Positions 1-64,000 of a stretch of 64,000 nt of DNA are shown piece by piece. A program made the position numbers and the translations under genes. The stretch's first letter is position 1. Every line of letters starts with the position of its first letter. Below the pieces are notes generated by a model, which did not search any database, had not been told where the DNA came from, and saw nothing but the letters and a program-made list of their open reading frames with translations. Origin of the DNA: Flavobacterium azizsancarii (lineage in GTDB: Bacteria; Bacteroidota; Bacteroidia; Flavobacteriales; Flavobacteriaceae); NCBI RefSeq assembly GCF_027980145.1, contig NZ_JAMZNK010000005.1:1-64000 (forward strand). The letters run 5' to 3'.

Positions 1-57
1 TAAGCCCGCCTGCGCAGATGGTACTGCAGTTATGTGGGAGAGTATGTCGTCGCCTTT
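1..57 (+). rRNA. rrf: 5S rRNA, 3' end (partial)
   Basis: The first bases match the second half of a flavobacterial 5S rRNA as I remember it: the GCCCGCCTGCGCAGATGG segment, then GGGAGAGTATG and a short pyrimidine-rich 3' end. The 5' half lies outside the window. A strong terminator follows at once, which fits the last gene of an rRNA operon. The exact 3' end (about base 57) is an estimate. Confidence 0.88.
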
Positions 58-63
58 CTTTTG

Positions 64-95
64 AAAACCCTGTTTCTAGCGAAACAGGGTTTTTT
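64..95 (+). terminator. Intrinsic terminator of the rRNA operon
   Basis: A perfect 13-bp inverted repeat (AAAACCCTGTTTC / GAAACAGGGTTTT) around the loop TAGC runs into a T tract. It directly follows the 5S rRNA end. Confidence 0.92.
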
Positions 96-129
96 GTTTT
101 ACAAAATACTGGGGTAATGTTTTATAATG

Positions 130-540
130 CTTTGTAGTTTAACCGCAAAGTGCGCAAGGAAAGTTTGTAATTGTTAAGTTCGCAAAGCTGGATCCGATGA
201 TATTTTGTGACCAAATGCAATTGTGGAAAGTTGTTTTGTTTTAGATTTTTTCTGGAAATCAAGTGTGGTTTAACCGCAAAGTGCGCAAAGTAGTTTTAAA
301 TTCTTTGTAAATACAAAGTTCGCGAAGCTGGATGGGTAATGTTTTGGATTTTTCTGAAAATCAAGTTTGGTTTAACCGCAAAGCGCGCAAAGTAGTTTTA
401 AATTCTTTGTAAATACAAAGTTCGCAAAGATGCATGGGTAATGTTTTGGATTTTTTCTGAAAATCAGGTATGGTTTAACCGCAAAGGACGCAAAGTAGTT
501 TAAATTCTTTGTGAATGCAAAGCTCGCAAAGGCTAAACGT
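130..540. repeat. Four tandem copies of a GCAAAG-rich intergenic repeat
   Basis: The anchor AACCGCAAAG begins at 141, 272, 374 and 477, so the last three units are spaced 102-103 bp and the first is more diverged (131 bp). Each unit carries AACCGCAAAG-x-GCGCAAAG, then a CTTTGTAAATACAAAG inverted repeat, then TTCGCAAAGCTGGAT. There is no ORF. A diverged single copy occurs at 35739-35835 and a fragment near 59868-59895, so this is a family, not a local accident. The units abut without unique spacers, so this is not a CRISPR array. Confidence 0.8.
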
Positions 541-609
541 AAAAAAACTTTGAAATTTGGATTTTTAAAATTTGGAATTTCTTTTAAAAATAAATTTTGT
601 AGTTAACCA

Positions 610-722
610 TAGATCGCGTTAGGGATGGCAGCGGTATCCTTTTGCGAAAAACCATACTTCTAAAAAAACAAAATATCTTAGGCAAAAGATTTAGCGAACA
701 GCCCGACCCGGAGGGAAACGCC
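610..722. repeat. Dispersed hairpin element, variant copy 1
   Basis: The outer ends GGCAGCGGTATCCTTTTGC and GGCAAAAGATTTAGCGAAC pair around an AT-rich centre, and the far ends carry GCGTTAGGG and GGGAAACGCC. This copy is a diverged member of the family also seen at 25697, 27961, 42202 and 59397, recognised by the TATCCTTTT / AAAAGAT hairpin edge followed by AGCG. It lies between the rRNA operon and the 3' end of the endonuclease III gene. Confidence 0.6.
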
Positions 723-789
723 ATAAAGATAATTATTACTTCAATAATTTATATCATTAAATATTATCCAACAGACTAAAAAACTAGGT

Positions 790-1434
790 TTAAATTACTT
801 CTGTCAAATAGTAATGACATACATCTGTAAGCAAACATTCTTCGCATTTTGGTTTTGGTCGGCAAGTCTCTCTTCCTAAGAATGAAATTGCCATTCCAAT
901 CTCTGACCAAATTGATTTTGGCAATACCTGCATTAGATCTTTTTCGACCTTATTTCCGTCTTTGCTTTCTTTTATTATTCCAATTCGGGGAGCTACGCGA
1001 ATTACGTGCAAATCTGCTATAATACCTTCGGCAGGTTTGTGAGTTTCTCTTAAGATAACATTTGCAGATTTTCGACCAATACCCTTTAACGCAGTCAATC
1101 CTTGCATTGTCAAGGGAATATCCTGATCATTTTTTATAGTTTTGGCAATTTCGAGAAGCCATTGTGCTTTTGTCGGATAATTTCGAATCTTGCTTATATA
1201 TGGAATAAAAGTTTCTGAATCAGCTTCAGATAAACTTTTTAGTGTTGGAAATTTAGCAAATAAATCAGGCGCAATAGTATTAATATTTGCGTCAGAATCC
1301 TGAGCAGATAAAACTACCATAACTAATAGCTGGTAAGTATTTTTATATTCTAAGGGATGTTTTTTTCCTTTATATTTTTTTAAAATAGGTTTTAACTTAG
1401 TTTCCCAATCTGATGTTTCTCCAAATAAATTCAT
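790..1434 (-). CDS. nth: Endonuclease III-like DNA glycosylase/AP lyase
   Basis: A base-excision repair enzyme of the HhH-GPD family, expected to remove oxidised pyrimidines and cut the abasic site. The 214 residues contain the VLSAQDSD segment (LSAQATD in E. coli Nth), the helix-hairpin-helix LKGIGRKSANVIL with the lysine that acts as nucleophile, and the conserved aspartate in IADLHVIRV. The C-terminal four-cysteine iron-sulfur loop is present at C191, C197, C200 and C206, a C-x5-C-x2-C-x5-C pattern that is one residue shorter in the first gap than the usual C-x6-C. The gene stands alone and points toward the repeats downstream of the rRNA operon. Family assignment is firm; substrate range is inferred. 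Confidence 0.9.
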   Translation of the reverse strand: MNLFGETSDWETKLKPILKKYKGKKHPLEYKNTYQLLVMVVLSAQDSDANINTIAPDLFAKFPTLKSLSEADSETFIPYISKIRNYPTKAQWLLEIAKTIKNDQDIPLTMQGLTALKGIGRKSANVILRETHKPAEGIIADLHVIRVAPRIGIIKESKDGNKVEKDLMQVLPKSIWSEIGMAISFLGRETCRPKPKCEECLLTDVCHYYLTEVI

Positions 1435-1482
1435 CGTAATGCAGTTTTTAGATTAAACAATAAAAGTATAACTATCACAAAA

Positions 1483-2349
1483 TTAGGTACTTTTGATGAA
1501 ATCAAGAATTTTTTTTATAACATTTTGATTGCCAAGGATTTTTCTGTGTCCTAAGCCTTCAGTTAAGAATAAACTTCCATTTTTCAGATGTTTGTGAATG
1601 TGAATTCCTGCTTCTACAGGAACTTCCGGATCATCTTTATCGTGAATTACCAGAACAGGAATCTGAATTTTTTGTCCCGCCCGATAAGCTGAAAAATCAT
1701 CCATTTTTACTTGGTATTTATCTTCAAAGAGAAAACGAAGACGCTCGCTAAATTTTTGTTTTAATCCAAGCTTCAAAATAAATTCATCTAAAATATCCTG
1801 CACAATATCTCCGCTTCCAATAACGATAGCTTTTTTTACTTTTAAACCATCTTTAATTGCGTTTAGAACAGACATTCCGCCAAGTGAATGCCCAATTGCA
1901 ATTTCAAAGGGACCATATTGCTTTTCTATTTCCAGAATAGAATCAATAAATTCAGACATTATTGTTGTTGTTCCCTCAGATTTTCCATGAGCGGGCGCAT
2001 CAAAACTTATAGTGGAGTAACCTTTTTGAACAAGTTCATCGGCTATTTTGAATAACTGTGTACCGCGACCGGACCAACCGTGAACTAACAAAATTTTCTG
2101 GTCACTTTTTCCATACTTATATGTAACGATACTTTTGTTAATTGCCGGAACGAAAATTCTATTCTTGATACTTTTGTCATCCATCTCAAACTCTCGTTTG
2201 GGAGTTTTATGTTTTATGGGAGTTGTAAAAAGCTTTGCCGCAAATTTCGTAGCCAGCTTTGGTGAGATAAAAGCGAGTAATTTACCGGAAAGTATAATAA
2301 CCTGTGGAATTTTTAAGGATTGAGTAGGATTAGTAACCTTTTTTGCCAT
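1483..2349 (-). CDS. Alpha/beta hydrolase
   Basis: A 288-residue alpha/beta-hydrolase fold protein. The core starts near residue 85 with LLVHGWSGRG (oxyanion-hole loop). The nucleophile elbow is GHSLGG, the acid is probably the aspartate in HDKDDPEVP, and the histidine is in GLGHRKIL. The first 30 residues are basic and hydrophobic and may anchor the protein in the membrane, although no clear signal cleavage site is seen. It is transcribed divergently from glgA across a 138-bp gap that contains a perfect 18-bp palindrome. The natural substrate cannot be told from the sequence; a lipid or small ester is the usual guess for this family. Confidence 0.82.
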   Translation of the reverse strand: MAKKVTNPTQSLKIPQVIILSGKLLAFISPKLATKFAAKLFTTPIKHKTPKREFEMDDKSIKNRIFVPAINKSIVTYKYGKSDQKILLVHGWSGRGTQLFKIADELVQKGYSTISFDAPAHGKSEGTTTIMSEFIDSILEIEKQYGPFEIAIGHSLGGMSVLNAIKDGLKVKKAIVIGSGDIVQDILDEFILKLGLKQKFSERLRFLFEDKYQVKMDDFSAYRAGQKIQIPVLVIHDKDDPEVPVEAGIHIHKHLKNGSLFLTEGLGHRKILGNQNVIKKILDFIKST

Positions 2350-2388
2350 ATTAATAATTTTTGTCTGAAGCCTTAATTATGCTTATTT

Positions 2389-2406
2389 TTTCCTAAATTT
2401 AGGAAA
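2389..2406. promoter_or_regulatory. Perfect 18-bp palindrome, candidate operator
   Basis: TTTCCTAAATTTAGGAAA reads the same on both strands and lies in the divergent gap between the hydrolase start (2349) and glgA (2488). The lack of a spacer and of a T tract beyond what the AT-rich region gives makes a dimeric repressor site more likely than a terminator, but no regulator is encoded nearby. Confidence 0.4.
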
Positions 2407-2487
2407 CATAAAAGTAAGATATAAATGAATGCTTACTAAAAAAAATAATTTAGAAATTAGTTTTATTAATACGATTATAAATTCTAC

Positions 2488-3915
2488 ATGGAAATATTTC
2501 ATATTAGCGCCGAGTGCTATCCTATGGCAAAAGTAGGTGGTTTGGCGGATGTTGTTGGGGCATTACCAAAATATCAAAAGAATGCAGGTCATCAGGTTCG
2601 GGTTGTTGTTCCGTGTTATAACACAAAGTTCAAAAATGAAAATGATTTTGATTGTGTTCATCAGGGAAGCATATCTCTGGGAGATTTTGATTTTCCGTTT
2701 AGAGTATTAAAGGAGACAACGGATAAGTTAGGTTATGAATTGTATCTGATAGAAATTAGTGAATTGTTTAATCGTGATAATATTTACGGCTATGACGACG
2801 ATATAGAACGATTTTTATCATTTCAAATAGCTGCTTTAGATTGGATTTTGACGAGAAATACGGTACCTAATATTATTAATTGTCATGACCATCATACAGG
2901 ATTAATTCCATTCCTGGTTAAATATGGTTATAAATATGAAAGTTTAAGGACTGTGAGAACAGTTATTACGATTCATAATGCTTTATACCAAGGTTGGTTC
3001 GGTTTTGATAAATTACGTTATTTACCAGAATTTGATTTAACTCATGTTGGATTCTTAGAGTGGAACAATTCCATTAACTCATTGGCAGTCGGAATTAAAT
3101 GCGCACATGCTGTTACCACTGTTTCTCCCAGCTATCTGAATGAAATAAATATTTCTGCAAATGGATTAGAAACATTGTTTAGGTCGGTTAGGGAAAAATC
3201 AAAAGGAATTTTAAACGGAATCGATTTTGAAGTATGGAATCCGTCTAAAGATCAAATGATTGCTGAAAACTATGCGATTGAAACTTCTGAAACAGGAAAA
3301 CAAAAAAACAAGGAAAAACTATGCGAGCAATTTGAATTAGATGCTACAAAACCACTGTTTAGTTTTATTGGCCGTTTATTTGAAGAAAAGGGAGGCGATT
3401 TATTGCCTCAGGCATCAGCATTGGCCTTATCTGAAAATTTCGAAAATATTAATATTCTGATTTTAGGATCGGGAAATTCAGCAATAGAAGAACAATTACT
3501 GCAGTTGCGAAATGATTATAATGGCAATTATAATGTTTTTATAGGTTATAATGAAGAATTAGCGCATTTGATTTATGCAGGTTCAGATTATATTTTAATG
3601 CCTTCAAGAGTAGAACCTTGTGGTTTAAACCAAATGTATGCTTTGCGTTATGGAACAATTCCAATTGTGAGAAGAACAGGAGGTTTGCGAGATACAGTAA
3701 TTGATTTTGGCGATAACGGAAACGGAATATGTCATGATCAGGCTTCGGTTGGAGATATTTGTTATTCGGTCAATCGTGCTGTGAAATTATACAATGATAA
3801 AATAAGTTTTTATAAAATAAGAAAAATGGGAATGGAAATTGACCATTCCTGGGAGCGAGTTTGCCAAGAATATATCGAGATATACACCTTAATAATTGAG
3901 AAAAATGAAGTTTAA
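2488..3915 (+). CDS. glgA: Glycogen synthase (GT5)
   Basis: Transfers glucose from ADP-glucose to the growing alpha-1,4-glucan. The N terminus (ISAECYPMAKVGGLADVVGALPK) carries the KVGG substrate-binding motif (K15). A GT-B C-terminal domain follows, with FIGRLFEEKGGD and the conserved PSRVEPCGLNQMYALRYG segment that holds the catalytic glutamate and the start of the sugar-nucleotide loop, then RRTGGLRDTV. The length of 475 residues is normal. The stop codon overlaps the glgC start, so the two are translationally coupled. It is the first gene of glgA-glgC-glgB, preceded by a candidate palindromic operator. Confidence 0.95.
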   Translation: MEIFHISAECYPMAKVGGLADVVGALPKYQKNAGHQVRVVVPCYNTKFKNENDFDCVHQGSISLGDFDFPFRVLKETTDKLGYELYLIEISELFNRDNIYGYDDDIERFLSFQIAALDWILTRNTVPNIINCHDHHTGLIPFLVKYGYKYESLRTVRTVITIHNALYQGWFGFDKLRYLPEFDLTHVGFLEWNNSINSLAVGIKCAHAVTTVSPSYLNEINISANGLETLFRSVREKSKGILNGIDFEVWNPSKDQMIAENYAIETSETGKQKNKEKLCEQFELDATKPLFSFIGRLFEEKGGDLLPQASALALSENFENINILILGSGNSAIEEQLLQLRNDYNGNYNVFIGYNEELAHLIYAGSDYILMPSRVEPCGLNQMYALRYGTIPIVRRTGGLRDTVIDFGDNGNGICHDQASVGDICYSVNRAVKLYNDKISFYKIRKMGMEIDHSWERVCQEYIEIYTLIIEKNEV

Positions 3916-5185
3916 AAAGAAAAATGTAGTTGCCATTATTTTAGGAGGAGGACAAGGATCACGTTTGTATCCATTAACAGAAACCAGATCAAAACCGGCA
4001 GTTCCAATTGGAGGGAAATACCGATTGGTCGATATTCCTATTTCAAATTGTATCAATTCTGATATTTTCAAAATATTTGTTTTGACACAATTTAACTCGG
4101 CATCTTTAAATGCACATATTAAAAACACATTCAATTTTAGTATTTTCAGTCAGTCATTTGTTGACATTTTAGCAGCAGAACAAACCCCGGATAATCCAAC
4201 GTGGTTTCAAGGAACTGCAGATGCTGTTCGACAATGTATGTCACATTTTTTAAAACACGATTTCGATCACGCTTTGATTCTTTCAGGTGACCAATTATAT
4301 CAAATGGATTTTAACGAAATGCTGGAAGCGCATATTGCGGCAAATGCAGAAATTTCTATTGCAACTTTACCGGTAAATGCTAAAGACGCTCCGGAGTTTG
4401 GAATTCTAAAAACAAATCATGAGAATTGTGTCGAAGCTTTTATCGAAAAACCAGATGCGTCATTATTACCGCAATGGGAATCTGAGGTAAGCGAGCATAT
4501 GGAAGAAAAAGGCAAAAAATACCTGGCTTCGATGGGAATCTATATTTTTAACAAGCCATTGCTTGAAGAATTAATGGCGAATCCGGATACAAAAGATTTT
4601 GGTAAGGAAATCATTCCGCAAGCTGTAGGTAAACATAAAATTTTGAGCTATCAATATGAAGGATATTGGACAGATATTGGGAATATTGAATCATTTTTTG
4701 AGGCTAATATTGGTTTAACTGCGGATATTCCTGAATTTAATTTGTTTGACAACGAGAATAAGATTTTTACCAGACCAAGATTATTACCTCCATCTAAATT
4801 TAGAAATTCTATCATAAATCAGTCATTAATCTCTGAAGGCTGTATAATTAACGCTAAGGAGATAAAAAGTTCTGTGATTGGTATTCGATCCAGAATTGGG
4901 GTAGGTACTGTATTGGAAAATTGTTACGTAATGGGGAACGATTTTTATCAGGACCTAGATGAGATGAATAATGAAAGTACTATTAATAAGATTCATGTAG
5001 GTATAGGTGAAAATTGTTTTATAAAGAACGCCCTGATCGACAAAAATGTGCGAATAGGAAACAATGTTCATATTAACGGCGGAAAACATTTAGACAATTT
5101 TACTAATGAATTGTACAGTATAAAAGATGGTATCGTAGTAATTAAAAAAGGGGTTGTACTCTCGGATAATTTTAGAATCGAATAA
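3905..5185 (+). CDS. glgC: Glucose-1-phosphate adenylyltransferase
   Basis: Makes ADP-glucose from ATP and glucose-1-phosphate, the committed step of bacterial glycogen synthesis. The nucleotidyltransferase signature LGGGQGSRLYPLT with G14-R20 and the KPAVPIGGKYRLVDIPISNC block are intact, as is FQGTADAVRQC. The C-terminal third is a left-handed beta-helix that normally takes part in allosteric control. A TTG at 3896 is in frame, but the ATG at 3905 is preferred because it gives the usual short basic N terminus (MKFKKKNVVAIILGG) and an 11-bp overlap with glgA. The product has 426 residues. glgB follows after 36 bp. Confidence 0.95.
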   Translation: MKFKKKNVVAIILGGGQGSRLYPLTETRSKPAVPIGGKYRLVDIPISNCINSDIFKIFVLTQFNSASLNAHIKNTFNFSIFSQSFVDILAAEQTPDNPTWFQGTADAVRQCMSHFLKHDFDHALILSGDQLYQMDFNEMLEAHIAANAEISIATLPVNAKDAPEFGILKTNHENCVEAFIEKPDASLLPQWESEVSEHMEEKGKKYLASMGIYIFNKPLLEELMANPDTKDFGKEIIPQAVGKHKILSYQYEGYWTDIGNIESFFEANIGLTADIPEFNLFDNENKIFTRPRLLPPSKFRNSIINQSLISEGCIINAKEIKSSVIGIRSRIGVGTVLENCYVMGNDFYQDLDEMNNESTINKIHVGIGENCFIKNALIDKNVRIGNNVHINGGKHLDNFTNELYSIKDGIVVIKKGVVLSDNFRIE

Positions 5186-5221
5186 AACTATTAAAATTAA
5201 TTATTGCCATAAAAACCAAAT

Positions 5222-7126
5222 ATGAGTAAAGTTGTCACGCATTCTTTGTTTACTGATTTTGATATTGATTTATTCAAAGCGGGAAAACACTTCAAATTAT
5301 ACGAAAAATTAGGAGCGCATTTAGTTGAAGTTAACGGAATAAAAGGCGTTTATTTTGCGGTTTGGGCTCCAACAGCTCAATCTGTTTCTGTTGTGGGGGA
5401 TTTTAATTATTGGACCCAAGGCGAGCATTTGCTGCAGGTACGTTGGGATTCTTCCGGAATTTGGGAAGGTTTTATTCCTGATGTTGTAAAAGGTGCGGTG
5501 TATAAGTATAAAATTGAATCTAGCATTAATCGAATTGTCACTGAGAAAGCTGATCCTTTTTCTTTGTATTGTGAAAAACCACCTCATACGGCTTCTGTTG
5601 TATGGGATCTGGATTATAAATGGAAAGATGAAAAATGGATGCAATCGCGTCCGGAAATAAATGGTTTAGATAAACCTTATTCTGTTTATGAAGTACATTT
5701 GGGATCGTGGAAACGTGGTGACAATAACCGTTTTTTGACTTATCTTGAACTTGCTGATGATTTGGTAAACTACGTAAAAGAAACAGGTTTTACACACGTC
5801 GAATTTATGCCAATAATGGAGTATCCTTATGATCCGTCGTGGGGATATCAATTGACTGGATATTTTGCCCCCACGTCTCGTTTTGGGAAGCCACAGGATT
5901 TTATGGTTCTGGTTGATAAACTGCATCAGGCAGGAATTGGAGTGATTTTAGACTGGGTTCCGTCACATTTTCCAGATGACGCACACGGCTTAGGGTTCTT
6001 TGACGGATCGCATCTATACGAACATCCTGATCGCAAAAAAGGATATCATCCTGATTGGAAAAGTTTGGTTTTTAATTATGGACGTAATGAAGTTCGCGCA
6101 TTTTTAATAAGTAATGCTGTTTTCTGGCTCCAACATTATCATGTTGATGGTTTACGCGTCGATGCCGTAGCTTCGATGTTATATCTTGATTATTCAAGAA
6201 ATGAAGGAGAATGGGAACCCAATATTTACGGTGGTAGAGAAAATCTGGATACCATTAGTTTTCTTAAAGAATTTAATGAAGTTATCTACGCTAACTTCTA
6301 TGGAGTTCAAACTATTGCTGAAGAAAGCACTTCGTTTCCTATGGTTTCAAGACCAACTTTTACAGGTGGTTTGGGCTTTGGAATGAAATGGATGATGGGA
6401 TGGATGCACGATACATTAAAGTATTTTCAGAAAGAAACTGTTTATAGAAAATACCATCAGAATGATTTGACATTTTCGATGACGTACGCCTTTACTGAAA
6501 ATTTTATGCTTCCGTTTTCTCATGACGAAGTTGTTTATGGAAAAAAATCACTAGCGAATAAAATGCCCGGCGACGAATGGCAAAAATTTGCTAATTTGAG
6601 ATTATTATACGGTTATATGTTTACTCATCCAGGAACTAAATTATTATTTATGGGTTCTGAATTTGGGCAAAGCGATGAATGGAACTTTGAAAAAAGTTTA
6701 GACTGGCATTTACTGCAATACGATTACCATTCCGGAATAAAAAAGCTGATTACAGATCTCAATCAATTGTATAAATCTCGTCCTGCGCTGTATGAAAAAC
6801 AATTTTCGGGAGAAGGTTTTGAATGGATTAATTATTCGGATCATCAAAATGCTGTTTTGTCTTATATCCGAAAAGGAAATAATCCGGAAGAAAACATAAT
6901 TGTGGTTTGCAATTTTACCCAGGTAATTAGGGAAAATTACAGAATAGGAATACCTAAAAAAGGCAAGTTAAAAGAGATTTTTAACAGTGATGCTGTCATT
7001 TACGGCGGCAGCGGTGTTGGAAATGCCAAAACCTTAAAAACTGAAGCTATAGCTTATGATGGCAGGGATTATTCTGTCGAATTAATTTTACCTCCATTAA
7101 GTGTTACCGTTTATTCTTATTCGTAA
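5222..7126 (+). CDS. glgB: 1,4-alpha-glucan branching enzyme (GH13)
   Basis: Cuts alpha-1,4 chains and rejoins them as alpha-1,6 branches. An N-terminal CBM48-type domain (about 25-125, with VYFAVWAPTAQSVSVVGDFN) precedes the GH13 barrel. Catalytic residues can be placed: D314 in GLRVDAVASML, E367/E368 in IAEESTSFP and D435 in FSHDEVV. An all-beta C-terminal domain ends the protein. At 634 residues it is the short form, lacking the extra N-terminal domain of long enterobacterial GlgB. It is the third gene of the glycogen operon and is followed by a hairpin at 7244-7279. Confidence 0.95.
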   Translation: MSKVVTHSLFTDFDIDLFKAGKHFKLYEKLGAHLVEVNGIKGVYFAVWAPTAQSVSVVGDFNYWTQGEHLLQVRWDSSGIWEGFIPDVVKGAVYKYKIESSINRIVTEKADPFSLYCEKPPHTASVVWDLDYKWKDEKWMQSRPEINGLDKPYSVYEVHLGSWKRGDNNRFLTYLELADDLVNYVKETGFTHVEFMPIMEYPYDPSWGYQLTGYFAPTSRFGKPQDFMVLVDKLHQAGIGVILDWVPSHFPDDAHGLGFFDGSHLYEHPDRKKGYHPDWKSLVFNYGRNEVRAFLISNAVFWLQHYHVDGLRVDAVASMLYLDYSRNEGEWEPNIYGGRENLDTISFLKEFNEVIYANFYGVQTIAEESTSFPMVSRPTFTGGLGFGMKWMMGWMHDTLKYFQKETVYRKYHQNDLTFSMTYAFTENFMLPFSHDEVVYGKKSLANKMPGDEWQKFANLRLLYGYMFTHPGTKLLFMGSEFGQSDEWNFEKSLDWHLLQYDYHSGIKKLITDLNQLYKSRPALYEKQFSGEGFEWINYSDHQNAVLSYIRKGNNPEENIIVVCNFTQVIRENYRIGIPKKGKLKEIFNSDAVIYGGSGVGNAKTLKTEAIAYDGRDYSVELILPPLSVTVYSYS

Positions 7127-7243
7127 AAAGATAAGGAGTTTTTTTACAGTACCAATTTGTTAGTTTTACGATTTAAAATTATCGAATTGTTTATTTTTTA
7201 AGTAATAATTAGAGACTCATTCAGAAAAAACGTTTTCGTGAAT

Positions 7244-7279
7244 AAACCTTTTATTGATAGCCGTTTAAGAGGTTTTTTT
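7244..7279 (+). terminator. Probable terminator after glgB
   Basis: A 10-bp stem (AAACCTTTTA with TAAGAGGTTT, one G-T pair) and an 11-base loop lead into a run of seven T. It separates the glycogen operon from the GH31 gene. Confidence 0.65.
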
Positions 7280-7328
7280 GTATGTTTGAAAGAGAGACAG
7301 AGTCAGAATAATTAATTCATTTAGCGAT

Positions 7329-9728
7329 ATGATTACAAATACATCATTAGAATATAAAGGCGATTTATATCCCTCAAAAATTGTTTCGTTTGAACATGAA
7401 GGAGATTCTATATTTTTTAATACAGACAATAAAGTAATATTAAAAGTTACAATTCTAAGGGACAGTTTGATCCGTTTTCGTTTTACTACAAAAGGCTATT
7501 TCAGTAACGATTTTTCATATGCAATTGATAAATCGCAGTTACATGGTTATAATTTTTTAGAACTTACAGAAGAAGAAACTTATTTCCAGATCAGAACAAG
7601 TAAAGTAAAATGTAAAATTCAGAAAATCGATCTTCGTTTGTCTATTTATGATTTAAATGATCTTTTAATCCTGGAGGACGAACTTGGCTTTCATTGGGAA
7701 GAGAGCTATGAATACGGTGGAAATATCGTAAAAATGAGTAAATCTTCTAAAGACGGAGAATGTTTTTACGGATTAGGAGATAAAGCCACGCAAATGAATT
7801 TAAAAGGCAAAAGACTTGAAAATTTTGCCACAGATCAATATGCTTATCAAAAAGAACAAGATCCTTTATATAAAGTAGTTCCTTTTTATATAGGACTGCA
7901 AAACAAACAATCTTACGGTATTTTCTTCGACAATACCTTTAGAACTTTTTTTGATTTTTGTCAGGAAAGAAGAAATGTTACCAGCTTTTGGGCAGAAGGT
8001 GGCGAAATGAATTATTATTTTGTTTACGGTCCTCAAATGCAAGATGTTGTTACGACATACACAGACTTAACGGGTAAGCCTGAATTACCGCCACTTTGGG
8101 TTTTGGGATATCATCAATGCAAATGGAGTTATTATCCTGAAAGTAAAGTAAAAGAAATTACGTCAAAATTTAGAGAATTAAAAATTCCTTGCGATGCCAT
8201 TTATCTGGATATTGATTATATGGAAGGGTTTCGATGTTTTACATGGAATAAAGATTATTTTCCTGATCCAAAACGAATGGTGGCTGAATTAGCGGAAGAT
8301 GGTTTTAAAACTGTCGTAATTATCGATCCGGGAATCAAAATAGATAAGGATTACTGGGTTTATCAGGAAGCTTTAGAAAAAGATTATTTCTGTAAAAGAG
8401 CCGATGGACCTTATATGAAAGGAAAAGTATGGCCGGGAGAATGTAATTTTCCAGATTATACAAATCCCGTAGTTAGAGAATGGTGGGCGGGATTATTTAA
8501 AGAATTAATTTCAGATATTGGTGTAAAAGGAGTTTGGAACGATATGAATGAGCCTGCAGTTATGGAGGTGCCAAATAAAACATTTCCAATGGATGTTCGC
8601 CACGATTACGACGGAAATCCTTGTAGCCATAGAAAAGCACATAATATTTATGGTACACAAATGGCAAGAGCGACCTATCATGGCGTGAAGCGCTTTGCAT
8701 ATCCTAAACGTCCTTTTGTAATAACGAGATCTGCATATTCAGGAGCACAACGTTATACTTCGTCGTGGACAGGAGATAATGTCGCAACCTGGGAACATTT
8801 GTGGCTTGCTAATATTCAGGTACAAAGAATGTGTATTTCCGGAATGGGATTTACAGGTTCAGATATTGGAGGTTTTGCTGAGCAGCCAACCGGAGAATTA
8901 TACGCACGATGGATTCAGTTAGGAGTATTTCATCCTTTTTGCAGAACACATTCATCCGGGGACCATGGCAATCAGGAACCTTGGGCTTTTGATGAAGAAG
9001 TGATTAATATTACCAGAAAGTTCGTTAGTCTTCGCTATCAATTATTGCCTTATTTGTATACCATGTTCTGGCAATATATTGAAGAAGGAATTCCAATGTT
9101 GAAACCATTGGTATATTATGATCAGGACGATACGCAAACGCATTATCGTAACGATGAATTCATTTTTGGAAATCAAATATTAGTATGCCCAATTCTTGAA
9201 CCTAATGCTGTAGGTAGACGTATGTATATCCCAAGAGGTGAATGGTATAACTATTGGACAAATGAGTTTTCTACAGGAGGAAGAGAAGTATGGGTAGATA
9301 CAAAATTTGACGAAATTCCACTATTTGTAAAAGCAGGTGCAATAATACCAAAATATCCTGTTCAGCAATATGTTGGCGAACTTGAATTTGATGAATTAAC
9401 ACTTGATTTATACTTTAAAAACGGTAAAGAAAAATCAGTAGTTTATGAAGATGCCCAAGATGGTTACGACTATAAAAAAGGTAGATACAGCTTCTTGTCT
9501 TTTCGAACTATTGGTAAAGAAAAAGAACTTATAATTCAACTTCATAAAGAAGGAAAATACGATACACCTTACTCAAAATATAAAATCAATTTAATTGGAT
9601 TGCCATTTAAAGTAACAGAAATTGAAATCGACAATGAAAAGGTTGCATTTGACGCCATCGCTTTTGAAGAGAATCATTTCTTACTGGTTGATAAAGAGTT
9701 CAATGAACTTCATATTATTGGAGAGTAA
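7329..9728 (+). CDS. Alpha-glucosidase, glycoside hydrolase family 31
   Basis: A retaining glucosidase expected to release glucose from the ends of maltodextrin or glycogen-type chains. The 799 residues have an N-terminal beta-sandwich, then the GH31 barrel. The nucleophile is D405 in GVWNDMNEPAV and the acid/base is D483 in SSWTGDNVATW. Other family marks are PLWVLGYHQCKWSYY, YLDIDYM and FTGSDIGGF. A beta-sandwich tail closes the protein. No signal peptide is visible, which points to a cytoplasmic enzyme. It sits 200 bp downstream of glgB behind a probable terminator, so it is likely its own unit but in the same pathway, degrading the polymer that GlgABC makes. Confidence 0.93.
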   Translation: MITNTSLEYKGDLYPSKIVSFEHEGDSIFFNTDNKVILKVTILRDSLIRFRFTTKGYFSNDFSYAIDKSQLHGYNFLELTEEETYFQIRTSKVKCKIQKIDLRLSIYDLNDLLILEDELGFHWEESYEYGGNIVKMSKSSKDGECFYGLGDKATQMNLKGKRLENFATDQYAYQKEQDPLYKVVPFYIGLQNKQSYGIFFDNTFRTFFDFCQERRNVTSFWAEGGEMNYYFVYGPQMQDVVTTYTDLTGKPELPPLWVLGYHQCKWSYYPESKVKEITSKFRELKIPCDAIYLDIDYMEGFRCFTWNKDYFPDPKRMVAELAEDGFKTVVIIDPGIKIDKDYWVYQEALEKDYFCKRADGPYMKGKVWPGECNFPDYTNPVVREWWAGLFKELISDIGVKGVWNDMNEPAVMEVPNKTFPMDVRHDYDGNPCSHRKAHNIYGTQMARATYHGVKRFAYPKRPFVITRSAYSGAQRYTSSWTGDNVATWEHLWLANIQVQRMCISGMGFTGSDIGGFAEQPTGELYARWIQLGVFHPFCRTHSSGDHGNQEPWAFDEEVINITRKFVSLRYQLLPYLYTMFWQYIEEGIPMLKPLVYYDQDDTQTHYRNDEFIFGNQILVCPILEPNAVGRRMYIPRGEWYNYWTNEFSTGGREVWVDTKFDEIPLFVKAGAIIPKYPVQQYVGELEFDELTLDLYFKNGKEKSVVYEDAQDGYDYKKGRYSFLSFRTIGKEKELIIQLHKEGKYDTPYSKYKINLIGLPFKVTEIEIDNEKVAFDAIAFEENHFLLVDKEFNELHIIGE

Positions 9729-9814
9729 GTAAATTTTGGTATTTTCCTGATTAATTATGTAAATCATAAAGTAATAATAATTGTATTTTTGTGTGTTTTA
9801 AAAATATATCGATC

Positions 9815-10627
9815 ATGAAAAAACAATTAATATTGGGAATTTTTACAGCTGTTTTGATAGTTGGTTGCGCTACAAATCCTGTTACAGGAAAGAAAAACCT
9901 AAATTTCGTTTCAAACAGTGAATTGTTTCCGTCCTCTTTTCAACAGTATAATACTTTTATAACAGAAAATAAAGTTATAACAGGTACTGCAGATGCAAAA
10001 AGAGTAGAAGCAGTTGGAATGAGAATTAAAGCTGCTGCAGAAAAATACCTGACATTTTTAGGACAGTCGCAATACTTAAAAGATTATCGATGGGAGTATA
10101 AATTAGTTGACAGTAAAGAAGTGAATGCCTGGTGTATGCCTGGTGGAAAAATTGTTGTGTATTCAGGAATTTTACCTATTACTCAAAATGATGCAGGTTT
10201 AGCCACAGTTATGGGTCACGAAGTTTCGCACGCATTAGCCAACCACGGAGCACAAAGAATGAGTGCCGCACAATTGCAACAAATTGGCAGCGCCGCATTA
10301 GATGCTGCAACAAGCACAAAATCTGAGGTAACCAGACAAATATTTGCTCAAGCTTACGGTGTTGGTTCTGAAGTAGGAGTGATGCTTCCGTTTAGCAGAA
10401 GTAATGAAACTGAAGCTGATAAAATAGGATTAACCTTAATGGCAATTGCAGGATATAATCCGGATGATGCAATTGCATTCTGGACTAGAATGTCTGCTAA
10501 ATCTGGGGCTGGAGGTACACCTGAATTCATGAGTACACACCCCTCTGACGCAACAAGAATTGCAAATATAAGATCGCTAATTCCGGAAGCAAAAGCAACA
10601 GCACTAAAAGTAGGAGTTATAAAATAA
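9815..10627 (+). CDS. M48-family metalloprotease lipoprotein
   Basis: A secreted zinc protease of the BepA/LoiP type, likely acting on outer membrane proteins in the periplasm. The ATG at 9815 gives MKKQLILGIFTAVLIVGCATNPVTG, a lipoprotein signal with lipobox IVGC; a GTG further upstream (9791) would spoil this signal. Zinc ligands are H135 and H139 in HEVSH and E198 in NETEAD, the usual M48 arrangement. The product has 270 residues with no TPR region. The sequence TATTTTTG at 9784-9791 fits the Bacteroidota -7 box, though no -33 box was found at the right distance. A terminator follows at 10658. Confidence 0.9.
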   Translation: MKKQLILGIFTAVLIVGCATNPVTGKKNLNFVSNSELFPSSFQQYNTFITENKVITGTADAKRVEAVGMRIKAAAEKYLTFLGQSQYLKDYRWEYKLVDSKEVNAWCMPGGKIVVYSGILPITQNDAGLATVMGHEVSHALANHGAQRMSAAQLQQIGSAALDAATSTKSEVTRQIFAQAYGVGSEVGVMLPFSRSNETEADKIGLTLMAIAGYNPDDAIAFWTRMSAKSGAGGTPEFMSTHPSDATRIANIRSLIPEAKATALKVGVIK

Positions 10628-10657
10628 AAAATATTACATTATTCAATACAAGTTATT

Positions 10658-10690
10658 AAAGCTATTCTTTTAAGAGTAGCTTTTTTTTTG
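10658..10690 (+). terminator. Intrinsic terminator after the M48 gene
   Basis: AAAGCTATTCTT pairs with AAGAGTAGCTTT across a two-base loop (one mismatch) and is followed by a run of T. Confidence 0.8.
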
Positions 10691-10784
10691 TAAAAATTGT
10701 TTATAATTTATTAATGTACGATTTATCAAAATTCTACCTGATTATAATAAAAATTGGATAAATTCGTAGCCTGTTAACAAAACC

Positions 10785-12110
10785 ATGTCTATGAAAAACT
10801 TACAAAAAGGAGATAAAAAACTGCTAAACGCCTGGGCCTTTTATGATTGGGCAAATTCAGTTTATACCCTTACAATTGCATCTGCAGTATTTCCTATTTT
10901 TTACGAAGCCTTATTTGCGAAGCGCGATCATTATATTGATGTTTTTGGCATGCATTTGAAAAACTCGGCTTTGATCAGTTTTATTACAGCGATGGCATTT
11001 TTGTTTGTTTCTTTTATGTCCCCATTATTATCAGGAGTTGCTGATTATGTAGGAAATAAAAAATCTTTCATGAAGTTTTTCTGCTATCTGGGAGCTACAT
11101 CTTGTATCGGATTATATTGGTTTGACCTTGATAATATTTATATCGGATTGGCTTTTTATTTTTTAGGATTAATTGGTTTTTGGGGAAGTTTGGTTTTTTA
11201 CAATTCTTACTTACCGGACATCGCTTTTGAAGAGCAACAAGATAGTATTAGCGCTAAAGGATATTCGTTAGGATATATTGGAAGTGTAATTTTATTGATC
11301 ATCAACCTGGCAATGATTATGAAACCAAAGCTTTTTGGAATTACGGGATCAGACGGGGAAGCAGCAATGAAAGCAATGCGTTATTCGTTTGTAATGGTTG
11401 GTGTCTGGTGGATCGTATTCAGTCAGTATACTTATTATTACTTGCCGAATGGAAGAAAAAATAATAATGAAAAATTAACAAGATCAACTATCTTTAATGG
11501 CTTTAATGAATTAAAGAAGGTTTGGGCATTATTAAAACAAAACATTCCGCTAAAACGTTATTTGGGAGGTTTTTTTGTTTCAAGTATGGCAGTACAGACT
11601 GTATTATTGGTAGCCACCTATTTTGGAGCCCAGGAAATTCAATGGGAGTCTAAAGAAGAATCTACAATTGGTTTGATTGTTAGTATTTTACTGATACAAA
11701 TAATAGCTGTTGCCGGAGCAATATTAACCTCAAAAGCCTCGGCTAAATTTGGAAATATTCCAACCCTGATCGTGATTAACGCTATTTGGGTAGTATTTTG
11801 TGTGATTGTTTATTTTATTTATTTGCCAATCCACTTTTATATTGCCGCAACTATTGCAGGATTTGTAATGGGGGGAATTCAGGCACTGTCGCGTTCTACA
11901 TATTCAAAGTTATTACCTGAAACAGAAGATACAGCTTCCTTTTTTAGTTTTTATGATGTTGCTGAAAAAATAGGAATCGTAATAGGAATGTGTGTTTACG
12001 GAATTATAGATCAAATTACAGGAAGTTCCCGTTCTGCGATTGTTATTTTGGGAATATTCTTTGTCACAGCCATTTTTCTATTGAGAAGAATACCAAAAAA
12101 GGCACTTTAA
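10785..12110 (+). CDS. MFS transporter, UMF1 family (Atg22-like)
   Basis: A 12-segment membrane protein. The start LLNAWAFYDWANSVYTLTI is the typical UMF1 family opening, and FMSPLLSGVADYVGNKK matches the MFS loop 2-3 motif. FVMGGIQALSRSTYSKLLP lies in the C-terminal half. The family is related to yeast vacuolar amino-acid effluxer Atg22; bacterial substrates are largely unknown. Two candidate ATGs lie two codons apart (10785 and 10791). The stop codon is inside the terminator hairpin at 12098-12128, so coding and termination sequence overlap. Confidence 0.88.
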   Translation: MSMKNLQKGDKKLLNAWAFYDWANSVYTLTIASAVFPIFYEALFAKRDHYIDVFGMHLKNSALISFITAMAFLFVSFMSPLLSGVADYVGNKKSFMKFFCYLGATSCIGLYWFDLDNIYIGLAFYFLGLIGFWGSLVFYNSYLPDIAFEEQQDSISAKGYSLGYIGSVILLIINLAMIMKPKLFGITGSDGEAAMKAMRYSFVMVGVWWIVFSQYTYYYLPNGRKNNNEKLTRSTIFNGFNELKKVWALLKQNIPLKRYLGGFFVSSMAVQTVLLVATYFGAQEIQWESKEESTIGLIVSILLIQIIAVAGAILTSKASAKFGNIPTLIVINAIWVVFCVIVYFIYLPIHFYIAATIAGFVMGGIQALSRSTYSKLLPETEDTASFFSFYDVAEKIGIVIGMCVYGIIDQITGSSRSAIVILGIFFVTAIFLLRRIPKKAL

Positions 12111-12128
12111 ATTAATTAAAGTGCCTTT
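12098..12128. terminator. Bidirectional terminator between the UMF1 and GIN genes
   Basis: A 13-bp stem (AAAGGCACTTTAA / TTAAAGTGCCTTT) with a 5-base loop. On the minus strand it is followed by six T. It includes the stop codon of the UMF1 gene and lies 70 bp beyond the convergent GIN-domain gene. Confidence 0.82.
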
Positions 12129-12198
12129 CGGGGATTTAAGTTGTCATGAAACACGACAAAGCTGTATAGTTTGATTGATGATGTTTTTTTTTAGATAA

Positions 12199-12933
12199 TT
12201 ATACTTTTGAGATATTTCCTGAGCCCGAAACTTTTACATCACGTTTTTCAGGATTCCCTGTGTATTTAATATTTCCTGAACCAGAAACTCGTGCAGTTAA
12301 ACTTTCCTTGCAGTTAATTTTGCTGTTTCCAGACCCTGAAACGTTTACATCAACAATTTTTGATTGCAAATCGGTAGTGTCAATATCGCCAGATCCTGAA
12401 AGTTTTGTAGTAAAACTGTCTGCATTTCCTTTTAATTGTACATTTCCTGAACCGCTTAGATTTAATTCTAAAGTATTGGAATCAACAGCAAGATAAAAAT
12501 TTCCTGAACCGGATAATTTAGCAAGAAGCTTATCATTTTTAATAACATCTTTTGACTGAACGTTTCCTGAACCAGATAAAGTCACTTCAGATATTTTTTC
12601 AAATGGTATAGTTACCTGGATCTTTTTACCCATGCTAGGCCTGATATTTATGCCTTTTTCGGTGTAAATTTTCAATACATCTCCTTCAACTTCAACTTTT
12701 ATGGCTGATATTAAGTTCTCTTCCCCTTTAATGATGATCTTTCCTTCTTTTCCTGCTACTAGATCTACATCAAAAGAGCCCGATATTTTTATAGCATCAT
12801 AATCAGCTGTTGTTCTTGTCTCAGTAACGATGTTACCATTTCCTTTCTTTTTATCGTTAGATGACCATTGTGCATTTGCAATAAAAGTTATTAAAAACGC
12901 TCCACACACTAATAATTGAATTGATTTTTTCAT
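12199..12933 (-). CDS. Secreted GIN-domain (DUF2807) protein
   Basis: A 244-residue exported protein with a clear signal peptide (MKKSIQLLVCGAFLITFIANAQ). The rest matches the putative auto-transporter adhesin head GIN domain (DUF2807): FDAIKISGSFDVDLVAG-like opening (here YDAIKISGSFDVDLVAG) and a right-handed beta-repeat body. The motif SGSGN, or SGSGD once, recurs seven times at about 18-25 residue steps, which should stack as turns of a beta helix. It is the last gene of a leftward group: ECF sigma factor, anti-sigma-like protein, DUF4097-like protein, GIN protein. Its function is not established; surface or periplasmic stress protein is the working guess. Confidence 0.85.
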   Translation of the reverse strand: MKKSIQLLVCGAFLITFIANAQWSSNDKKKGNGNIVTETRTTADYDAIKISGSFDVDLVAGKEGKIIIKGEENLISAIKVEVEGDVLKIYTEKGINIRPSMGKKIQVTIPFEKISEVTLSGSGNVQSKDVIKNDKLLAKLSGSGNFYLAVDSNTLELNLSGSGNVQLKGNADSFTTKLSGSGDIDTTDLQSKIVDVNVSGSGNSKINCKESLTARVSGSGNIKYTGNPEKRDVKVSGSGNISKV

Positions 12934-12977
12934 TTTTTTGATTTTTTTGATTTTTATTTTTTGACTGATTTTCGAAA

Positions 12978-14039
12978 CTATTGCCTTTTGGTTAATATTA
13001 CATTACCATAATTAGAATTTACAATGACTTTATTTTGCCCTTTTTTCTTATTGTACCCACTTAATCTTTTTGCATTATTTTTAATTTCACTAACGAAAAC
13101 TTCTAAAGAACTATCACTTTTTATGCTGCCGTACTTTGTATTTATATCAAAATCAAAAGCAAAGTTTGCATTGTATCCCAGCGATACGTTTGTATATCCT
13201 GTATTGATATTTACATTTTTTGATTTCTCATTAAGCGATTCTACATTTATCTTAGAATAAGTTGCATCGATATTCAGGTTGCTCGAAATCTCTGCAATAG
13301 ATATTGTTACATAATTACTGCTGCCAACGAGTGAATTTATTTTTTGAAATTTAAAACTGCCGTAATTCCCTTTGAATTTAATGTTTTGCCCCTCCATTAT
13401 TGAGACGTCAGTATAATTTGCATCGACATTTAAATTTCCGGATTCATTTATTTTTATTCCTGAATAACGTGCTTCAATGTTTCCGTTTTTAATGTAATCA
13501 ATACTCGAGTTTTGGCTGTATCCAATTTCGATTCTATTGCTGTCGCCATTAAGTTTGCCAAGTATGATCTTACCATATTTACAAGAAATATCCGCAGTAG
13601 ATTCTAAATTGAGAGTTGTAATGTTCCCGTATTTATTATTAAGTTTTACAGTTCCGTTTTTAGGAATTTTAATTACATAATTAATTTCAAAACTGTTGCT
13701 GCTTCCTCGGCTTTTTAAGGAGGAATTACCAAGATTTGTTACCGCAGAAACTAAATGTTTAAGAGCAGTAATATCAACATCAATACTATTTAACCGTTCA
13801 TTGACCCAATTTTCATTTCCTCCCGAAACTTTTATTGTAATGTCAACATCGATTTTGTCTTCATCCCATGTACTTACTGTGATGTTCCCATATTTATTAT
13901 CGATGTCTATTCCTGCATTGGAATTGACGATATAGGTTTTTTTGATGTTTTTTTGTTTAGAAATAAAGCTGTCATCATTTGAAAATCCTAATAAAGGAAT
14001 CAAAAGAAATAAGATTAGTATGCTATAATGTTTTTTCAT
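12978..14039 (-). CDS. Secreted DUF4097-like beta-repeat protein
   Basis: The ATG at 14039 is chosen over one 12 codons upstream because it starts directly with a signal peptide (MKKHYSILILFLLIPLLGFSND) and overlaps the preceding gene by 17 bp, which suggests coupling. The 353-residue product repeats short strands with NKYGNI, CKYGKI, ANYTDV, GNYGSF, TKYGSI and SNYGNV, a ladder like that of DUF4097/GIN-type proteins. It has no catalytic motif. Its place between the regulator gene and the GIN gene implies that it is a structural target of the same ECF sigma factor. It may bind the outer surface or sense envelope state, but this is only inference. Confidence 0.78.
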   Translation of the reverse strand: MKKHYSILILFLLIPLLGFSNDDSFISKQKNIKKTYIVNSNAGIDIDNKYGNITVSTWDEDKIDVDITIKVSGGNENWVNERLNSIDVDITALKHLVSAVTNLGNSSLKSRGSSNSFEINYVIKIPKNGTVKLNNKYGNITTLNLESTADISCKYGKIILGKLNGDSNRIEIGYSQNSSIDYIKNGNIEARYSGIKINESGNLNVDANYTDVSIMEGQNIKFKGNYGSFKFQKINSLVGSSNYVTISIAEISSNLNIDATYSKINVESLNEKSKNVNINTGYTNVSLGYNANFAFDFDINTKYGSIKSDSSLEVFVSEIKNNAKRLSGYNKKKGQNKVIVNSNYGNVILTKRQ

Positions 14040-14565
14040 GTGTTGTAGTATTTTTAAATTTTTCATTTTCTTCAATTCTCTGTAATACCGTTTGTAAAAA
14101 AGATATTCGGGTTTGAAGGTTGCTAATCATAGCGTAAATAATCTGTTTGTTTTCGCCATTTTTCTGAACTTCTTTTATAATTTTTGTATAATCAGCATCA
14201 AAAACTTTCATTTGCTTTAACGCGTCATTTATAATTTGTTCATTTTCCGGCGAACTTTTTTCTTTTAATTTAACCAACTCATTATCAATTAAAATACTGA
14301 AGATCGAATCTGTTCTTTGCGTTTCTTTCGATGCGAATTTAAATTCCTTTGGTTTTTCATTATTGTTATAGAACAAAGAGATCCCAAGCAATACTACAAT
14401 CGACGCAGCTATTGCCCAAACGGCATTATTTTTTTTCTTAGGTTGTTTCTTTTTGTTTAATTTGTGTAAGAAATCAACCTGATGGTCAGCATTCATTCTT
14501 TTAACATCCCATTGATTCTCGAATTTTTCAAATAATTGATCTAAATCGTCATTTTCCTTTTTCAT
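14023..14565 (-). CDS. Single-pass membrane protein, probable anti-sigma factor
   Basis: 180 residues with a charged N-terminal cytoplasmic part (MKKENDDLDQLFEKFENQWDV...), one membrane segment at about 47-65 (VWAIAASIVVLLGISLFY), and an exported helical domain rich in Glu/Lys. No zinc-type ZAS motif is seen, so it is not a classic anti-sigma. The position directly after the ECF sigma gene and the topology make an anti-sigma role likely. The 3' end overlaps the DUF4097-like gene by 17 bp. Confidence 0.7.
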   Translation of the reverse strand: MKKENDDLDQLFEKFENQWDVKRMNADHQVDFLHKLNKKKQPKKKNNAVWAIAASIVVLLGISLFYNNNEKPKEFKFASKETQRTDSIFSILIDNELVKLKEKSSPENEQIINDALKQMKVFDADYTKIIKEVQKNGENKQIIYAMISNLQTRISFLQTVLQRIEENEKFKNTTTHEKTL

Positions 14566-14649
14566 ATATCTAAAATTTATTTTTTAATGGTGAATCTGCT
14601 ATCGCTTTTTTAATCATTTGTGCGCACAAACTTTTTGTTTTCAGCAATC

Positions 14650-15204
14650 TCATATCTCCTCTAATTTTTTTCGCAAACTTTCTTTCGCCCTGCTCAATGT
14701 AGTCCGGCAATTGGCATAGGAAATATTTAAAATTTCGCAAATCTCCTCCTGATCATAACCTTCAATGTAAAAGAGCGTTAACACCATCCTGTAATTGTCT
14801 TTTAAACTTAAAATTGAATCCAAGACCTGTTTCACTTTAAGTGAATTCAAATCTATATTTTCAGAAAAGAAGCTGTCGTTTTCTTCTATTTTATATAATG
14901 TTTTACTTAGGTCTTCGACCTGAAACGCATTATTTTTTTTATAAAAGTCAATACTATAATTGACAATTATTTTTTTTAACCATGCTCCAAAAGCTACTTC
15001 TTGTCTGTAATCATTAATTTTTGTAAAAGCCTTAAGAAAACCTTCTTGCATGACGTCTTGTGCAAAATGTTCATCTTTTACAATACGGTAGGCCACATTA
15101 TACATGGCTTTACTGTAACGATTGTAAACTTCGAATTGTGCCTTTTGATTGTTTTCTTTACAAAGCGCGATTAATTCTTCGATATTTTGGTTAGTTATAT
15201 TCAA
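14650..15204 (-). CDS. ECF-type RNA polymerase sigma factor
   Basis: A 184-residue sigma-70 family protein with region 2 (about 22-90: FEVYNRYSKAMYNVAYRIV, DVMQEGFLKAF, FGAWLKKIIVNYSID) and region 4 (about 125-180: LKDNYRMVLTLFYIEGYDQEEICEILNIS, then NCRTTLSRAKESLRK). It leads a leftward group with a membrane anti-sigma candidate and two secreted beta-repeat proteins, an arrangement I recall from many Flavobacteriia. The gap to the next gene is 84 bp. The stimulus is unknown; cell-envelope stress is the usual inference. Confidence 0.9.
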   Translation of the reverse strand: MNITNQNIEELIALCKENNQKAQFEVYNRYSKAMYNVAYRIVKDEHFAQDVMQEGFLKAFTKINDYRQEVAFGAWLKKIIVNYSIDFYKKNNAFQVEDLSKTLYKIEENDSFFSENIDLNSLKVKQVLDSILSLKDNYRMVLTLFYIEGYDQEEICEILNISYANCRTTLSRAKESLRKKLEEI

Positions 15205-15401
15205 GTAATGATTGCTAGTTTTTAATAATGACTTTGCTTTTTTTGATTTGTTACACTTTGGATAAAAATAAATGTATTTTTTTTGATAATAGCTTTAATA
15301 ATTTAGATATGATAAAATTTACAGTTGCAAATCATACTTATTGTAAGATTTTTTACTTAGTTTTGAGCGGTATAATATTTTAACCTTACAATAAATTATT
15401 T

Positions 15402-16400
15402 ATGAAAAAAAAATAAATTTTATTCCTTTTACTTTTTGTTTTAGGAATCTCTTTTAATTCTTGTACCAAAGACTTTGAGGATGGGTTAAATTATAATAAC
15501 GGGAACGGAAATGGTAACGGAAACCCTTCAATTAATACAGGAATCTTTACTGCAACAGTGGGAGGACATGCTTTTGTGGGAGATCAGGTACAAGCTATTG
15601 TAACTGATGATTATGTGGCAATTGAGGGTATTAGATCTTCTAAAGGCGATTTAATTCAAATAATTCTGCCAAGTAATAAAGTAGGAACATATACATGGAA
15701 AAACAGTAACGAAAATGCTGAAAATTTTATATTGGCTTATGCTTTAGAAATTGGAGGAGATGCATTTGCAAGTATATCAGAGGAGGACGCGGCACTTTTT
15801 GAAATTCAGGGATATACAGATACAGCAATAGTTAAAATTACAGATGTAGACAAAGACAAAAAAACTATTTCAGGCACCTTTCAGTTTACAGGATTTAGAG
15901 AGTTGAGCAATAAATAGGGCAGAAACAAAAGTAATTACTAATGGTTCATTTACGAATATATTTTACACACAAATTTACCAATTGAAGAACCTGATCATTT
16001 TCTTACCGCAAAAATAGACGGAGTTGAGTTTATTGAAGACAAAATTGATGTGGCCAGCATAAGTTCCCTGGGAGCTTATCCTTATTACAGTATTGTAGGG
16101 AAAAAGAAAGGCGACAATGCAGACAGTATAGGTGTTAGTATAGATCACTCATACTCAGTTGGAACTTATCCAGCTTCTAGTGTTTTACTAAATGGCGGAG
16201 AGAATACTGTACATGTTGCGAGTGCTTATTGCAGGATAAACGGTACTCTGTATAATTTAGAATCAGGTTCGGTTATTATTACTTCGAAATCTGCAACACG
16301 CATGAAAGGCAGTTATAGTTTTGTTGTTAGTGATTTTGATAAAATTAATAAAAAGTCAATCACAGGATCCTTTGACATTAGTATAGTAGACCTGAATTAG
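15402..16400 (+). pseudogene. Decayed DUF6252-type lipoprotein gene
   Basis: ATG at 15402 is followed by three lysines and then TAA at 15414. In the same frame the next codons encode a lipoprotein signal (ILFLLLFVLGISFNSC) and FTATVGGHAFVGDQ. The reading frame stops again at 15915. A stretch in the +1 frame (15919-15968, AETKVITNGSFTNIFY) continues the protein, and the original frame resumes with NLPIEEPDHFLTAKIDG to 16400. Restored, it is a two-domain DUF6252-like lipoprotein of about 330 residues, with repeated SGTFQFTGF / ITGSFDISIVD ends. The two frame changes cancel. Each lesion can be explained by single-base changes in A runs, so either true decay or sequence error is possible. Confidence 0.75.
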
Positions 16401-16416
16401 TAACTATGCAAAAAAG

Positions 16417-16443
16417 AATCCACCTTTGGGTGGATTTTTTTTT
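16417..16443 (+). terminator. Intrinsic terminator
   Basis: A perfect 8-bp stem AATCCACC / GGTGGATT around TTTG and a long T run, 17 bp after the end of the decayed lipoprotein gene. Confidence 0.9.
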
Positions 16444-16640
16444 GGTAAAACAATTTGATTTTACTAGATTGGCTCGCTAAATAGATAATATATTATCCAT
16501 TTTGGCACAGTGATTGTCTCTTTTAAAGATCTATCTTGTAAATGAGACGCTTAGTATGTTTTTATTACATATTAATGAATCTAAGACTACATTTGAAGTT
16601 AGGATTAAAAATTTAATGACAAAACGACTTATATACTATT

Positions 16641-19094
16641 ATGTCAGACCATAAAATACTTACTATTGACAATCTGTCACTTCAGGAATTTGATTCAGAA
16701 GCAGAATTGATTCCATTATTAACTCCAGAAGACGAAGAGGAAATGAACAATGAAGAGCTTCCGCTTTCGTTACCTATTTTACCATTACGTAATACTGTTT
16801 TATTTCCGGGAGTTGTAATTCCAATTTCTGCGGGAAGAGATAAATCGATTAAATTAATAAACGATGCAAACGCAGGCGGTAAAATAATTGGAGTTGTTTC
16901 TCAAATTAATGAAGAAGATGAAGATCCGTCAAAAGATGATATTCATAAAATAGGTACTGTAGCAAGAATTCTGCGTGTTTTAAAAATGCCTGACGGAAAT
17001 GTTACCGTTATTCTACAAGGAAAAAAACGTTTTGAAATAGATGAGATCGTTTCAGAGGATCCTTATATTAATGCAACTATCAAAGAAGTTTCAGAAGAAC
17101 GTCCGGAAGAGAATGATACTGAATTTACAGCTATTTTAGATTCAGTAAAAGAATTGGCGATTCAAATTATAAAAGAAAGCCCAAACATTCCATCAGAAGC
17201 AACTTTTGCTATTAAAAACATTGAAAGCCAATCGTTTTTGATCAATTTTGTTTCTTCAAACATGAATTTATCCGTAAAAGAGAAGCAAGGTTTGTTATCG
17301 ATAAACGGATTAAAAGAAAGGGCGCTTGAGACTTTACGTTATATGAACGTGGAGTTGCAAAAATTAGAATTGAAAAATGACATCCAGTCAAAAGTTCGTT
17401 TTGATTTAGATCAGCAGCAACGTGAATATTTCCTTCATCAGCAAATGAAAACCATTCAGGAAGAATTGGGAGGCGTTTCGCAAGAGGAAGAAATGGACGA
17501 AATGGGTCTGAAGGCAAAAACTAAAAAATGGGATGAAAAAACGCAAAAGCATTTCGAAAAAGAATTGTCTAAAATGCGTAGAATGAATCCGCAATCGCCT
17601 GATTTCGGAATTCAGCGTAATTATTTAGAATTGTTTTTAGAGTTGCCATGGGGCGAATATTCTAAAGATAAATTCGATTTAAAATACGCTCAGAAAATAT
17701 TAGATAAAGATCATTTTGGACTTGAAGAAGTTAAGAAAAGAATGATCGAACATTTGGCCGTATTGAAACTTCGTAACGATATGAAATCGCCAATTATATG
17801 TTTGACAGGACCTCCGGGAGTTGGTAAAACTTCGATTGGCCGTTCAGTGGCCGAAGCTTTAGGTCGTGAATATGTGCGTATTTCGTTGGGTGGTTTACGT
17901 GACGAAGCTGAAATTCGCGGACACAGAAAGACTTATATTGGTGCAATGCCGGGTAGAATTATCCAGAGTTTGAAAAAAGCGGGAACATCAAATCCTGTAT
18001 TTATTTTAGATGAAATAGATAAACTTTCCAGCGGTAATAGCGGAGATCCTTCTTCTGCTTTGTTAGAAGTGTTGGATCCGGAACAAAACAATGCTTTCTA
18101 TGATAATTTCCTTGAAATGGGATACGACTTGTCTAAAGTTATGTTTATCGCTACCTCAAATAATATGAGCTCAATTCAGCCCGCTTTGCGTGACAGAATG
18201 GAAGTGATTAAAATGTCAGGTTATACAATTGAAGAAAAAGTAGAAATTGCTAAAAGGCATCTCTTTCCGAAACAATTAGAAGCTCACGGATTAACAACTA
18301 AGGAGTTGACAATTGGTAAAAAACAATTAGAGAAAATCGTAGAAGGATATACACGTGAATCTGGTGTACGTAACCTGGAAACTAAAATTGCTCAGGTTAT
18401 TCGTAATGCAGCAAAATCAGTTGCAATGGACGAGGAGTACAATAAAAAAGTGACTGACGAAGATATTCTTAAGGTTTTAGGCGTGCCAAGATTAGAACGT
18501 GATAAATACGAAAACAATGATGTTGCCGGAGTTGTTACAGGTTTGGCCTGGACAAGTGTTGGTGGTGATATTTTGTTTATTGAATCATTGATCTCTGAAG
18601 GAAAAGGTTCTTTGACGATTACCGGAAATCTGGGTAATGTAATGAAAGAATCTGCCACGATTGCTTTAGAATACATTAAAGCCAATGCTAAAAAATTAGG
18701 ATTAAGTGTAGAGCTGTTCCAAAAATATAATATCCATTTACACGTTCCGGAAGGTGCAACACCAAAAGACGGACCAAGCGCGGGTATTGCCATGCTGACT
18801 TCTTTGGTTTCGTTGCTAACACAAAAGAAAGTAAAGAAAAGCTTAGCTATGACCGGCGAAATAACTCTTCGAGGAAAAGTTTTACCAGTAGGAGGGATCA
18901 AAGAAAAAATCTTAGCAGCAAAAAGAGCTAATATTAAAGAGATCATTTTATGTCACGAGAACAAAAGCGACATCGATGAAATTAAATCAGAATATTTAGA
19001 AGGCTTAACTTTTCATTATGTAAAAGAAATGAGTGAAGTTTTAGCTTTAGCGATAACAGATCAGAATGTTAAAAACGCGAAGCAGTTGAAATAG
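16641..19094 (+). CDS. lon: ATP-dependent endopeptidase La (Lon)
   Basis: The cytoplasmic AAA+ protease that removes damaged and regulatory proteins. 817 residues, usual length. The N-terminal substrate domain begins near residue 40 (LPILPLRNTVLFPGVV). The AAA+ module has Walker A GPPGVGKTS with K396 and Walker B FILDEIDKLS. The protease domain has the Ser-Lys dyad S713 (DGPSAG) and K756 (GGIKEK), 43 residues apart as in E. coli Lon. The 5' leader is about 200 bp and contains the 14-bp palindrome GATAATATATTATC (16484-16497), whose role is unknown. A terminator follows. Confidence 0.97.
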   Translation: MSDHKILTIDNLSLQEFDSEAELIPLLTPEDEEEMNNEELPLSLPILPLRNTVLFPGVVIPISAGRDKSIKLINDANAGGKIIGVVSQINEEDEDPSKDDIHKIGTVARILRVLKMPDGNVTVILQGKKRFEIDEIVSEDPYINATIKEVSEERPEENDTEFTAILDSVKELAIQIIKESPNIPSEATFAIKNIESQSFLINFVSSNMNLSVKEKQGLLSINGLKERALETLRYMNVELQKLELKNDIQSKVRFDLDQQQREYFLHQQMKTIQEELGGVSQEEEMDEMGLKAKTKKWDEKTQKHFEKELSKMRRMNPQSPDFGIQRNYLELFLELPWGEYSKDKFDLKYAQKILDKDHFGLEEVKKRMIEHLAVLKLRNDMKSPIICLTGPPGVGKTSIGRSVAEALGREYVRISLGGLRDEAEIRGHRKTYIGAMPGRIIQSLKKAGTSNPVFILDEIDKLSSGNSGDPSSALLEVLDPEQNNAFYDNFLEMGYDLSKVMFIATSNNMSSIQPALRDRMEVIKMSGYTIEEKVEIAKRHLFPKQLEAHGLTTKELTIGKKQLEKIVEGYTRESGVRNLETKIAQVIRNAAKSVAMDEEYNKKVTDEDILKVLGVPRLERDKYENNDVAGVVTGLAWTSVGGDILFIESLISEGKGSLTITGNLGNVMKESATIALEYIKANAKKLGLSVELFQKYNIHLHVPEGATPKDGPSAGIAMLTSLVSLLTQKKVKKSLAMTGEITLRGKVLPVGGIKEKILAAKRANIKEIILCHENKSDIDEIKSEYLEGLTFHYVKEMSEVLALAITDQNVKNAKQLK

Positions 19095-19118
19095 TTTCAG
19101 TTAAAATTATAAACTTAA

Positions 19119-19167
19119 AAATCCAAATTCCAGGACTAATTGTCCAATGGGATTTGGATTTTTTTAT
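19119..19167 (+). terminator. Intrinsic terminator after lon
   Basis: AAATCCAAATTCC pairs with GGGATTTGGATTT, loop of about 20 bases, followed by T-rich sequence. The stem closely resembles the terminators at 30422 and 41290. Confidence 0.78.
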
Positions 19168-19655
19168 TATTTTCTGAAGTTATATAATTTTATATTTATA
19201 ATTGCGTTATTTCCATATGGAAAATATCCTAAAAAACGATTTGTTATGTTAAACTGGAAGTGTAATAAGAAGGGGAAATACAATAAATTATGATAAAGAT
19301 TTCAATTAATTGCTATTTAATCATAGAATCTAAATTCTGAGGCGGTATTATAGAATAATTCCTTGTGTAACGGTTTCTCACACTCGCGAGTCGCCTTATA
19401 AAGAGTAAAAATAGAGGTAGTGTATTCAGCCTTCGAAAGTTAATTAATTGTATTGGCAAAGTAATTGATTTGTGGTTTTTATATAAAATTAAAAAAAAAT
19501 TATGTAAATTTGGCGCTGGTAATTCCTGATCCTCAGGAGTTTCATCAGTTTTTGTTTAAAAGTGAAAAAGTTAAAGTTTAATTATTCGTATTCAAGATAT
19601 ATATTGGCAACTAACACAAGTCTTTTTAGTCTAATCTTAAATTTTCAATAGTTAT
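19168..19655. other. 488-bp gap without a gene
   Basis: No ORF with coding character is seen on either strand. It holds the palindrome ACTCGCGAGT (19382-19391), a small hairpin TCCTGA-TCC-TCAGGA (19524-19538), and TAAATTTG at 19505-19512 that fits a Bacteroidota -7 box but without a -33 box at the right distance. A regulatory RNA or a long leader for the next gene is possible but not supported. Confidence 0.5.
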
Positions 19656-20258
19656 ATGAAAATAATCAGTTTGTTTTTATTTGTGACTGTAGGGTTTTTT
19701 ACGGCCTCAAAACATTACTTTAAAGAAGATGATGTGATGACTACTGTGGAAGTAGAAAGAATGAATACCAGAGTGAGCGAAATACGAAACATGATTAGTA
19801 TTGATCCTAAGTACAATACTAAGATTGCTTTTTTTGTTGACATGAGAATACCATCAGGCAAAAATCGCTTTTTTGTTTATGACCTTGTAAACAATAAGAT
19901 AATAGATCAAGGCCTTGTTGCTCACGGTTCCGGATCTGAAACGGGAGTAAAAGGAAGTCTGAGATTTAGTAATACACCCAATTCAAATTGCACAGCATTA
20001 GGCAGATATGCTATAGGAAAATGTTATAAGGGAGGATTTGGTAAAGCTTACAAATTAAGCGGTTTAGATCAAACTAATGACAATGCTTTGTCGAGAGCTA
20101 TTGTTTTGCATTATTATTCAGCGGTTCCATATGAGGAGCAGGATTATTATATCAGTAATAGCCATGGGTGCCCAATGGTTAACGAGCAATTCTTTAAGAG
20201 AATCGAAAAAATAATAGATACTTCTAAGTCAAATATCGTTTTGGATATTTACTATTAA
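19656..20258 (+). CDS. L,D-transpeptidase catalytic-domain protein (YkuD_2 type), copy 1
   Basis: 200 residues with an N-terminal signal or anchor (MKIISLFLFVTVGFFTASK) and one catalytic domain. The block NRFFVYDLVNNKIIDQGLVAHGSG, then GRYAIG and the cysteine motif NSHGCPMVN near the C terminus match the murein L,D-transpeptidase catalytic-domain family (PF13645-like), in which the cysteine attacks peptidoglycan stems. A second copy follows after 121 bp. The pair is clearly a tandem duplication. Role in the wall (3-3 cross-linking or anchoring) is inferred from family only. Confidence 0.8.
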   Translation: MKIISLFLFVTVGFFTASKHYFKEDDVMTTVEVERMNTRVSEIRNMISIDPKYNTKIAFFVDMRIPSGKNRFFVYDLVNNKIIDQGLVAHGSGSETGVKGSLRFSNTPNSNCTALGRYAIGKCYKGGFGKAYKLSGLDQTNDNALSRAIVLHYYSAVPYEEQDYYISNSHGCPMVNEQFFKRIEKIIDTSKSNIVLDIYY

Positions 20259-20379
20259 ATACTTCACATAACTTATATTCTTGTACTTGGTTTGTTATTG
20301 AGATAGTTCTCAATAGTAAGTGCTTATTTCTGGCAATTGGTCTTTTTTAAATCATTAATAAATTAACTGTAAGCATAAT

Positions 20380-20982
20380 ATGAAGAAGATTTTTTTTATT
20401 TTTCTTTTAATGTTATCGCTTTTTATTGGATATGTAATTGTTTTTAAAAAGAAAGATTTCTCTTTGCTTAATACGAAAAGTATTGACATAGCTCAGATCG
20501 ATGCCGTTAAAAAGATCGTAAACAGTAGCGCAAAGTATAATAAAAATTTTGCTTTTTTTATTGACATGAAAGTGCACTCAGGTAAGTTTCGTTTTTTTGT
20601 TTATGATTTAAAAAATAATAAAATAATCGACAGAGGAATCGTTGCGCATGGTTCCGGTTCTGAAACGGGAATTAAAGGAAAGCTTAAATTTAGTAATATC
20701 CCAAATTCACTAAGTACTTCATTAGGCACATATTCTATAGGAAATCAGTATTACGGTAAGTTTGGAAAATCTTACAGACTACACGGATTAGATGCGACAA
20801 ATAGTAATGCATTTAGTCGTGATATTGTATTTCATTATTATTTTGATGTTCCATATAAAGAACAGGATAACTATATTTGCAACAGTTACGGTTGTCCTAT
20901 GGTAAATAAAAAATATTTTAACCGAATCGCTCAAATAATCGATAACTCAAAATCACATATTGTTATGAGTATTTATTATTAA
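20380..20982 (+). CDS. L,D-transpeptidase catalytic-domain protein (YkuD_2 type), copy 2
   Basis: Paralog of the upstream gene and of identical length (200 residues). The anchor is MKKIFFIFLLMLSLFIGYVIVFKKK; the domain retains RFFVYDLKNNKIIDRGIVAHGSGSETG, the glycine-rich middle and the cysteine in NSYGCPMVN. The residue before GCP is Tyr where copy 1 has His; other family members vary here, so activity is not excluded. The N-terminal 50 residues have diverged far more than the domain, and the gene may have a different partner or substrate. cmk follows after 35 bp. An inverted repeat ATTGAGA-TAGT-TCTCAAT (20297-20314) lies in front. Confidence 0.78.
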   Translation: MKKIFFIFLLMLSLFIGYVIVFKKKDFSLLNTKSIDIAQIDAVKKIVNSSAKYNKNFAFFIDMKVHSGKFRFFVYDLKNNKIIDRGIVAHGSGSETGIKGKLKFSNIPNSLSTSLGTYSIGNQYYGKFGKSYRLHGLDATNSNAFSRDIVFHYYFDVPYKEQDNYICNSYGCPMVNKKYFNRIAQIIDNSKSHIVMSIYY

Positions 20983-21017
20983 GAGCCATAACTATTTAAA
21001 CTTTAAAAAATAAAACA

Positions 21018-21710
21018 TTGAAAAAAATTACGGTTGCTATTGATGGATTTTCATCAACAGGAAAAAGCACTTTAGCAAAACAATTAGCAAAAGAGTTGGA
21101 GTATGTTTATGTCGATACCGGAGCAATGTATCGCGCCGTTGCTTACTTTGCAATGCAAAATCACTTTATAGGTACTGACTCTTTTGACAAAAAAGCCCTG
21201 GTTGATGCTTTGCCAAAAATTCAATTAGAGTTTAAATTCAATGCTGATTTAGGGTTTGGCGAAATGTACCTGAATGGCGAAAACGTTGAAAAGCAAATTA
21301 GAACTATAGAGGTTTCCAGTTTTGTCAGTAAAGTAGCAGAAGTTTCTGAAGTGCGTTCTAAATTGGTAGAACAACAAAAAGAAATGGGGAAAAACAAAGG
21401 AATAGTTATGGATGGCAGGGATATAGGAACGGTTGTTTTTCCGAATGCCGAACTTAAAATTTTCATGACTGCAAGTGCTGAAACCCGTGCACAAAGACGT
21501 TTTGATGAGTTACAGGAAAAAGGAGATGATGTATCTTATGAGGATGTTTTAAAAAATGTAGTCGAGAGAGATTATATAGATACACACCGTGAAGATTCGC
21601 CTTTAATAATTGCTGATGATGCAATAGAAATAGATAATTCCTACTTAAATAGAGAAGAGCAATTTTCAGCTGTTTTAGAATTGATAAATGATGTTGTTAA
21701 AACGAATTAA
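21018..21710 (+). CDS. cmk: Cytidylate kinase
   Basis: Phosphorylates CMP and dCMP with ATP. The P-loop GFSSTGKST (10-18) and VDTGAMYRA are intact, as are MDGRDIGTVVFPNAE and the lid ETRAQRRFDEL. No ATG is available near the start: the codon that gives the standard N terminus MKKITVAIDGFSSTGK is TTG at 21018, so a TTG start is called. It may be co-transcribed with the upstream transpeptidase-like gene (35 bp). The 230-residue length is normal. Confidence 0.94.
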   Translation: MKKITVAIDGFSSTGKSTLAKQLAKELEYVYVDTGAMYRAVAYFAMQNHFIGTDSFDKKALVDALPKIQLEFKFNADLGFGEMYLNGENVEKQIRTIEVSSFVSKVAEVSEVRSKLVEQQKEMGKNKGIVMDGRDIGTVVFPNAELKIFMTASAETRAQRRFDELQEKGDDVSYEDVLKNVVERDYIDTHREDSPLIIADDAIEIDNSYLNREEQFSAVLELINDVVKTN

Positions 21711-21778
21711 ATTTTTGTAGATATTTATTTTAATGGTAGTTTTACCGCTTCATTTATTAAAAAAGACAATTTCATCAT

Positions 21779-23155
21779 ATGGGAATTAAAAACAGGTTGA
21801 TTATAATGAGCTTTCTTCAATTTTTTGTTTGGGGAGCCTGGCTTATAACAATTGGAAATTATTGGTTTGGAACTAAAAATTGGGAAGGAACCCAATTTGG
21901 TCTTGTTTTTGGAACCATGGGAATCGCTTCCTTATTTATGCCCACTCTTACCGGAATTATTGCAGATAGATGGATAAACGCAGAAAAGTTATATGGTTTT
22001 TTACATATAATCTATGCATTGGTTTTATTTGGCATTGCTCAAGTTACTACACCGGATAATTTTATATACGTAATGTTTGCTGCAATGTGCTGTTATATGC
22101 CAACAATTGCTTTGAGTAATTCGATTTCGTATACTTCACTAAAATTAAATAATAAAAACATAGTAAAAGATTTTCCGCCTATTCGTGTTTGGGGAACTAT
22201 TGGTTTTATTGCTGCAATGTGGATTACTAATTTAAGTGGAAGTAAAGCAACTGAATATCAGTTTTATATTGCCGGAGTTGGTGCGTTAATTCTTGGGGTT
22301 TATGCTTTTACATTGCCAAAATGTGCGCCACAGCGATTGACTAAAGAAGATGCCACGTTAGTAGAAACTTTAGGTCTGGAAGCTTTTAAGCTATTTGGAA
22401 ATTATAAAATGGCTTTGTTTTTTGTGTTTTCTATGTTTCTGGGAGGCGCATTACAATTGACAAATGCTTATGGAGATGTATTTCTGGATGAATTCAAACA
22501 TTTTCCAAAATATGCAGATTCTTTTGTAATTCAATATTCGACTATTATTATGTCGATCTCTCAGGTTTCTGAAACTTTGTTTATTTTGGCAATTCCGTTT
22601 TTCTTAAGACGTTTTGGTATCAAACAAGTAATGCTAATTAGTATGTTGGCTTGGGTCTTGCGTTTCGGATTATTCGCTTTTGGAGATCCTGTAGGAGGAT
22701 TATGGATGATTATTATGTCTTGTATTGTTTACGGAATGGCATTTGATTTCTTTAATATCTCCGGTTCATTATTCGTAGAAAGCAATACTGATTCTAAAAT
22801 ACGCTCATCAGCACAAGGGTTATTTATGATGATGACCAATGGAGTAGGAGCGGTTTTAGGAAGTTTAACTTCAGGTTGGGCTATTGATCGTTTCTTTACA
22901 AAATCATTTACTAATACAACTGAATTAGCAGGTTTTTTACAAACAGACAGCACGAATTCTAAAATGCTGGAATTTGTAAAAGGACAAGGAAACTCAATTT
23001 CGACAGAGGGAATTTTCACAAATCCAATCTTAATGAAAGACTGGCATACAATCTGGTTGTCGTTTGCGGCTTATGCTTTGGTGATCGCAATTGCTTTTGC
23101 TGTTTTATTCAAGCATAAACATGACCCGAAGGAAATAGAAAATTTAAGTCATTAA
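21779..23155 (+). CDS. Nucleoside:H+ symporter (NupG/NHS family MFS)
   Basis: A membrane protein of 458 residues with 12 predicted spans. The opening RLIIMSFLQFFVWGAWLITIGNYWF, the GTMGIASLFMPTLTGIIADRWI loop and the late GSLFVESNTDSKIRSSAQGLFMMMTNGVGAVLG segment match nucleoside permeases of the NHS family. Uptake of nucleosides by proton symport is the expected function; exact specificity is not visible. Its location just after cmk fits a nucleotide-salvage theme but may be chance. A strong hairpin follows. Confidence 0.88.
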   Translation: MGIKNRLIIMSFLQFFVWGAWLITIGNYWFGTKNWEGTQFGLVFGTMGIASLFMPTLTGIIADRWINAEKLYGFLHIIYALVLFGIAQVTTPDNFIYVMFAAMCCYMPTIALSNSISYTSLKLNNKNIVKDFPPIRVWGTIGFIAAMWITNLSGSKATEYQFYIAGVGALILGVYAFTLPKCAPQRLTKEDATLVETLGLEAFKLFGNYKMALFFVFSMFLGGALQLTNAYGDVFLDEFKHFPKYADSFVIQYSTIIMSISQVSETLFILAIPFFLRRFGIKQVMLISMLAWVLRFGLFAFGDPVGGLWMIIMSCIVYGMAFDFFNISGSLFVESNTDSKIRSSAQGLFMMMTNGVGAVLGSLTSGWAIDRFFTKSFTNTTELAGFLQTDSTNSKMLEFVKGQGNSISTEGIFTNPILMKDWHTIWLSFAAYALVIAIAFAVLFKHKHDPKEIENLSH

Positions 23156-23171
23156 TGACTTTATAATATAT

Positions 23172-23209
23172 AAAAATCCCGTTTTCGATTTATTGAAAAC
23201 GGGATTTTT
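23172..23209. terminator. Bidirectional terminator
   Basis: AAAAATCCCGTTTTC pairs perfectly with GAAAACGGGATTTTT (15 bp, loop of 8). It separates the nucleoside permease from the convergent DctP-type pseudogene and has A/T tracts on both sides. Confidence 0.92.
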
Positions 23210-23222
23210 GTTTTTGGAAATT

Positions 23223-24260
23223 TTACTTAGTGAAATCATTTAAAATAACGCTGACTTTTTCAACAATAGTACTGGCGTCTTTAATGTTTTTTGATTCTTG
23301 TTCTTTTGCCCAATTGCGTTGGACTTCTTTATAACGAGTCATGTCTTGCCATTCTTTAACTTCTTTAGATTTTAAAATTCGGATATTTACACCATCATTT
23401 TTCATGCTTTTTATCATAGCAGTAAAGATTTTATCCATTACAGCACCTAAAGTTTTATATGCACTTTCAGCAGCGCGTTGAATGGCTTGTTGGTCTTCTT
23501 TTGCAAGACTGTTCCATGTATCTTTATTCATGACCAGAAGATAAACGTGTCCTAGCCATAATTCTTTTGAAGCGACAACATTAGGAGCGACTTCATGAGC
23601 ATTTATATCATGTCCGCTATCAATGTTTACCATAAGCCCGTCTAAAGTGCCTTCTTTCAAAGCACCATAAACTCCTTTGCCCATGGCATCGTAACAGGAA
23701 TAGCTCCTGCATTTTGTAGAAAATCTTTGTGCCAAAAACTGGCAGATCGCCACTTTTCGCCCTTAATGTCCTGGAGATTATTTAATGGTTTTGTACTTAA
23801 GAAAGCTACTGGAAATCCAGTTGCAAAAAATACGTTGACTACGTTTTGTTTTTCTAATTCTTCCGGAAAAGCTGGAATTTTCTCATTTACTTGACGAAAG
23901 AATTTTACTTGATTATCTCCGGTTGGACCTTTTGGAAAACTTTTAAAGATTTGATGTAAGGGCAGATTATTTGCTACATATTCAGGAACGACAATAGACA
24001 CGTCTGTAGTATTATCTTTCCCCGTTGCTTGTAAAGCATCGTAGCCAGTTGCAATTTCGCTTCCCCAATGATCATCTATTTTTAAGCGTCCTTTTGATTC
24101 TTTTTCAATTGCAGGAAAGAAAACTTCTTTTATGAATCGGGTTCGCATTCCGCCGAGTGGTTCATGATCCGAATATTTTAGGATTTTCACTGTTGATTTT
24201 TGTGCATTAACTGATAAGATAATCATTGTGAATAGAGTGGAGAAAAATGTTTTTTTTCAT
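23223..24260 (-). pseudogene. TRAP-type (DctP) solute-binding protein gene with two frameshifts
   Basis: Two overlapping reading frames together encode one DctP-like protein of about 345 residues. Reading from ATG at 24260, an eight-A run (24250-24257 on the plus strand) breaks the frame; with seven A the N terminus becomes a perfect signal peptide, MKKTFFSTLFTMIILSVNAQ, joined to KSTVKILKYSDHEPLGGMRT. Near 23680 a run of three G (plus-strand CCC) breaks it again; with four G, VTMPWAKEF would read VTMPWGKGVYGALKEG and continue into the second frame to the stop. No TRAP permease genes are nearby. Either the gene is dead or the two homopolymers are miscalled. Confidence 0.8.
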
Positions 24261-24478
24261 TGTTTTTGCTTTTATATTTAAATAGGAGGCAAAATATAAT
24301 TTTATTTATCACGCATTTGTCCCGAAACGGTTTAAATAATCTCAAAACTATCAAAATAAGACATAAAATTCTTATGTAATTAACTCTATTTGGTTTTAAA
24401 CTTATTTATTAACAGATCTTTACATATAGTGAGTTCTATTGATTTTTAAAACCTGTTGAAGTTTGGCGTCTAAAAAAA

Positions 24479-24994
24479 TTATGGCAATGACTCAATCAAA
24501 TCTTCGACTTGTTTTTTCTGTATGGCGTATTTTTTTTGTAGTTCAGAACCTTCGCCCATTCGGTTGTAATATTCTAAGCCTTTTTGAGCGAAGAATTTCT
24601 TATGAAAGTTAGATATTTGAGGAACTTGCGGAAATAAATTGCGAAAGTTCATTTCATAATACGCTTGCCACTCCCGCTCGTTTTTATCCAATACGTATGG
24701 TTTTGCTGTTTTTTGATTGACATGAACCATTTCATGCACAATAAGAATCAGCATTAGTTCTAGTGGAAACTCAAAAGTGTTTTCTGGGATTCTGATAATT
24801 TGTGGTTCGCCAAATTCACCTTCAGTTGTCATTAGGATAAAGTCAGGTTTTGCTTTTTCTCTAAACTCAAATCTTTTTAAATTCTTGTTTTTGAGGTTGT
24901 ACTTTTTTAAAAGCCAATAAACGGCGTTGATGACTTGTCCGTTTTGATGGAAAGTTTCAATTTTTAGTTTTATTTGGTCGAGTGTCATGGTCAT
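24479..24994 (-). CDS. Hypothetical protein with HExxH zinc-protease motif
   Basis: 171 residues, no signal peptide. The central segment FPLELMLILIVHEMVHVNQK contains HEMVH, and a glutamate-rich NEREWQAYYEM follows about 17 residues later, the spacing expected for a gluzincin-type third ligand. This suggests a small cytoplasmic metallopeptidase, perhaps SprT-like, but I do not recognise the family. Two in-frame ATGs (24994 and 24988) are possible starts. It is divergent from the gene at 25081 and next to the broken DctP gene, with no functional link evident. Confidence 0.6.
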   Translation of the reverse strand: MTMTLDQIKLKIETFHQNGQVINAVYWLLKKYNLKNKNLKRFEFREKAKPDFILMTTEGEFGEPQIIRIPENTFEFPLELMLILIVHEMVHVNQKTAKPYVLDKNEREWQAYYEMNFRNLFPQVPQISNFHKKFFAQKGLEYYNRMGEGSELQKKYAIQKKQVEDLIESLP

Positions 24995-25080
24995 AAAGTA
25001 AAAGTAAGTAATTAAAACTTATTGCATAAATTAGCCTACTTACTTTGATGAATAAAGAATTGTAAAAAATAAAAATATTT

Positions 25081-25623
25081 ATGAGAAATTTAAAAGTGTT
25101 TTTTTTGATTTTTTCATTGTTGGCTTTTGCTTCTATATATGCTCATAAGGATAGAGGAGAGTATCCAAAAAGCGTTAAATTTATTTTTGATGACAAAGAG
25201 ACTTTAGTCTTGAATTACGATGATTCGAGATTAGGAAATATTTGTGATGAAATAATTTCCGGAAAAAGGAAATTAACTGAAGCGTATGTAACTTATAAAA
25301 CAGGAGAAGTAGTAAATGTTAAATTTGATGGGGAAAATTGCACTTCAATTGATATAATGTGCAAAAATAAAAGAGTGTTTGTAGAAAAAAATATTTTGAA
25401 AAAAATTAAAGGAATTCATTTTTCAACACTCACTTTATCTTGGTCATCAGATTACGATAAAGCTTTTTCATCATCTTATTTTACAATAAGTTTTGATATG
25501 GGGACTGAGCGTTTTTATGATGAGTTTCCTAATGTACAATTGTTTTTTAAGAAGCAAGTATTTTCAAACGCAGAAGTTTGGAAGCAAATTAGTAAGAATG
25601 GGAGACAAGGGAGTAAATTATAA
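25081..25623 (+). CDS. Hypothetical exported protein
   Basis: 180 residues with a signal peptide (MRNLKVFFLIFSLLAFASIYA, cut probably before HKDRGEY). The mature part is rich in Lys, Asp and Phe, with two cysteines (in SIDIMCKNK and GENCTS) plus one in LGNICDE that could form disulfides. No family is recognised. It stands alone and is transcribed away from the HExxH gene. Confidence 0.6.
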   Translation: MRNLKVFFLIFSLLAFASIYAHKDRGEYPKSVKFIFDDKETLVLNYDDSRLGNICDEIISGKRKLTEAYVTYKTGEVVNVKFDGENCTSIDIMCKNKRVFVEKNILKKIKGIHFSTLTLSWSSDYDKAFSSSYFTISFDMGTERFYDEFPNVQLFFKKQVFSNAEVWKQISKNGRQGSKL

Positions 25624-25696
25624 TATTTTTATTTTTGCGTTATTAAATAGTTTAAATTCCTAATAATTTATAGTTTCTTAAAACCACAAAACCTCT

Positions 25697-25778
25697 AATC
25701 TAGCCCCGATAGAGCGGGTATCCTTTTTCTGGCTTCTTTAGACAGAAAAAGATAGGAGCGAGAGCGGGACTTCAGGCC
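25697..25778. repeat. Dispersed hairpin element, copy 2
   Basis: CTAGCCCCGATAGAGCGGG TATCC followed by a hairpin (TTTTTCT ... AGAAAAA) and GATAGGAGCGAGAGCGGG. It is the same family as copies at 27961, 42202 and 59397, in opposite orientation. It lies in the 362-bp gap before rpsA, upstream of the promoter. Confidence 0.7.
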
Positions 25779-25836
25779 TTGAAAACCCTTAAATTTGCTG
25801 CTCCTGAACAATAGAGTGATAATCATTTAGAATTGT

Positions 25837-25867
25837 TTTGCTATTACAGAAAAATGTATTAATTTTG
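25837..25867 (+). promoter_or_regulatory. rpsA promoter (Bacteroidota consensus)
   Basis: TTTG at 25837-25840, then exactly 19 bp, then TAATTTTG at 25860-25867. This matches the -33 TTTG / -7 TAnnTTTG consensus described for Bacteroides and Flavobacterium. Transcription should begin near 25874, giving a leader of about 110 bases in front of rpsA. Such a long leader leaves room for feedback control by S1, which is inference. Confidence 0.75.
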
Positions 25868-25985
25868 CAAACCTTTTGGCAGAGAAGAGTTTCCATTAGG
25901 TATCAACTATTTATGTAAAACAACTTCTGTTTTTTCTATCGCTTTATGAAACTCAAGAAAAGCAGAATACAAATTTTTTATCAGC

Positions 25986-27764
25986 ATGTCTGAACAATTA
26001 AAATCACAAGAAGAGTTTTTAGCAAATTTTAACTGGCATAACTTCGAAGAAGGTATCGATGCAGTAGATGAGAAAAACTTACAAGAATTCGAAGACTTAG
26101 TATCAAAAACTTTCATCGCTACAGATCAAGAAGAAGTAGTAGAAGGTGTAGTTGTTAGAATTACAGATAGAGACGTTATCGTTGATATCAATGCAAAATC
26201 GGAAGGTGTTATTTCTTTAAACGAATTCCGTTACAACCCAAACCTAAAAGTAGGTGACAAAGTAGAAGTATTAATCGACATCCGTGAGGATAAAACTGGT
26301 CAATTAGTATTATCTCACAGAAAAGCACGTACTATCAAATCTTGGGATAGAGTTATTTCTGCAAACGAAACAGGAGAAATCGTTAATGGTTTTGTAAAAT
26401 GCAGAACTAAAGGTGGTATGATCGTTGACGTTTTTGGAATTGAAGCTTTCTTACCTGGTTCTCAAATTGACGTTAAGCCAATTAGAGACTACGATGTATA
26501 CGTAAACAAAATGATGGAATTCAAAGTGGTAAAAATTAACCACGAATTCAAAAACGTTGTTGTATCTCATAAAGCGCTTATCGAAGCTGATATCGAAGTA
26601 CAGAAAAAAGAAATCATCGGTCAATTACAAAAAGGACAAGTATTAGAAGGTGTTGTTAAAAACATTACTTCTTATGGTGTGTTTATTGACTTAGGTGGTG
26701 TTGATGGATTAATTCACATTACTGACCTTTCTTGGAGTAGAATCAACCACCCAAGTGAAGTTCTTGAATTAGACCAAAAATTAAACGTTGTAATCCTTGA
26801 TTTCGATGATGAGAAAACAAGAATTCAATTAGGATTGAAACAATTAAACGCTCACCCATGGGACGCTTTAGATGCTAACTTAAACATTGGTGATAAAGTA
26901 AAAGGTAAAGTAGTTGTAATCGCTGATTACGGTGCATTTATCGAAGTTGCTGAAGGTGTTGAAGGTTTAATCCACGTTTCTGAAATGTCATGGTCAACTC
27001 ATTTACGTTCTGCTCAGGATTTCGTAAAAGTTGGAGATGTTGTTGAAGCTGTTATCTTAACATTAGATAGAGATGACCGTAAAATGTCATTAGGTATCAA
27101 ACAATTGACTCAGGATCCATGGACTGACATTACTTCTAAATACCCAGTAGGTTCTAAACATACAGGTATCGTTAGAAACTTTACAAACTTTGGTATTTTC
27201 GTAGAATTAGAAGAAGGAATTGATGGATTAATTTACATCTCTGACTTATCTTGGACTAAGAAAATCAAACACCCATCTGAATTTGTAAATGTTGGTGAGA
27301 AACTTGATGTAGTAGTATTAGAATTAGATGTTGAAGGACGTAAATTATCTTTAGGTCACAAACAAACTACTGCTAATCCTTGGGATCAATACGAAGATTC
27401 TTTCGCTGTAGGAACTATCCACAATGGTGAAATTTCTGAAATCGTTGACAAAGGAGCTACTGTAGAATTCGGAGATGATATCGTTGCTTTCATTCCTACT
27501 CGTCACCTTGAAAAAGAAGACGGAAAGAAATTGAAAAAAGGTGATACTGCTGATTTCAAAGTAATCGAATTTAACAAAGAATTCAAAAGAGTAGTTGCAT
27601 CTCACACTGCTATCTTCCGTGAAGAAGAAGAGAAAAATGTAAAAACTCAAACTGAAAATACTTCATCTAACTCATCTACAAATGCACCAGCTGCAACTTT
27701 AGGAGATAACAATGATGTATTAGCTGCATTGAAAGCTAAAATGGAAAAAACTGAGAAAAAATAA
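25986..27764 (+). CDS. rpsA: 30S ribosomal protein S1
   Basis: Binds mRNA on the small ribosomal subunit. The 592 residues contain six S1 (OB-fold) repeats, roughly at 48-115, 130-200, 215-285, 300-370, 385-460 and 475-545, seen as VVEGVVVRITDRDVIVDIN, LEGVVKNITSYGVFIDLGG, VKGKVVVIADYGAFIEVAEG, HTGIVRNFTNFGIFVELEEG and HNGEISEIVDKGATVEFGDD. The C-terminal tail is low-complexity Ser/Thr/Asn-rich and lysine-rich. Codon use is noticeably more biased (many GTT/GAA/AAA and TCT codons, few rare ones) than in neighbours, as expected of a highly expressed gene. It has its own promoter and terminator. Confidence 0.96.
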   Translation: MSEQLKSQEEFLANFNWHNFEEGIDAVDEKNLQEFEDLVSKTFIATDQEEVVEGVVVRITDRDVIVDINAKSEGVISLNEFRYNPNLKVGDKVEVLIDIREDKTGQLVLSHRKARTIKSWDRVISANETGEIVNGFVKCRTKGGMIVDVFGIEAFLPGSQIDVKPIRDYDVYVNKMMEFKVVKINHEFKNVVVSHKALIEADIEVQKKEIIGQLQKGQVLEGVVKNITSYGVFIDLGGVDGLIHITDLSWSRINHPSEVLELDQKLNVVILDFDDEKTRIQLGLKQLNAHPWDALDANLNIGDKVKGKVVVIADYGAFIEVAEGVEGLIHVSEMSWSTHLRSAQDFVKVGDVVEAVILTLDRDDRKMSLGIKQLTQDPWTDITSKYPVGSKHTGIVRNFTNFGIFVELEEGIDGLIYISDLSWTKKIKHPSEFVNVGEKLDVVVLELDVEGRKLSLGHKQTTANPWDQYEDSFAVGTIHNGEISEIVDKGATVEFGDDIVAFIPTRHLEKEDGKKLKKGDTADFKVIEFNKEFKRVVASHTAIFREEEEKNVKTQTENTSSNSSTNAPAATLGDNNDVLAALKAKMEKTEKK

Positions 27765-27785
27765 TTCTTAGTTTCCTCTAAATAG

Positions 27786-27815
27786 AAAGTCCCACAGCAA
27801 TGTGGGACTTTTTTT
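27786..27815 (+). terminator. Intrinsic terminator of rpsA
   Basis: Perfect 11-bp stem AAAGTCCCACA / TGTGGGACTTT with loop GCAA and a T run, 21 bp after the rpsA stop. Confidence 0.93.
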
Positions 27816-27960
27816 ATGTTATTTTGTTTCAGGTTTTGTTTGTTTTAAGTTTCAAGTTGTCACGCTCAGTGTCCCGAGGCTTCGGGAGAAGTGCATTTCT
27901 ATTAGAAAGCAATATTTAAGCATTGAGATTAGAAATTTAGGAATTAATTTTTGTTTAATC

Positions 27961-28048
27961 AGGAGCTGTTTCCTGCTTTGCGCTTCAATCTTTTTATTTT
28001 TTAAAGGAAAAAATAAAAAGGATTTCCACTTCAATCAGGGCTAGGGCA
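27961..28048. repeat. Dispersed hairpin element, copy 3
   Basis: AGGAGCTGTTTCCTGCTTTGCG, a long hairpin (CTTTTTATTTTTT / AAAAAATAAAAAG), then GGATTTCCACTTC, ATCAGGGCTAGGG. Same layout as copies 4 and 5 and the reverse of copy 2. It lies between the rpsA terminator and the 3' end of the convergent ExbD-like gene. The rest of the 302-bp gap (27816-27960) has no coding signal; near 27862 is CCCGAGGCTTCGGG, a small palindrome. Confidence 0.75.
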
Positions 28049-28066
28049 TTTGTTTTCAAAAGATAT

Positions 28067-28597
28067 TTATTTTGAAGCCAATAATTTTGATTCTTCAGGA
28101 GTGTAATCATTTACAATCGCATAAGTTTCAATTTTAGCAATCGCCATTTCGTCAAGAATATCAACTAAATTTTTAAAGTTTGATTTTTTGCTTGGTTTTA
28201 TAATTACAATCGGACCGTTTCTTGGTTTTCCAAGTGCTGCCGAATATTCATGAATAGTTTTACTTCTGCTAAAAAGTTCTTTACGGATTCCATTCTTTCC
28301 ATAACTTAATTCTTTTGGACCTGTTATTGGAGTAAATAAAAGTCCGGAATAACTAATTACTTTATCATTATCATCTAGTAAAACTGTTATAATGCGGCTT
28401 GCATCTCCACCACAACTAATTACACGACTCCATTCTTCATCCAAATCTTTTGGAGGCAAACTTAAATCAGCGGTTTTAGGTTTCCTTAATTCAGTTGCAA
28501 CCATAAAAAATATAATCAACAAAAAAGAAACGCTGACCATTGCGGTTAAATCAACCCTTGTACTTAACTTTTTACTTCTAACTTTATTTGGTATCAT
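28067..28597 (-). CDS. ExbD/TolR-family biopolymer transport protein
   Basis: 176 residues: short cytoplasmic N terminus (MIPNKVRSKKLSTRVDLT), one membrane helix (AMVSVSFLLIIFFMVA) with the conserved aspartate just before it, then a periplasmic domain ending in PIVIIKPSKKSNFKNLVDILDEMAIAKIETYAIV, the typical ExbD fold tail. It would energise a TonB or Tol type system together with an ExbB partner, but no exbB, tonB or tolR neighbour is in the window, so it is an orphan. Convergent with rpsA. Confidence 0.82.
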   Translation of the reverse strand: MIPNKVRSKKLSTRVDLTAMVSVSFLLIIFFMVATELRKPKTADLSLPPKDLDEEWSRVISCGGDASRIITVLLDDNDKVISYSGLLFTPITGPKELSYGKNGIRKELFSRSKTIHEYSAALGKPRNGPIVIIKPSKKSNFKNLVDILDEMAIAKIETYAIVNDYTPEESKLLASK

Positions 28598-28692
28598 AAT
28601 AAATCAAATTTTAAATAAATTAAGAACAGAACTGTTTTTACTAAAAATGTTAAATAAATATAATAATTTTAATATAGAAATGACATTTAATT

Positions 28693-29625
28693 TCAAATTG
28701 TTTTCCATTCCTGAAAATCAGGTTCAATATAGAGCCATTTTACATCAGGTCGTTTTGTTCGTAACTTTTCTTCGAAATCATTAATTAGTAAGCTAATACT
28801 TTGAGTATTGAGATCCGGAACAATTTTTATTTTAATGCATACCAAAACTTCTCCCGGGCCTTGCTGAACCGTTCTGCAATTTAATACTTCGGTGATATTA
28901 TTTTCTGCCTTGGCTATTTCATGTATCATTTCTAAGATTTCAGGATCAGCACTTTCTCCAATCAATAATGACTTTACTTCACTTGCGAGAAAGATTGCAA
29001 CGGCAATCAATACAAGGCCAATACAAAGAGAGCCAATAGCATCATAGCGGCTGTCACCTGTATAATGTGATACCAAAAGTGCAATTAAAGCGAGGAATAA
29101 TCCTAAAACAGCTGCCGCATTTTCTCCAAATATAATAATCAAATCGCTGTCTTTTGTAACATGGAGATAACGAAAAAATGAAATTGCTTTTTTGCGTTTT
29201 TGGATTTCTTTAATGTTAGAAATTAAAGCATAACCTTCCATTAAAATTGAAAAAATAATAATTCCAATCGCCCAGCCAATATTGTGTACCGGTTCGGGAT
29301 TGTTGTATTTATGCACACCTTCATAGACAGAAAACATTCCACCAATAGAAAATAACAGCATGGCTACCATAAAAGACCAAAAATAAACTGATTTTCCATA
29401 TCCGAACGGATGTTCAGAGTCGGCATCTTTTTTAGCTTGTTTTACCCCAAGCAATAGTAAAAGCTGATTAGCACAATCTGCGGTAGAGTGAATAGTTTCA
29501 GCAAGCATTGCACCGGATCCGGTCATAAATGCAGCAAATCCTTTTGATACTGCAATGGCAACATTTACGAGTAAACTTTGTATAATATGTTTAGTTCCGT
29601 GATCGGATTGGTTTTGATTTTCCAT
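28693..29625 (-). CDS. Cation diffusion facilitator (CDF) transporter
   Basis: Exports divalent cations (zinc, cobalt, manganese or iron) in exchange for protons. The 310 residues have six spans and a cytoplasmic C-terminal domain. The first metal site is HSTADCANQ (H and D) and the second-site helix has ENAAAVLGL, where E replaces the more common H/D; this pattern and the HPFGYGK loop resemble the SLC30A9-like branch. The C-terminal domain has EVLNCRTVQQGPGEVLVCIKIKI. No metal regulator adjoins it, so the ion is undecided. Confidence 0.88.
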   Translation of the reverse strand: MENQNQSDHGTKHIIQSLLVNVAIAVSKGFAAFMTGSGAMLAETIHSTADCANQLLLLLGVKQAKKDADSEHPFGYGKSVYFWSFMVAMLLFSIGGMFSVYEGVHKYNNPEPVHNIGWAIGIIIFSILMEGYALISNIKEIQKRKKAISFFRYLHVTKDSDLIIIFGENAAAVLGLFLALIALLVSHYTGDSRYDAIGSLCIGLVLIAVAIFLASEVKSLLIGESADPEILEMIHEIAKAENNITEVLNCRTVQQGPGEVLVCIKIKIVPDLNTQSISLLINDFEEKLRTKRPDVKWLYIEPDFQEWKTI

Positions 29626-29837
29626 TAAAATTAAATTTTATACTTAAAATTAGTAATAATAAAAAGACGAAAGCCCTTCTGAATTTAAAAATAATCAAAA
29701 ATAATTTTAGGGATTAAAGGCTTGTTTTACAGCCTTCTTTGTGAATTTTTCAACTTTTTTTAATCTTTTTTAGATATTTAATAAAACCAAAACAATTATT
29801 ACCCCGTAAATGAGCTTATAACTTAAAATATTTAATC

Positions 29838-30392
29838 ATGAAAACTAGAAAATTTTTAGCCGTAGCAATTTTAGCATTAGGATTTGGATTTACTTCATTT
29901 GCACAGAAAACTGTAATGGTTGGCGGAGCTGCAATGTACCCAAACAAAAATATTATTGAAAATGCCGTAAACTCAAAAGACCACACGACATTAGTAGCTG
30001 CTGTAAAAGCTGCCGGATTAGTTGAAACACTAGAAGGCAAAGGACCATTCACCGTTTTTGCCCCAACAAATGCAGCGTTTGATAAATTACCAAAAGGTAC
30101 TGTTGAAACATTATTGAAACCTGAAAACAAAAAAATGTTGCAAACAATCCTGACCTATCATGTTGTTGCAGGAAAAATGAATGCTTCTGATATTGCAAAA
30201 GCAATTAAAGCAGGAAAAGGAAAAGCTACTTTCAAAACTGTTAGCGGTGGAACTCTTACTGCCTGGATGAAAGGAAAAGATTTATACATCACTGACGAAA
30301 GCGGAAATAATGCTAAAGTTACGATTGCAGATGTAAATCAGTCTAACGGTGTAATTCATGTAGTTGATACTGTATTATTGCCAAAAAAATAA
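29838..30392 (+). CDS. Secreted fasciclin-domain protein
   Basis: A 184-residue exported protein with a signal peptide (MKTRKFLAVAILALGFGFTSFAQ) and one fasciclin (FAS1) domain: TVFAPTNAAFDKLP, LLKPENKKMLQTILTYHVVAGKM and IADVNQSNGVIHVVDTVLLP, the two family H-boxes. FAS1 domains mediate adhesion in surface and extracellular matrix proteins; a precise role here is not known. It is a single gene with a hairpin terminator after it. The strong RBS and clean signal peptide support the ATG at 29838. Confidence 0.92.
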   Translation: MKTRKFLAVAILALGFGFTSFAQKTVMVGGAAMYPNKNIIENAVNSKDHTTLVAAVKAAGLVETLEGKGPFTVFAPTNAAFDKLPKGTVETLLKPENKKMLQTILTYHVVAGKMNASDIAKAIKAGKGKATFKTVSGGTLTAWMKGKDLYITDESGNNAKVTIADVNQSNGVIHVVDTVLLPKK

Positions 30393-30421
30393 TAGCTGTA
30401 TTAATAAAAATTGCAATAATT

Positions 30422-30465
30422 AAAAATTCCAAATCCCAACTTTTAAATTGGAATTTGGAATTTTT
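30422..30465. terminator. Intrinsic terminator between convergent genes
   Basis: AAAAATTCCAAAT pairs with ATTTGGAATTTTT around a loop of about 17 bases that itself can pair CCAA with TTGG. It serves the fasciclin gene and perhaps the opposing EamA gene. Confidence 0.8.
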
Positions 30466-30486
30466 GATTTTTAATCTTTTTAAGTT

Positions 30487-31332
30487 TTATCTTTTAGCTG
30501 TCAATGTTGATCCGGCAGAAGCTACAACCACACAAAACACAGCCAGAACTTCATAAAGGTCCAGTTTTTCCTGTAGAAATAAAAAGGCACAAATAGAAGC
30601 CGCTGCAGGCTCTAAGCTCATTAAAATACTAAAAGTTCGTGGAGGAAGTTGACCCAGGGCTTTCATTTCAAGCGTAAACGGAATAGCGCTTGACAGCAAT
30701 GCCAATGCAACGCCCATACCAAAAAGTTTTGGAGTAAGATTGACCAATCCGTTTTCATAAAAACCAACAGGAAGAATTAAAATAGCAGCAAACAACATTC
30801 CGGTTGATACTGCTTGTCCTCCATTCATAATCTGAGAAACTTTACCTCCTAAAATAATATATGCTGCCCAAAAAGCACCGGCTAAGAGTGCAAAAGCAAC
30901 CCCTAATATATCGACCCGATCATTTGACCAGGGGGCTATTAAGACAATTCCAGTTGCTGCAAGCAAAACCCAACAATAATCTATTAAACGCCTTGATCCA
31001 ATAATGGCTACTAACAAAGGACCTATAAATTCTAATGTAACGGCTAAACCAATTGGAATTCTTTCTATTGCGAGATAAAAGATCAAATTCATGGCGCCTA
31101 AAGACAAACCGTACGGAACTACAATTTTCCATTGTTTTGGCGTAATGGCTTTTAGGTTTGGTCTATAGGCTATTAATAAAATTATTGCCGAAACCCCAAT
31201 TCGAATTGATGCTGTTCCCGCAGCACCAATTGCAGGAAAAAGGCTTTTAGCAATTGCGGCTCCACATTGCACACTGACAATAGCTAAAAGTACGGCGTAA
31301 ATAGGAGGGATATTGAATTCTTTATTTTTCAT
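30487..31332 (-). CDS. EamA/RhtA-type amino acid exporter
   Basis: A 10-span drug/metabolite transporter of 281 residues with two EamA halves. AAIAKSLFPAIGAAGTASIRIGVSAIIL, IPIGLAVTLEFIGPLLVAI and the late SILMSLEPAAASICAFLFLQEKL blocks resemble E. coli RhtA, the threonine/homoserine exporter. Efflux of amino acids is therefore expected but the substrate is not proven. It lies convergent with the fasciclin gene; a 46-residue small gene lies 107 bp upstream on the same strand. Confidence 0.85.
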   Translation of the reverse strand: MKNKEFNIPPIYAVLLAIVSVQCGAAIAKSLFPAIGAAGTASIRIGVSAIILLIAYRPNLKAITPKQWKIVVPYGLSLGAMNLIFYLAIERIPIGLAVTLEFIGPLLVAIIGSRRLIDYCWVLLAATGIVLIAPWSNDRVDILGVAFALLAGAFWAAYIILGGKVSQIMNGGQAVSTGMLFAAILILPVGFYENGLVNLTPKLFGMGVALALLSSAIPFTLEMKALGQLPPRTFSILMSLEPAAASICAFLFLQEKLDLYEVLAVFCVVVASAGSTLTAKR

Positions 31333-31439
31333 GAGAAAGATGTAATGAAATAAGAAATGTATTTAGAGTAAGCTATTTCTTATTTCTTAAAAAAGTGTTT
31401 TTTGAGCTTAAAATCAACTGTTTACCTATAAGGTTTGTA

Positions 31440-31580
31440 TTATTCTAAAGCACGTTTTGTAACATAAGCACGATAACCAATAATAGCCATTTGCCATTTT
31501 TTGGCTTTAGAGATGTCCAGACCTTGTTTGGTAAAACTGGGCAGAAGGATTTTATTTATTTTGGCTAAAATTTTATACAT
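31440..31580 (-). CDS. Small conserved basic protein (46 residues)
   Basis: ATG at 31580 opens a 46-codon frame: MYKILAKINKILLPSFTKQG, then a lysine-rich LDISKAKKWQMAIIGYRAYV and TKRALE. It is basic, with two amphipathic stretches. I recall short flavobacterial proteins with the same LLPSFTKQ...LDxxKAKKWQxAIIGYRAYVTK pattern, sometimes labelled SsrA-binding protein, which is probably a misnomer since SmpB is far longer. The frame has normal codon use and a stop before the EamA gene. It lies just upstream of the terminator of the M56 genes. Function unknown. Confidence 0.65.
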   Translation of the reverse strand: MYKILAKINKILLPSFTKQGLDISKAKKWQMAIIGYRAYVTKRALE

Positions 31581-31610
31581 GGAAGGTTAATTTTCCTCAA
31601 AGATATAAAA

Positions 31611-31638
31611 AAAGACTTTGCGGTTGGGCAAAGTCTTT
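31611..31638 (-). terminator. Terminator of the BlaI-M56 operon
   Basis: On the minus strand AAAGACTTTGC pairs perfectly with GCAAAGTCTTT around CCAACC, followed by a T run. It lies 81 bp after the stop of the second M56 gene. Confidence 0.85.
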
Positions 31639-31718
31639 CTTGGAGTTTTTCCTAGTATGTTACGCAGGAATTTATTCTGTTTTTTGAGTATTTAATTAAG
31701 ATTTATGAGGGTTTAAAA

Positions 31719-33494
31719 TTAAAATCTATTATTTTGTCTTTCTATTTTCTGAAGTTCCCTTTCATAAAGCAGGACATCTTTCTCGTGTTGTCTTTTGTTT
31801 ATCTCCAGTCTCCTCATTTCCAGGTTCCGTTGTTTCATGCTGGTTTCGTATATTTTAGAATCCTTTCCATATTTTTGTTCCATCTCAATATTGAGCTTGT
31901 CCATATCACTACTAAACTTGTCCATGGCAAGATTGTATTTTGCCATTTCTTTTTCGTACGCAGCTTCTCTTTGCGACATGATTTCTTCTACTTGTTTTTC
32001 GTAAGCTGACATATCAGGCTGAAAAGTTTCCATCTTTTTCAGAAACTCAGCCATTTCTATTTCAAATTTAGCCATTGCTACTTTATCTTTACGATCTGCA
32101 GGCGCTATAGGGGGATTTGGCATTTTAGATATATCAGCATTTGGAGCTTGAGGCATTGGTCCGGTAGGGAAAGCAGGAAGAGCTGGAGGAGTTGGGGACA
32201 CAGGAGAAGCTGGAAGAAGATTAGAACCATTCGTCTGGCTTATTTCTGCAATACGTTTTCTAATAGTCGCTGGTTCATCAATTAAACCATCAGTAAGCAA
32301 ATTAATATTTTTTAAACCATCTTTAGTTGTAACTATAATTCCACAATTTTTAATCGCTTCATCTCCTTCTACCTCAATGCTCTGAGCATTTTCTGTCTCT
32401 TTATTGATATCAACTTTAATAGCTGTTAGCTCATTTTGAGTGTTTCGTTTTACATTTGATACCACCATATCAATATTATGATCTTTCTTTAATTTTTCGG
32501 CCATCTCCTTTAGTTCTTGATCGGTCGTGTTTTTTCGAATTTTTAAAACATAAACCGGAGTTTCATTTTGAGTATTCTCTTTAAGATCTTTTCTCTCTTT
32601 TTCTTGTGCTATTGTCCTGATTTGAAATAAAAGCACAAAAGCTATAAGTACTGGAATAATAGTATAGTATTTCCAGCAATTTCGTTTTTTTGATTGATTT
32701 TTGTTTAACATGACGATTCGTTTTTTGATTAATGATTGATAAAAATGATTGGTGATTGCAACACAACTTTCATGTGTTGTTATTTTTAAAAGCGTGTATT
32801 GGTACGCTTTTTTGTCTGATATTTTCTTCGCAGCTTCATTATCTGCAATGAACTCAAGATTTTGTAAAATCGCTTTTTTGTACATCCAAATTATCGGGTT
32901 GAACCAAAATAGTATACAGAATATTCTTAAAACTAAAACATCTACAGTATGATTTTGATCGCTATGTACTTTTTCGTGTTCGATAATATTTTCTAATTCT
33001 GAGGCCGTAAACATTGATGAGTTGTACACGATATAATCAAAATAAGGAAATGGAGCGATATTTTCTTTAATATCTACGAATTTAAAATCTGCCTGTTGTT
33101 GTACTTTTTTATCTTTTAAAACAGAATTTAAACTATAGAAATCAATAGCAAATTTTACTAATAAGGTTAAAAATCCTATGCTGTAAATGGCTAGTAAAAT
33201 GTAACTCCAATTAATATCGAAAGATTCTATTTCGGCACTGCGATAGAAAGAAATCTGAGATTTGTTTAGAACTGAAATTGCATTTGTATTTAAAATCGAA
33301 ACAGGCGCCGGATCGATCCAGACTATTTTAGTGAAAACTACAAAAGGTAAAATCAATGATGTGAATAAGCCGGCTAATAAAAACCACCTGTTGCTATTGA
33401 AGAAGGTTTCTTTGTCTAATAAAAAATAGTAAGCACAATAAAACAACACTAATAGCGCGCTCGATTTTATGATAAAAATAAAAAGTGCTTCCAT
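31719..33494 (-). CDS. M56-family membrane protease with Pro-rich stalk and coiled coil
   Basis: 591 residues related to BlaR1/MecR1 sensors. Three helices lie before the catalytic loop (about 8-28, 38-58, 97-120). HEKVH at 173-177 and E214 in LEFIADNEA give the zinc site facing the cytoplasm. A fourth helix (about 273-292) precedes a periplasmic region (300-425) that is shared with the neighbouring paralog. From 426 to 465 the chain is proline-rich, then 470-591 is a long charged coiled coil. There is no penicillin-binding domain, so this is not a beta-lactam sensor in the classic sense. It is the last gene of blaI-M56-M56, with a terminator downstream. Confidence 0.85.
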   Translation of the reverse strand: MEALFIFIIKSSALLVLFYCAYYFLLDKETFFNSNRWFLLAGLFTSLILPFVVFTKIVWIDPAPVSILNTNAISVLNKSQISFYRSAEIESFDINWSYILLAIYSIGFLTLLVKFAIDFYSLNSVLKDKKVQQQADFKFVDIKENIAPFPYFDYIVYNSSMFTASELENIIEHEKVHSDQNHTVDVLVLRIFCILFWFNPIIWMYKKAILQNLEFIADNEAAKKISDKKAYQYTLLKITTHESCVAITNHFYQSLIKKRIVMLNKNQSKKRNCWKYYTIIPVLIAFVLLFQIRTIAQEKERKDLKENTQNETPVYVLKIRKNTTDQELKEMAEKLKKDHNIDMVVSNVKRNTQNELTAIKVDINKETENAQSIEVEGDEAIKNCGIIVTTKDGLKNINLLTDGLIDEPATIRKRIAEISQTNGSNLLPASPVSPTPPALPAFPTGPMPQAPNADISKMPNPPIAPADRKDKVAMAKFEIEMAEFLKKMETFQPDMSAYEKQVEEIMSQREAAYEKEMAKYNLAMDKFSSDMDKLNIEMEQKYGKDSKIYETSMKQRNLEMRRLEINKRQHEKDVLLYERELQKIERQNNRF

Positions 33495-33563
33495 AAAAAT
33501 TGGATTATTTCTTCTTCTATAATTGGTTATTTACCGTGTGATCCGGATTTTTTTAAACTGAAA

Positions 33564-35207
33564 CTATTTTCTGGTTTCAATTATAATAACGCCATTTTTT
33601 CCTTGTTCGCCATACTTTACAATTGCGTCAATTCCTTTATAAATTTCCATGCTTTTTATATTTAGCTCCTGAAGATCGTCAGTTGTTACTTTTTCATTAA
33701 TAACGACACCATCTACAATTACTAATTGATCTAAATTTTTCTGAGACCCTGATTTTTTAGAAGATATCTTAACTGTAGTTCCTGATTTAGCATCATCATT
33801 CACATTTACAGTGACTGAACTATCGACATTTGTACTTACATCAGTATTTACATTAGTTGTACTAGTGTTTGCACTAACATTTTTATTAGTATTAGAATTA
33901 GCTTTAACATTGTTATCAGAATTAGAATTGGTTTTTGTAGTGGTTGAATTAGTGTTATCGCTTGTGTTTACAACATTTTTCAGGTTTTTGCGAGCAACAA
34001 TTTTTTGATCTTTATCTGTTTCATCAGCCGTACGAATACCTACTTTTTTGCTGCCATCGTTGTCTGTTGTAACAATTATTCCAAAATCCTGGATCGTTTT
34101 ATTTCCTCCAGTCTGAATAGATTGTGTTTGCTGATTTCCGTTTTTGATATCAATTTTAAGTGATGTTAAATCGCTTAAAGAATTTCTCTTAATTTCAGAA
34201 GCTTCAAAGTCAACATTATGAATTGTTTTTAATTTCTCTTTGATTTCTTTTAATTCAGCATCGGTAGAATTCTTTTTGATTTTATAAACGTCCACAGATT
34301 TAATTTTTCCAGAAAGCTCTTTTATAATTTGCTGTCTCTCTTTTGCAATAACTTCAATTTGAAATAAAAGTACAAAAGCTGCAAGTGCTGGAATTACAAC
34401 ACAAAATTTCCATGAATTTCTCTTTTTTGATTGATTTTTGTTTAACATAATGATTCGTTTTTTGATTAATGATTGATAAAAATGATTGGTAATGGCAACA
34501 CAGTTTTCATGTGTTGTTATTTTTAAAAGCGTGTATTGATATGCTTTTTTATCGGATATTTTTTGTGCAGCTTCATTATCTGCAATGAATTCAAGATTTT
34601 GCAGGATCGCTTTTTTGTAAAGCCAAACTATAGGATTAAACCAGAATAAGACACAAAAGATTCTTGATATTAACACGTCGATAGTATGATTTTGCTCACT
34701 ATGCACTTTTTCATGTTCAATAATACTTTCTAATTCTATTGCAGTATACAGTGATGAGTTGTACACGATATAGTCGAAATAAGAAAAAGGCGCAATATTT
34801 TGATTTGTATCAATGAATTTAAAATCAGCTTGTTGTTTTACTTTTTTACCTTTTAAAACAGTATTTAAACTATAGAAATCGATAGCGAATTTTATTAATA
34901 ACGCGAGGAATCCAATACTGTAAAGGGAAAGCAAAACTACATTGAGATTAATTTGCAAAACACTATTTTCAATATTTTGCACTTCATTAATTTCAGAAAA
35001 GTTTATATTGGAAATTGGAGCAGGAGCAACCCAGACAATTTTAGTATAAACTATGAATGGTAAGATTATCGAAGTAAATAAACCGGACAATAAAAACCAT
35101 CTGTTATTATTGAAAAAAGTCTCTTTGCGCAATAAAAAATAATAAGCGCAATAAAACAAAGCCAGTAATGCACTTGATTTTCCGATAAATATGAAAAGTG
35201 TTTCCAT
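33564..35207 (-). CDS. M56-family membrane protease with TonB-plug-like C terminus
   Basis: 547 residues, paralog of the following M56 gene. HEKVH at 165-169 and E206 in LEFIADNEA form the zinc site; four helices frame it, the last near 273-292. The shared periplasmic domain (300-390) reads KIKKNSTDAELKEIKEKL ... GIIVTTDNDGSKKVG. A linker of about 70 residues made almost wholly of Asn, Thr, Ser, Val and Lys follows. The last 57 residues (about 490-547) resemble the plug domain of SusC-type receptors: VIVDGVVI, then ELNIKSMEIYKGIDAIVKYG, then GKNGVIIIETRK. No penicillin-binding domain. Only 6 bp separate it from blaI, so they are one operon. Confidence 0.87.
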   Translation of the reverse strand: METLFIFIGKSSALLALFYCAYYFLLRKETFFNNNRWFLLSGLFTSIILPFIVYTKIVWVAPAPISNINFSEINEVQNIENSVLQINLNVVLLSLYSIGFLALLIKFAIDFYSLNTVLKGKKVKQQADFKFIDTNQNIAPFSYFDYIVYNSSLYTAIELESIIEHEKVHSEQNHTIDVLISRIFCVLFWFNPIVWLYKKAILQNLEFIADNEAAQKISDKKAYQYTLLKITTHENCVAITNHFYQSLIKKRIIMLNKNQSKKRNSWKFCVVIPALAAFVLLFQIEVIAKERQQIIKELSGKIKSVDVYKIKKNSTDAELKEIKEKLKTIHNVDFEASEIKRNSLSDLTSLKIDIKNGNQQTQSIQTGGNKTIQDFGIIVTTDNDGSKKVGIRTADETDKDQKIVARKNLKNVVNTSDNTNSTTTKTNSNSDNNVKANSNTNKNVSANTSTTNVNTDVSTNVDSSVTVNVNDDAKSGTTVKISSKKSGSQKNLDQLVIVDGVVINEKVTTDDLQELNIKSMEIYKGIDAIVKYGEQGKNGVIIIETRK

Positions 35208-35213
35208 AAGGGA

Positions 35214-35582
35214 TTATTTTTCTTCGTTAGGATTTTCAATCATGGCCAGGATTTCACGTAATTCGGCTGCTGAAATTTTTTCTTCTTTAGCAAAAAATGA
35301 AACCATGTTTTTATATGAGCTATTAAAATAGTTATCAATGGCAGTATTCATATATTTTTTGCTGTAAGCCTCCAATGTTATTACAGGATAATACTGGTGC
35401 GTGTTTCCAAAAGCGTTATGAGCAACAAAACCTTTTTCTTCAAGATTACGCACAATAGTCGAAAGTGTATTATAATGTGGCTGGTCTTCAGTGATTTCTG
35501 CCTGAATTTCTTTTACGAATGCTTTTTTGAGCTTCCATAAAATCTGCATGATTTCCTCTTCTTTGTTTGTTAACTTTTGCAT
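35214..35582 (-). CDS. BlaI/MecI/CopY-family repressor
   Basis: A winged-helix repressor that should be cleaved or released after signalling by an M56 protease. The ATG at 35582 gives MQKLTNKEEEIMQILWKLKKAF and a 122-residue protein of usual size; an ATG 16 codons earlier lies inside the operator and is rejected. ITEDQPHYNTLSTIVRNLEEKGFVAH is the recognition-wing region, and the C-terminal half is the dimerisation helix. Two dyads overlap its promoter, which implies autoregulation. First gene of the blaI-M56-M56 operon. Confidence 0.9.
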   Translation of the reverse strand: MQKLTNKEEEIMQILWKLKKAFVKEIQAEITEDQPHYNTLSTIVRNLEEKGFVAHNAFGNTHQYYPVITLEAYSKKYMNTAIDNYFNSSYKNMVSFFAKEEKISAAELREILAMIENPNEEK

Positions 35583-35599
35583 GTTTTCTAATTTTAATT

Positions 35600-35643
35600 C
35601 AAACGTACAACTATATTTATAGTTACGCAACTATAAATATAGT
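35600..35643 (-). promoter_or_regulatory. Promoter with twin BlaI-type operators
   Basis: On the minus strand TACGTTTG (35607-35600) fits the -7 consensus and TTG at 35630-35628 fits the -33 box, with 20 bp between. Two 14-bp dyads, ACTATATTTATAGT (35610-35623) and ACTATAAATATAGT (35630-35643), overlap these elements. Their centres are 20 bp apart, about two helical turns, so two repressor dimers would bind the same face. They have the ACTATA-NN-TATAGT form, a reasonable BlaI/CopY-type site. Confidence 0.75.
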
Positions 35644-35738
35644 TATTTAACTAAAAAAGACGTTTGGTCTGATTTTAAAGTATAGAAAATAGTGCTTTAG
35701 CCTTGTAAATCCGGAGGTTGAAATAGGAGTGAAAAAAA

Positions 35739-35835
35739 TAACCGCAAAACGCGCGAAGATTTTAAAATTAAGTAGTTTTATAAAAACGCAAAGTTCGCAA
35801 AGCTACATTTGATAAAAGCTTTGCAAACTTTGAGC
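35739..35835. repeat. Single diverged copy of the GCAAAG repeat
   Basis: AACCGCAAAACGCGCGAAG ... AAACGCAAAGTTCGCAAAGC, then AAAAGCTTTGCAAACTTTG, the same motifs as in the array at 130-540 but only one unit. It lies between blaI and the MFS gene. Confidence 0.6.
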
Positions 35836-35888
35836 TGTCAAGATTATTCCGGATAAAATCTTATAGACCTGTGTGGTAAAATTTAGTT

Positions 35889-37106
35889 TTAAGAGATTTT
35901 TTCTCTGAGCAATTCTTTTTTGATCCAAAAGCAACACAGCGTTGCAATAACTCCAATGCAGGCCATAAAAAGCCAATTGATTTGGTAACCTAATCGAGAG
36001 ATAATCTCGAAACCAACTTTAGAACTAATAATATGTGCTAAACTAAAACTCATTGTATAAAGCGCCATATAACGTCCTTCCTGTCCACGTGGCGCACGGC
36101 TTAATGCAAAAGCATTAGAAAACGGAAAAGTCAGGATCTCTCCAATCGAGATACAAATCATACTAATAACAAGAATTCCGGCCCAAACATTTATTAATAA
36201 TAAAAAGAAGCTCGAAGCCATAACAAAAGACCCCAGAATAATTATTCTTATTTTAGGAAAACCTTTTCTCTCCATATAACCAACTGTTGGCATTTCGAGA
36301 GCAAATATTAAAAGTCCGTTTAAAGTCATCAATAAACCCGTTTGAAATTCGGTTAAGCCAAATTTTTCATTGTGATATAAAGGTAACGTAGTAAAAAGCT
36401 GAAAGAAAATCATAGCCGTCACAAAACTCACGAATAAGAAAACCCAAAAGATTTTATCATGAAAAACTGATTTTATATCTGCTGCACTTTCCGCTTTATC
36501 TTCATGCACCGTTTTTTTCTTCTCCTTAACTAATAAGGCAAAAATCGAAATCGAAACAATACACGATGCACCATCAATCCAGAACAATCCTGAATATCCA
36601 ATTCCCATAATAATTAAACCTCCTAAAGCAGGTCCTGCAGCAAAACCCAGATTTACCGCTAAACGTACCAAAGTCAAAGCACGGGTTCTGTTTTCGGGTT
36701 TTGCATACGCACCCAAAGAAACAAACATCGCCGGCCTGAACATATCTGCAATAGTCATTAAACAAAACATTGCGAAACATAAAGTCCAAAAAGTAGTGAT
36801 ATATTGAATAAAGAAAAGTGAAACTCCGCTCGTAAACAAACTAAAAATCATGATTTTATAAAAACCAATTTTATCAGATAATTTTCCACCCAGCCACGAA
36901 CCTAACATTGACCCAAGACCAAACGCAACCATAATCCAACCAACTTGATTATAAGTAAAATGAAGGTCTTCTTTTAAATATTTTGACAGAAAAGGAAGTA
37001 CCATCGTTCCGGCACGATTTATAAATGTAACAATTGCGAGTATCCAAATTTCTCTTGAAAATCCTTTAAAATTATTGATATAGTGACTAAAAGCGGTTTT
37101 GAGCAT
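35889..37106 (-). CDS. MFS multidrug-type efflux transporter
   Basis: ATG at 37106 (MLKTAFSHYINNFKGFSREIW) gives 405 residues with 12 spans; upstream in-frame starts would add a basic tail overlapping the divergent promoter and are not preferred. GWIMVAFGLGSMLGSWLGGKLSDKIGFYK is the classic MFS loop 2-3 motif, and the conserved RALTLVRLAVNLGFAAGPALGGLI segment (motif C) marks an exporter of the DHA1 type. Substrate unknown. It is divergent from a DUF1684 gene, separated by 97 bp. Confidence 0.86.
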   Translation of the reverse strand: MLKTAFSHYINNFKGFSREIWILAIVTFINRAGTMVLPFLSKYLKEDLHFTYNQVGWIMVAFGLGSMLGSWLGGKLSDKIGFYKIMIFSLFTSGVSLFFIQYITTFWTLCFAMFCLMTIADMFRPAMFVSLGAYAKPENRTRALTLVRLAVNLGFAAGPALGGLIIMGIGYSGLFWIDGASCIVSISIFALLVKEKKKTVHEDKAESAADIKSVFHDKIFWVFLFVSFVTAMIFFQLFTTLPLYHNEKFGLTEFQTGLLMTLNGLLIFALEMPTVGYMERKGFPKIRIIILGSFVMASSFFLLLINVWAGILVISMICISIGEILTFPFSNAFALSRAPRGQEGRYMALYTMSFSLAHIISSKVGFEIISRLGYQINWLFMACIGVIATLCCFWIKKELLREKIS

Positions 37107-37203
37107 TACAAATATGTTATTTGCAACAAAGTTAAGAAACTTTGTAGAGATCATCCGTTGCTGCTTTGTTACTTTTAAACTATTTTTGCTCAAAATTTCG
37201 AAG

Positions 37204-37803
37204 ATGAAAAATGTTATTGCTTTTCTTGTATTGTTACTTGTAAATTTCTGTTTTGGCCAGAATAAATTTGATCAGAAAGAAACTGAAAAATTTCAAAAGA
37301 AGATAAACTCAGAATATGCTGATCCTAAAGAAAGTCCGTTAATGGAAGAAGATTTAAAAACTTTTAAATCGCTGGATTTTTTTCCTGTAAATTCCAACTA
37401 CTTCGTGAATGCAAAATTTGAAAAGGCAAAGGACGAAAAGGTTTTTGAAATGAAAACTACAGGAACGAGAACACCAAAATATATAAAATACGGAACTTTG
37501 TATTTTACGATAGATGGTGTTGCTCTTAAACTGAATGTCTATAGAAATATTGAGCTTTCGAAAAAGAAAGAATATAAAGATCATTTGTTCCTTCCTTTCT
37601 CAGATTTAACCAGTGGTAAGGAAAGTTATATTGGAGGAAGATATATCGATTTGAAAATACCGAAAGGGAATACGATCGCAGTCGATTTTAATCAGGCGTA
37701 CAATCCGTATTGTGCTTATAATCATAAATATTCATGTCCTTTAGTTCCTTTAGAAAATGATTTGAGTGTAGCAATTAATGCAGGTGTAAAAACATTTCAC
37801 TAA
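37204..37803 (+). CDS. DUF1684-family exported protein
   Basis: 199 residues starting at ATG 37204 with a signal peptide (MKNVIAFLVLLLVNFCFGQ). The family core is at the C-terminal half: YGTLYFTIDGVALKLNVYRN, LFLPFSDLTSGKESYIGGRYIDL, and NQAYNPYCAYNHKYSCPLVPLENDLSVAINAGVKTF. The end block with its cysteines and PYCAYN is the DUF1684 signature. The function is not known. The stop codon overlaps the start of the next gene (TAATG), so translation is coupled to the TatD-family gene. Confidence 0.88.
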   Translation: MKNVIAFLVLLLVNFCFGQNKFDQKETEKFQKKINSEYADPKESPLMEEDLKTFKSLDFFPVNSNYFVNAKFEKAKDEKVFEMKTTGTRTPKYIKYGTLYFTIDGVALKLNVYRNIELSKKKEYKDHLFLPFSDLTSGKESYIGGRYIDLKIPKGNTIAVDFNQAYNPYCAYNHKYSCPLVPLENDLSVAINAGVKTFH

Positions 37804-38468
37804 TGGAATTTTTTAATTGTCATACACATCAATTCACGAATGAAGCTCATATTTTGGAATTAGTAAATCAATATCCAAATGAGTTTGATGTTTCGATTCC
37901 TTTTTATTCCATAGGAGTTCATCCGTGGTATATTAAAGATGAGAGAATTGATGAGGATTTGAGAATTATAGAAGAAAAATTACAAACTGAAAATTGTCTG
38001 GCAATTGGTGAATGTGGTTTAGACAAACGAATTGAAATTCCGTTAGAGAAACAAATTATAGTTTTCGAAAAGCAATTAGCTTTGGCTGAAAAATATAGTA
38101 AACCTGTAGTAATACATTGTGTCGCTGCCTTTCAGGAAGTAATTGCGATTAAAAAGAAGCTGAATATCTCTGTTCCGATGATTATTCATGGTTTTTCTAA
38201 AAATAGTCAAATTGCGAATCAACTCATTAAAGATGGCTTTTATATTTCGTTTGGGAAATATTTACTTAAAAAACCAGATTTAAAAACTGTTTTTCAGGAT
38301 ATTCCAAACGATCGGTTTTTTCTTGAAACGGATACGATCGAAGAAGGAATTAGCGAAGTTTATAATGTAGCATCAGAATATAAAAATATAACAATTAATG
38401 AATTACAAGAGATTATCTCAAGTAATTATAGAAAAGTGTTTGAGAAGGAGAATATAGAGAAAAGATAA
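37803..38468 (+). CDS. TatD-family metal-dependent hydrolase
   Basis: A 221-residue TIM-barrel nuclease-type protein. Metal ligands are in FNCHTHQ (HxH), IGECGLDK (Glu), VVIHCVA (His) and FLETDT (Asp). TatD proteins act as DNA exonucleases or deacylases; this one cannot be assigned more closely. The start ATG overlaps the stop of the DUF1684 gene. Its last 40 bases form the beginning of a tandem repeat array that continues past the stop codon, so the C-terminal residues (RKVFEKENIEKR) lie within the repeat. Confidence 0.88.
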   Translation: MEFFNCHTHQFTNEAHILELVNQYPNEFDVSIPFYSIGVHPWYIKDERIDEDLRIIEEKLQTENCLAIGECGLDKRIEIPLEKQIIVFEKQLALAEKYSKPVVIHCVAAFQEVIAIKKKLNISVPMIIHGFSKNSQIANQLIKDGFYISFGKYLLKKPDLKTVFQDIPNDRFFLETDTIEEGISEVYNVASEYKNITINELQEIISSNYRKVFEKENIEKR

Positions 38469-38764
38469 TAAAGAATAGAAGAAAGAAGCAAGATTAGCTA
38501 TTGGGTTTGTTGAAAGTTGGCGAATCTAAATATAGAAAAGTGTTTGAGAAGGAGAATATAGAGAAAAGAGAATAGATAATAGAGAATAGAAGAAAGAAGC
38601 AAGATTAGCTGTTGGGTTTGTTGAAAGCTGGCGAGTCTAAATATAGAAAAGTGTTTGAGAAGGAGAATATAGAGAATAGAGAATAGAATATAAAGAAAAG
38701 AGAATAGAGAATAGAAGAAAGAAGCAAGATTAGCTGTTGGGTTTGTTGAAAGCTGGCGAATCTT
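38428..38764. repeat. Three direct repeats derived from the 3' end of the TatD gene
   Basis: Units begin with ATAGAAAAGTGTTTGAGAAG at 38428, 38532 and 38643, with lengths about 104, 111 and 122 bp. Each ends in TTGAAAGCTGGCGAATCT or a close variant. The first unit starts inside the coding sequence, so the array arose by duplication of the TatD 3' end and its downstream sequence. Length differences come from short GAATAGA/GAGAATA slippage. No spacers: not CRISPR. Nothing else is seen in this 343-bp gap. Confidence 0.9.
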
Positions 38765-38811
38765 AACTTGAAGCAAAATTTTAAAACAAGTAAAAAATAA
38801 CAAAATAACAT

Positions 38812-39528
38812 ATGGCAGAGTGGACAGAAAGAGCCGAGCTTTTATTTACAAAAGAGGGATTACATAACTTGCAAAACTCGAATGTTTTGGTAGTCGGATT
38901 AGGAGGAGTTGGATCATTTGCTGCTGAATTTTTGGCAAGAGCAGGAGTAGGGAGCATGACTATTGTAGATGGAGATGTAGTGGATATCACGAATATTAAC
39001 CGACAATTACCGGCACTAAATTCTACAGTTGGGCAACCTAAAATAACCATTGTTGGAGACCGTTTGATGGATATTAATCCTGAATTGAAACTAACACGCG
39101 TGCAGGAATTTTTATCTCCGGAAAGAGCTTTTGAAATCATTTCACCTGATTTTGATTATGTACTGGATTGTATTGACAGTGTAACTCCAAAATTGAATTT
39201 AATCATTGGAGCAAAACGTAAAAGGGTTAAAATCATTAGCAGTATGGGCGCTGGTGGAAAAATGTTAGCGTCTAAAGTAAAAGTGAGTGATATTTCTAAA
39301 ACTATGAATTGCTTTCTTTCTAAAGCCATTAGAAAACGATTAAAAGGAGAAAATATTAATAAATTGAAAGTGGTTTTCTCTTCTGAAATCCAAGACGAAA
39401 AAAGCCTAAAACTGACTGACGGGAAAAACTTTAAAAAATCGTTTTATGGAACCAACAGTTATATGCCAGGATTATTTGGCCTGTATGCTGCCGAAACTGT
39501 GATCAGATATTTGTTGAAGAAAGAATAG
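38812..39528 (+). CDS. tcdA: tRNA threonylcarbamoyladenosine dehydratase
   Basis: A ThiF/MoeB/HesA (E1-like) enzyme that cyclises t6A at position 37 of tRNAs. The 238 residues open with MAEWTERAELLFTKEGLHNL and the nucleotide-binding VLVVGLGGVGSFAAEFLARAGVG. The block VDGDVVDITNINRQLPAL and DYVLDCIDSVTPKLNLI are conserved, and the YMPGLFGLYAAETVIRYLL C terminus matches CsdL/TcdA. It stands alone after the tandem array. Confidence 0.9.
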   Translation: MAEWTERAELLFTKEGLHNLQNSNVLVVGLGGVGSFAAEFLARAGVGSMTIVDGDVVDITNINRQLPALNSTVGQPKITIVGDRLMDINPELKLTRVQEFLSPERAFEIISPDFDYVLDCIDSVTPKLNLIIGAKRKRVKIISSMGAGGKMLASKVKVSDISKTMNCFLSKAIRKRLKGENINKLKVVFSSEIQDEKSLKLTDGKNFKKSFYGTNSYMPGLFGLYAAETVIRYLLKKE

Positions 39529-39538
39529 ATTTATTTTA

Positions 39539-39675
39539 GGTTTCAGGTTTTATTTGTTTCAAGTTCTGAACACGGCAATTTTTGTCAAAGTTTTAAACTT
39601 TAACAAGGATATCACAAGGGAGAAACCTGAAACAAAAAAACTTAGAGCCTTCGCAACTCAGAACCTTAGTAACTT
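39539..39675. repeat. Inverted repeat plus TTAG-repeat leader
   Basis: GGTTTCAGGTTT (39539-39550) and GAAACCTGAAAC (39622-39633) form an inverted pair. Between 39640 and 39675 the text CTTAGAGCC, CAACTCAGAACC, TTAGTAACTTA repeats a TTAG/TCAG theme with about 11-base period. Related text occurs at 53263-53310 and 59971-60012. The segment ends just before the HAD start codon. Confidence 0.6.
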
Positions 39676-39682
39676 AAAAAAA

Positions 39683-40345
39683 ATGATAAAAACAGTAATT
39701 TTTGATATGGATGGTGTAATTGTTGACACTGAGCCTGTTCACCGTTATGCCTATTACAAACAATTTTCTGAATTAGAAATAGAAGTAACCGAAGAAATGT
39801 ATACTTCGTTTACCGGATTTTCGACTCGTAATACGTTTCAGACCCTAAAAGGATTTTTTCCAACGATACAGCACGAGGTAGAAGATCTGATACAAAGAAA
39901 GAGAAGCATATTTAATGATGCTTTTGATACTAAAGAAGATTTGTATTTATTAGAAGGTGTCGAAAATCTTATTAAAGATTTATATGCGAGCGGAATACAA
40001 TTGATTTTAGCTTCATCAGCTTCAAAAGTAACCATTGAACGTGTTTTTACGAGATTCAATTTACATCAGTATTTTACGGATATTGTGAGTGGGGAAGATT
40101 TTCCGCAGTCAAAACCAAATCCGGCCATTTTTTTGCACGCCGCTTCATTATCAATAGCTCCAAAAGAAGAGTGTATCATCATTGAGGACAGTACAAATGG
40201 GGTAAAAGCGGCAAAAGCGGCAGGTATCTTTTGTGTTGGTTATAACAGCCATCATTCTAAATTGCAGGATCTATCTGAGGCAGATATAATTATAAATAAT
40301 TTTAACGAGTTAAATGCTCAAAAAATATCACAGTTACAGGGCTGA
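39683..40345 (+). CDS. HAD-superfamily phosphatase (beta-phosphoglucomutase-like)
   Basis: 220 residues from the ATG at 39683, which directly gives MIKTVIFDMDGVIVDTEPVHR; an upstream in-frame start runs through repeat sequence and is rejected. Motif I is DMDGVIVDT, motif II is LASSAS, motif III is the lysine in QSKPNPAIF and motif IV is IIEDSTNGVKAAKAAG. The cap domain and the overall pattern fit subfamily I beta-PGM-like sugar phosphatases. Specificity is open. Confidence 0.88.
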   Translation: MIKTVIFDMDGVIVDTEPVHRYAYYKQFSELEIEVTEEMYTSFTGFSTRNTFQTLKGFFPTIQHEVEDLIQRKRSIFNDAFDTKEDLYLLEGVENLIKDLYASGIQLILASSASKVTIERVFTRFNLHQYFTDIVSGEDFPQSKPNPAIFLHAASLSIAPKEECIIIEDSTNGVKAAKAAGIFCVGYNSHHSKLQDLSEADIIINNFNELNAQKISQLQG

Positions 40346-40414
40346 ATTATAGAAAATTTAACATTTGTTCAGTATTTGAAGTTGTAAATTTGAACAAACA
40401 AAATATACTCAAAC

Positions 40415-41257
40415 ATGAAAAAACTACTTATTGCATTGGCCATTGTTTTGGCTCCATTTGCTACAGAAGCACAAATAAAAACACCACAAGCGAGTCCGAA
40501 AGGTTATATTAAGCAAACTGTAGGATTAACTGATGTCGAAGTTACATATTCCAGACCAGGCGCCAGAGGTAGAGCGGTATTTGGAAATTTAGTTCCGTTT
40601 GGTAAATTATGGAGAACCGGAGCTAACGAAAACACAATCATTAATTTTAGTGATGATGTTGTGATCGATGGCAAAACATTGAAGAAAGGAAAATATGCAA
40701 TTTATACAATTCCGAAAATAGAAAGCTGGGAAGTGATTTTTTACCTTTCTACTGACAACTGGGGATTGCCTGAAAATTGGAGCGATTCGTATGTAGCTTT
40801 GAGAACTACGGTAAAAGAAGATGCTTTATCAACACCTCTTGAGACTTTTACGATTGGAATTAATGGTTTAGATCCAAACTTTGGATATCTGGACATGGCT
40901 TGGGAAAACTCTCATGTAGCCTTAAAATTTGAAGTTCCTACTGCAAAAATTGCAACGGCAAGTATCGAAAAAACATTAGCAGGACCAACATCTAACGACT
41001 ATTTTGCTGCAGCGACATATTTGTTTCAATCTAATGGAAACATCGAAACAGCCAGAACTTACGTAGATAAATCATTAGATATGAGTACTGAGAAACCATA
41101 CTTTATACTAAGATTAAAAGCACAGATCCAGGCAAAACAAGGTGATAAAAAAGGAGCTGTTGAAACTGCAAAAGCTTCTCTTGCTGCTGCTGAAGCTGCT
41201 AATAATCAGGATTACGTAAAATTGAATAAAGACAGTATTGCTGAATGGAGCAGATAA
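40415..41257 (+). CDS. DUF2911-domain exported protein
   Basis: 280 residues with a signal peptide (MKKLLIALAIVLAPFATEAQ). The DUF2911 core includes GLTDVEVTYSRPGARGRAVFGNLVPFGKLWRTGANE, GKTLKKGKYAIYTIP and WEVIFYLSTDNWGLPENW. The C-terminal 90 residues are helical and TPR-like, ending LNKDSIAEWSR. The family is common in Bacteroidota and its function is not known. TAAATTTG at 40385-40392 is a good -7 box but the nearest TTTG is 17 bp upstream, slightly short. A strong terminator follows. Confidence 0.88.
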   Translation: MKKLLIALAIVLAPFATEAQIKTPQASPKGYIKQTVGLTDVEVTYSRPGARGRAVFGNLVPFGKLWRTGANENTIINFSDDVVIDGKTLKKGKYAIYTIPKIESWEVIFYLSTDNWGLPENWSDSYVALRTTVKEDALSTPLETFTIGINGLDPNFGYLDMAWENSHVALKFEVPTAKIATASIEKTLAGPTSNDYFAAATYLFQSNGNIETARTYVDKSLDMSTEKPYFILRLKAQIQAKQGDKKGAVETAKASLAAAEAANNQDYVKLNKDSIAEWSR

Positions 41258-41289
41258 TAATTCTTTGAATTATTAAAATCTAAATATTA

Positions 41290-41338
41290 AAAATCCAAAT
41301 TCTAAACTTGTTGAAGTTTGGAATTTGGATTTTTTTTT
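41290..41338 (+). terminator. Intrinsic terminator after the DUF2911 gene
   Basis: An 18-bp stem (AATCCAAATTCTAAACTT with AAGTTTGGAATTTGGATT, one G-T pair) with loop GTTG and nine T. Shares its outer stem with the terminators at 19119 and 30422. Confidence 0.93.
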
Positions 41339-41402
41339 GGTGATTTTCCAGTATAAACGATCTTGTAATTAAGGGAGAAGATACAAAACCGAAAAAAGTG
41401 AA

Positions 41403-42032
41403 TTAGTTCATACTTGGCGGCTCCGGAATTTTGATACTTCTCTTAATTTTTTTTACGATTAACAGATAAAAAGTGATTCCGCCCAAAATTATAAGCAACG
41501 CAATTTGCAATTGACCCAGACTGTTATTTTTACTATACATAGCATTAGCGCTTGCCAATTTTGCCTTTCCTTCCTGGATCTGGATTTGCGATAAAGATTC
41601 TAAAGTCGTTAAAGCATAATGACTTAGGTTGGCAATCTTGCTCCAGTCTTTGTTAACCACTTGTTTGTCAATTTCTTTACACGTACTTAAGAGAATATCG
41701 AAATATTGTTTTTCTTTATTGGTCAGTACAGTCTTTGCGTATAAATCATCAATATTATGAATAATACTCAAAGTATGAATGATCTCGTCCTTTTTGATAT
41801 TATCGCTTAAATCGAGTTTTTCCGCTTCGGCTTTTATGAAATGAAGCTCTTTTGAATATTGAAAAATATAGTGCGCTACAACCAATCGGTCGTTATAAAT
41901 TTCATTAATATTTTTGTTTACGTTTTTTGAATTTTGCAGTGTATTAAAATTCCCCAGCAAAATGATCAGCATCACAATAAGTAAAATAAAAGCGGCCTTA
42001 GTTTTATTGCTATATCTCTTCAGGTCCTTCAT
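41403..42032 (-). CDS. Membrane protein with 4HB-MCP-like sensory domain
   Basis: 209 residues with a first membrane helix (AAFILLIVMLIILLGNF), a helical periplasmic region of about 130 residues, and a second helix (LQIALLIILGGITFYLLIV) followed by a short basic tail. The helices resemble the four-helix-bundle receptors of chemotaxis proteins (NINEIYNDRLVVAHYIFQYSKEL), but there is no cytoplasmic signalling domain. Ligand and role are unknown. Flanking sequence holds a dispersed repeat upstream. Confidence 0.65.
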   Translation of the reverse strand: MKDLKRYSNKTKAAFILLIVMLIILLGNFNTLQNSKNVNKNINEIYNDRLVVAHYIFQYSKELHFIKAEAEKLDLSDNIKKDEIIHTLSIIHNIDDLYAKTVLTNKEKQYFDILLSTCKEIDKQVVNKDWSKIANLSHYALTTLESLSQIQIQEGKAKLASANAMYSKNNSLGQLQIALLIILGGITFYLLIVKKIKRSIKIPEPPSMN

Positions 42033-42201
42033 AGTGATGTGTTTTTGCTAATTTGTAAATACTTAGTTTCTCAAAGATATAATTTTTGGGGTAGAATCAA
42101 AATGTTTTAGCTTTTACAATCTTTGGTAAAGTTTTAAAGTTTAGCGAAGATATGTTGAACGTCAATAAACAGAGTATGGTATTTTAGGATTATAATTTTC
42201 G

Positions 42202-42284
42202 GGAGCAATTTCCAGCTATTCACTTGTATCTTTTCCTTGCTAAAGGAGCAAGAAAAAGGATACCGCTTCTATCTGGGCTAGGGA
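42202..42284. repeat. Dispersed hairpin element, copy 4
   Basis: GGAGCAATTTCCAGCTATTC, TGTATCTTTTCCTTGC / GCAAGAAAAAGGATACC hairpin, CTATCTGGGCTAGGG. The core matches copies 3 and 5 in order and orientation. Confidence 0.75.
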
Positions 42285-42304
42285 ATCTCTTTTTAAAAGA
42301 AAAT

Positions 42305-42796
42305 TTATCTAAGAGAGTTTTTATTAATCAATTGCATTGTCTGCTTGTTTACAATGTCAGCACCTTCTCTTAAAAACGCCGGATTTGTACATTCTCCGTA
42401 ACTGATGTAAACAATATTGTTATCGTCCTCCAGATTTTTATTTCTCTCCTTAGCAGTTCTGGAACTATCCAAACCCATAATCAATATAGCGGGAGTATTT
42501 TCATTATAAAGTTGTGTTGCAATTCCTATTAGTCTATTTTCAGCTGCAAATTGTATATCTTTCTCAGGATATGCTAAAAGATGCATGCAATACAAAAGAG
42601 AACAAAGTTTTGCATCTTTAAGAGCAGGATACTTCTCTAAAATCTCAGAACCCTGATTCAAATTATCAAAACATTTTGTAAAAAGTTGATATGAGATCGA
42701 ATTGTCTTCAATTTCGCGACTCTGAGCAGTAGCATTTTGACTTTTTACCTGAGAGCATAAAATTAGTAATAGTAGGGAAAGAAATTTTTCGATCAT
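42305..42796 (-). CDS. Hypothetical exported protein
   Basis: 163 residues with a signal peptide (MIEKFLSLLLLILCSQVKSQ). The mature part has four cysteines (TKCFDNL, KLCSLLYCMHL, GECTNPAF) and a helical middle. No family is recognised. It is 18 bp downstream of the sodium symporter gene on the same strand and may be part of that operon. Confidence 0.6.
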   Translation of the reverse strand: MIEKFLSLLLLILCSQVKSQNATAQSREIEDNSISYQLFTKCFDNLNQGSEILEKYPALKDAKLCSLLYCMHLLAYPEKDIQFAAENRLIGIATQLYNENTPAILIMGLDSSRTAKERNKNLEDDNNIVYISYGECTNPAFLREGADIVNKQTMQLINKNSLR

Positions 42797-42814
42797 AATT
42801 CAATAAAAAATTTC

Positions 42815-44551
42815 TTATTCCAAAACCACTTCCTCATTATCGGGTTCTTTTCTGAAAAACAGAAACTGAAGCACAAGAGATAATATTATCGTCAACATTG
42901 CTCCAATAAAATTCAGCCATAAATAGCCTAACTTTTCCTGACCACTTGGGTAAATTGCGATCATAAAATAGTAAATGATGAATATAGTAATTTGACTGAT
43001 AATAGCACTAATAAACATTGCTTTTGCTTTTACTCTGTTTAAATAAAATCCAACTAAAAAGATTCCTAAAACAGTTCCGTAGAAAATAGAACCAATGATA
43101 TTTACCAATTGAATTAAATTCTCAAACAAAGTACCAACGCAGGCAAAAAGTATCGCTACAATTCCCCAGAATAAAGTGAAGAACTTTGTTGCATATAAAT
43201 AATGCTTATCCGATTTTTCGGTTTTCAGATTACGTTTATAAATATCAATTGCCGTTGTAGATGCCAAAGCATTTAATCCTGAGGCCGTTGACGACATTGC
43301 TGCTGAAAGAATTACAGCTAGTAATAAACCGATAAGACCTTTAGGTAAATAATGCAGGATAAAGTGAAAAAACACATAGTCTTTATCATTGGTTTCACTA
43401 TTTGGGTCTGCTCTCAAGATGATTTCTTTGGCACGATCCCTGAGGTCTTTTTCTTTATTGGATATAGTCACTAATTCCTTTCGCAAAATTGGATTGTCAA
43501 AATCCTGATTCAACTGATCGATGTACAATAAATTAATTACTTTTTTATCTTCAGAAAGTGTGCTTAATTTTTTCTCTAAACCATGATATTCCTCTTTATA
43601 TGCTGATTTTTCGATTACAATTTTATTATTCGGATTAAAATTTAAAGGAACGGGATTGAATTGAAAAAACACAAAAACCATAACTCCTGTCAGCAGAATA
43701 AAAAATTGCATTGGTACTTTTAAAAGACCATTCATAATCAATCCCATTTGACTTTCGCGAACCGATTTTCCAGACAAGTAACGTCCTACCTGTGACTGAT
43801 CAGTTCCAAAATAGGCAAGAGCCAGAAAAAAACCACCTGTTATTCCGCTCCAGAAAGTATATTTTTCCTCAGGATTAAACGAGAAATCTACGATATTCAT
43901 TTTATCATTTGCACCTGCAATATGCAATGCACTTGTAAAAGTCATGTCGTTTGGCAAATAATGCAAAATCAGGAAAAACGTAATAAACATCCCGGACATA
44001 ATCACGAACATTTGTTGTTTCTGTGTTACGTTTACCGCTTTTGTCCCTCCTGAAAAAGTATAAATAATTACGAGAACACCAATCATGATGTTCATCAATG
44101 TTAAATTCCACCCCAAAAGAGCTGACAAAATAATGGCTGGTGCATAAATGGTAAGACCTGTTCCTAAACCTCTTTGAACTAAAAACAGAATAGCAGCAAG
44201 TGAACGGGTTTTTAAATCGAATCGTTTCTCTAAAAACTCATAAGCGGTAAATACTTTGTTCTTATGATATAACGGAATAAAGGTTACACAAATAACAATC
44301 ATAGCAATTGGCAACCCAAAATAGAATTGTATAAAACCCATTCCGTCATGATACGCTTGTCCCGGAGTAGATAAAAACGTAATAGCGCTGGCTTGCGTCG
44401 CCATTACAGAAAGTCCTACTGTATACCAGGGTGTTTCGTTATTGCCCAGAATAAAATCCTCTACATTTTTACTTCCTTTGGTTTTCCAGGATCCATAACC
44501 AACAATAAATAAAAGTGTAACAATAAGTACGATCCAGTCAAATAGTTGCAT
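42815..44551 (-). CDS. Sodium:solute symporter (SSS family)
   Basis: 578 residues with about 13-14 spans. The start QLFDWIVLIVTLLFIVGYGSWK, the SKNVEDFILGNNETPWYTVGLSVMATQASAITFLSTPGQAYHDGMGF block and QSQVGRYLSGKSVRESQMGLIMNGLLKVPMQF are SSS family marks. A large cytoplasmic insert (about 300-375) carries charged residues. Co-located with a PIG-L deacetylase, so the imported solute may be a deacylated sugar; this is inference. The gene begins 3 bp after a 35-codon small gene. Confidence 0.88.
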   Translation of the reverse strand: MQLFDWIVLIVTLLFIVGYGSWKTKGSKNVEDFILGNNETPWYTVGLSVMATQASAITFLSTPGQAYHDGMGFIQFYFGLPIAMIVICVTFIPLYHKNKVFTAYEFLEKRFDLKTRSLAAILFLVQRGLGTGLTIYAPAIILSALLGWNLTLMNIMIGVLVIIYTFSGGTKAVNVTQKQQMFVIMSGMFITFFLILHYLPNDMTFTSALHIAGANDKMNIVDFSFNPEEKYTFWSGITGGFFLALAYFGTDQSQVGRYLSGKSVRESQMGLIMNGLLKVPMQFFILLTGVMVFVFFQFNPVPLNFNPNNKIVIEKSAYKEEYHGLEKKLSTLSEDKKVINLLYIDQLNQDFDNPILRKELVTISNKEKDLRDRAKEIILRADPNSETNDKDYVFFHFILHYLPKGLIGLLLAVILSAAMSSTASGLNALASTTAIDIYKRNLKTEKSDKHYLYATKFFTLFWGIVAILFACVGTLFENLIQLVNIIGSIFYGTVLGIFLVGFYLNRVKAKAMFISAIISQITIFIIYYFMIAIYPSGQEKLGYLWLNFIGAMLTIILSLVLQFLFFRKEPDNEEVVLE

Positions 44552-44554
44552 AGG

Positions 44555-44662
44555 TTATGAGTATAATTGCATGATTAAGAAAAAAATAAGAATGTAAATT
44601 GCATTCGCTACCAAAACATAGGTGTAGCTTTTCTTCCATTTTTTTGTTTTTTTAGCTTCCAT
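44555..44662 (-). CDS. Small single-span membrane protein (35 residues)
   Basis: ATG at 44662 opens a 35-codon frame: MEAKKTKKWKKSYTYVLVAN followed by AIYILIFFLIMQLYS. A lysine-rich cytoplasmic start and one membrane helix are clear. It begins 11 bp after the PIG-L stop and ends 3 bp before the SSS start, so it sits inside one operon. Small partners of SSS transporters exist (for example YhdT-type), and this could be a short version, but no family match is claimed. Confidence 0.7.
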   Translation of the reverse strand: MEAKKTKKWKKSYTYVLVANAIYILIFFLIMQLYS

Positions 44663-44673
44663 TTTTGAATGTT

Positions 44674-47205
44674 TTATTGCTTTAATTCTTGTTTTGGAGC
44701 TTCTACTGGCTGTTTTAACGAAATCATATTCGATAATAATCGATATGCACCGGCCACACCTTCAGGTAATTCTCTAAAAAAGCTTAATCCTGTGTAAATA
44801 TAATATCCTTTTCCGTACGGTGCCACCAATAAGGCGCCATCTTTAGGCGATTCGCCTTTGTCGTGAGACGATAAAATAGGAGTAAAGGCGGGATCGTATT
44901 GATTAGGATAATATAAACCCTGCTCTTGTGTCCAGCCTTCAAAATCTTTAGAACTGATTTTATTTGGCGTATTTAATACAGGATGATTGGGCGCCAGAAA
45001 AGTTACTTTGGCATTTTCCTCAGTCACACGGTCATTTGATATTTTTAAAGGATATGGCGCAATCTGATCTGTTACAGTTTTTCCATAAGTATTGTACTGT
45101 ACGATCATATTTTTACCGCTTTTTACAAAATTGAAAAGGATATTTTGTTTGTTAGCTAAAGCATTTACGGTATTATAAGCACGAACTCCGGTGATTACAA
45201 CATTAAATGAATCCAGTTTTTCCGGTGTGATTTCTTCCGGTTTTATTATGCTCACTTTATATCCCATTTGAGCTAAACTTTCAGGTACTTCATCACCGGC
45301 TCCCATAATATAAGCTATCGCATCGCCGTTTGTTTTTAAGTCAATTCGAATGCATTTTGATTCAGCCGGTTTTAAAACCATTTGTTTGGTAATATGACTA
45401 TAATCAATAATAGTCTGATCTTTATCAAAACGTTTATTATCAACAATTGCAACACTTTTAGCAATTGCTTCTTCCGGATTTACGGGCGGGGTAACTTCAA
45501 AATAAAAGATTTGCTCGTTTCCTTTTTTATCTAAAGTAAAAGGGATTTCTTTTGGAGAAATATTCCAGCTTTTAGGCAATTCTAATTGTAAGTTTCCCTT
45601 GATGCCATCTTTTCCTGCTCGTACTTTTACAGGGATCATTTTACTGGCGGTACTTCCAAAAATCAGCACTTTTTCCAGTATCGAAGTCGTAACTTCGGGA
45701 ACAATATCCAGAAAGTTATACATTTCGCCTTTTACGCCATCATTATATTTATATACAACAGTGCGTTCAAACGGAATTTCAATACTATTTATTTTAATAT
45801 TAAAAACGACTTTTACCTGTCTGATAATGTCCGGAATACCTATGTTTTCCTGATTAGAAACCGTGTACATTCCAACACTTGCCTTTTCTTTAAGCCAGTA
45901 AGGTTGTGTGTATTCAATATTGTCTGGAAGCTGAATTTGTAAGTTTATTTTCTGATCGTCGTTATTTTTTAATTGAATATTCTGAATCGTACTTTTATTA
46001 TCCGGTAATGAAGTAACGCTCATCAATTGCATTTCTACAGAAGATCTGTTAATCGCTTCGAGGCTTAATCTTATCGCACTTCCCGGCGTTGCTTCCTGCT
46101 CACTGGCAACTGCTTCTAAATACAATCCTGAGCACGATGCAATTATATTTTTTATTGCCGCTGATTTTATAGTTTTCCAATGATCATCTTCTAGTGCTTC
46201 GATCATAGTGTAGGCTTTAACTAAATCCGGAACGCTTGCTGATGGATTGCTAAAATCATATTTTGCAATAATAGCAGTGATCAAATCGCCAACTGGTTTT
46301 CCGTTTTTAACACGATTCCATGAAGTATCAATTCCCTCGAATATATTATCACGTTCTTTAGAATTGTCACCGTTTATAAGTTCCAGATATTCAGTTTCTT
46401 CGCCACGAACACCTGTGCTTCCAAAACCTTGTGATTGGTGTCTGCTTCGGCTTAACGCCGCAATTTCCTGATTCGATTTTCCAATTCCTGTATAATATAC
46501 ACCGGTTTCCAGTTTAGTGAATTTTGATTTATTGGCGGCATCAAATTTTTCCTGACTTCCGTAAAACCACCACGAAGGATTAAAAAACAATCGTTTTACC
46601 TGCCACGGTTTTACATGTTTTAGTTGTTCAGGATATATTTTTGGGTCATTTGTAAGCTTGAAACTTTCAACACTTAACATCGCTGATGATGTATGATGTC
46701 CATGTGTTGTTCCGGGTGAGCGGTGATCGAATCGATTTATGATTACATCTGGCTGAAATTTTCTAATAGTCCATACCACGTCAGCAAGTACTTTATCTTT
46801 ATCCCAGATTTCTAAAGTTTCATCAGGGTTTTTTGAATAACCAAAATCATTGGCACGTGAAAAAAACTGTTCGCCACCATCGATTTTTCGGGCTTCGATT
46901 AGCTCCTGAGTTCTTATAACCCCTAATAATTCACGTAATTGCGGACCAATTAAATTCTGACCTCCATCGCCACGAGTTAAGGATAAGTATCCTGTTCGCG
47001 CATTCATCTCATTTGCCATATAAGAAATTAAACGGGTGTTTTCGTCGTCCGGATGTGCTGCCAAATACAAAACGGAACCTAAAAAGTTCAATTTTTTTAT
47101 TTGATTATAAATTTCGACAGAGTTTAATTTTTGTGGTTGTTGTGCAAAAGAAAGGGAAATCCCTGTTAAAAAAACAAGAAGAATTCGTATCTGGATTTTT
47201 CGCAT
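44674..47205 (-). CDS. Exported PIG-L-family deacetylase
   Basis: 843 residues with a signal peptide (MRKIQIRILLVFLTGISLSFAQ). The N-terminal domain is a zinc-dependent N-acetylglucosamine-type deacetylase: AAHPDDEN with H51, D53, D54 and E55, GDGGQNLIG, and THGHHTSSA with the late histidines. The C-terminal two-thirds contain Ig-like strands and a glutamine-amidotransferase-like segment (VVITGVRAYNTVNALAN, GKNMIVQYNTYG). Probable target: an acetylated sugar or glycan at the cell surface. TATTTTTG at 47241-47234 fits a -7 box 28 bp before the ATG. First gene of the operon with the 35-codon gene and the symporter. Confidence 0.88.
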   Translation of the reverse strand: MRKIQIRILLVFLTGISLSFAQQPQKLNSVEIYNQIKKLNFLGSVLYLAAHPDDENTRLISYMANEMNARTGYLSLTRGDGGQNLIGPQLRELLGVIRTQELIEARKIDGGEQFFSRANDFGYSKNPDETLEIWDKDKVLADVVWTIRKFQPDVIINRFDHRSPGTTHGHHTSSAMLSVESFKLTNDPKIYPEQLKHVKPWQVKRLFFNPSWWFYGSQEKFDAANKSKFTKLETGVYYTGIGKSNQEIAALSRSRHQSQGFGSTGVRGEETEYLELINGDNSKERDNIFEGIDTSWNRVKNGKPVGDLITAIIAKYDFSNPSASVPDLVKAYTMIEALEDDHWKTIKSAAIKNIIASCSGLYLEAVASEQEATPGSAIRLSLEAINRSSVEMQLMSVTSLPDNKSTIQNIQLKNNDDQKINLQIQLPDNIEYTQPYWLKEKASVGMYTVSNQENIGIPDIIRQVKVVFNIKINSIEIPFERTVVYKYNDGVKGEMYNFLDIVPEVTTSILEKVLIFGSTASKMIPVKVRAGKDGIKGNLQLELPKSWNISPKEIPFTLDKKGNEQIFYFEVTPPVNPEEAIAKSVAIVDNKRFDKDQTIIDYSHITKQMVLKPAESKCIRIDLKTNGDAIAYIMGAGDEVPESLAQMGYKVSIIKPEEITPEKLDSFNVVITGVRAYNTVNALANKQNILFNFVKSGKNMIVQYNTYGKTVTDQIAPYPLKISNDRVTEENAKVTFLAPNHPVLNTPNKISSKDFEGWTQEQGLYYPNQYDPAFTPILSSHDKGESPKDGALLVAPYGKGYYIYTGLSFFRELPEGVAGAYRLLSNMISLKQPVEAPKQELKQ

Positions 47206-47323
47206 AATGTCTTTTAGTGTTTTGAAACTGCTTCAAAAATACTAATTATATCTTTGAACCGTATTTAAATGAAATGTTAATGTTTGGTTATTGATTTTCT
47301 TTTTTAAGAAAATTTGATTCAAA

Positions 47324-47358
47324 AAAAAAGAGCATCAATTTATTTGATACTCTTTTTG
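47324..47358 (-). terminator. Intrinsic terminator of the His-rich protein gene
   Basis: AAAAAGAGTATCAAAT pairs with ATTGATGCTCTTTTT (one mismatch) on the minus strand with a T tract, 26 bp after the stop at 47384. Confidence 0.72.
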
Positions 47359-47383
47359 TGTCGAAAATTTATTTAGATATTGA

Positions 47384-47905
47384 TTATCTTCTTCCTGAAC
47401 CATGTCTGTGATCATCATCACGTCTGTCGTGTTTATCGTGTTTGTCGTGTTTGTCGTAGTGTTTGTTATCATAATGCTTATAATCTCTGTGATCATTACG
47501 ACGATCGTTGTAACCATAAACTTCTCTTGGTCTGTAGGGTCTTTGAGGAGCTCCGTGATATCCTTTATAATATCTTACTTTGTGACGATCGAAGTATGTA
47601 TATGGTGTTCTTCCGTGGTAATCGTTAAGAACTACTTTATAACCTCCGTACAAATCATAATTACTGTATTGTCTTGGCAGGCGACTCGCTCTTACCCATC
47701 TTCCTCCTCCAAAATAAATAAACTGAGAAGCTCTAACATCATAATAAGCTTCGATATCCGGCAAGTAATAATATTCCATTTGAGCATATCCTGCAGGTCC
47801 CCAGGCAGGCGGTGATCCTATGTTAACATTTATTGATACCTGAGCTTGTGTGGTACTTGCAACCAAAAGGAATAATCCCGCAATTGCTATTTTTATTGTT
47901 TTCAT
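47384..47905 (-). CDS. Exported protein with His/Asp/Lys/Arg-rich tail
   Basis: 173 residues: signal peptide (MKTIKIAIAGLFLLVASTTQAQ), a Tyr/Gly/Pro-rich middle (PPAWGPAGYAQMEYYYLPDIEAYYD), a conserved-looking RLPRQYSNYDLYGGYKVVLNDYHG block, and a tail from about 140 that repeats HYDNKHYDKHDKHDKHDRRDDD. The tail should bind metal (Ni, Zn or Cu) or stick to anions. A 14-bp palindrome TATGAATATTCATA lies at 47939-47952 in its upstream region. Function not known; a similar exported family is frequent in Flavobacteriia. Confidence 0.75.
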   Translation of the reverse strand: MKTIKIAIAGLFLLVASTTQAQVSINVNIGSPPAWGPAGYAQMEYYYLPDIEAYYDVRASQFIYFGGGRWVRASRLPRQYSNYDLYGGYKVVLNDYHGRTPYTYFDRHKVRYYKGYHGAPQRPYRPREVYGYNDRRNDHRDYKHYDNKHYDKHDKHDKHDRRDDDHRHGSGRR

Positions 47906-47938
47906 TTTGTTTAGTTTTAATATTAATGTTATTCTGTT

Positions 47939-47952
47939 TATGAATATTCATA
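47939..47952. promoter_or_regulatory. 14-bp perfect palindrome upstream of the His-rich gene
   Basis: TATGAATATTCATA is self-complementary and lies 34 bp in front of the start codon on the minus strand. It could be an operator, but in AT-rich DNA chance palindromes of this size occur. Confidence 0.25.
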
Positions 47953-48097
47953 TACTGTGCCAAAAAATGAAAACTCAGTGTATTTCGTCGGAGAAAGTAT
48001 GCATTTTAACGATTGAATATTGCTGGTTGTATTGTAAAGTTTTGATTTTTAAAAGATTCTGTCGTCTTAAGATTTGGTTAAGAATCGTATTTTTTTA

Positions 48098-49921
48098 TTA
48101 TTTATATTCGACAGTTCTTGGTTTTGCCAACTCAAAACTTTGTAAACCAAAATCAGTAGTTTCAAAAGTATTTGTTTTAAATACATTGTCTCCCTGATAA
48201 GGGATTGTGGGATAATATGAAATTGAAAGTTGAAATGAACTGAATACTAAATAGTCATTACTGATCAATAAGCCTAAAGTCACTTTTTGATATGCTTTGT
48301 TTCTTCCCATCGCATTCTTTGGAGCTCCTAATACTGCTACTGCATAATTAAAAAACGGATTCATACGAAATCCCCAAAGGGCATGAGGTGAGTATGTTTG
48401 TGTTTGTAGTGATAAAAGCATTTTATTGGTACCGTAAACAGCACTATTAAAACCTGCCAAACCATTCTGATTATTTATATTCAGTTGATCACCAATAATA
48501 TCTTCACGATTTATACCAATAACAACTTGTGGGTTCACGAACTGTCTTAGTTTCCATGTTCCTATGCTGTAAAGTTTTGTAAAATAATTGGTTTCCATCG
48601 AAAATGCCGTCTGATAAGTTTTACCCTGATGGAAAAATGTTCCGGCTTCAAAATTCATACTCAAAAAACCTAATCGATAGTAATTTCCAAAAGAGAATTG
48701 TGCACCAACATAAGGCCGCCAAAACGTATTTTTATATTGATATCCTAATGTAATTCCGTAAATGCGTCCAATAGGTACATCTTCAGTTTGTCCGTTTCTA
48801 AAAATGTAGCTGTCTTTGATAAATTTACGCCTGTTAAGTCCAATTCCGGACAAGATAAATTTCTCGTCAGAGTAGAATCGCGTAGGGTCGTAGAGATCAG
48901 ATGGAGATTCACTATAATTTATATTCAGAAAACGTGCGCTTGCTACTAAATTTGTTATACCGCTTTCATCTTCAAATACTTTTGAAGCATGTCCTGCCCA
49001 TAAATCCTGAAAGTTGTTTTTGAAAGGCTGATACGCATAAGACATATCCGGCGCCTGCAAAGTATCTCTCCTAAAATTCTGACCTACATATACACCACCA
49101 GCCCATTTGGTTAAAGGAGAGTAAAAAAGGCGTTCGACGTTTATACTTTTAGTATAATTATTGTCGAGATCCATTTTATAAAATAAAGTAGTTGCAATAT
49201 AAGTATTCTTGATATTAGGTATAGTATAGGTAACTTCATTAGCATTTCGTCCATCATCAAACCTATTCGTAAATTGATATTCTAGTTGCTGGCCTGAACC
49301 AAAGAAGTCTTTTTCTTTTACCCCCAGAGAAACCTGATTACTGGAAATTGAAAATTTAGGAATAGTACTCCATGAATCTAAAACCCGAATGGTCACGTCG
49401 ACAGAATCTGAGGCTACACCAACAACTTTATTGGTTATTCTCACTGCTGTTACATATTTCTGAGAACGAATTAAACGTTCAGATTCCTGTACTTTATATG
49501 TGTCGTAAACAGCATTTCTTTTAAACAATAACAAATTAAGTATTGCAATCTTTTTTGTTTTTAAGTGTAACCTGTTTCCTGTTCTTTCTCCCCAGTTTCT
49601 CGGCATTTGAGTGGTGTCATTAACAGAATGTCCAAAGGGGTCCAGGGTTACAATATTGATATTACGAATAATTTTTCCGCTAAAATCTGTAGTGTCATTT
49701 TGTACCAGGATTTCTTTTTTTCTGGTTTTGCTTCCGCGAAAAAATAATTTATGCAGAGTTTGTGTGAATTTATTTTTTTTAGAATAATTCTTAATCTTGT
49801 TATATACTTGAATACTGTCTTTTTTATCATGAGCATCTCTTACCTTATCTGTCTGGGCATAGGCATTTGGTAAGCAGAAGCATAATAAAATGAAAACTAC
49901 TATTTTTTTGTTTACAGACAT
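48098..49921 (-). CDS. Outer membrane protein with POTRA-like domain and beta-barrel
   Basis: 607 residues with a signal peptide (MSVNKKIVVFILLCFCLPNAYAQ). A POTRA-like region spans about 80-175 (IIRNINIVTLDPFG, YKVQESERLIRSQKYVTAVRITN, DSVDVTIRVLDSWSTIPKFS). The rest is a long beta-barrel with alternating aromatic strands that ends in a C-terminal strand. The layout is Omp85-like but shorter, close to the conserved hypothetical outer membrane proteins of Bacteroidota with one POTRA. It may help insert outer membrane proteins or lipids. Transcribed alone. Confidence 0.78.
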   Translation of the reverse strand: MSVNKKIVVFILLCFCLPNAYAQTDKVRDAHDKKDSIQVYNKIKNYSKKNKFTQTLHKLFFRGSKTRKKEILVQNDTTDFSGKIIRNINIVTLDPFGHSVNDTTQMPRNWGERTGNRLHLKTKKIAILNLLLFKRNAVYDTYKVQESERLIRSQKYVTAVRITNKVVGVASDSVDVTIRVLDSWSTIPKFSISSNQVSLGVKEKDFFGSGQQLEYQFTNRFDDGRNANEVTYTIPNIKNTYIATTLFYKMDLDNNYTKSINVERLFYSPLTKWAGGVYVGQNFRRDTLQAPDMSYAYQPFKNNFQDLWAGHASKVFEDESGITNLVASARFLNINYSESPSDLYDPTRFYSDEKFILSGIGLNRRKFIKDSYIFRNGQTEDVPIGRIYGITLGYQYKNTFWRPYVGAQFSFGNYYRLGFLSMNFEAGTFFHQGKTYQTAFSMETNYFTKLYSIGTWKLRQFVNPQVVIGINREDIIGDQLNINNQNGLAGFNSAVYGTNKMLLSLQTQTYSPHALWGFRMNPFFNYAVAVLGAPKNAMGRNKAYQKVTLGLLISNDYLVFSSFQLSISYYPTIPYQGDNVFKTNTFETTDFGLQSFELAKPRTVEYK

Positions 49922-50004
49922 TAGATAATTGATGATGGCTTAAAAGTTGATTTTGATATGAATATAAGAAATTTGTCGGATTATTTTTAATATTTAACCA
50001 CTAT

Positions 50005-51105
50005 TTAGTTTTCAGCTTTTAGTTTTCGGATTCTCCATGTAAATCTTTTAGGCATATGATTACCCATAAGATACCCCCAAGGCTCTAAAGATTCAATTCT
50101 GTCAAATATAATTTTTAGAATGGCTAAAAGCGGAATGGCTAAAAACATTCCCGAAATTCCGGCAGCCGCTCCTCCAACGATAATTCCCATAATAGAAACA
50201 AAAGCATTAATTTCTACTTTAGAATTTATAATTAATGGTACAAGGATATTATTATCTATAAACTGAACAATAATATTTACAATTAGAATACCCAGGATAA
50301 TAGATGATTCCGGAGTTCCTGTAAGAGAAGCCATGACTGTAATGATTCCTGCAATTAAAATACCAATGTACGGAATCATATTCAGGATTCCGGTAATCAA
50401 CCCTAATAAAACAAAGTATTTTACGCCAATAATCCAAAGTCCTAAACCGGTTAAAATGGAAACTACGATCATTTCAAAAATTAAACTTAGAATATAATTG
50501 TTGATTGAAACTTTTATCTGAGATAAAATATCTTTTAAAGCAGAATGATCTTCTTTATTAATCAGTTTAGCCAGAAATAATATAAAATGATCTTTATATA
50601 AAAGGAATAAGAAAGTATAAATTGGGATAATAGTGCAATCTAAAAGCAGATCGCTGATAGATAATATTGCAGAGCCAATTGTGGCTTTTCCGTTCTGTAC
50701 GGAATCTTTGGTTACGGTATCAAGATATTTTTTCTGTTCCCCGATGCTGACATGAAATTTATCTTTTATAAAATTATGGATGTCTGTTATAAAAGAATTG
50801 GCATTTTTCTTTATTGTTTCAAAATCGTTTGCAATATCGCTTACCTGATAGGATATAAAAACTAATATGCCAATAATAAAAAGGGCAAAAATCAAGATAC
50901 AGCAAGCAGCTGCAAGATGTCTTGGAAATTTTAATCTGGTATGCAAAAAAGTAAAAATCGGTACTAATAATACAGCAAATAAAAATGCCATTAGCACGGG
51001 GGTAATAATATCTTTTCCGATACAAAAAATAAAAGCGAAACTGATTAAGCTAACTAAAACTAAGGCAAGTTTAGCATAAAATGGTAATTTTATGGAATGA
51101 ATCAT
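50005..51105 (-). CDS. AI-2E-family transporter (PerM type)
   Basis: 366 residues with about eight spans, the typical AI-2E/PerM architecture: N-terminal helix pair (LALVLVSLISFAFIFCIGKDIITPVLMAFLFAVLLVPI), a large extracytoplasmic segment (about 85-160), then the late GLITGILNMIPYIGILIAGIITVMASLTG and ISGMFLAIPLLAILKIIFDRIESLEPWGYLMG. The family exports or channels small solutes; autoinducer-2 export is claimed for only some members. No neighbour suggests the substrate. Confidence 0.88.
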   Translation of the reverse strand: MIHSIKLPFYAKLALVLVSLISFAFIFCIGKDIITPVLMAFLFAVLLVPIFTFLHTRLKFPRHLAAACCILIFALFIIGILVFISYQVSDIANDFETIKKNANSFITDIHNFIKDKFHVSIGEQKKYLDTVTKDSVQNGKATIGSAILSISDLLLDCTIIPIYTFLFLLYKDHFILFLAKLINKEDHSALKDILSQIKVSINNYILSLIFEMIVVSILTGLGLWIIGVKYFVLLGLITGILNMIPYIGILIAGIITVMASLTGTPESSIILGILIVNIIVQFIDNNILVPLIINSKVEINAFVSIMGIIVGGAAAGISGMFLAIPLLAILKIIFDRIESLEPWGYLMGNHMPKRFTWRIRKLKAEN

Positions 51106-51214
51106 TTTGTTGGGTGATTTAATAAACTAGTAATTGGTAAAACAAATATTATATTTTATTTAAAAAATATCGTTTTAGCTTTTTAGTATTAGTTTATAAA
51201 ATTCCCATTATAAT

Positions 51215-51745
51215 TTAATCATAAAACTCTTTGTCCTCGTAATGCGCTGGCATTATCGAAATACCTTTTTGAAGCAGCAGGTTGTTTGGAAAAATGATTT
51301 TTTCTCCTTCTTTTGTCTTTAGATTAACGTGAAAAGCACTGATATCCTCAATTTCTGCTTCGATAGGAAAGTCCTTATCATGAATTTTAATAGTATCACC
51401 AATTCTAAAAGGAAAAGAAAAAAACAAAATCATTCCTGAAGTAATATTGCTTAAAATCGACCATTGTGCAAACATTGCGACTCCAATTACGGTTGCAATA
51501 GAAGAAACTGTTATAAAGATATCTTTTGTTTCGACTCCCCAAATTACAATCAGGCTAATCGTTACCAATATGTTCATCAGGATATGAATATACTTGATAA
51601 CGAGATTTGTTCGATGCTCTAATAATTGGCTTGTACTGGCGTAACGACGAATTAATTTTGCGATAATGACTCTTAATGCCGCTAAAGCAAAAAGTAGCAC
51701 TATCGTAGTTAATATTTCGTGACTATATTCTTTTAAGGAAAACAT
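51215..51745 (-). CDS. Small mechanosensitive channel (MscS family)
   Basis: 176 residues, shorter than E. coli MscS. Two N-terminal spans (EILTTIVLLFALAALRVIIAKLI, LVIKYIHILMNILVTISLIVIWGV) precede the pore helix (ITVSSIATVIGVAMFAQWSILSNITSG) and the beta domain (FSFPFRIGDTIKIHDKDFPIEAEIEDISAFHVNLKTKEG). The pore sequence and beta domain are diagnostic. It is the last gene in a leftward chain UbiA-Maf-MscS, 11 bp after maf. Confidence 0.87.
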   Translation of the reverse strand: MFSLKEYSHEILTTIVLLFALAALRVIIAKLIRRYASTSQLLEHRTNLVIKYIHILMNILVTISLIVIWGVETKDIFITVSSIATVIGVAMFAQWSILSNITSGMILFFSFPFRIGDTIKIHDKDFPIEAEIEDISAFHVNLKTKEGEKIIFPNNLLLQKGISIMPAHYEDKEFYD

Positions 51746-51756
51746 AAATATTTTTT

Positions 51757-52341
51757 TTAAACTAAAGTACTCAAATATTCGTAAACTTTAGCTGTTGGCA
51801 AGCCCATAACATTTGTATAAGAGCCTTCGACTTTTGCAACTGCCATAAAACCAAACCATTCCTGAATACCATAAGCACCGGCTTTATCATAAGGTTTGTA
51901 GTTTTCTATGTAATATAAAATAGATTCGTCTGATAAATCATTAAAAGTAACTTTAGTAACGTCATTGATAACAGTCGAAGTAAAGCTTGTTCTAAAGCAT
52001 ACTGAGGTAAAAACTTCATGTGTGGCACCAGACATAGATTTGATCATTTCAAAAGCTTCTTCGGGACTTTTTGGTTTACCTAAAGCCTTGTTTTGATGCC
52101 AGACAATTGTATCGCTGGTTATTAAAATTTCATTTTCTTTTAATTCCCCATCAAAAGCACTGGCTTTTAGCGCTGCTAAATAATCCGTTATTTCAACCGC
52201 TTCCAGTTCCGGCGGATATATTTCTTCTATTTCTTTTAATCTAATTTCGAAATCAAGATCAAGGTCTTTAAAAAACTGCTGTCTGCGAGGTGATCCTGAA
52301 GCAAGAATTAAGGTATATTGTTTTAGTTTTTCTTTAAGCAT
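51757..52341 (-). CDS. maf: Maf-family nucleotide pyrophosphatase
   Basis: A 194-residue house-cleaning enzyme that hydrolyses canonical or modified nucleoside triphosphates (dTTP/UTP class or m7GTP class). The signature ILASGSPRRQQFF is at residues 12-24; ITSDTIVWHQNKALGKP contains the catalytic acid; FNDLSDESILYYIENYKPYDKAGAYGIQEWFG is the second conserved block. Its start overlaps the UbiA stop by 8 bp, so the two are coupled. Confidence 0.92.
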   Translation of the reverse strand: MLKEKLKQYTLILASGSPRRQQFFKDLDLDFEIRLKEIEEIYPPELEAVEITDYLAALKASAFDGELKENEILITSDTIVWHQNKALGKPKSPEEAFEMIKSMSGATHEVFTSVCFRTSFTSTVINDVTKVTFNDLSDESILYYIENYKPYDKAGAYGIQEWFGFMAVAKVEGSYTNVMGLPTAKVYEYLSTLV

Positions 52342-53260
52342 TGTACTTGATGTTTAGGGGGACAATTAAAATAGTTAAGATTCCGAAAAACAAAATCAGT
52401 TTGAGGATGGTACTCAAATGATGAAAATCGTTTTTAGATTTTGCTGAAAATATTTTTACAATAAAATATAAAAGTGGTGCCAAAACAAAAGCAAAGGCAT
52501 AAAATGTAGCAATATTAAGCTTGTTCTGAACGAAATATTTATTGATATAAAGCAAACATAAAAGAAACGGAATAACAGCAAGACCAATAGCAATTTTTGA
52601 TGTTCTGCTAATTCCTATTGCAATTGGCAACGTATTCATTCCTTGATTATAATCGCCATTTACATCTTCTATATCTTTAATAATTTCGCGAAGAAAATTA
52701 ATCAGAAAAGCAAATATCGCATAATCAGTTAAGATGGAAAATAAACTTGCCATTTGTGCCTGATTTTCATGATTAATTACCGGAAAAATATCAAAAACAC
52801 CAATGATAAGAATACTCAATGCAAGCAATAATGCCACTACAAAATTACCTAAAATCATGATTTGCTTTAGGGTAGTAGCATAAAAATAAAGAAGAGAAGC
52901 AATTAGAATAAAAAGAGAAGCGAAGCTGGGCTTCATGATAATGTTCGATAAAATAAAACCAATGGCAACACCAGTAATATTAAGTCCTATGTAAATATTA
53001 TAAGCTGCCGTTTCAGAAATACCTTTGTTAATTACTACATCTTCGGGTTTATTGATCGTATCAGCTGCAACACAATAAATACTATTAATAACATAACCCG
53101 CTGCCGCCAGTAAAACCGTACTCAAAATCAATAATCCGAATTGCCAGTCGTTTAAAGCAAGAGGTATATTTTGCTCTTTTAAAAATGCATAACGAAATAA
53201 TGCCTGCATAAAAGCAAGCAGTATTAAGTTTCTATATCGAATGAGTTTTAGGAATTTCAT
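52334..53260 (-). CDS. UbiA-family prenyltransferase with altered first Asp motif
   Basis: 308 residues, nine spans. It belongs to the group annotated as geranylgeranylglycerol-phosphate geranylgeranyltransferase in Bacteroidota, with the second motif intact (KDIEDVNGDYNQGMNTLPIAIG). The first metal-binding motif reads INSIYCVAADTINKPEDV, where relatives have a pattern like NNIFDxxTDxINKP: the first aspartate is a cysteine, so only the second (D in AADTINKP) remains. Activity may be changed. Codon use is normal. Overlaps maf by 8 bp; a TTAG-repeat leader precedes it. Confidence 0.85.
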   Translation of the reverse strand: MKFLKLIRYRNLILLAFMQALFRYAFLKEQNIPLALNDWQFGLLILSTVLLAAAGYVINSIYCVAADTINKPEDVVINKGISETAAYNIYIGLNITGVAIGFILSNIIMKPSFASLFILIASLLYFYATTLKQIMILGNFVVALLLALSILIIGVFDIFPVINHENQAQMASLFSILTDYAIFAFLINFLREIIKDIEDVNGDYNQGMNTLPIAIGISRTSKIAIGLAVIPFLLCLLYINKYFVQNKLNIATFYAFAFVLAPLLYFIVKIFSAKSKNDFHHLSTILKLILFFGILTILIVPLNIKYNA

Positions 53261-53262
53261 TT

Positions 53263-53310
53263 TTTTTGAGGTTCTGGGTGGCTAAGTTGGTAATGGACTA
53301 AGTTTTTTTT
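53263..53310. repeat. TTAG-type repeat upstream of the UbiA gene
   Basis: On the minus strand: AAAAAACTTAGTCCATTACC, AACTTAGCCACCCAGAACCTC, a run with CTTAG and CAGAACC at about 11-base period. It is the same family as 39640-39675 and 59971-60012 and lies directly in front of the UbiA start. Confidence 0.6.
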
Positions 53311-53436
53311 TAAAAGATAAAAAAGGTTAAAAGAGGCAGAGTTACAAAGTTTTTTTTAGGTTTTCTTCGCTTAAGGTTTTACTGATCCACAAACAGTTTG
53401 TGTAATTTCAAACCTGAAACCCGAAACAATATTAAC

Positions 53437-53964
53437 TTAATCGTGCTGCCCGTTAAAATATTCCATCCATTTTCCTTGTACTTTCATGACTTGTTCAATT
53501 ACGTCACGCGCGGCACCTCTGCCACCTTTTACGTGAGATACATAACGGCAAATGTTCTTGATTTCAGGACTTGCATCTTGCGGACAAGTTGGCAATCCTA
53601 CTAATTTCATTACATGAAAATCAGGAATATCGTCGCCCATATACAAAACCTGCTCAGGTTTAATGTTATATAAATCAGTGTATTCCTTAAAGGTTTTTAC
53701 TTTGTCAGGAGTTCCTAAATGAATGTCTGTAATTCCTAAGTTTTTTAATCTAACACGCACACCTTCATTGCTTCCTCCGGAAATAATACATACGTTAAAA
53801 CCACTTTCAACAGCTGCTTTCATCGCATAACCATCACGAATATTCATGGTACGAAGCATTTCTCCTTCGTTGGTTACAAAAACCGAACTGTCTGTAAGTA
53901 CGCCATCAACATCAAAAACAAAAGTTGTGATGTCGTTCATTATCTCTTTAAAATGTTTTGCCAT
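53437..53964 (-). CDS. kdsC: HAD phosphatase, KdsC-like (KDO-8-P phosphatase)
   Basis: 175 residues of the cap-less HAD-IIIA type. Motif I is FVFDVDGVLTD, motif II IISGGSN, motif III has the lysine in TPDKVKTF and motif IV LYMGDDIPD. The C terminus (PQDASPEIKNICRYVSHVKGGRGAARDVIEQVM) matches KdsC, which makes KDO for lipopolysaccharide. It overlaps the DUF2520 gene by 17 bp. Confidence 0.86.
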   Translation of the reverse strand: MAKHFKEIMNDITTFVFDVDGVLTDSSVFVTNEGEMLRTMNIRDGYAMKAAVESGFNVCIISGGSNEGVRVRLKNLGITDIHLGTPDKVKTFKEYTDLYNIKPEQVLYMGDDIPDFHVMKLVGLPTCPQDASPEIKNICRYVSHVKGGRGAARDVIEQVMKVQGKWMEYFNGQHD

Positions 53965-54709
53965 TATCTTGTATAGATTGTGTTAGTATTTTATAAATAT
54001 TTTTTTGATTTTCTTTGGTTAAATACTCCAAATGCGCTTCTATTGTATTAGAATCATGACGTTTTGCAGGTCCTGTTTGAGCATCAACGGGATCGAGTGT
54101 ATTTATTTTCTCTGCAGTTTCCTTAATTAAAGGTTTCAAAACTTCAAACGGAACCTGATGTTCTTCACAAATTTCCTGTCCTATTTGATATAAATGATTC
54201 GTGAAATTATTGACAAAAACCGCCGCAACGTGCAACGCTTTTCTCTGATCTGAATTAATTGCAAAAACAGCATTCGAAATACTTTTTGCAACAGTTTCTA
54301 AAACGCGAAAATCAAAAGTGTTTTCAGCCTCTAAACAAAGCGGAACTGTTGAGAAATCAATTTCTTTACTTTTAGAAAATGTCTGAAGTGGATAAAAAAC
54401 ACCTTTCCTGTTTTTTGAATCCAAAACATCAAGCGAAGCCGCACCCGAAGTATGGACGACAATTCGGTTTTGAAAAGGTAATTGTTTCGAAACGTCTGCA
54501 ATAGCTTTATCAGAAACAGCAATAATGTATAAATCAGCCTCTTTTAGATCTTCAAAATCGTTTACAATTTTATCGAATTCTATCAGGGAAGCCAGTGTTT
54601 CCTTCTTTCTCGAAAATACCTGTACAATTTCAACAAGTTCACTTTTAGTGAAAGTTTTTATCAAATGTTGGGCAACATTCCCGGAACCAATTAACGTTAT
54701 TCGAATCAT
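53948..54709 (-). CDS. DUF2520 protein with NAD(P)-binding Rossmann domain
   Basis: 253 residues: an N-terminal Rossmann domain with MIRITLIGSGNVAQHL, and a C-terminal helical domain (RKALHVAAVFVNNFTNHLYQIG). The family is related to F420-dependent NADP oxidoreductases and pyrroline-5-carboxylate reductase. Bacteroidota members are often next to kdsC and maf genes, as here. The enzyme reaction is unknown. On the minus strand TAATTTTG (54721-54714) lies only 5 bases before the ATG, which would give an almost leaderless mRNA. Confidence 0.86.
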   Translation of the reverse strand: MIRITLIGSGNVAQHLIKTFTKSELVEIVQVFSRKKETLASLIEFDKIVNDFEDLKEADLYIIAVSDKAIADVSKQLPFQNRIVVHTSGAASLDVLDSKNRKGVFYPLQTFSKSKEIDFSTVPLCLEAENTFDFRVLETVAKSISNAVFAINSDQRKALHVAAVFVNNFTNHLYQIGQEICEEHQVPFEVLKPLIKETAEKINTLDPVDAQTGPAKRHDSNTIEAHLEYLTKENQKNIYKILTQSIQDNGKTF

Positions 54710-55092
54710 AGCGCAAAATTAGCATTATTTTTTTTAAAGAGAATAGTCATAGTAAAGTTTAGCCACAGTTTGCGCAGATTAAATGTATTTTGACCCGATA
54801 TTATTTTGTTAACGATATGCAAACACTGTTACAGAGCCAGATAGTAATTAAGCTTTGATTTCATAACGTGATGAAACAGCGTTCTATTATAAAGAACTTA
54901 TAAATCTTCATCTAATAACAAAGTCTCTAATAAATATCACTCAATATTGGTTTGTAAAATTAAGCGTACATTTTTGCGAATTTAACTGTAATGCCGATTT
55001 GTTTTTTAGTTTTTATTAACAAAGTTCAAATATTGGAACTCAACATTTTTAAGTACTTTTGTGCCACTTTTATACAATGTAATTCCTCAAAA
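54710..55092. other. 383-bp gap between divergent genes
   Basis: Holds the promoters of the DUF2520 gene and the CcsBA gene. A fragment with AGCCACAGTTTGCGCAGATT near 54760 recalls the GCAAAG repeat family and the text of the element at 59118. No coding signal is seen in the rest; an in-frame extension of the CcsBA frame to 54991 lacks a hydrophobic or conserved start and is rejected. Confidence 0.5.
55033..55061 (+). promoter_or_regulatory. Probable promoter of the CcsBA gene
   Basis: TTG at 55033-55035, 18 bp, then TACTTTTG at 55054-55061, an exact TAnnTTTG box. Transcription would start near 55068, 25 bases before the ATG at 55093, which supports that start. Confidence 0.5.
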
Positions 55093-58000
55093 ATGGATAA
55101 AAAAATATTCTCTTTTTTGTTTTCTACACGATTAATGTCTGTTCTTTTTTTAACATTTGCAATCGCAATGGGTGTTGGTACTTTTATCGAAAGTAAGTAC
55201 AATACAGATACAGCCCGAATTTTAATTTATAATACCTGGTGGTTTGAAGCGATAATGGTGTTTTTTATGATCAATTTCTTCGGAAACATCAAACGCTACC
55301 AATTGCATAAAAAAGAAAAATGGGCAACGCTTATACTGCATCTTGCCTTTATTTTTATTCTTTTAGGAGCATTTATTACGCGTTACATCAGCTACGAAGG
55401 CATGATGCCAATTCGTGAAGGTGCTGCCGAAAACCAAGTGTACTCAGACAAAACATTCTTAACTGTTTTTGCAGACGGAGAATATAAAGGCGAAATGAAA
55501 CGCAGATCTTTTGATAAAGCGTTATTGTTTTCACCTGTAACAAATAACAATTTTACACTTTCAGGTAAATTTGACGAAACTCCTTTTGAAGTGAGTTATG
55601 TTAATTATATTATGGGAGCAAAAGAAACGATAAAACCGGACCCAAAAGGGACTTTATACCTTAAACTTGTTGAAGCGGGTGCTGGCGGACGTGAAGAGCA
55701 TTTCCTGAAAGAAGGAGAAGTTCAGAATATTCATAATGTATTATTTGCTTTGAATAAACCAACTGATGGCGCAATCAACATTAATACCACTGGTGATAAA
55801 TATACTATTCAGACTCCTTTTGAAGGAGAGTTTATGAGAATGGCTGATAAATTAAAAGGTGCTGTTACCAAAGACAATGTACAGCCACTTATGATGCGTT
55901 CTTTATATAGTATTGGAGATATTAGAATTGTTTTCCCGGATCCTGCAGTAAGAGGAGTTGTAGATTATGAATCGAACAATGACTTTAAAGCAAAAACGCA
56001 TCACGATGCCTTAATTGTAAAAATTAAAGCGGACGGTCAGGAAAAAGAAGTAAGACTTTTAGGTTCTAAAGGTAGTGTAGGGGAGCCACAAACTGTAAAA
56101 ATTGGTAAAGTAGAGTATAGCTTGTTCTACGGAAGTAAAACATATATCCTGCCTTTTAAAATAAAATTAAATGATTTTATTGCAACAAAATATCCAGGAA
56201 CAGAGAAAAGCTATTCCGCTTTTGAAAGTAAAGTAACTGTTCAGGATTCAACCGAAACTTTTGATGCTGACATTTATATGAACCACGTTTTAGATTATAA
56301 AGGATACAGATTTTTTCAATCTTCATTTGATCCGGACGAAAAAGGAACAGTATTGTCTGTAAATCACGATTTCTGGGGAACTTCTATTACTTATTTAGGA
56401 TATTTTATGTTATACTTTGGTTTGATGGCGATTATGTTTACCAAACATTCACGTTTTGCTGATCTAAAACGCAAATTAGAGAATGTAAAAAAGAAGAAAC
56501 TAATTACGATCCTGATTTTAATGCTAAGTTTTAGTGGTTTTGCTCAGGCGCCACACGTTCACACACCAGGTGATGATCATGATCACAATCATAATCATGC
56601 GCCTGCAGATCCTAACGATCATGCCAATCATGTAACTGCAGCGCCAAGCCAGAAACAAATAGATTCACTGTTGACGATTTACAAAGCTCCGGTAGAACAT
56701 GCCGCTAAATTTGGCCGCCTGATTATTCAGGATGCCGGTGGTAGAATGAAACCTATTAACACTTTCTCATCTGAATTGTTGAGAAAAGTAAGCCAGAGCG
56801 ATACGTATAACGGAATGAATTCTGATCAGGTTTTCTTGTCGATGACGCAATACGCTCAGGTTTGGATCCAGGTTCCGCTTATTTATTTAAATACAAAAGA
56901 TGATAGTATTCGTAAAATCATTGGCGTAGACAGAAAAGCAAAACTGGTACCATTTGTAAAATTCTTTGATGAAAACGGAAATTACAAATTATCTCCTTAT
57001 TTAGACGCGGCTTACAAAGCAGGGAATCCAAACAGTTTTGAAAAAGATTTTATCGAAACTGATAAAAAAGTAAATTTAATGGAATCTGCATTAAGCGGAA
57101 GTATTCTTAAAATTTTCCCGATTCCAAACGATCCAAACAATAAATGGATTTCTTATTTAGAACTGCAAAATGCAGGATTAAAAGGAATGGATTCTACTTA
57201 TGTCAAGCAGATTTTACCAATGTATTTTAGTGCTTTGAACAACGGATCTATTTCAAGAGATTTTAAAACTGCTGATCATTTGGTAGAAAGTATTAATGGT
57301 TTTCAGAAGAAATTTGGAAGTAAAGTGCGTCCAAGCGATAAAAAAATCGATCTTGAGATTGCTTATAATACGTATAACATTTTACCAAAGATGTTCTATT
57401 GGTATTCTCTTGCCGGAATTTTTATGTTGATTTTTACCTTGTTTAATGTTTTCTTCGATAAAAAGTTTTTACGCATAACAGTAAACGGTTTTCATGTATT
57501 AATCGGGATAATATTTGCATTTCATACAGTCGCATTAATAGCCCGCTGGTACATTTCAGGTCACGCACCTTGGAGTAATGCTTACGAAGCAATTGTGTAT
57601 GTAGCATGGGCAACGATGTTCTTTGGGTTAGCTTTCGACAGAAAATCAAAACTTACCGTTGCATCAGCAGCATTTGTTACTTCTATGATTTTCATGGCAG
57701 CAAACGCAAACTGGATCGATCCTGAAATCGCAAACCTGCAGCCGGTTTTGAACTCTTATTGGTTAATGATTCACGTAGCAGTAATTGTAGCAAGTTACGG
57801 ACCATTTGCATTGGGAATGATTTTAGGTTTTGTATCGTTGATACTGATCTTCTTTACCAACGAGAAAAACAAAGCCAAAATGGATTTGAATATCAAAGAA
57901 ATTACGTACATCAACGAGATGGCCTTGACGATTGGTCTGATCATGTTGTCTATTGGTAACTTTCTTGGAGGACAATGGGCCAACGAAAGTTGGGGACGTT

Positions 58001-58305
58001 ACTGGGGATGGGATCCAAAAGAAACATGGGCTTTAATTTCGATTATGGTGTATGCCTTTGTAATTCACGCTCGTTTTGTTCCTTCGTTAAGAGGACAATG
58101 GTTCTTTAATTTAATGAGTATGTACGCTTTTGTTTCAATTTTGTTTACCTATTACGGAGTAAACTTTCACTTGGTAGGATTACACTCATATGCAAGTGGA
58201 GACGCACATTCATTGAGCTGGACCTGGTATTCATTAGGAACTATTTCGCTTATTGGAATCCTGACCTATCCAAAATACCGCAAGTATTATAAAAAGAAAA
58301 AATAA
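55093..58305 (+). CDS. Fused cytochrome c biogenesis protein (ResB-CcsA type)
   Basis: 1070 residues; ATG at 55093 gives MDKKIFSFLFSTRLMSVLFLTFAIAMG. The N-terminal half is ResB/Ccs1-like: early spans, a large periplasmic part, and HVLDYKGYRFFQSSFDPDEKGTVLSVNHDFWG. A second hydrophobic, signal-like stretch (466-486, LITILILMLSFSGFAQA) is followed by a histidine-rich segment (488-514). The C-terminal half is CcsA-like with the haem-handling WGWDPKETWALI motif, and several periplasmic histidines. The system ligates haem to apocytochrome c. Promoter and terminator both fit a single-gene unit. Confidence 0.93.
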   Translation: MDKKIFSFLFSTRLMSVLFLTFAIAMGVGTFIESKYNTDTARILIYNTWWFEAIMVFFMINFFGNIKRYQLHKKEKWATLILHLAFIFILLGAFITRYISYEGMMPIREGAAENQVYSDKTFLTVFADGEYKGEMKRRSFDKALLFSPVTNNNFTLSGKFDETPFEVSYVNYIMGAKETIKPDPKGTLYLKLVEAGAGGREEHFLKEGEVQNIHNVLFALNKPTDGAININTTGDKYTIQTPFEGEFMRMADKLKGAVTKDNVQPLMMRSLYSIGDIRIVFPDPAVRGVVDYESNNDFKAKTHHDALIVKIKADGQEKEVRLLGSKGSVGEPQTVKIGKVEYSLFYGSKTYILPFKIKLNDFIATKYPGTEKSYSAFESKVTVQDSTETFDADIYMNHVLDYKGYRFFQSSFDPDEKGTVLSVNHDFWGTSITYLGYFMLYFGLMAIMFTKHSRFADLKRKLENVKKKKLITILILMLSFSGFAQAPHVHTPGDDHDHNHNHAPADPNDHANHVTAAPSQKQIDSLLTIYKAPVEHAAKFGRLIIQDAGGRMKPINTFSSELLRKVSQSDTYNGMNSDQVFLSMTQYAQVWIQVPLIYLNTKDDSIRKIIGVDRKAKLVPFVKFFDENGNYKLSPYLDAAYKAGNPNSFEKDFIETDKKVNLMESALSGSILKIFPIPNDPNNKWISYLELQNAGLKGMDSTYVKQILPMYFSALNNGSISRDFKTADHLVESINGFQKKFGSKVRPSDKKIDLEIAYNTYNILPKMFYWYSLAGIFMLIFTLFNVFFDKKFLRITVNGFHVLIGIIFAFHTVALIARWYISGHAPWSNAYEAIVYVAWATMFFGLAFDRKSKLTVASAAFVTSMIFMAANANWIDPEIANLQPVLNSYWLMIHVAVIVASYGPFALGMILGFVSLILIFFTNEKNKAKMDLNIKEITYINEMALTIGLIMLSIGNFLGGQWANESWGRYWGWDPKETWALISIMVYAFVIHARFVPSLRGQWFFNLMSMYAFVSILFTYYGVNFHLVGLHSYASGDAHSLSWTWYSLGTISLIGILTYPKYRKYYKKKK

Positions 58306-58333
58306 GTAAATAAGGAGTTTTATTAATTCGTAA

Positions 58334-58367
58334 AAAAGGTTCAACTTAACGGTTGAACCTTTTTTTT
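58334..58367 (+). terminator. Intrinsic terminator after the CcsBA gene
   Basis: AAAAGGTTCAAC pairs perfectly with GTTGAACCTTTT (12 bp, loop of 6), followed by more T. It is almost the same stem as the hairpin at 59332-59358. Confidence 0.88.
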
Positions 58368-58450
58368 AGATTAAAATTTGCCTCTTATAAAATAAGAAAA
58401 CATTTAGGATTTGTTATTTTTGATCCTATGATTTAAAAGTCATTAAAGTT

Positions 58451-59104
58451 ATGATAAAAGATATCGCAGAAAAATTATTAGGACGCTCACTAACCAATAA
58501 AGATGGTTTTGATAGCGACACAATCCATAAAACAGAAATTAAATTAGGGCAAAAAATTCCAGTTGCCTTAAAAGAGTTTTATCTGGCTGTGGGAAAACTG
58601 GATATTTTCATGTCTTCATTTCAACGTTTTATTCAACCTGAAGATTTATTTTTTGAAGATGAAAAATTAGTCTTTTTAGAAGAAAATCAAGGGGTATGTT
58701 ATTGGGGGATTAGTTTAGAAAGCCCGGACGGGAATCCTTTAGTTTTTCAAATTCAAAATGCAGAAGATGCTAAATGGCACTCTGAGGAAATTTTACTTTC
58801 TCATTTCATAGAAATGATCTTATACGGCCAATGTGCAGAAGGAGGATATGAATTTTCAGGAGCGATCTATGATATGGATCAGGATGAATTATTAGAATTT
58901 TTGGAAGAAATAAAAACAAAAGACTGGCAAAAAGTCGTGGACCATAATAATTGGATTATCTATGAGAATAACAGAAAATTAATATGGTACTATACTGACA
59001 ATCAGGGAAATTTATCTGAAGATTATCCTTTGTTTGTTTCTATTCCAACAAAATCAGATTTATTGGAAATGGAAGAAGAATTTGGTTTTTCTGACCTGGA
59101 TTAA
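58451..59104 (+). CDS. SUKH (SMI1/KNR4)-like protein
   Basis: 217 residues, acidic, cytoplasmic. The opening HKTEIKLGQKIPVALKEFYLAVGKLD and the later EDEKLVFLEENQGVCYWGI match SMI1/KNR4-type domains, which often act as immunity proteins against polymorphic toxins. No toxin gene or Rhs/CdiA remnant is next to it, so it may be an orphan immunity gene or a housekeeping relative. A hairpin that repeats the stem of the preceding terminator lies downstream. Confidence 0.75.
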   Translation: MIKDIAEKLLGRSLTNKDGFDSDTIHKTEIKLGQKIPVALKEFYLAVGKLDIFMSSFQRFIQPEDLFFEDEKLVFLEENQGVCYWGISLESPDGNPLVFQIQNAEDAKWHSEEILLSHFIEMILYGQCAEGGYEFSGAIYDMDQDELLEFLEEIKTKDWQKVVDHNNWIIYENNRKLIWYYTDNQGNLSEDYPLFVSIPTKSDLLEMEEEFGFSDLD

Positions 59105-59117
59105 ATAATAATAATAA

Positions 59118-59321
59118 TAACCCGTTGGGTGCAATTAAGTTAAAAATACAAACCGTATAAATTAGAACGCGGATAAAACAGATTTGCTTTGCAAAACGCA
59201 GATTTTCGCAGATTTTTATATAGAATTTAAAAAAGATCCGTTTAAATCCGTGTCTTCGTGATAACGAATCCGTCAAATCCGCGTCGAAATATATGTTTTT
59301 TTAATTACACCCAACGGGTTA
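59118..59321. mobile_element. MITE-like element with 21-bp terminal inverted repeats
   Basis: The ends at 59118-59138 and 59301-59321 are inverted copies (TAACCCGTTGGGTG, then one Y position, then AATTAA). Inside, nested near-inverted text AACGCGGATAAAACAGATT (from 59164) and AATCCGTCAAATCCGCGTC (ends near 59285) repeats the pattern. TAA-triplet runs flank both ends (59104-59117 and 59322-59331) and could be a target-site duplication. No ORF; about 204 bp. No transposase in the window. Confidence 0.7.
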
Positions 59322-59331
59322 ATAATAATAA

Positions 59332-59358
59332 AAGGTTCAGCTGTCAAGTTGAACCTTT
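59332..59358. terminator. Hairpin related to the CcsBA terminator
   Basis: AAAGGTTCA and TGAACCTTT form a 9-bp stem around a 10-base loop (one more CT/AAG pairing is possible). The T run is weak on the plus strand, so this may end the SUKH gene transcript or be part of the adjacent MITE flank. Confidence 0.5.
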
Positions 59359-59396
59359 GTCGTTTTTATCAATAGAAATTTGAAACTTTCACATTA

Positions 59397-59480
59397 GGAG
59401 CTATTTCCTGCTATTCGTTCCAATCTTTTGCTTTTTAAAGAAAAAAGCAAAAGGATTTCCACTACTATCAGGGCTAGGAT
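59397..59480. repeat. Dispersed hairpin element, copy 5
   Basis: GGAGCTATTTCCTGCTATTCG, hairpin CTTTTGCTTTTT / AAAAAGCAAAAG, GGATTTCCACTAC, ATCAGGGCTAGG. Nearly colinear with copies 3 and 4. Confidence 0.78.
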
Positions 59481-59589
59481 ATTCGTTTTTATAATACCAT
59501 ATTAAAAGTAAAGAAATAAAACAAAACCTGTAAAATAAAGCCAGTAGCTAATACTGATTAAAAATAAAAATGCCATCTTTTGAACATAG

Positions 59590-59609
59590 CAAACGGTTTT
59601 AACCGTTTG
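59590..59609. repeat. 20-bp hairpin
   Basis: CAAACGGTTTTAACCGTTTG: a perfect 9-bp inverted repeat with a two-base centre (TT). It lies in the long gap before the arsenic operon. Confidence 0.55.
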
Positions 59610-59685
59610 AAGGTATTATATGAATAACACATAATAATAAATTACATTATCATAATCCGCATCCTTTTGAAACCTCGGACTATAG

Positions 59686-59938
59686 TTCAATGTCATTAAG
59701 TTAAGGAATTAGTAAAAAGACAGAGAAGTAATAGCAAAGTTTGTCATCTCGACCAAGGAGAGATCGCACTAGTATTTGCTTTCAGATATTCGCCAATCTT
59801 TATAGAGTTACGAGTGTGATTTACTGCGTCTGTTCACTATCGCTCGGCTCTATCGGCCGAATGAAAGATTGTGTTTAAACTTTGCGCCTTTGTGCGATTA
59901 ATTTTATTTACTAAAAAGCCTAACCTAATGACATTGGG
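59686..59938. repeat. Second MITE-like element with ~20-bp terminal inverted repeats
   Basis: TTCAATGTCATTAAGTTAAG (59686-59705) and its inverted partner CCTAACCTAATGACATTGGG (59919-59938) match at 17 of 20 positions by eye. The inside holds TTTGTCATCTCGACCAAGGA, a text I recall from other flavobacterial intergenic regions (decayed here), and a GCAAAG-like fragment at 59868-59895. No ORF. Confidence 0.6.
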
Positions 59939-59970
59939 CAATAGTTGAATACGAAAGAACCAAAATCTAA

Positions 59971-60012
59971 AAAAAAACTTAGCAACTTAAACTCTCAGAG
60001 CCTTAGAATCTC
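59971..60012. repeat. TTAG-type repeat 3' of the arsenite exporter gene
   Basis: AAAAACTTAGCAACTTAAAC, then TCTCAGAGCC, then TTAGAATCTC. Same family as 39640 and 53263. It ends directly at the stop codon of the ACR3 gene on the other strand. Confidence 0.55.
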
Positions 60013-61074
60013 TTACAAAAAATATCTCTTCCTAAACCAATAAGCAACATTTACCAAAGCTATCAAAGCAGGAACTTCGACTAAAGGACCAATAACACCT
60101 GCGAATGCCTGACCACTATTAATACCAAAAACACCAATAGCAACGGCAATTGCCAATTCAAAATTATTTCCGGTAGCCGTAAAAGCAATTGCAGTACTTT
60201 TAGAATAATCAGCACCAAAATACTTTCCGGTAAAAAAGCTAATCACAAACATTAATCCAAAATAGAGCATTAATGGAATTGCAATCCGAATCACGTCCAT
60301 CGGAATCTCAACAATTAATTCTCCTTTTAAACTAAACATGAGAACAATAGTAAATAATAATGCAATTAAAGTAACAGGAGAAATAAATGGAATGTATTTA
60401 TTTTGAAACCAATTTTCACCTTTAAGTTTTATTAATCCGTAACGGCTTATAATTCCAAGTGCAAACGGAATCCCTAAATAAATTCCAACACTTTCTGCGA
60501 TCTGAAAAATGCTAATAGTAACATTGAAACCTGTATATCCAAAATAGGGTGGCAGGACAGTGATAAATATATAAGCGTAAACACTATAAAGTAAAACCTG
60601 AAAAATACTGTTTAAAGCAATTAAGCCGGCAGCATATTCCCGGTTTCCATCTGCTAAATCATTCCAGACTACAACCATTGCAATACAACGCGCTAAGCCA
60701 ATCAAGATTAACCCGATCATATATTCAGGATAATCTTTTAAAAATAAGAGCGCTAAAGCAAACATTAAAATTGGTCCAATAATCCAGTTTAAAAATAAAG
60801 AAGCACCCAATACTTTCGTATTTTTAAAAACTTCTCCCATTTTTTCGTACTTCACTTTTGCTAATGGAGGATACATCATCAAAATTAGTCCAATAGCCAA
60901 CGGAATATTAGTTGTACCGTTGGAAAACGAATTAATGAAATTTCCGCTTGATGGAAAAAAGTAACCAATCGAAACACCAATAGCCATGGCGATAAAAATC
61001 CAAAGCGTTAGAAAACGATCAAGAAAACTTAATTTTTTTCTTTCCGCTACAGGATAGCAATGATTAACAGTCAT
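60013..61074 (-). CDS. acr3: Arsenite efflux transporter, ACR3 family
   Basis: Exports arsenite (and perhaps antimonite). 353 residues with about ten spans. [21 protein letters not shown] and [45 protein letters not shown] show the ACR3 signature, including the conserved functional cysteine in GLARCIAMV. The final gene of arsR-DUF6428-arsC-acr3, starting only 1 bp after the arsC-like stop, so all four are one operon. The 3' end is bordered by a TTAG repeat. Confidence 0.94.
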
Positions 61075-61075
61075 A

Positions 61076-61705
61076 TTATTTTTTTATTTGAGAGAAAACA
61101 TAAAACATTTCAGTGGCAATTTGCAAACTGCGTTCCTGATATTTTTCGGTTTGTTCAATAGTATTATCAAAATCTTTTGGATCTTCATAAGTAATCGCAA
61201 TTCTTTTTTCTGCCCCAGTTATAAAAGGACAGCCGCCATCAGCCTGAGAACAGGTCATGATAGCGGCAAATCTATTTTGAGGATTAAAATCATCATCATA
61301 AGTTTTGGAAAAAACTATAACCGGAATTTCATTTTCAGAGAACTTTATCATGTAAACAGGATTATTTCCTTCAGAAAGCACCTTAATTTTAAAACCTGAT
61401 TTTTCTAATGTTTCAGTAACTTTAGGAAATAACGCAGTAGCTTCGGTTCCGCCAGAATAGCAAAAAATATTTCCAATTCCGTAATAATGAGCCGCGGTTT
61501 GCGCCCAAACTTGTGCTAAGTGGCTTCTTCTCGAATTATGTGTACAAATTAAATTCAACCTGATTTCTTGTTGATAGTCAAATTTCGACTGAACAAACTC
61601 AACAAGTGGCTGCAATGTATCTTTACGATCTTTAGAAATTACTGTAAAATCAAAAGACAAAACTAAAGATTGAATTTTTGGAAATAAAGGGTTCTGATCC
61701 TGCAT
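61076..61705 (-). CDS. LMW-phosphatase-type arsenate reductase-like protein
   Basis: 209 residues. The P-loop CTHNSRRS (C54-x5-R60) and the phosphatase fold place it with low-molecular-weight tyrosine phosphatases and ArsC of the thioredoxin type. Cysteines at the end of [12 protein letters not shown] could serve in a disulfide relay. It would reduce arsenate to arsenite for export by ACR3. The N-terminal 45 residues are an extra helical part. Spacing of 1 bp to acr3. Confidence 0.85.
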
Positions 61706-61723
61706 TTTATAATCTTTTAAAAT

Positions 61724-62197
61724 TTAACAACAACTTCCTCCAGGTGTGCAGGAATTAGCATCATCCGTATTTAATTGAGTCAGTTTAAGTTTTGGTTTTT
61801 CAGACGGAATTCCGCATTGATCCATAGCCAGACAAGCTGTAGTTTTATTTAATAACAGAAAATCCTTTCCGTTAAAACCCAGATCATATTTGCCAATGGT
61901 ATTATTCTGATATTCGACTTCTATTTCAAAATCTTCAATTCCCAAAACTTTTTCAGACAGTTCTATAATATGTACTAATTTTTTAGGTTTTAAACGATGT
62001 TCGTAATCGTTTGCATCCCAAAGCTGAAAGTTCACTACAGTTTCTTTACGTACAACTCCGCCACAATCGATAAAGTTTTTGGTCACCAAACCTACTTCGG
62101 TTACATGAAAATATTCCGGAACAAAGTTTCCATCCGGTAATTGAAAATTTACTGCTTCAACAGTAGTAAGTATGTTTTTAATTTCTGAAAGTTTCAT
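61724..62197 (-). CDS. DUF6428-family protein of the arsenic operon
   Basis: 157 residues without a signal peptide. FVPEYFHVTEVGLVTKNFIDCGGVVRKETVVNFQLW and LKPKKLVHIIELSEKVLGI are the family blocks I associate with DUF6428, a small group repeatedly found beside ars genes. The C terminus CTPGGSCC carries three close cysteines that could bind As(III) or thiols. Separated by 18 bp from both neighbours. Its action is unknown; a chaperone or accessory reductase is a guess. Confidence 0.78.
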   Translation of the reverse strand: MKLSEIKNILTTVEAVNFQLPDGNFVPEYFHVTEVGLVTKNFIDCGGVVRKETVVNFQLWDANDYEHRLKPKKLVHIIELSEKVLGIEDFEIEVEYQNNTIGKYDLGFNGKDFLLLNKTTACLAMDQCGIPSEKPKLKLTQLNTDDANSCTPGGSCC

Positions 62198-62215
62198 AAT
62201 AATTTATTTTAATGG

Positions 62216-62548
62216 TTAACAACATTCGTTTTTTCTTTTTTCTAAATGAAGGTCTATTTGCGTAAAGAAAACTTTGATTTTTTCAAAGCCAACTTCGTTA
62301 ATGCAGTAACATATCGCATTTCCTTCAATATTTCCTTTTATGAGTCCTGCATTCTTTAATTCTTTTAAATGCTGAGAAACTGTTGGCTGCGAAAGCGGTA
62401 ATTCGTTTACGATATCGCCGCAAATACAGGTATTTACCTTAAGCAAATATTCTATAATGGCAATTCTTGCCGGATGCCCCAATGCTTTCGTCAAAATAGC
62501 CAACTCGTTTTGTTTCTCTGTAAAGTGATCTGATTTTGTAGCCCCCAT
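62216..62548 (-). CDS. arsR: ArsR-family repressor
   Basis: 110 residues from ATG 62548; an in-frame TTG seven codons upstream falls in the operator and is not used. Winged-helix SmtB/ArsR fold: [55 protein letters not shown] with the C-x-C metal-sensing cysteines, and the C-terminal ECC. It should release the promoter when bound by arsenite. First gene of the ars operon. A 20-bp symmetric operator lies in front. Confidence 0.92.
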
Positions 62549-62560
62549 CGTTTTATTTTT

Positions 62561-62580
62561 ATATTGCAATATTACGATAT
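62561..62580. promoter_or_regulatory. Probable ArsR operator
   Basis: ATATTGCAATATTACGATAT lies 13 bp upstream of arsR. The first 12 bases (62561-62572) are a perfect palindrome, ATATTGCAATAT, and the rest repeats the theme imperfectly, a layout typical of ArsR sites. The matching -7/-33 boxes could not be placed with confidence. Confidence 0.6.
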
Positions 62581-62634
62581 AGATTGAAGTAAAAAAAGAA
62601 AAAAAATGTTATAATTTTGTTATTTAAGAATATT

Positions 62635-63366
62635 TTAAAAAAGTCTACCGGTCACTATCAGTATAATAGCCATGATTATTAAAAAACAAATTAAAAAAAT
62701 GATGTGACTTAATACCGATAAAAAGAATGCTTTGATTTTTGATATTTTATTAAAAAATTGAATATTAGTCCACATTGTCAGGACAATATCAATTGCATAA
62801 ATAAAACTTGTAGCCTTTTGAATTTCAGGTGTTCCATTATAATAGATCAGCAACGGAAATAATAAGAGATGTGAAAAAAGCTTTTGAGAAGCCTTAAAAG
62901 TATTCAGAACAAAAAGTTCGACAAAATTATAGCCTTGCTTTCTAAAACAAATATAAGTTCCTATGGTAAACAAAGGAATTATAGCAATTGTTATCCATGA
63001 AAAATGCGTAGACATCCATTCGTTGAATTTATTATAATTAAAATCATTATTTGCTGTATTTGATAATGAATTAATATTAAAGTAGTGATACAGAACACCG
63101 TAAAGTGTAGCTAAAATCACTACCAGAGACAAAGGTTTAAAGTGATTCACTCTCTTTCCTTCGATAAATTCCCTGACAGAATCTCCGGGCCTTGTAAATA
63201 ATTGCTTTAAAGAATAAAGAATCCCTTTGTCAAAATACAATAAGCCATGCTGTATATCATGCCATAAAAAATGCCCATTTATTTTATGCGTTTCTGCAGG
63301 CTGGCCACAATTATTACAATAATGCCCTTTGTAAGTTTGATGGCAATTTTTACAGATGATCTCCAT
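62635..63366 (-). CDS. DUF3667 membrane protein with zinc ribbon
   Basis: 243 residues. The N terminus has a zinc ribbon (CKNCHQTYKGHYCNNCGQ). DIQHGLLYFDKGILYSLKQLFTRPGDSVREFIEGKRVNHFKPLSLVVILATLYG is the DUF3667 block, and about five membrane spans follow. Function not known. It is 13 bp after the DoxX gene on the same strand, so they are likely co-transcribed. Confidence 0.86.
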   Translation of the reverse strand: MEIICKNCHQTYKGHYCNNCGQPAETHKINGHFLWHDIQHGLLYFDKGILYSLKQLFTRPGDSVREFIEGKRVNHFKPLSLVVILATLYGVLYHYFNINSLSNTANNDFNYNKFNEWMSTHFSWITIAIIPLFTIGTYICFRKQGYNFVELFVLNTFKASQKLFSHLLLFPLLIYYNGTPEIQKATSFIYAIDIVLTMWTNIQFFNKISKIKAFFLSVLSHIIFLICFLIIMAIILIVTGRLF

Positions 63367-63379
63367 TCTCAGTTATATT

Positions 63380-63766
63380 TTATTTGATTGTGCTTTTTGC
63401 AAATCCTTGAGGATACATAATCGCAAGTAAAACAATAATGAGTAAAAAATTATATTCCATACCGTTTCTTCCGCCGCCAACAACAAACCAGCCTTCTTGA
63501 AAATGAACGAGTATAATTCCCATTATCAGTACAAAAATAGTTACAAATCCGGCAAGCTTAATATATTTATTCAAAACTAAAAGTATTGCAGCTATAATAT
63601 GCGACAATTTAATTAGCCAGGCGATAACAACACCAAAAGGAGCAAAACCAATCTGGTTGAGATATAAATTCCCAAAATCATTAATTCCGTTATTAAATAT
63701 CCCCAAAACAGAGTGGGAGAGAAGAATAATAGCAACTGCAAGTCGTAAAATCAAAGTTCCGTTCAT
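63380..63766 (-). CDS. DoxX-family membrane protein
   Basis: 128 residues with four membrane spans: LILRLAVAIILLSHSVLGIF, IAWLIKLSHIIAAILLVLNKY, LAGFVTIFVLIMGIILVH and NFLLIIVLLAIMYP. The loop with FQEGWFVVGGGRNGMEYN is typical of DoxX-like proteins. The function is uncertain; some DoxX proteins are quinone oxidoreductase subunits. Co-directional with the DUF3667 gene. Confidence 0.83.
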   Translation of the reverse strand: MNGTLILRLAVAIILLSHSVLGIFNNGINDFGNLYLNQIGFAPFGVVIAWLIKLSHIIAAILLVLNKYIKLAGFVTIFVLIMGIILVHFQEGWFVVGGGRNGMEYNFLLIIVLLAIMYPQGFAKSTIK

Positions 63767-63813
63767 GATTTAACTGGTTTTGGTTTAGTGGTAGTTATCT
63801 GTATTAAAAATAA

Positions 63814-63849
63814 TAAAAAAGCGCATATTAAAATAAATTAATATGCGCT
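63814..63849 (-). terminator. Intrinsic terminator of the following anti-sigma gene
   Basis: On the minus strand AGCGCATATTAA pairs perfectly with TTAATATGCGCT (12 bp) with a T run after it, 24 bp beyond the stop at 63874. Confidence 0.88.
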
Positions 63850-63873
63850 CAGATATTTATGCTAAATTTAGTT

Positions 63874-64000
63874 TTAAACTTTTCCTAATGTATACAATTG
63901 CGTCATTGTAGGAGTTAAACTTCCTCCTGCAGGTTCAAGAGTAATACCAAAAGCTTCTGCTGAATCTGTTTGGCTTACTGCAAATATTTTTTGATTATTT
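63874..64000 (-). CDS. Anti-sigma factor (RskA-like), C-terminal end only
   Basis: The frame at the window edge reads NQKIFAVSQTDSAEAFGITL, EPAGGSLTPTMTQLYTLGKV and stop. The AEAFGITLEPAGGS...PT...LYTLGKV end is the typical C terminus of the RskA (anti-sigma-K) domain, the periplasmic part of a membrane anti-sigma factor. Its sigma gene would lie beyond the window. Confidence 0.78.
   Translation of the reverse strand, partial: NNQKIFAVSQTDSAEAFGITLEPAGGSLTPTMTQLYTLGKV

Follow-up and report, generated by a model that had tools for sequence, protein, structure and literature searches.

A BlaI repressor and two M56 membrane proteases in Flavobacterium: a probable variant of the BlaR1 switch with a tandem operator and periplasmic tails in place of a penicillin sensor

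The locus lies in a 64,000-nt stretch of Flavobacterium azizsancarii (contig NZ_JAMZNK010000005.1), referred to here as the window, and comprises three minus-strand genes that likely form one operon: a BlaI-family repressor (35214..35582, 122 aa from its ATG) followed by two M56 membrane zinc proteases, M56-A (33564..35207, 547 aa) and M56-B (31719..33494, 591 aa). The genes are clustered as the initial annotation had described, with intergenic gaps of 6 and 69 bp. BlaI matches Pfam PF03965 (Penicillinase_R) with an E of 8e-30 and 103.9 bits against a cut-off of 22.6, and reaches 38.9 of 122 bits (E 9e-10) with the CopY model. Its ATG start is preferred because the TTG start of the mechanical open reading frame (35630) falls inside the operator described below. 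CopY-type and other protease-less repressors belong to the same BlaI family, whereas in the window the repressor gene is followed at once by those of two M56 proteases. The order BlaI–M56 is that of the window and of all 76 named loci (locus L117 has a shortened M56 frame). Most named loci hold one BlaI each for the A and B clades of protease, the second BlaI lying between the proteases, and the two BlaI copies intermix in a tree (14 label changes). The initial annotation had listed neither this second BlaI of the relatives nor the tandem operator and promoter.

Both proteases match Peptidase_M56 of Pfam (E 8e-14 and 5e-13; 52 and 49.3 bits against a cut-off of 31). The HEKVH motif and downstream glutamate previously ascribed to them are present in M56-A and M56-B, with the glutamate 37 residues past the second His, and a comparison of 94 proteases, which form 47 A/B pairs with that of the window among them, finds this HExxH-37-E arrangement in all 94. 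In M56-A, HEKVH (residues 165–169; 34701..34715, minus strand) aligns with H201EXXH of BlaR1, and EFIAD (residues 206–210; 34578..34592, minus strand) is the counterpart of E242XXXD; the HEKVH of M56-B is found at residues 173–177 (32964..32978, minus strand). BlaR1 and the protease core align end to end (E 9e-8), and among the BlaR1 residues with reported roles, H201/E202/H205, E242, D246, Y261, F284, and R294 are matched, but Asp210 and His231 are replaced by His and Trp, respectively. The BlaR1–BlaI and MecR1–MecI systems of staphylococci (PMC9834060) likewise combine an M56 gluzincin that carries HExxH...ExxxD and can be aligned across its entire membrane region with a winged-helix repressor of the same family whose gene lies beside that of the sensor; Phe occupies both predicted P1' positions there, as it does here. 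In an alignment to MecI/BlaI structures, the Asn101–Phe102 bond of S. aureus BlaI aligns with a Phe-Phe pair of the window BlaI, and by this analogy the scissile bond is predicted to be Phe96–Phe97 in MVSFF. The second Phe (P1') of this motif is kept in 102 of 102 BlaI copies and the first in 101 of 102, while the Phe of TNHF, before which the proteases would cut themselves if they behave as BlaR1 does, is kept in 50/50 A-type and 48/48 B-type proteins.

The two proteases had been called near-twins. M56-A and M56-B are 66% identical over residues 1–416, but they represent two old clades: across the protease tree the A/B label changes 2 times, where shuffling gives a mean of 32, and no A protein is nearest its own B (0/47). 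Gene conversion was rejected as the source of the likeness: over 47 A/B pairs, and in each of ten stretches, the identity between A and the B of the same genome is within 0.013 of that between A and the B of other genomes.

The periplasmic segment that the proteases were claimed to share is readily detected, as a profile of each protease's segment matches the other (E 4e-34 and 1e-35) over about residues 300–400 of M56-A and 307–414 of M56-B. We have termed this segment the S domain. In M56-A (residues about 301–395; 34023..34307, minus strand) it is predicted to be alpha/beta, with a block-mean pLDDT of 79–90 over residues 301–390 of the predicted structure; in M56-B it covers residues 307–414 (32253..32576, minus strand). 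Beyond it the proteases diverge, in keeping with the initial annotation. M56-A continues with a low-complexity Asn/Thr/Ser-rich linker (residues 396–489; 33741..34022, minus strand; mostly low pLDDT) and ends in a SusC-type half plug (residues 490–547; 33567..33740, minus strand), whereas M56-B has a proline-rich stalk (residues 426–465; 32100..32219, minus strand) and long helices predicted by structure modeling (residues 471–590; 31725..32084, minus strand). These modules stand in place of the penicillin-binding sensor of BlaR1 and MecR1. As had been proposed for the tails, no penicillin-binding Pfam domain is found at E 0.01 in 50 A-type and 48 B-type proteins; with Pfam and NCBIfam models neither window protease shows a transpeptidase or beta-lactamase domain, and the BlaR1 equivalog model gives them 38.4 and 32.9 of 400 bits.

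The end of M56-A had been described as plug-like, and a family profile searched against solved structures returns SusC/RagA with E of 3e-6 to 2e-5. The C-terminal plug part of these TonB-dependent transporters matches the last ~60 residues of M56-A (VDG...YG...GVI.I.TK), which carries the C-terminal half of a plug in both sequence and fold. M56-A matches the NCBIfam SusC signature TIGR04057 at E 7e-5, below its cut-off, and the Pfam Plug model is matched by 21 of 50 aligned A-type proteins, with the window M56-A outside that number. Unlike SusC/RagA, it has neither barrel nor N-terminal plug half and is joined to an inner-membrane protease; the plug and 22-strand barrel of a TonB-dependent receptor are represented in the 547-aa protein by the half plug only. 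It is conceivable that M56-A acts as a receptor-plug mimic, competing with SusC-type receptors for a plug-binding partner (the TonB machinery, BAM, or a periplasmic chaperone) and thereby counting unassembled or idle receptors. The homology to SusC/RagA plugs points this way, as do the matches of the half plug to 8 open frames of 1000–1085 aa when M56-A is searched against its own genome, and a second BlaI–M56 pair in that genome, whose M56 has a TonB_C tail, the partner side of the same machinery. However, M56-A contains no more of a plug than its last ~60 residues, no TonB box was found in it, and in 19 of the 76 named loci the coil protease stands alone. Half plugs are also found in repeated form and as small proteins of their own, which suggests that the module could be a general binding fold, and we consider the mimic rather unlikely.

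Among relatives, the tail ends differ widely while the protease and operator are conserved, and S is what the two protease types share. Both observations would suit tails that are mainly assembly devices, dimerizing via S and the coil, with the protease answering a membrane or cytoplasmic input. Within each class, however, the tails are conserved, with plug glycines invariant across 50 aligned A-type proteins and prolines and coil residues invariant across 48 aligned B-type proteins; together with the separate A and B clades, this suggests tail-specific work, and a role mainly in assembly seems quite unlikely.

Two 16-bp palindromes of the form AACTA-N6-TAGTT precede BlaI, 20 bp apart start to start. 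The proximal one, AACTATATTTATAGTT (35609..35624), sits in the promoter spacer, the second, AACTATAAATATAGTT, is at 35629..35644, and a degenerate third (35649..35664) has 2 mismatches within the tandem pattern (all three are given without strand); some relatives have three exact dyads. The predicted minus-strand promoter consists of a -7 element, TACGTTTG (35600..35607), of the TAnnTTTG type given as consensus in PMC7366714, and a -33 TTG (35628..35630) 20 nt upstream of it. The inner palindrome fills the spacer of this TTG-N19/20-TAnnTTTG promoter, and 70 of 77 loci have the whole arrangement intact; the -7 motif arises in 2.4% of shuffles. What is new here is this pair of tandem palindromes before BlaI with the inner one filling the spacer of the predicted promoter. 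A palindromic operator overlapping its own promoter is a trait of BlaI/MecI and, judged from sequence, is present in the window. Of 150 Flavobacterium genomes, 121 have a match to the BlaI domain and 110 have the tandem operator (0 for a reversed-pattern control); the operator is present in 109 of those 121 and in 1 of the 29 genomes that lack a BlaI match. Of the 108 site clusters listed, 97 are directly upstream of a listed BlaI, and three more were after the loci were fetched. In the window's genome, the tandem pattern at up to 3 mismatches occurs at BlaI only (two overlapping placements), with no second tandem site; the reversed control gives 3 chance matches. Exact single palindromes AACTA-W6-TAGTT at two other places in this genome were taken as chance, one being inside a reading frame and the other abutting the start codon of a gene whose product has a signal-peptide-like start, as were two single 1-mismatch palindromes in positions that are not promoter-like.

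In 2 relatives, the same operator-promoter lies 30–40 bp upstream of genes for PF00144 (beta-lactamase-superfamily) serine hydrolases that are 58% identical to each other. The system could accordingly still answer beta-lactams or peptidoglycan damage, via another periplasmic protein or a muropeptide, and control wall enzymes; beta-lactam resistance in Bacillus licheniformis is reportedly triggered by a peptidoglycan fragment (PMC3305447). Yet these hydrolases fall far below the cut-offs of all models listed (25 of 47–48), with 86 and 98 of 415 bits for the class C model, and the tandem site is missing from a third orthologue (L209). The window's genome contains no homologue of the operator-bearing hydrolases at E 1e-60, which, with its single tandem site and the lack of transpeptidase or beta-lactamase domains in the proteases, makes this explanation distinctly unlikely. 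The window also differs from BlaR1–BlaI and MecR1–MecI in having two proteases per operon and no resistance gene, whether for a beta-lactamase or for PBP2a, within it.

The explanation we favor, and to which we give about an even chance, is a BlaR1-type repressor-protease switch in which the swapped tails read the state of the envelope and the cutting of BlaI opens its own cluster. The reading of the tails in the initial annotation as envelope sensors is supported in part. An envelope input is favored because those tail modules that can be recognized belong to the outer membrane or periplasm by type, because another M56 in the window's genome carries the TonB_C tail, and because free S-coil proteins lie behind BlaI–M56. 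Some relatives encode S and the coil as a separate protein, predicted to be secreted, next to the BlaI–M56 operon, and in 15 of 26 cases its gene follows BlaI–M56 without a change of strand; in 7 fetched loci the free S-coil gene adjoins an MFS gene with no BlaI–M56 between. In the favored switch, BlaI would hold the cluster's promoter shut from the two tandem palindromes. The S domains may bring M56-A and M56-B, or a free S-coil partner, together; M56-A through its half plug, and M56-B through its stalk and coil, would reach into the periplasm and bind an envelope partner. When the tails report a disturbed envelope, contact with this partner would be lost or gained, and the resulting tail movement would free the protease site, an effect like that proposed for acylation in BlaR1. 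The proteases would then likely cut BlaI at the Phe-Phe bond of MVSFF, and the operon would be made in larger amount; the tailed proteases themselves are the only tandem-operator output found in the window's genome. This would make the system a variant form of the MRSA resistance switch, one whose input is probably not penicillin. We regard as unlikely the proposal that flavobacteria have built an outer-membrane inventory sensor on the methicillin-resistance chassis, in which A would be a SusC plug decoy and B a periplasm-spanning rod pairing with the free S-coil protein, such that displaced receptors or rod partner lead to BlaI cutting; the opened operon would refill the sensor and, where a species has put it under the switch, also supply a serine hydrolase of the wall type.

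Direct repressor cutting of the BlaR1 type is known chiefly as a beta-lactam switch. The locus described here would be a conserved version without the penicillin sensor, in which the operator and promoter are defined, the cleavage sites can be predicted, and the periplasmic tails are exchangeable. If the tails do read the outer membrane, it would constitute a Bacteroidota envelope-stress pathway, unlike the sigma-E and Cpx pathways. Bacteroidota entries named "M56 family metallopeptidase" and "TonB-dependent receptor plug domain-containing protein" are exactly this family, as annotation only, with a named relative of M56-A listed for Flavobacterium johnsoniae, and the literature searched contained no functional study of the tailed proteases. 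Two papers that are given no weight as evidence here report a BlaI-family gene up 3.09-fold in a Riemerella anatipestifer LPS mutant (PMC5294843) and, in a P. gingivalis hemin study, a BlaI gene and an M56 gene listed next to each other (PMC10470040); these genes may or may not be orthologous to the operon. In one relative (G138), two GLPGLI gene groups have tandem sites without the promoter motif, a weak observation.

The three genes of the cluster lie on the minus strand as blaI (35214-35582; Pfam Penicillinase_R, E 8e-30), M56-A (33564-35207; Peptidase_M56, E 8e-14) and M56-B (31719-33494; Peptidase_M56, E 5e-13), separated by gaps of 6 bp and 69 bp, on contig C123 of a 5.84-Mb genome. The nearest named relatives of both proteases are from Flavobacterium (best 120 of 181 matches for M56-A and best 120 of 348 for M56-B). 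Upstream, an MFS transporter and a divergent protein of ~200 aa are encoded at 35889-37803. An MFS gene also precedes BlaI-M56 in 15 of 16 same-genus loci (L225-L240), and the position is therefore syntenic.

Two perfect 16-bp palindromes (AACTA-N6-TAGTT), their starts 20 bp apart, sit directly upstream of blaI, with the inner one at 35609-35624. When 77 BlaI upstream regions were scanned (the window and 76 named Flavobacterium loci, from the best 80 of at least 549 candidates), every region contained at least one exact palindrome and 72 the exact tandem pair. The motif TAnnTTTG, present in 2.4% of shuffled stretches, lies 8-45 nt ahead of the BlaI start in 74 regions, with a TTG 19-20 nt further upstream in 71, and it begins 2 nt past the inner palindrome in 73; all three parts form a single unit in 70. 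This -7 consensus is known from Bacteroides and confirmed in F. johnsoniae, in which no -33 motif was identified (PMC7366714). Given this layout, BlaI occupying the inner palindrome would be placed between the -33 and -7 elements. Several relatives also carry a perfect operator-type palindrome within the BlaI reading frame (L089:5876 and 7872).

The tandem site follows BlaI across the genus. A search for AACTA-N6-TAGTT-N4-AACTA-N6-TAGTT with at most one mismatch found it in 110 of 150 genus genomes, versus none of 150 for the reversed control. BlaI matches occur in 121 genomes, and comparison of the two tables places the site in 109 of these versus 1 of the 29 lacking a match; that one genome (G049) is 60% complete. 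Among the matches listed, 97 of 108 site clusters (101 genomes) are upstream of a listed BlaI, and three more proved to be at BlaI once their loci were fetched (G151, G088, G075). Four lie near contig ends, those in G017, G046 and G049 beside MFS-neighborhood genes and that in G063 judged from position only, and four precede genes other than BlaI. The window's genome has no second tandem site at three mismatches. Order-wide, the site occurs in 22 of 196 genomes and 6 of 72 genera; other-genus loci L224, L241 and L243 again encode BlaI-M56, which is not visible at L223 and L242.

Positions 1-282 of a profile built from 13 protease domains can be aligned to residues 1-322 of S. aureus BlaR1 (E 9e-8). 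In this alignment BlaR1's zinc ligands, its general base and its Asp246, Tyr261 and Arg294, as described in PMC9834060, match H165, E166, H169, E206, D210, Y223 and R251 of M56-A, while BlaR1 Asp210 and His231 are replaced by His174 and Trp195. Both replacements are invariant in 50 A-type proteins and identical at the equivalent positions of 48 B-type proteins, and all 94 proteases compared keep HExxH-37-E. The bond at which BlaR1 cleaves itself, Ser283-Phe284, aligns to His242-Phe243 of M56-A, and the BlaI cut Asn101-Phe102 to Phe96-Phe97 of the window's BlaI, where P1' is Phe in all 102 BlaI copies of 51 two-BlaI operons and P1 is Phe in 101. Protease self-cleavage at TNHF and BlaI cleavage at MVSFF are thus predicted by alignment. 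The chassis of repressor, operator over promoter, protease and predicted cuts is well supported at the sequence level.

The order BlaI, M56-S-plug, BlaI, M56-S-coil is found in 42 of the 76 named loci and BlaI, M56-S-coil in 19; the other 15 are variant layouts. The window, like L117, has no second BlaI. The two proteases form separate clades with 2 label changes versus a shuffled mean of 32, which argues that they are an old, maintained pair. L121 and L122 additionally encode a protease-less protein consisting of the final membrane helix, S and the half plug; such membrane-anchored proteins lie within the operon at L041:3019-3678 and L122:7647-8468.

S and coil also occur as a predicted secreted protein without a protease (307 aa in L050), which as a query returned 392 proteins at E 0.001, the best 120 being 280-325 aa long. 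Across the 150 genus genomes, 26 matches stand free (open frame of no more than 370 aa, 250 or more residues matched), and five of them carry a single stop within the matched part. Fifteen are downstream of BlaI on the same strand within 4 kb. Nine of the remaining 11 loci were fetched, and in seven (L173, L182, L183, L189-L192) the gene adjoins the MFS gene that elsewhere precedes BlaI, with no BlaI-M56 between them. Five of these seven genomes lack a BlaI match; G052 has a weak one (E 3e-4), and G079 has a BlaI outside the placements listed. The S-coil protein can apparently outlive the switch, which suggests that the switch has this protein as an output or partner.

The operator also precedes other genes. 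G126 and G048 carry the tandem site and a BlaI-type promoter architecture ahead of a 468-aa PF00144 beta-lactamase-superfamily serine hydrolase (L166:1387-2861 and L203:2937-4418; E 4e-56 and 2e-56; 58% mutual identity). Both score far below cut-off against the NCBIfam models listed for class C, AmpH, D-aminopeptidase and PBP4B, and no such site accompanies the third orthologue (G083). G138 has two tandem sites ahead of GLPGLI-family clusters, one including a carboxypeptidase-regulatory-like protein (L201:2723-5496; L202:2921-6001), with the promoter motif absent at both. These hydrolase and GLPGLI targets keep alive a switch linked to the cell wall or beta-lactams. We favor the state of the envelope as the signal, at about an even chance of being correct, because of the periplasmic and outer-membrane-type tail modules, the free S-coil protein and a sister system ending in TonB_C. 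Proteins of the M56-A and M56-B type already carry names in databases, and the literature searched, mostly outside subscription papers, yielded no study addressing the function of any BlaI-M56 system from Bacteroidota.

The sister system is the one additional BlaI-M56 pair in the window's genome (contig C78, L003:599-2457), with TonB_C at the protease end (E 1e-11) and no AACTA-N6-TAGTT upstream at up to two mismatches. On contig C101 of this genome, a single half plug (Pfam Plug E 9e-7) is carried by a small protein of 106 aa whose start resembles a signal peptide (L040:849-1169); the adjoining 260-aa reading frame has a half plug at its end as well. A BlaI-M56 pair from another family of the order is followed by a free protein that contains three half-plug repeats (L054:3154-4053).
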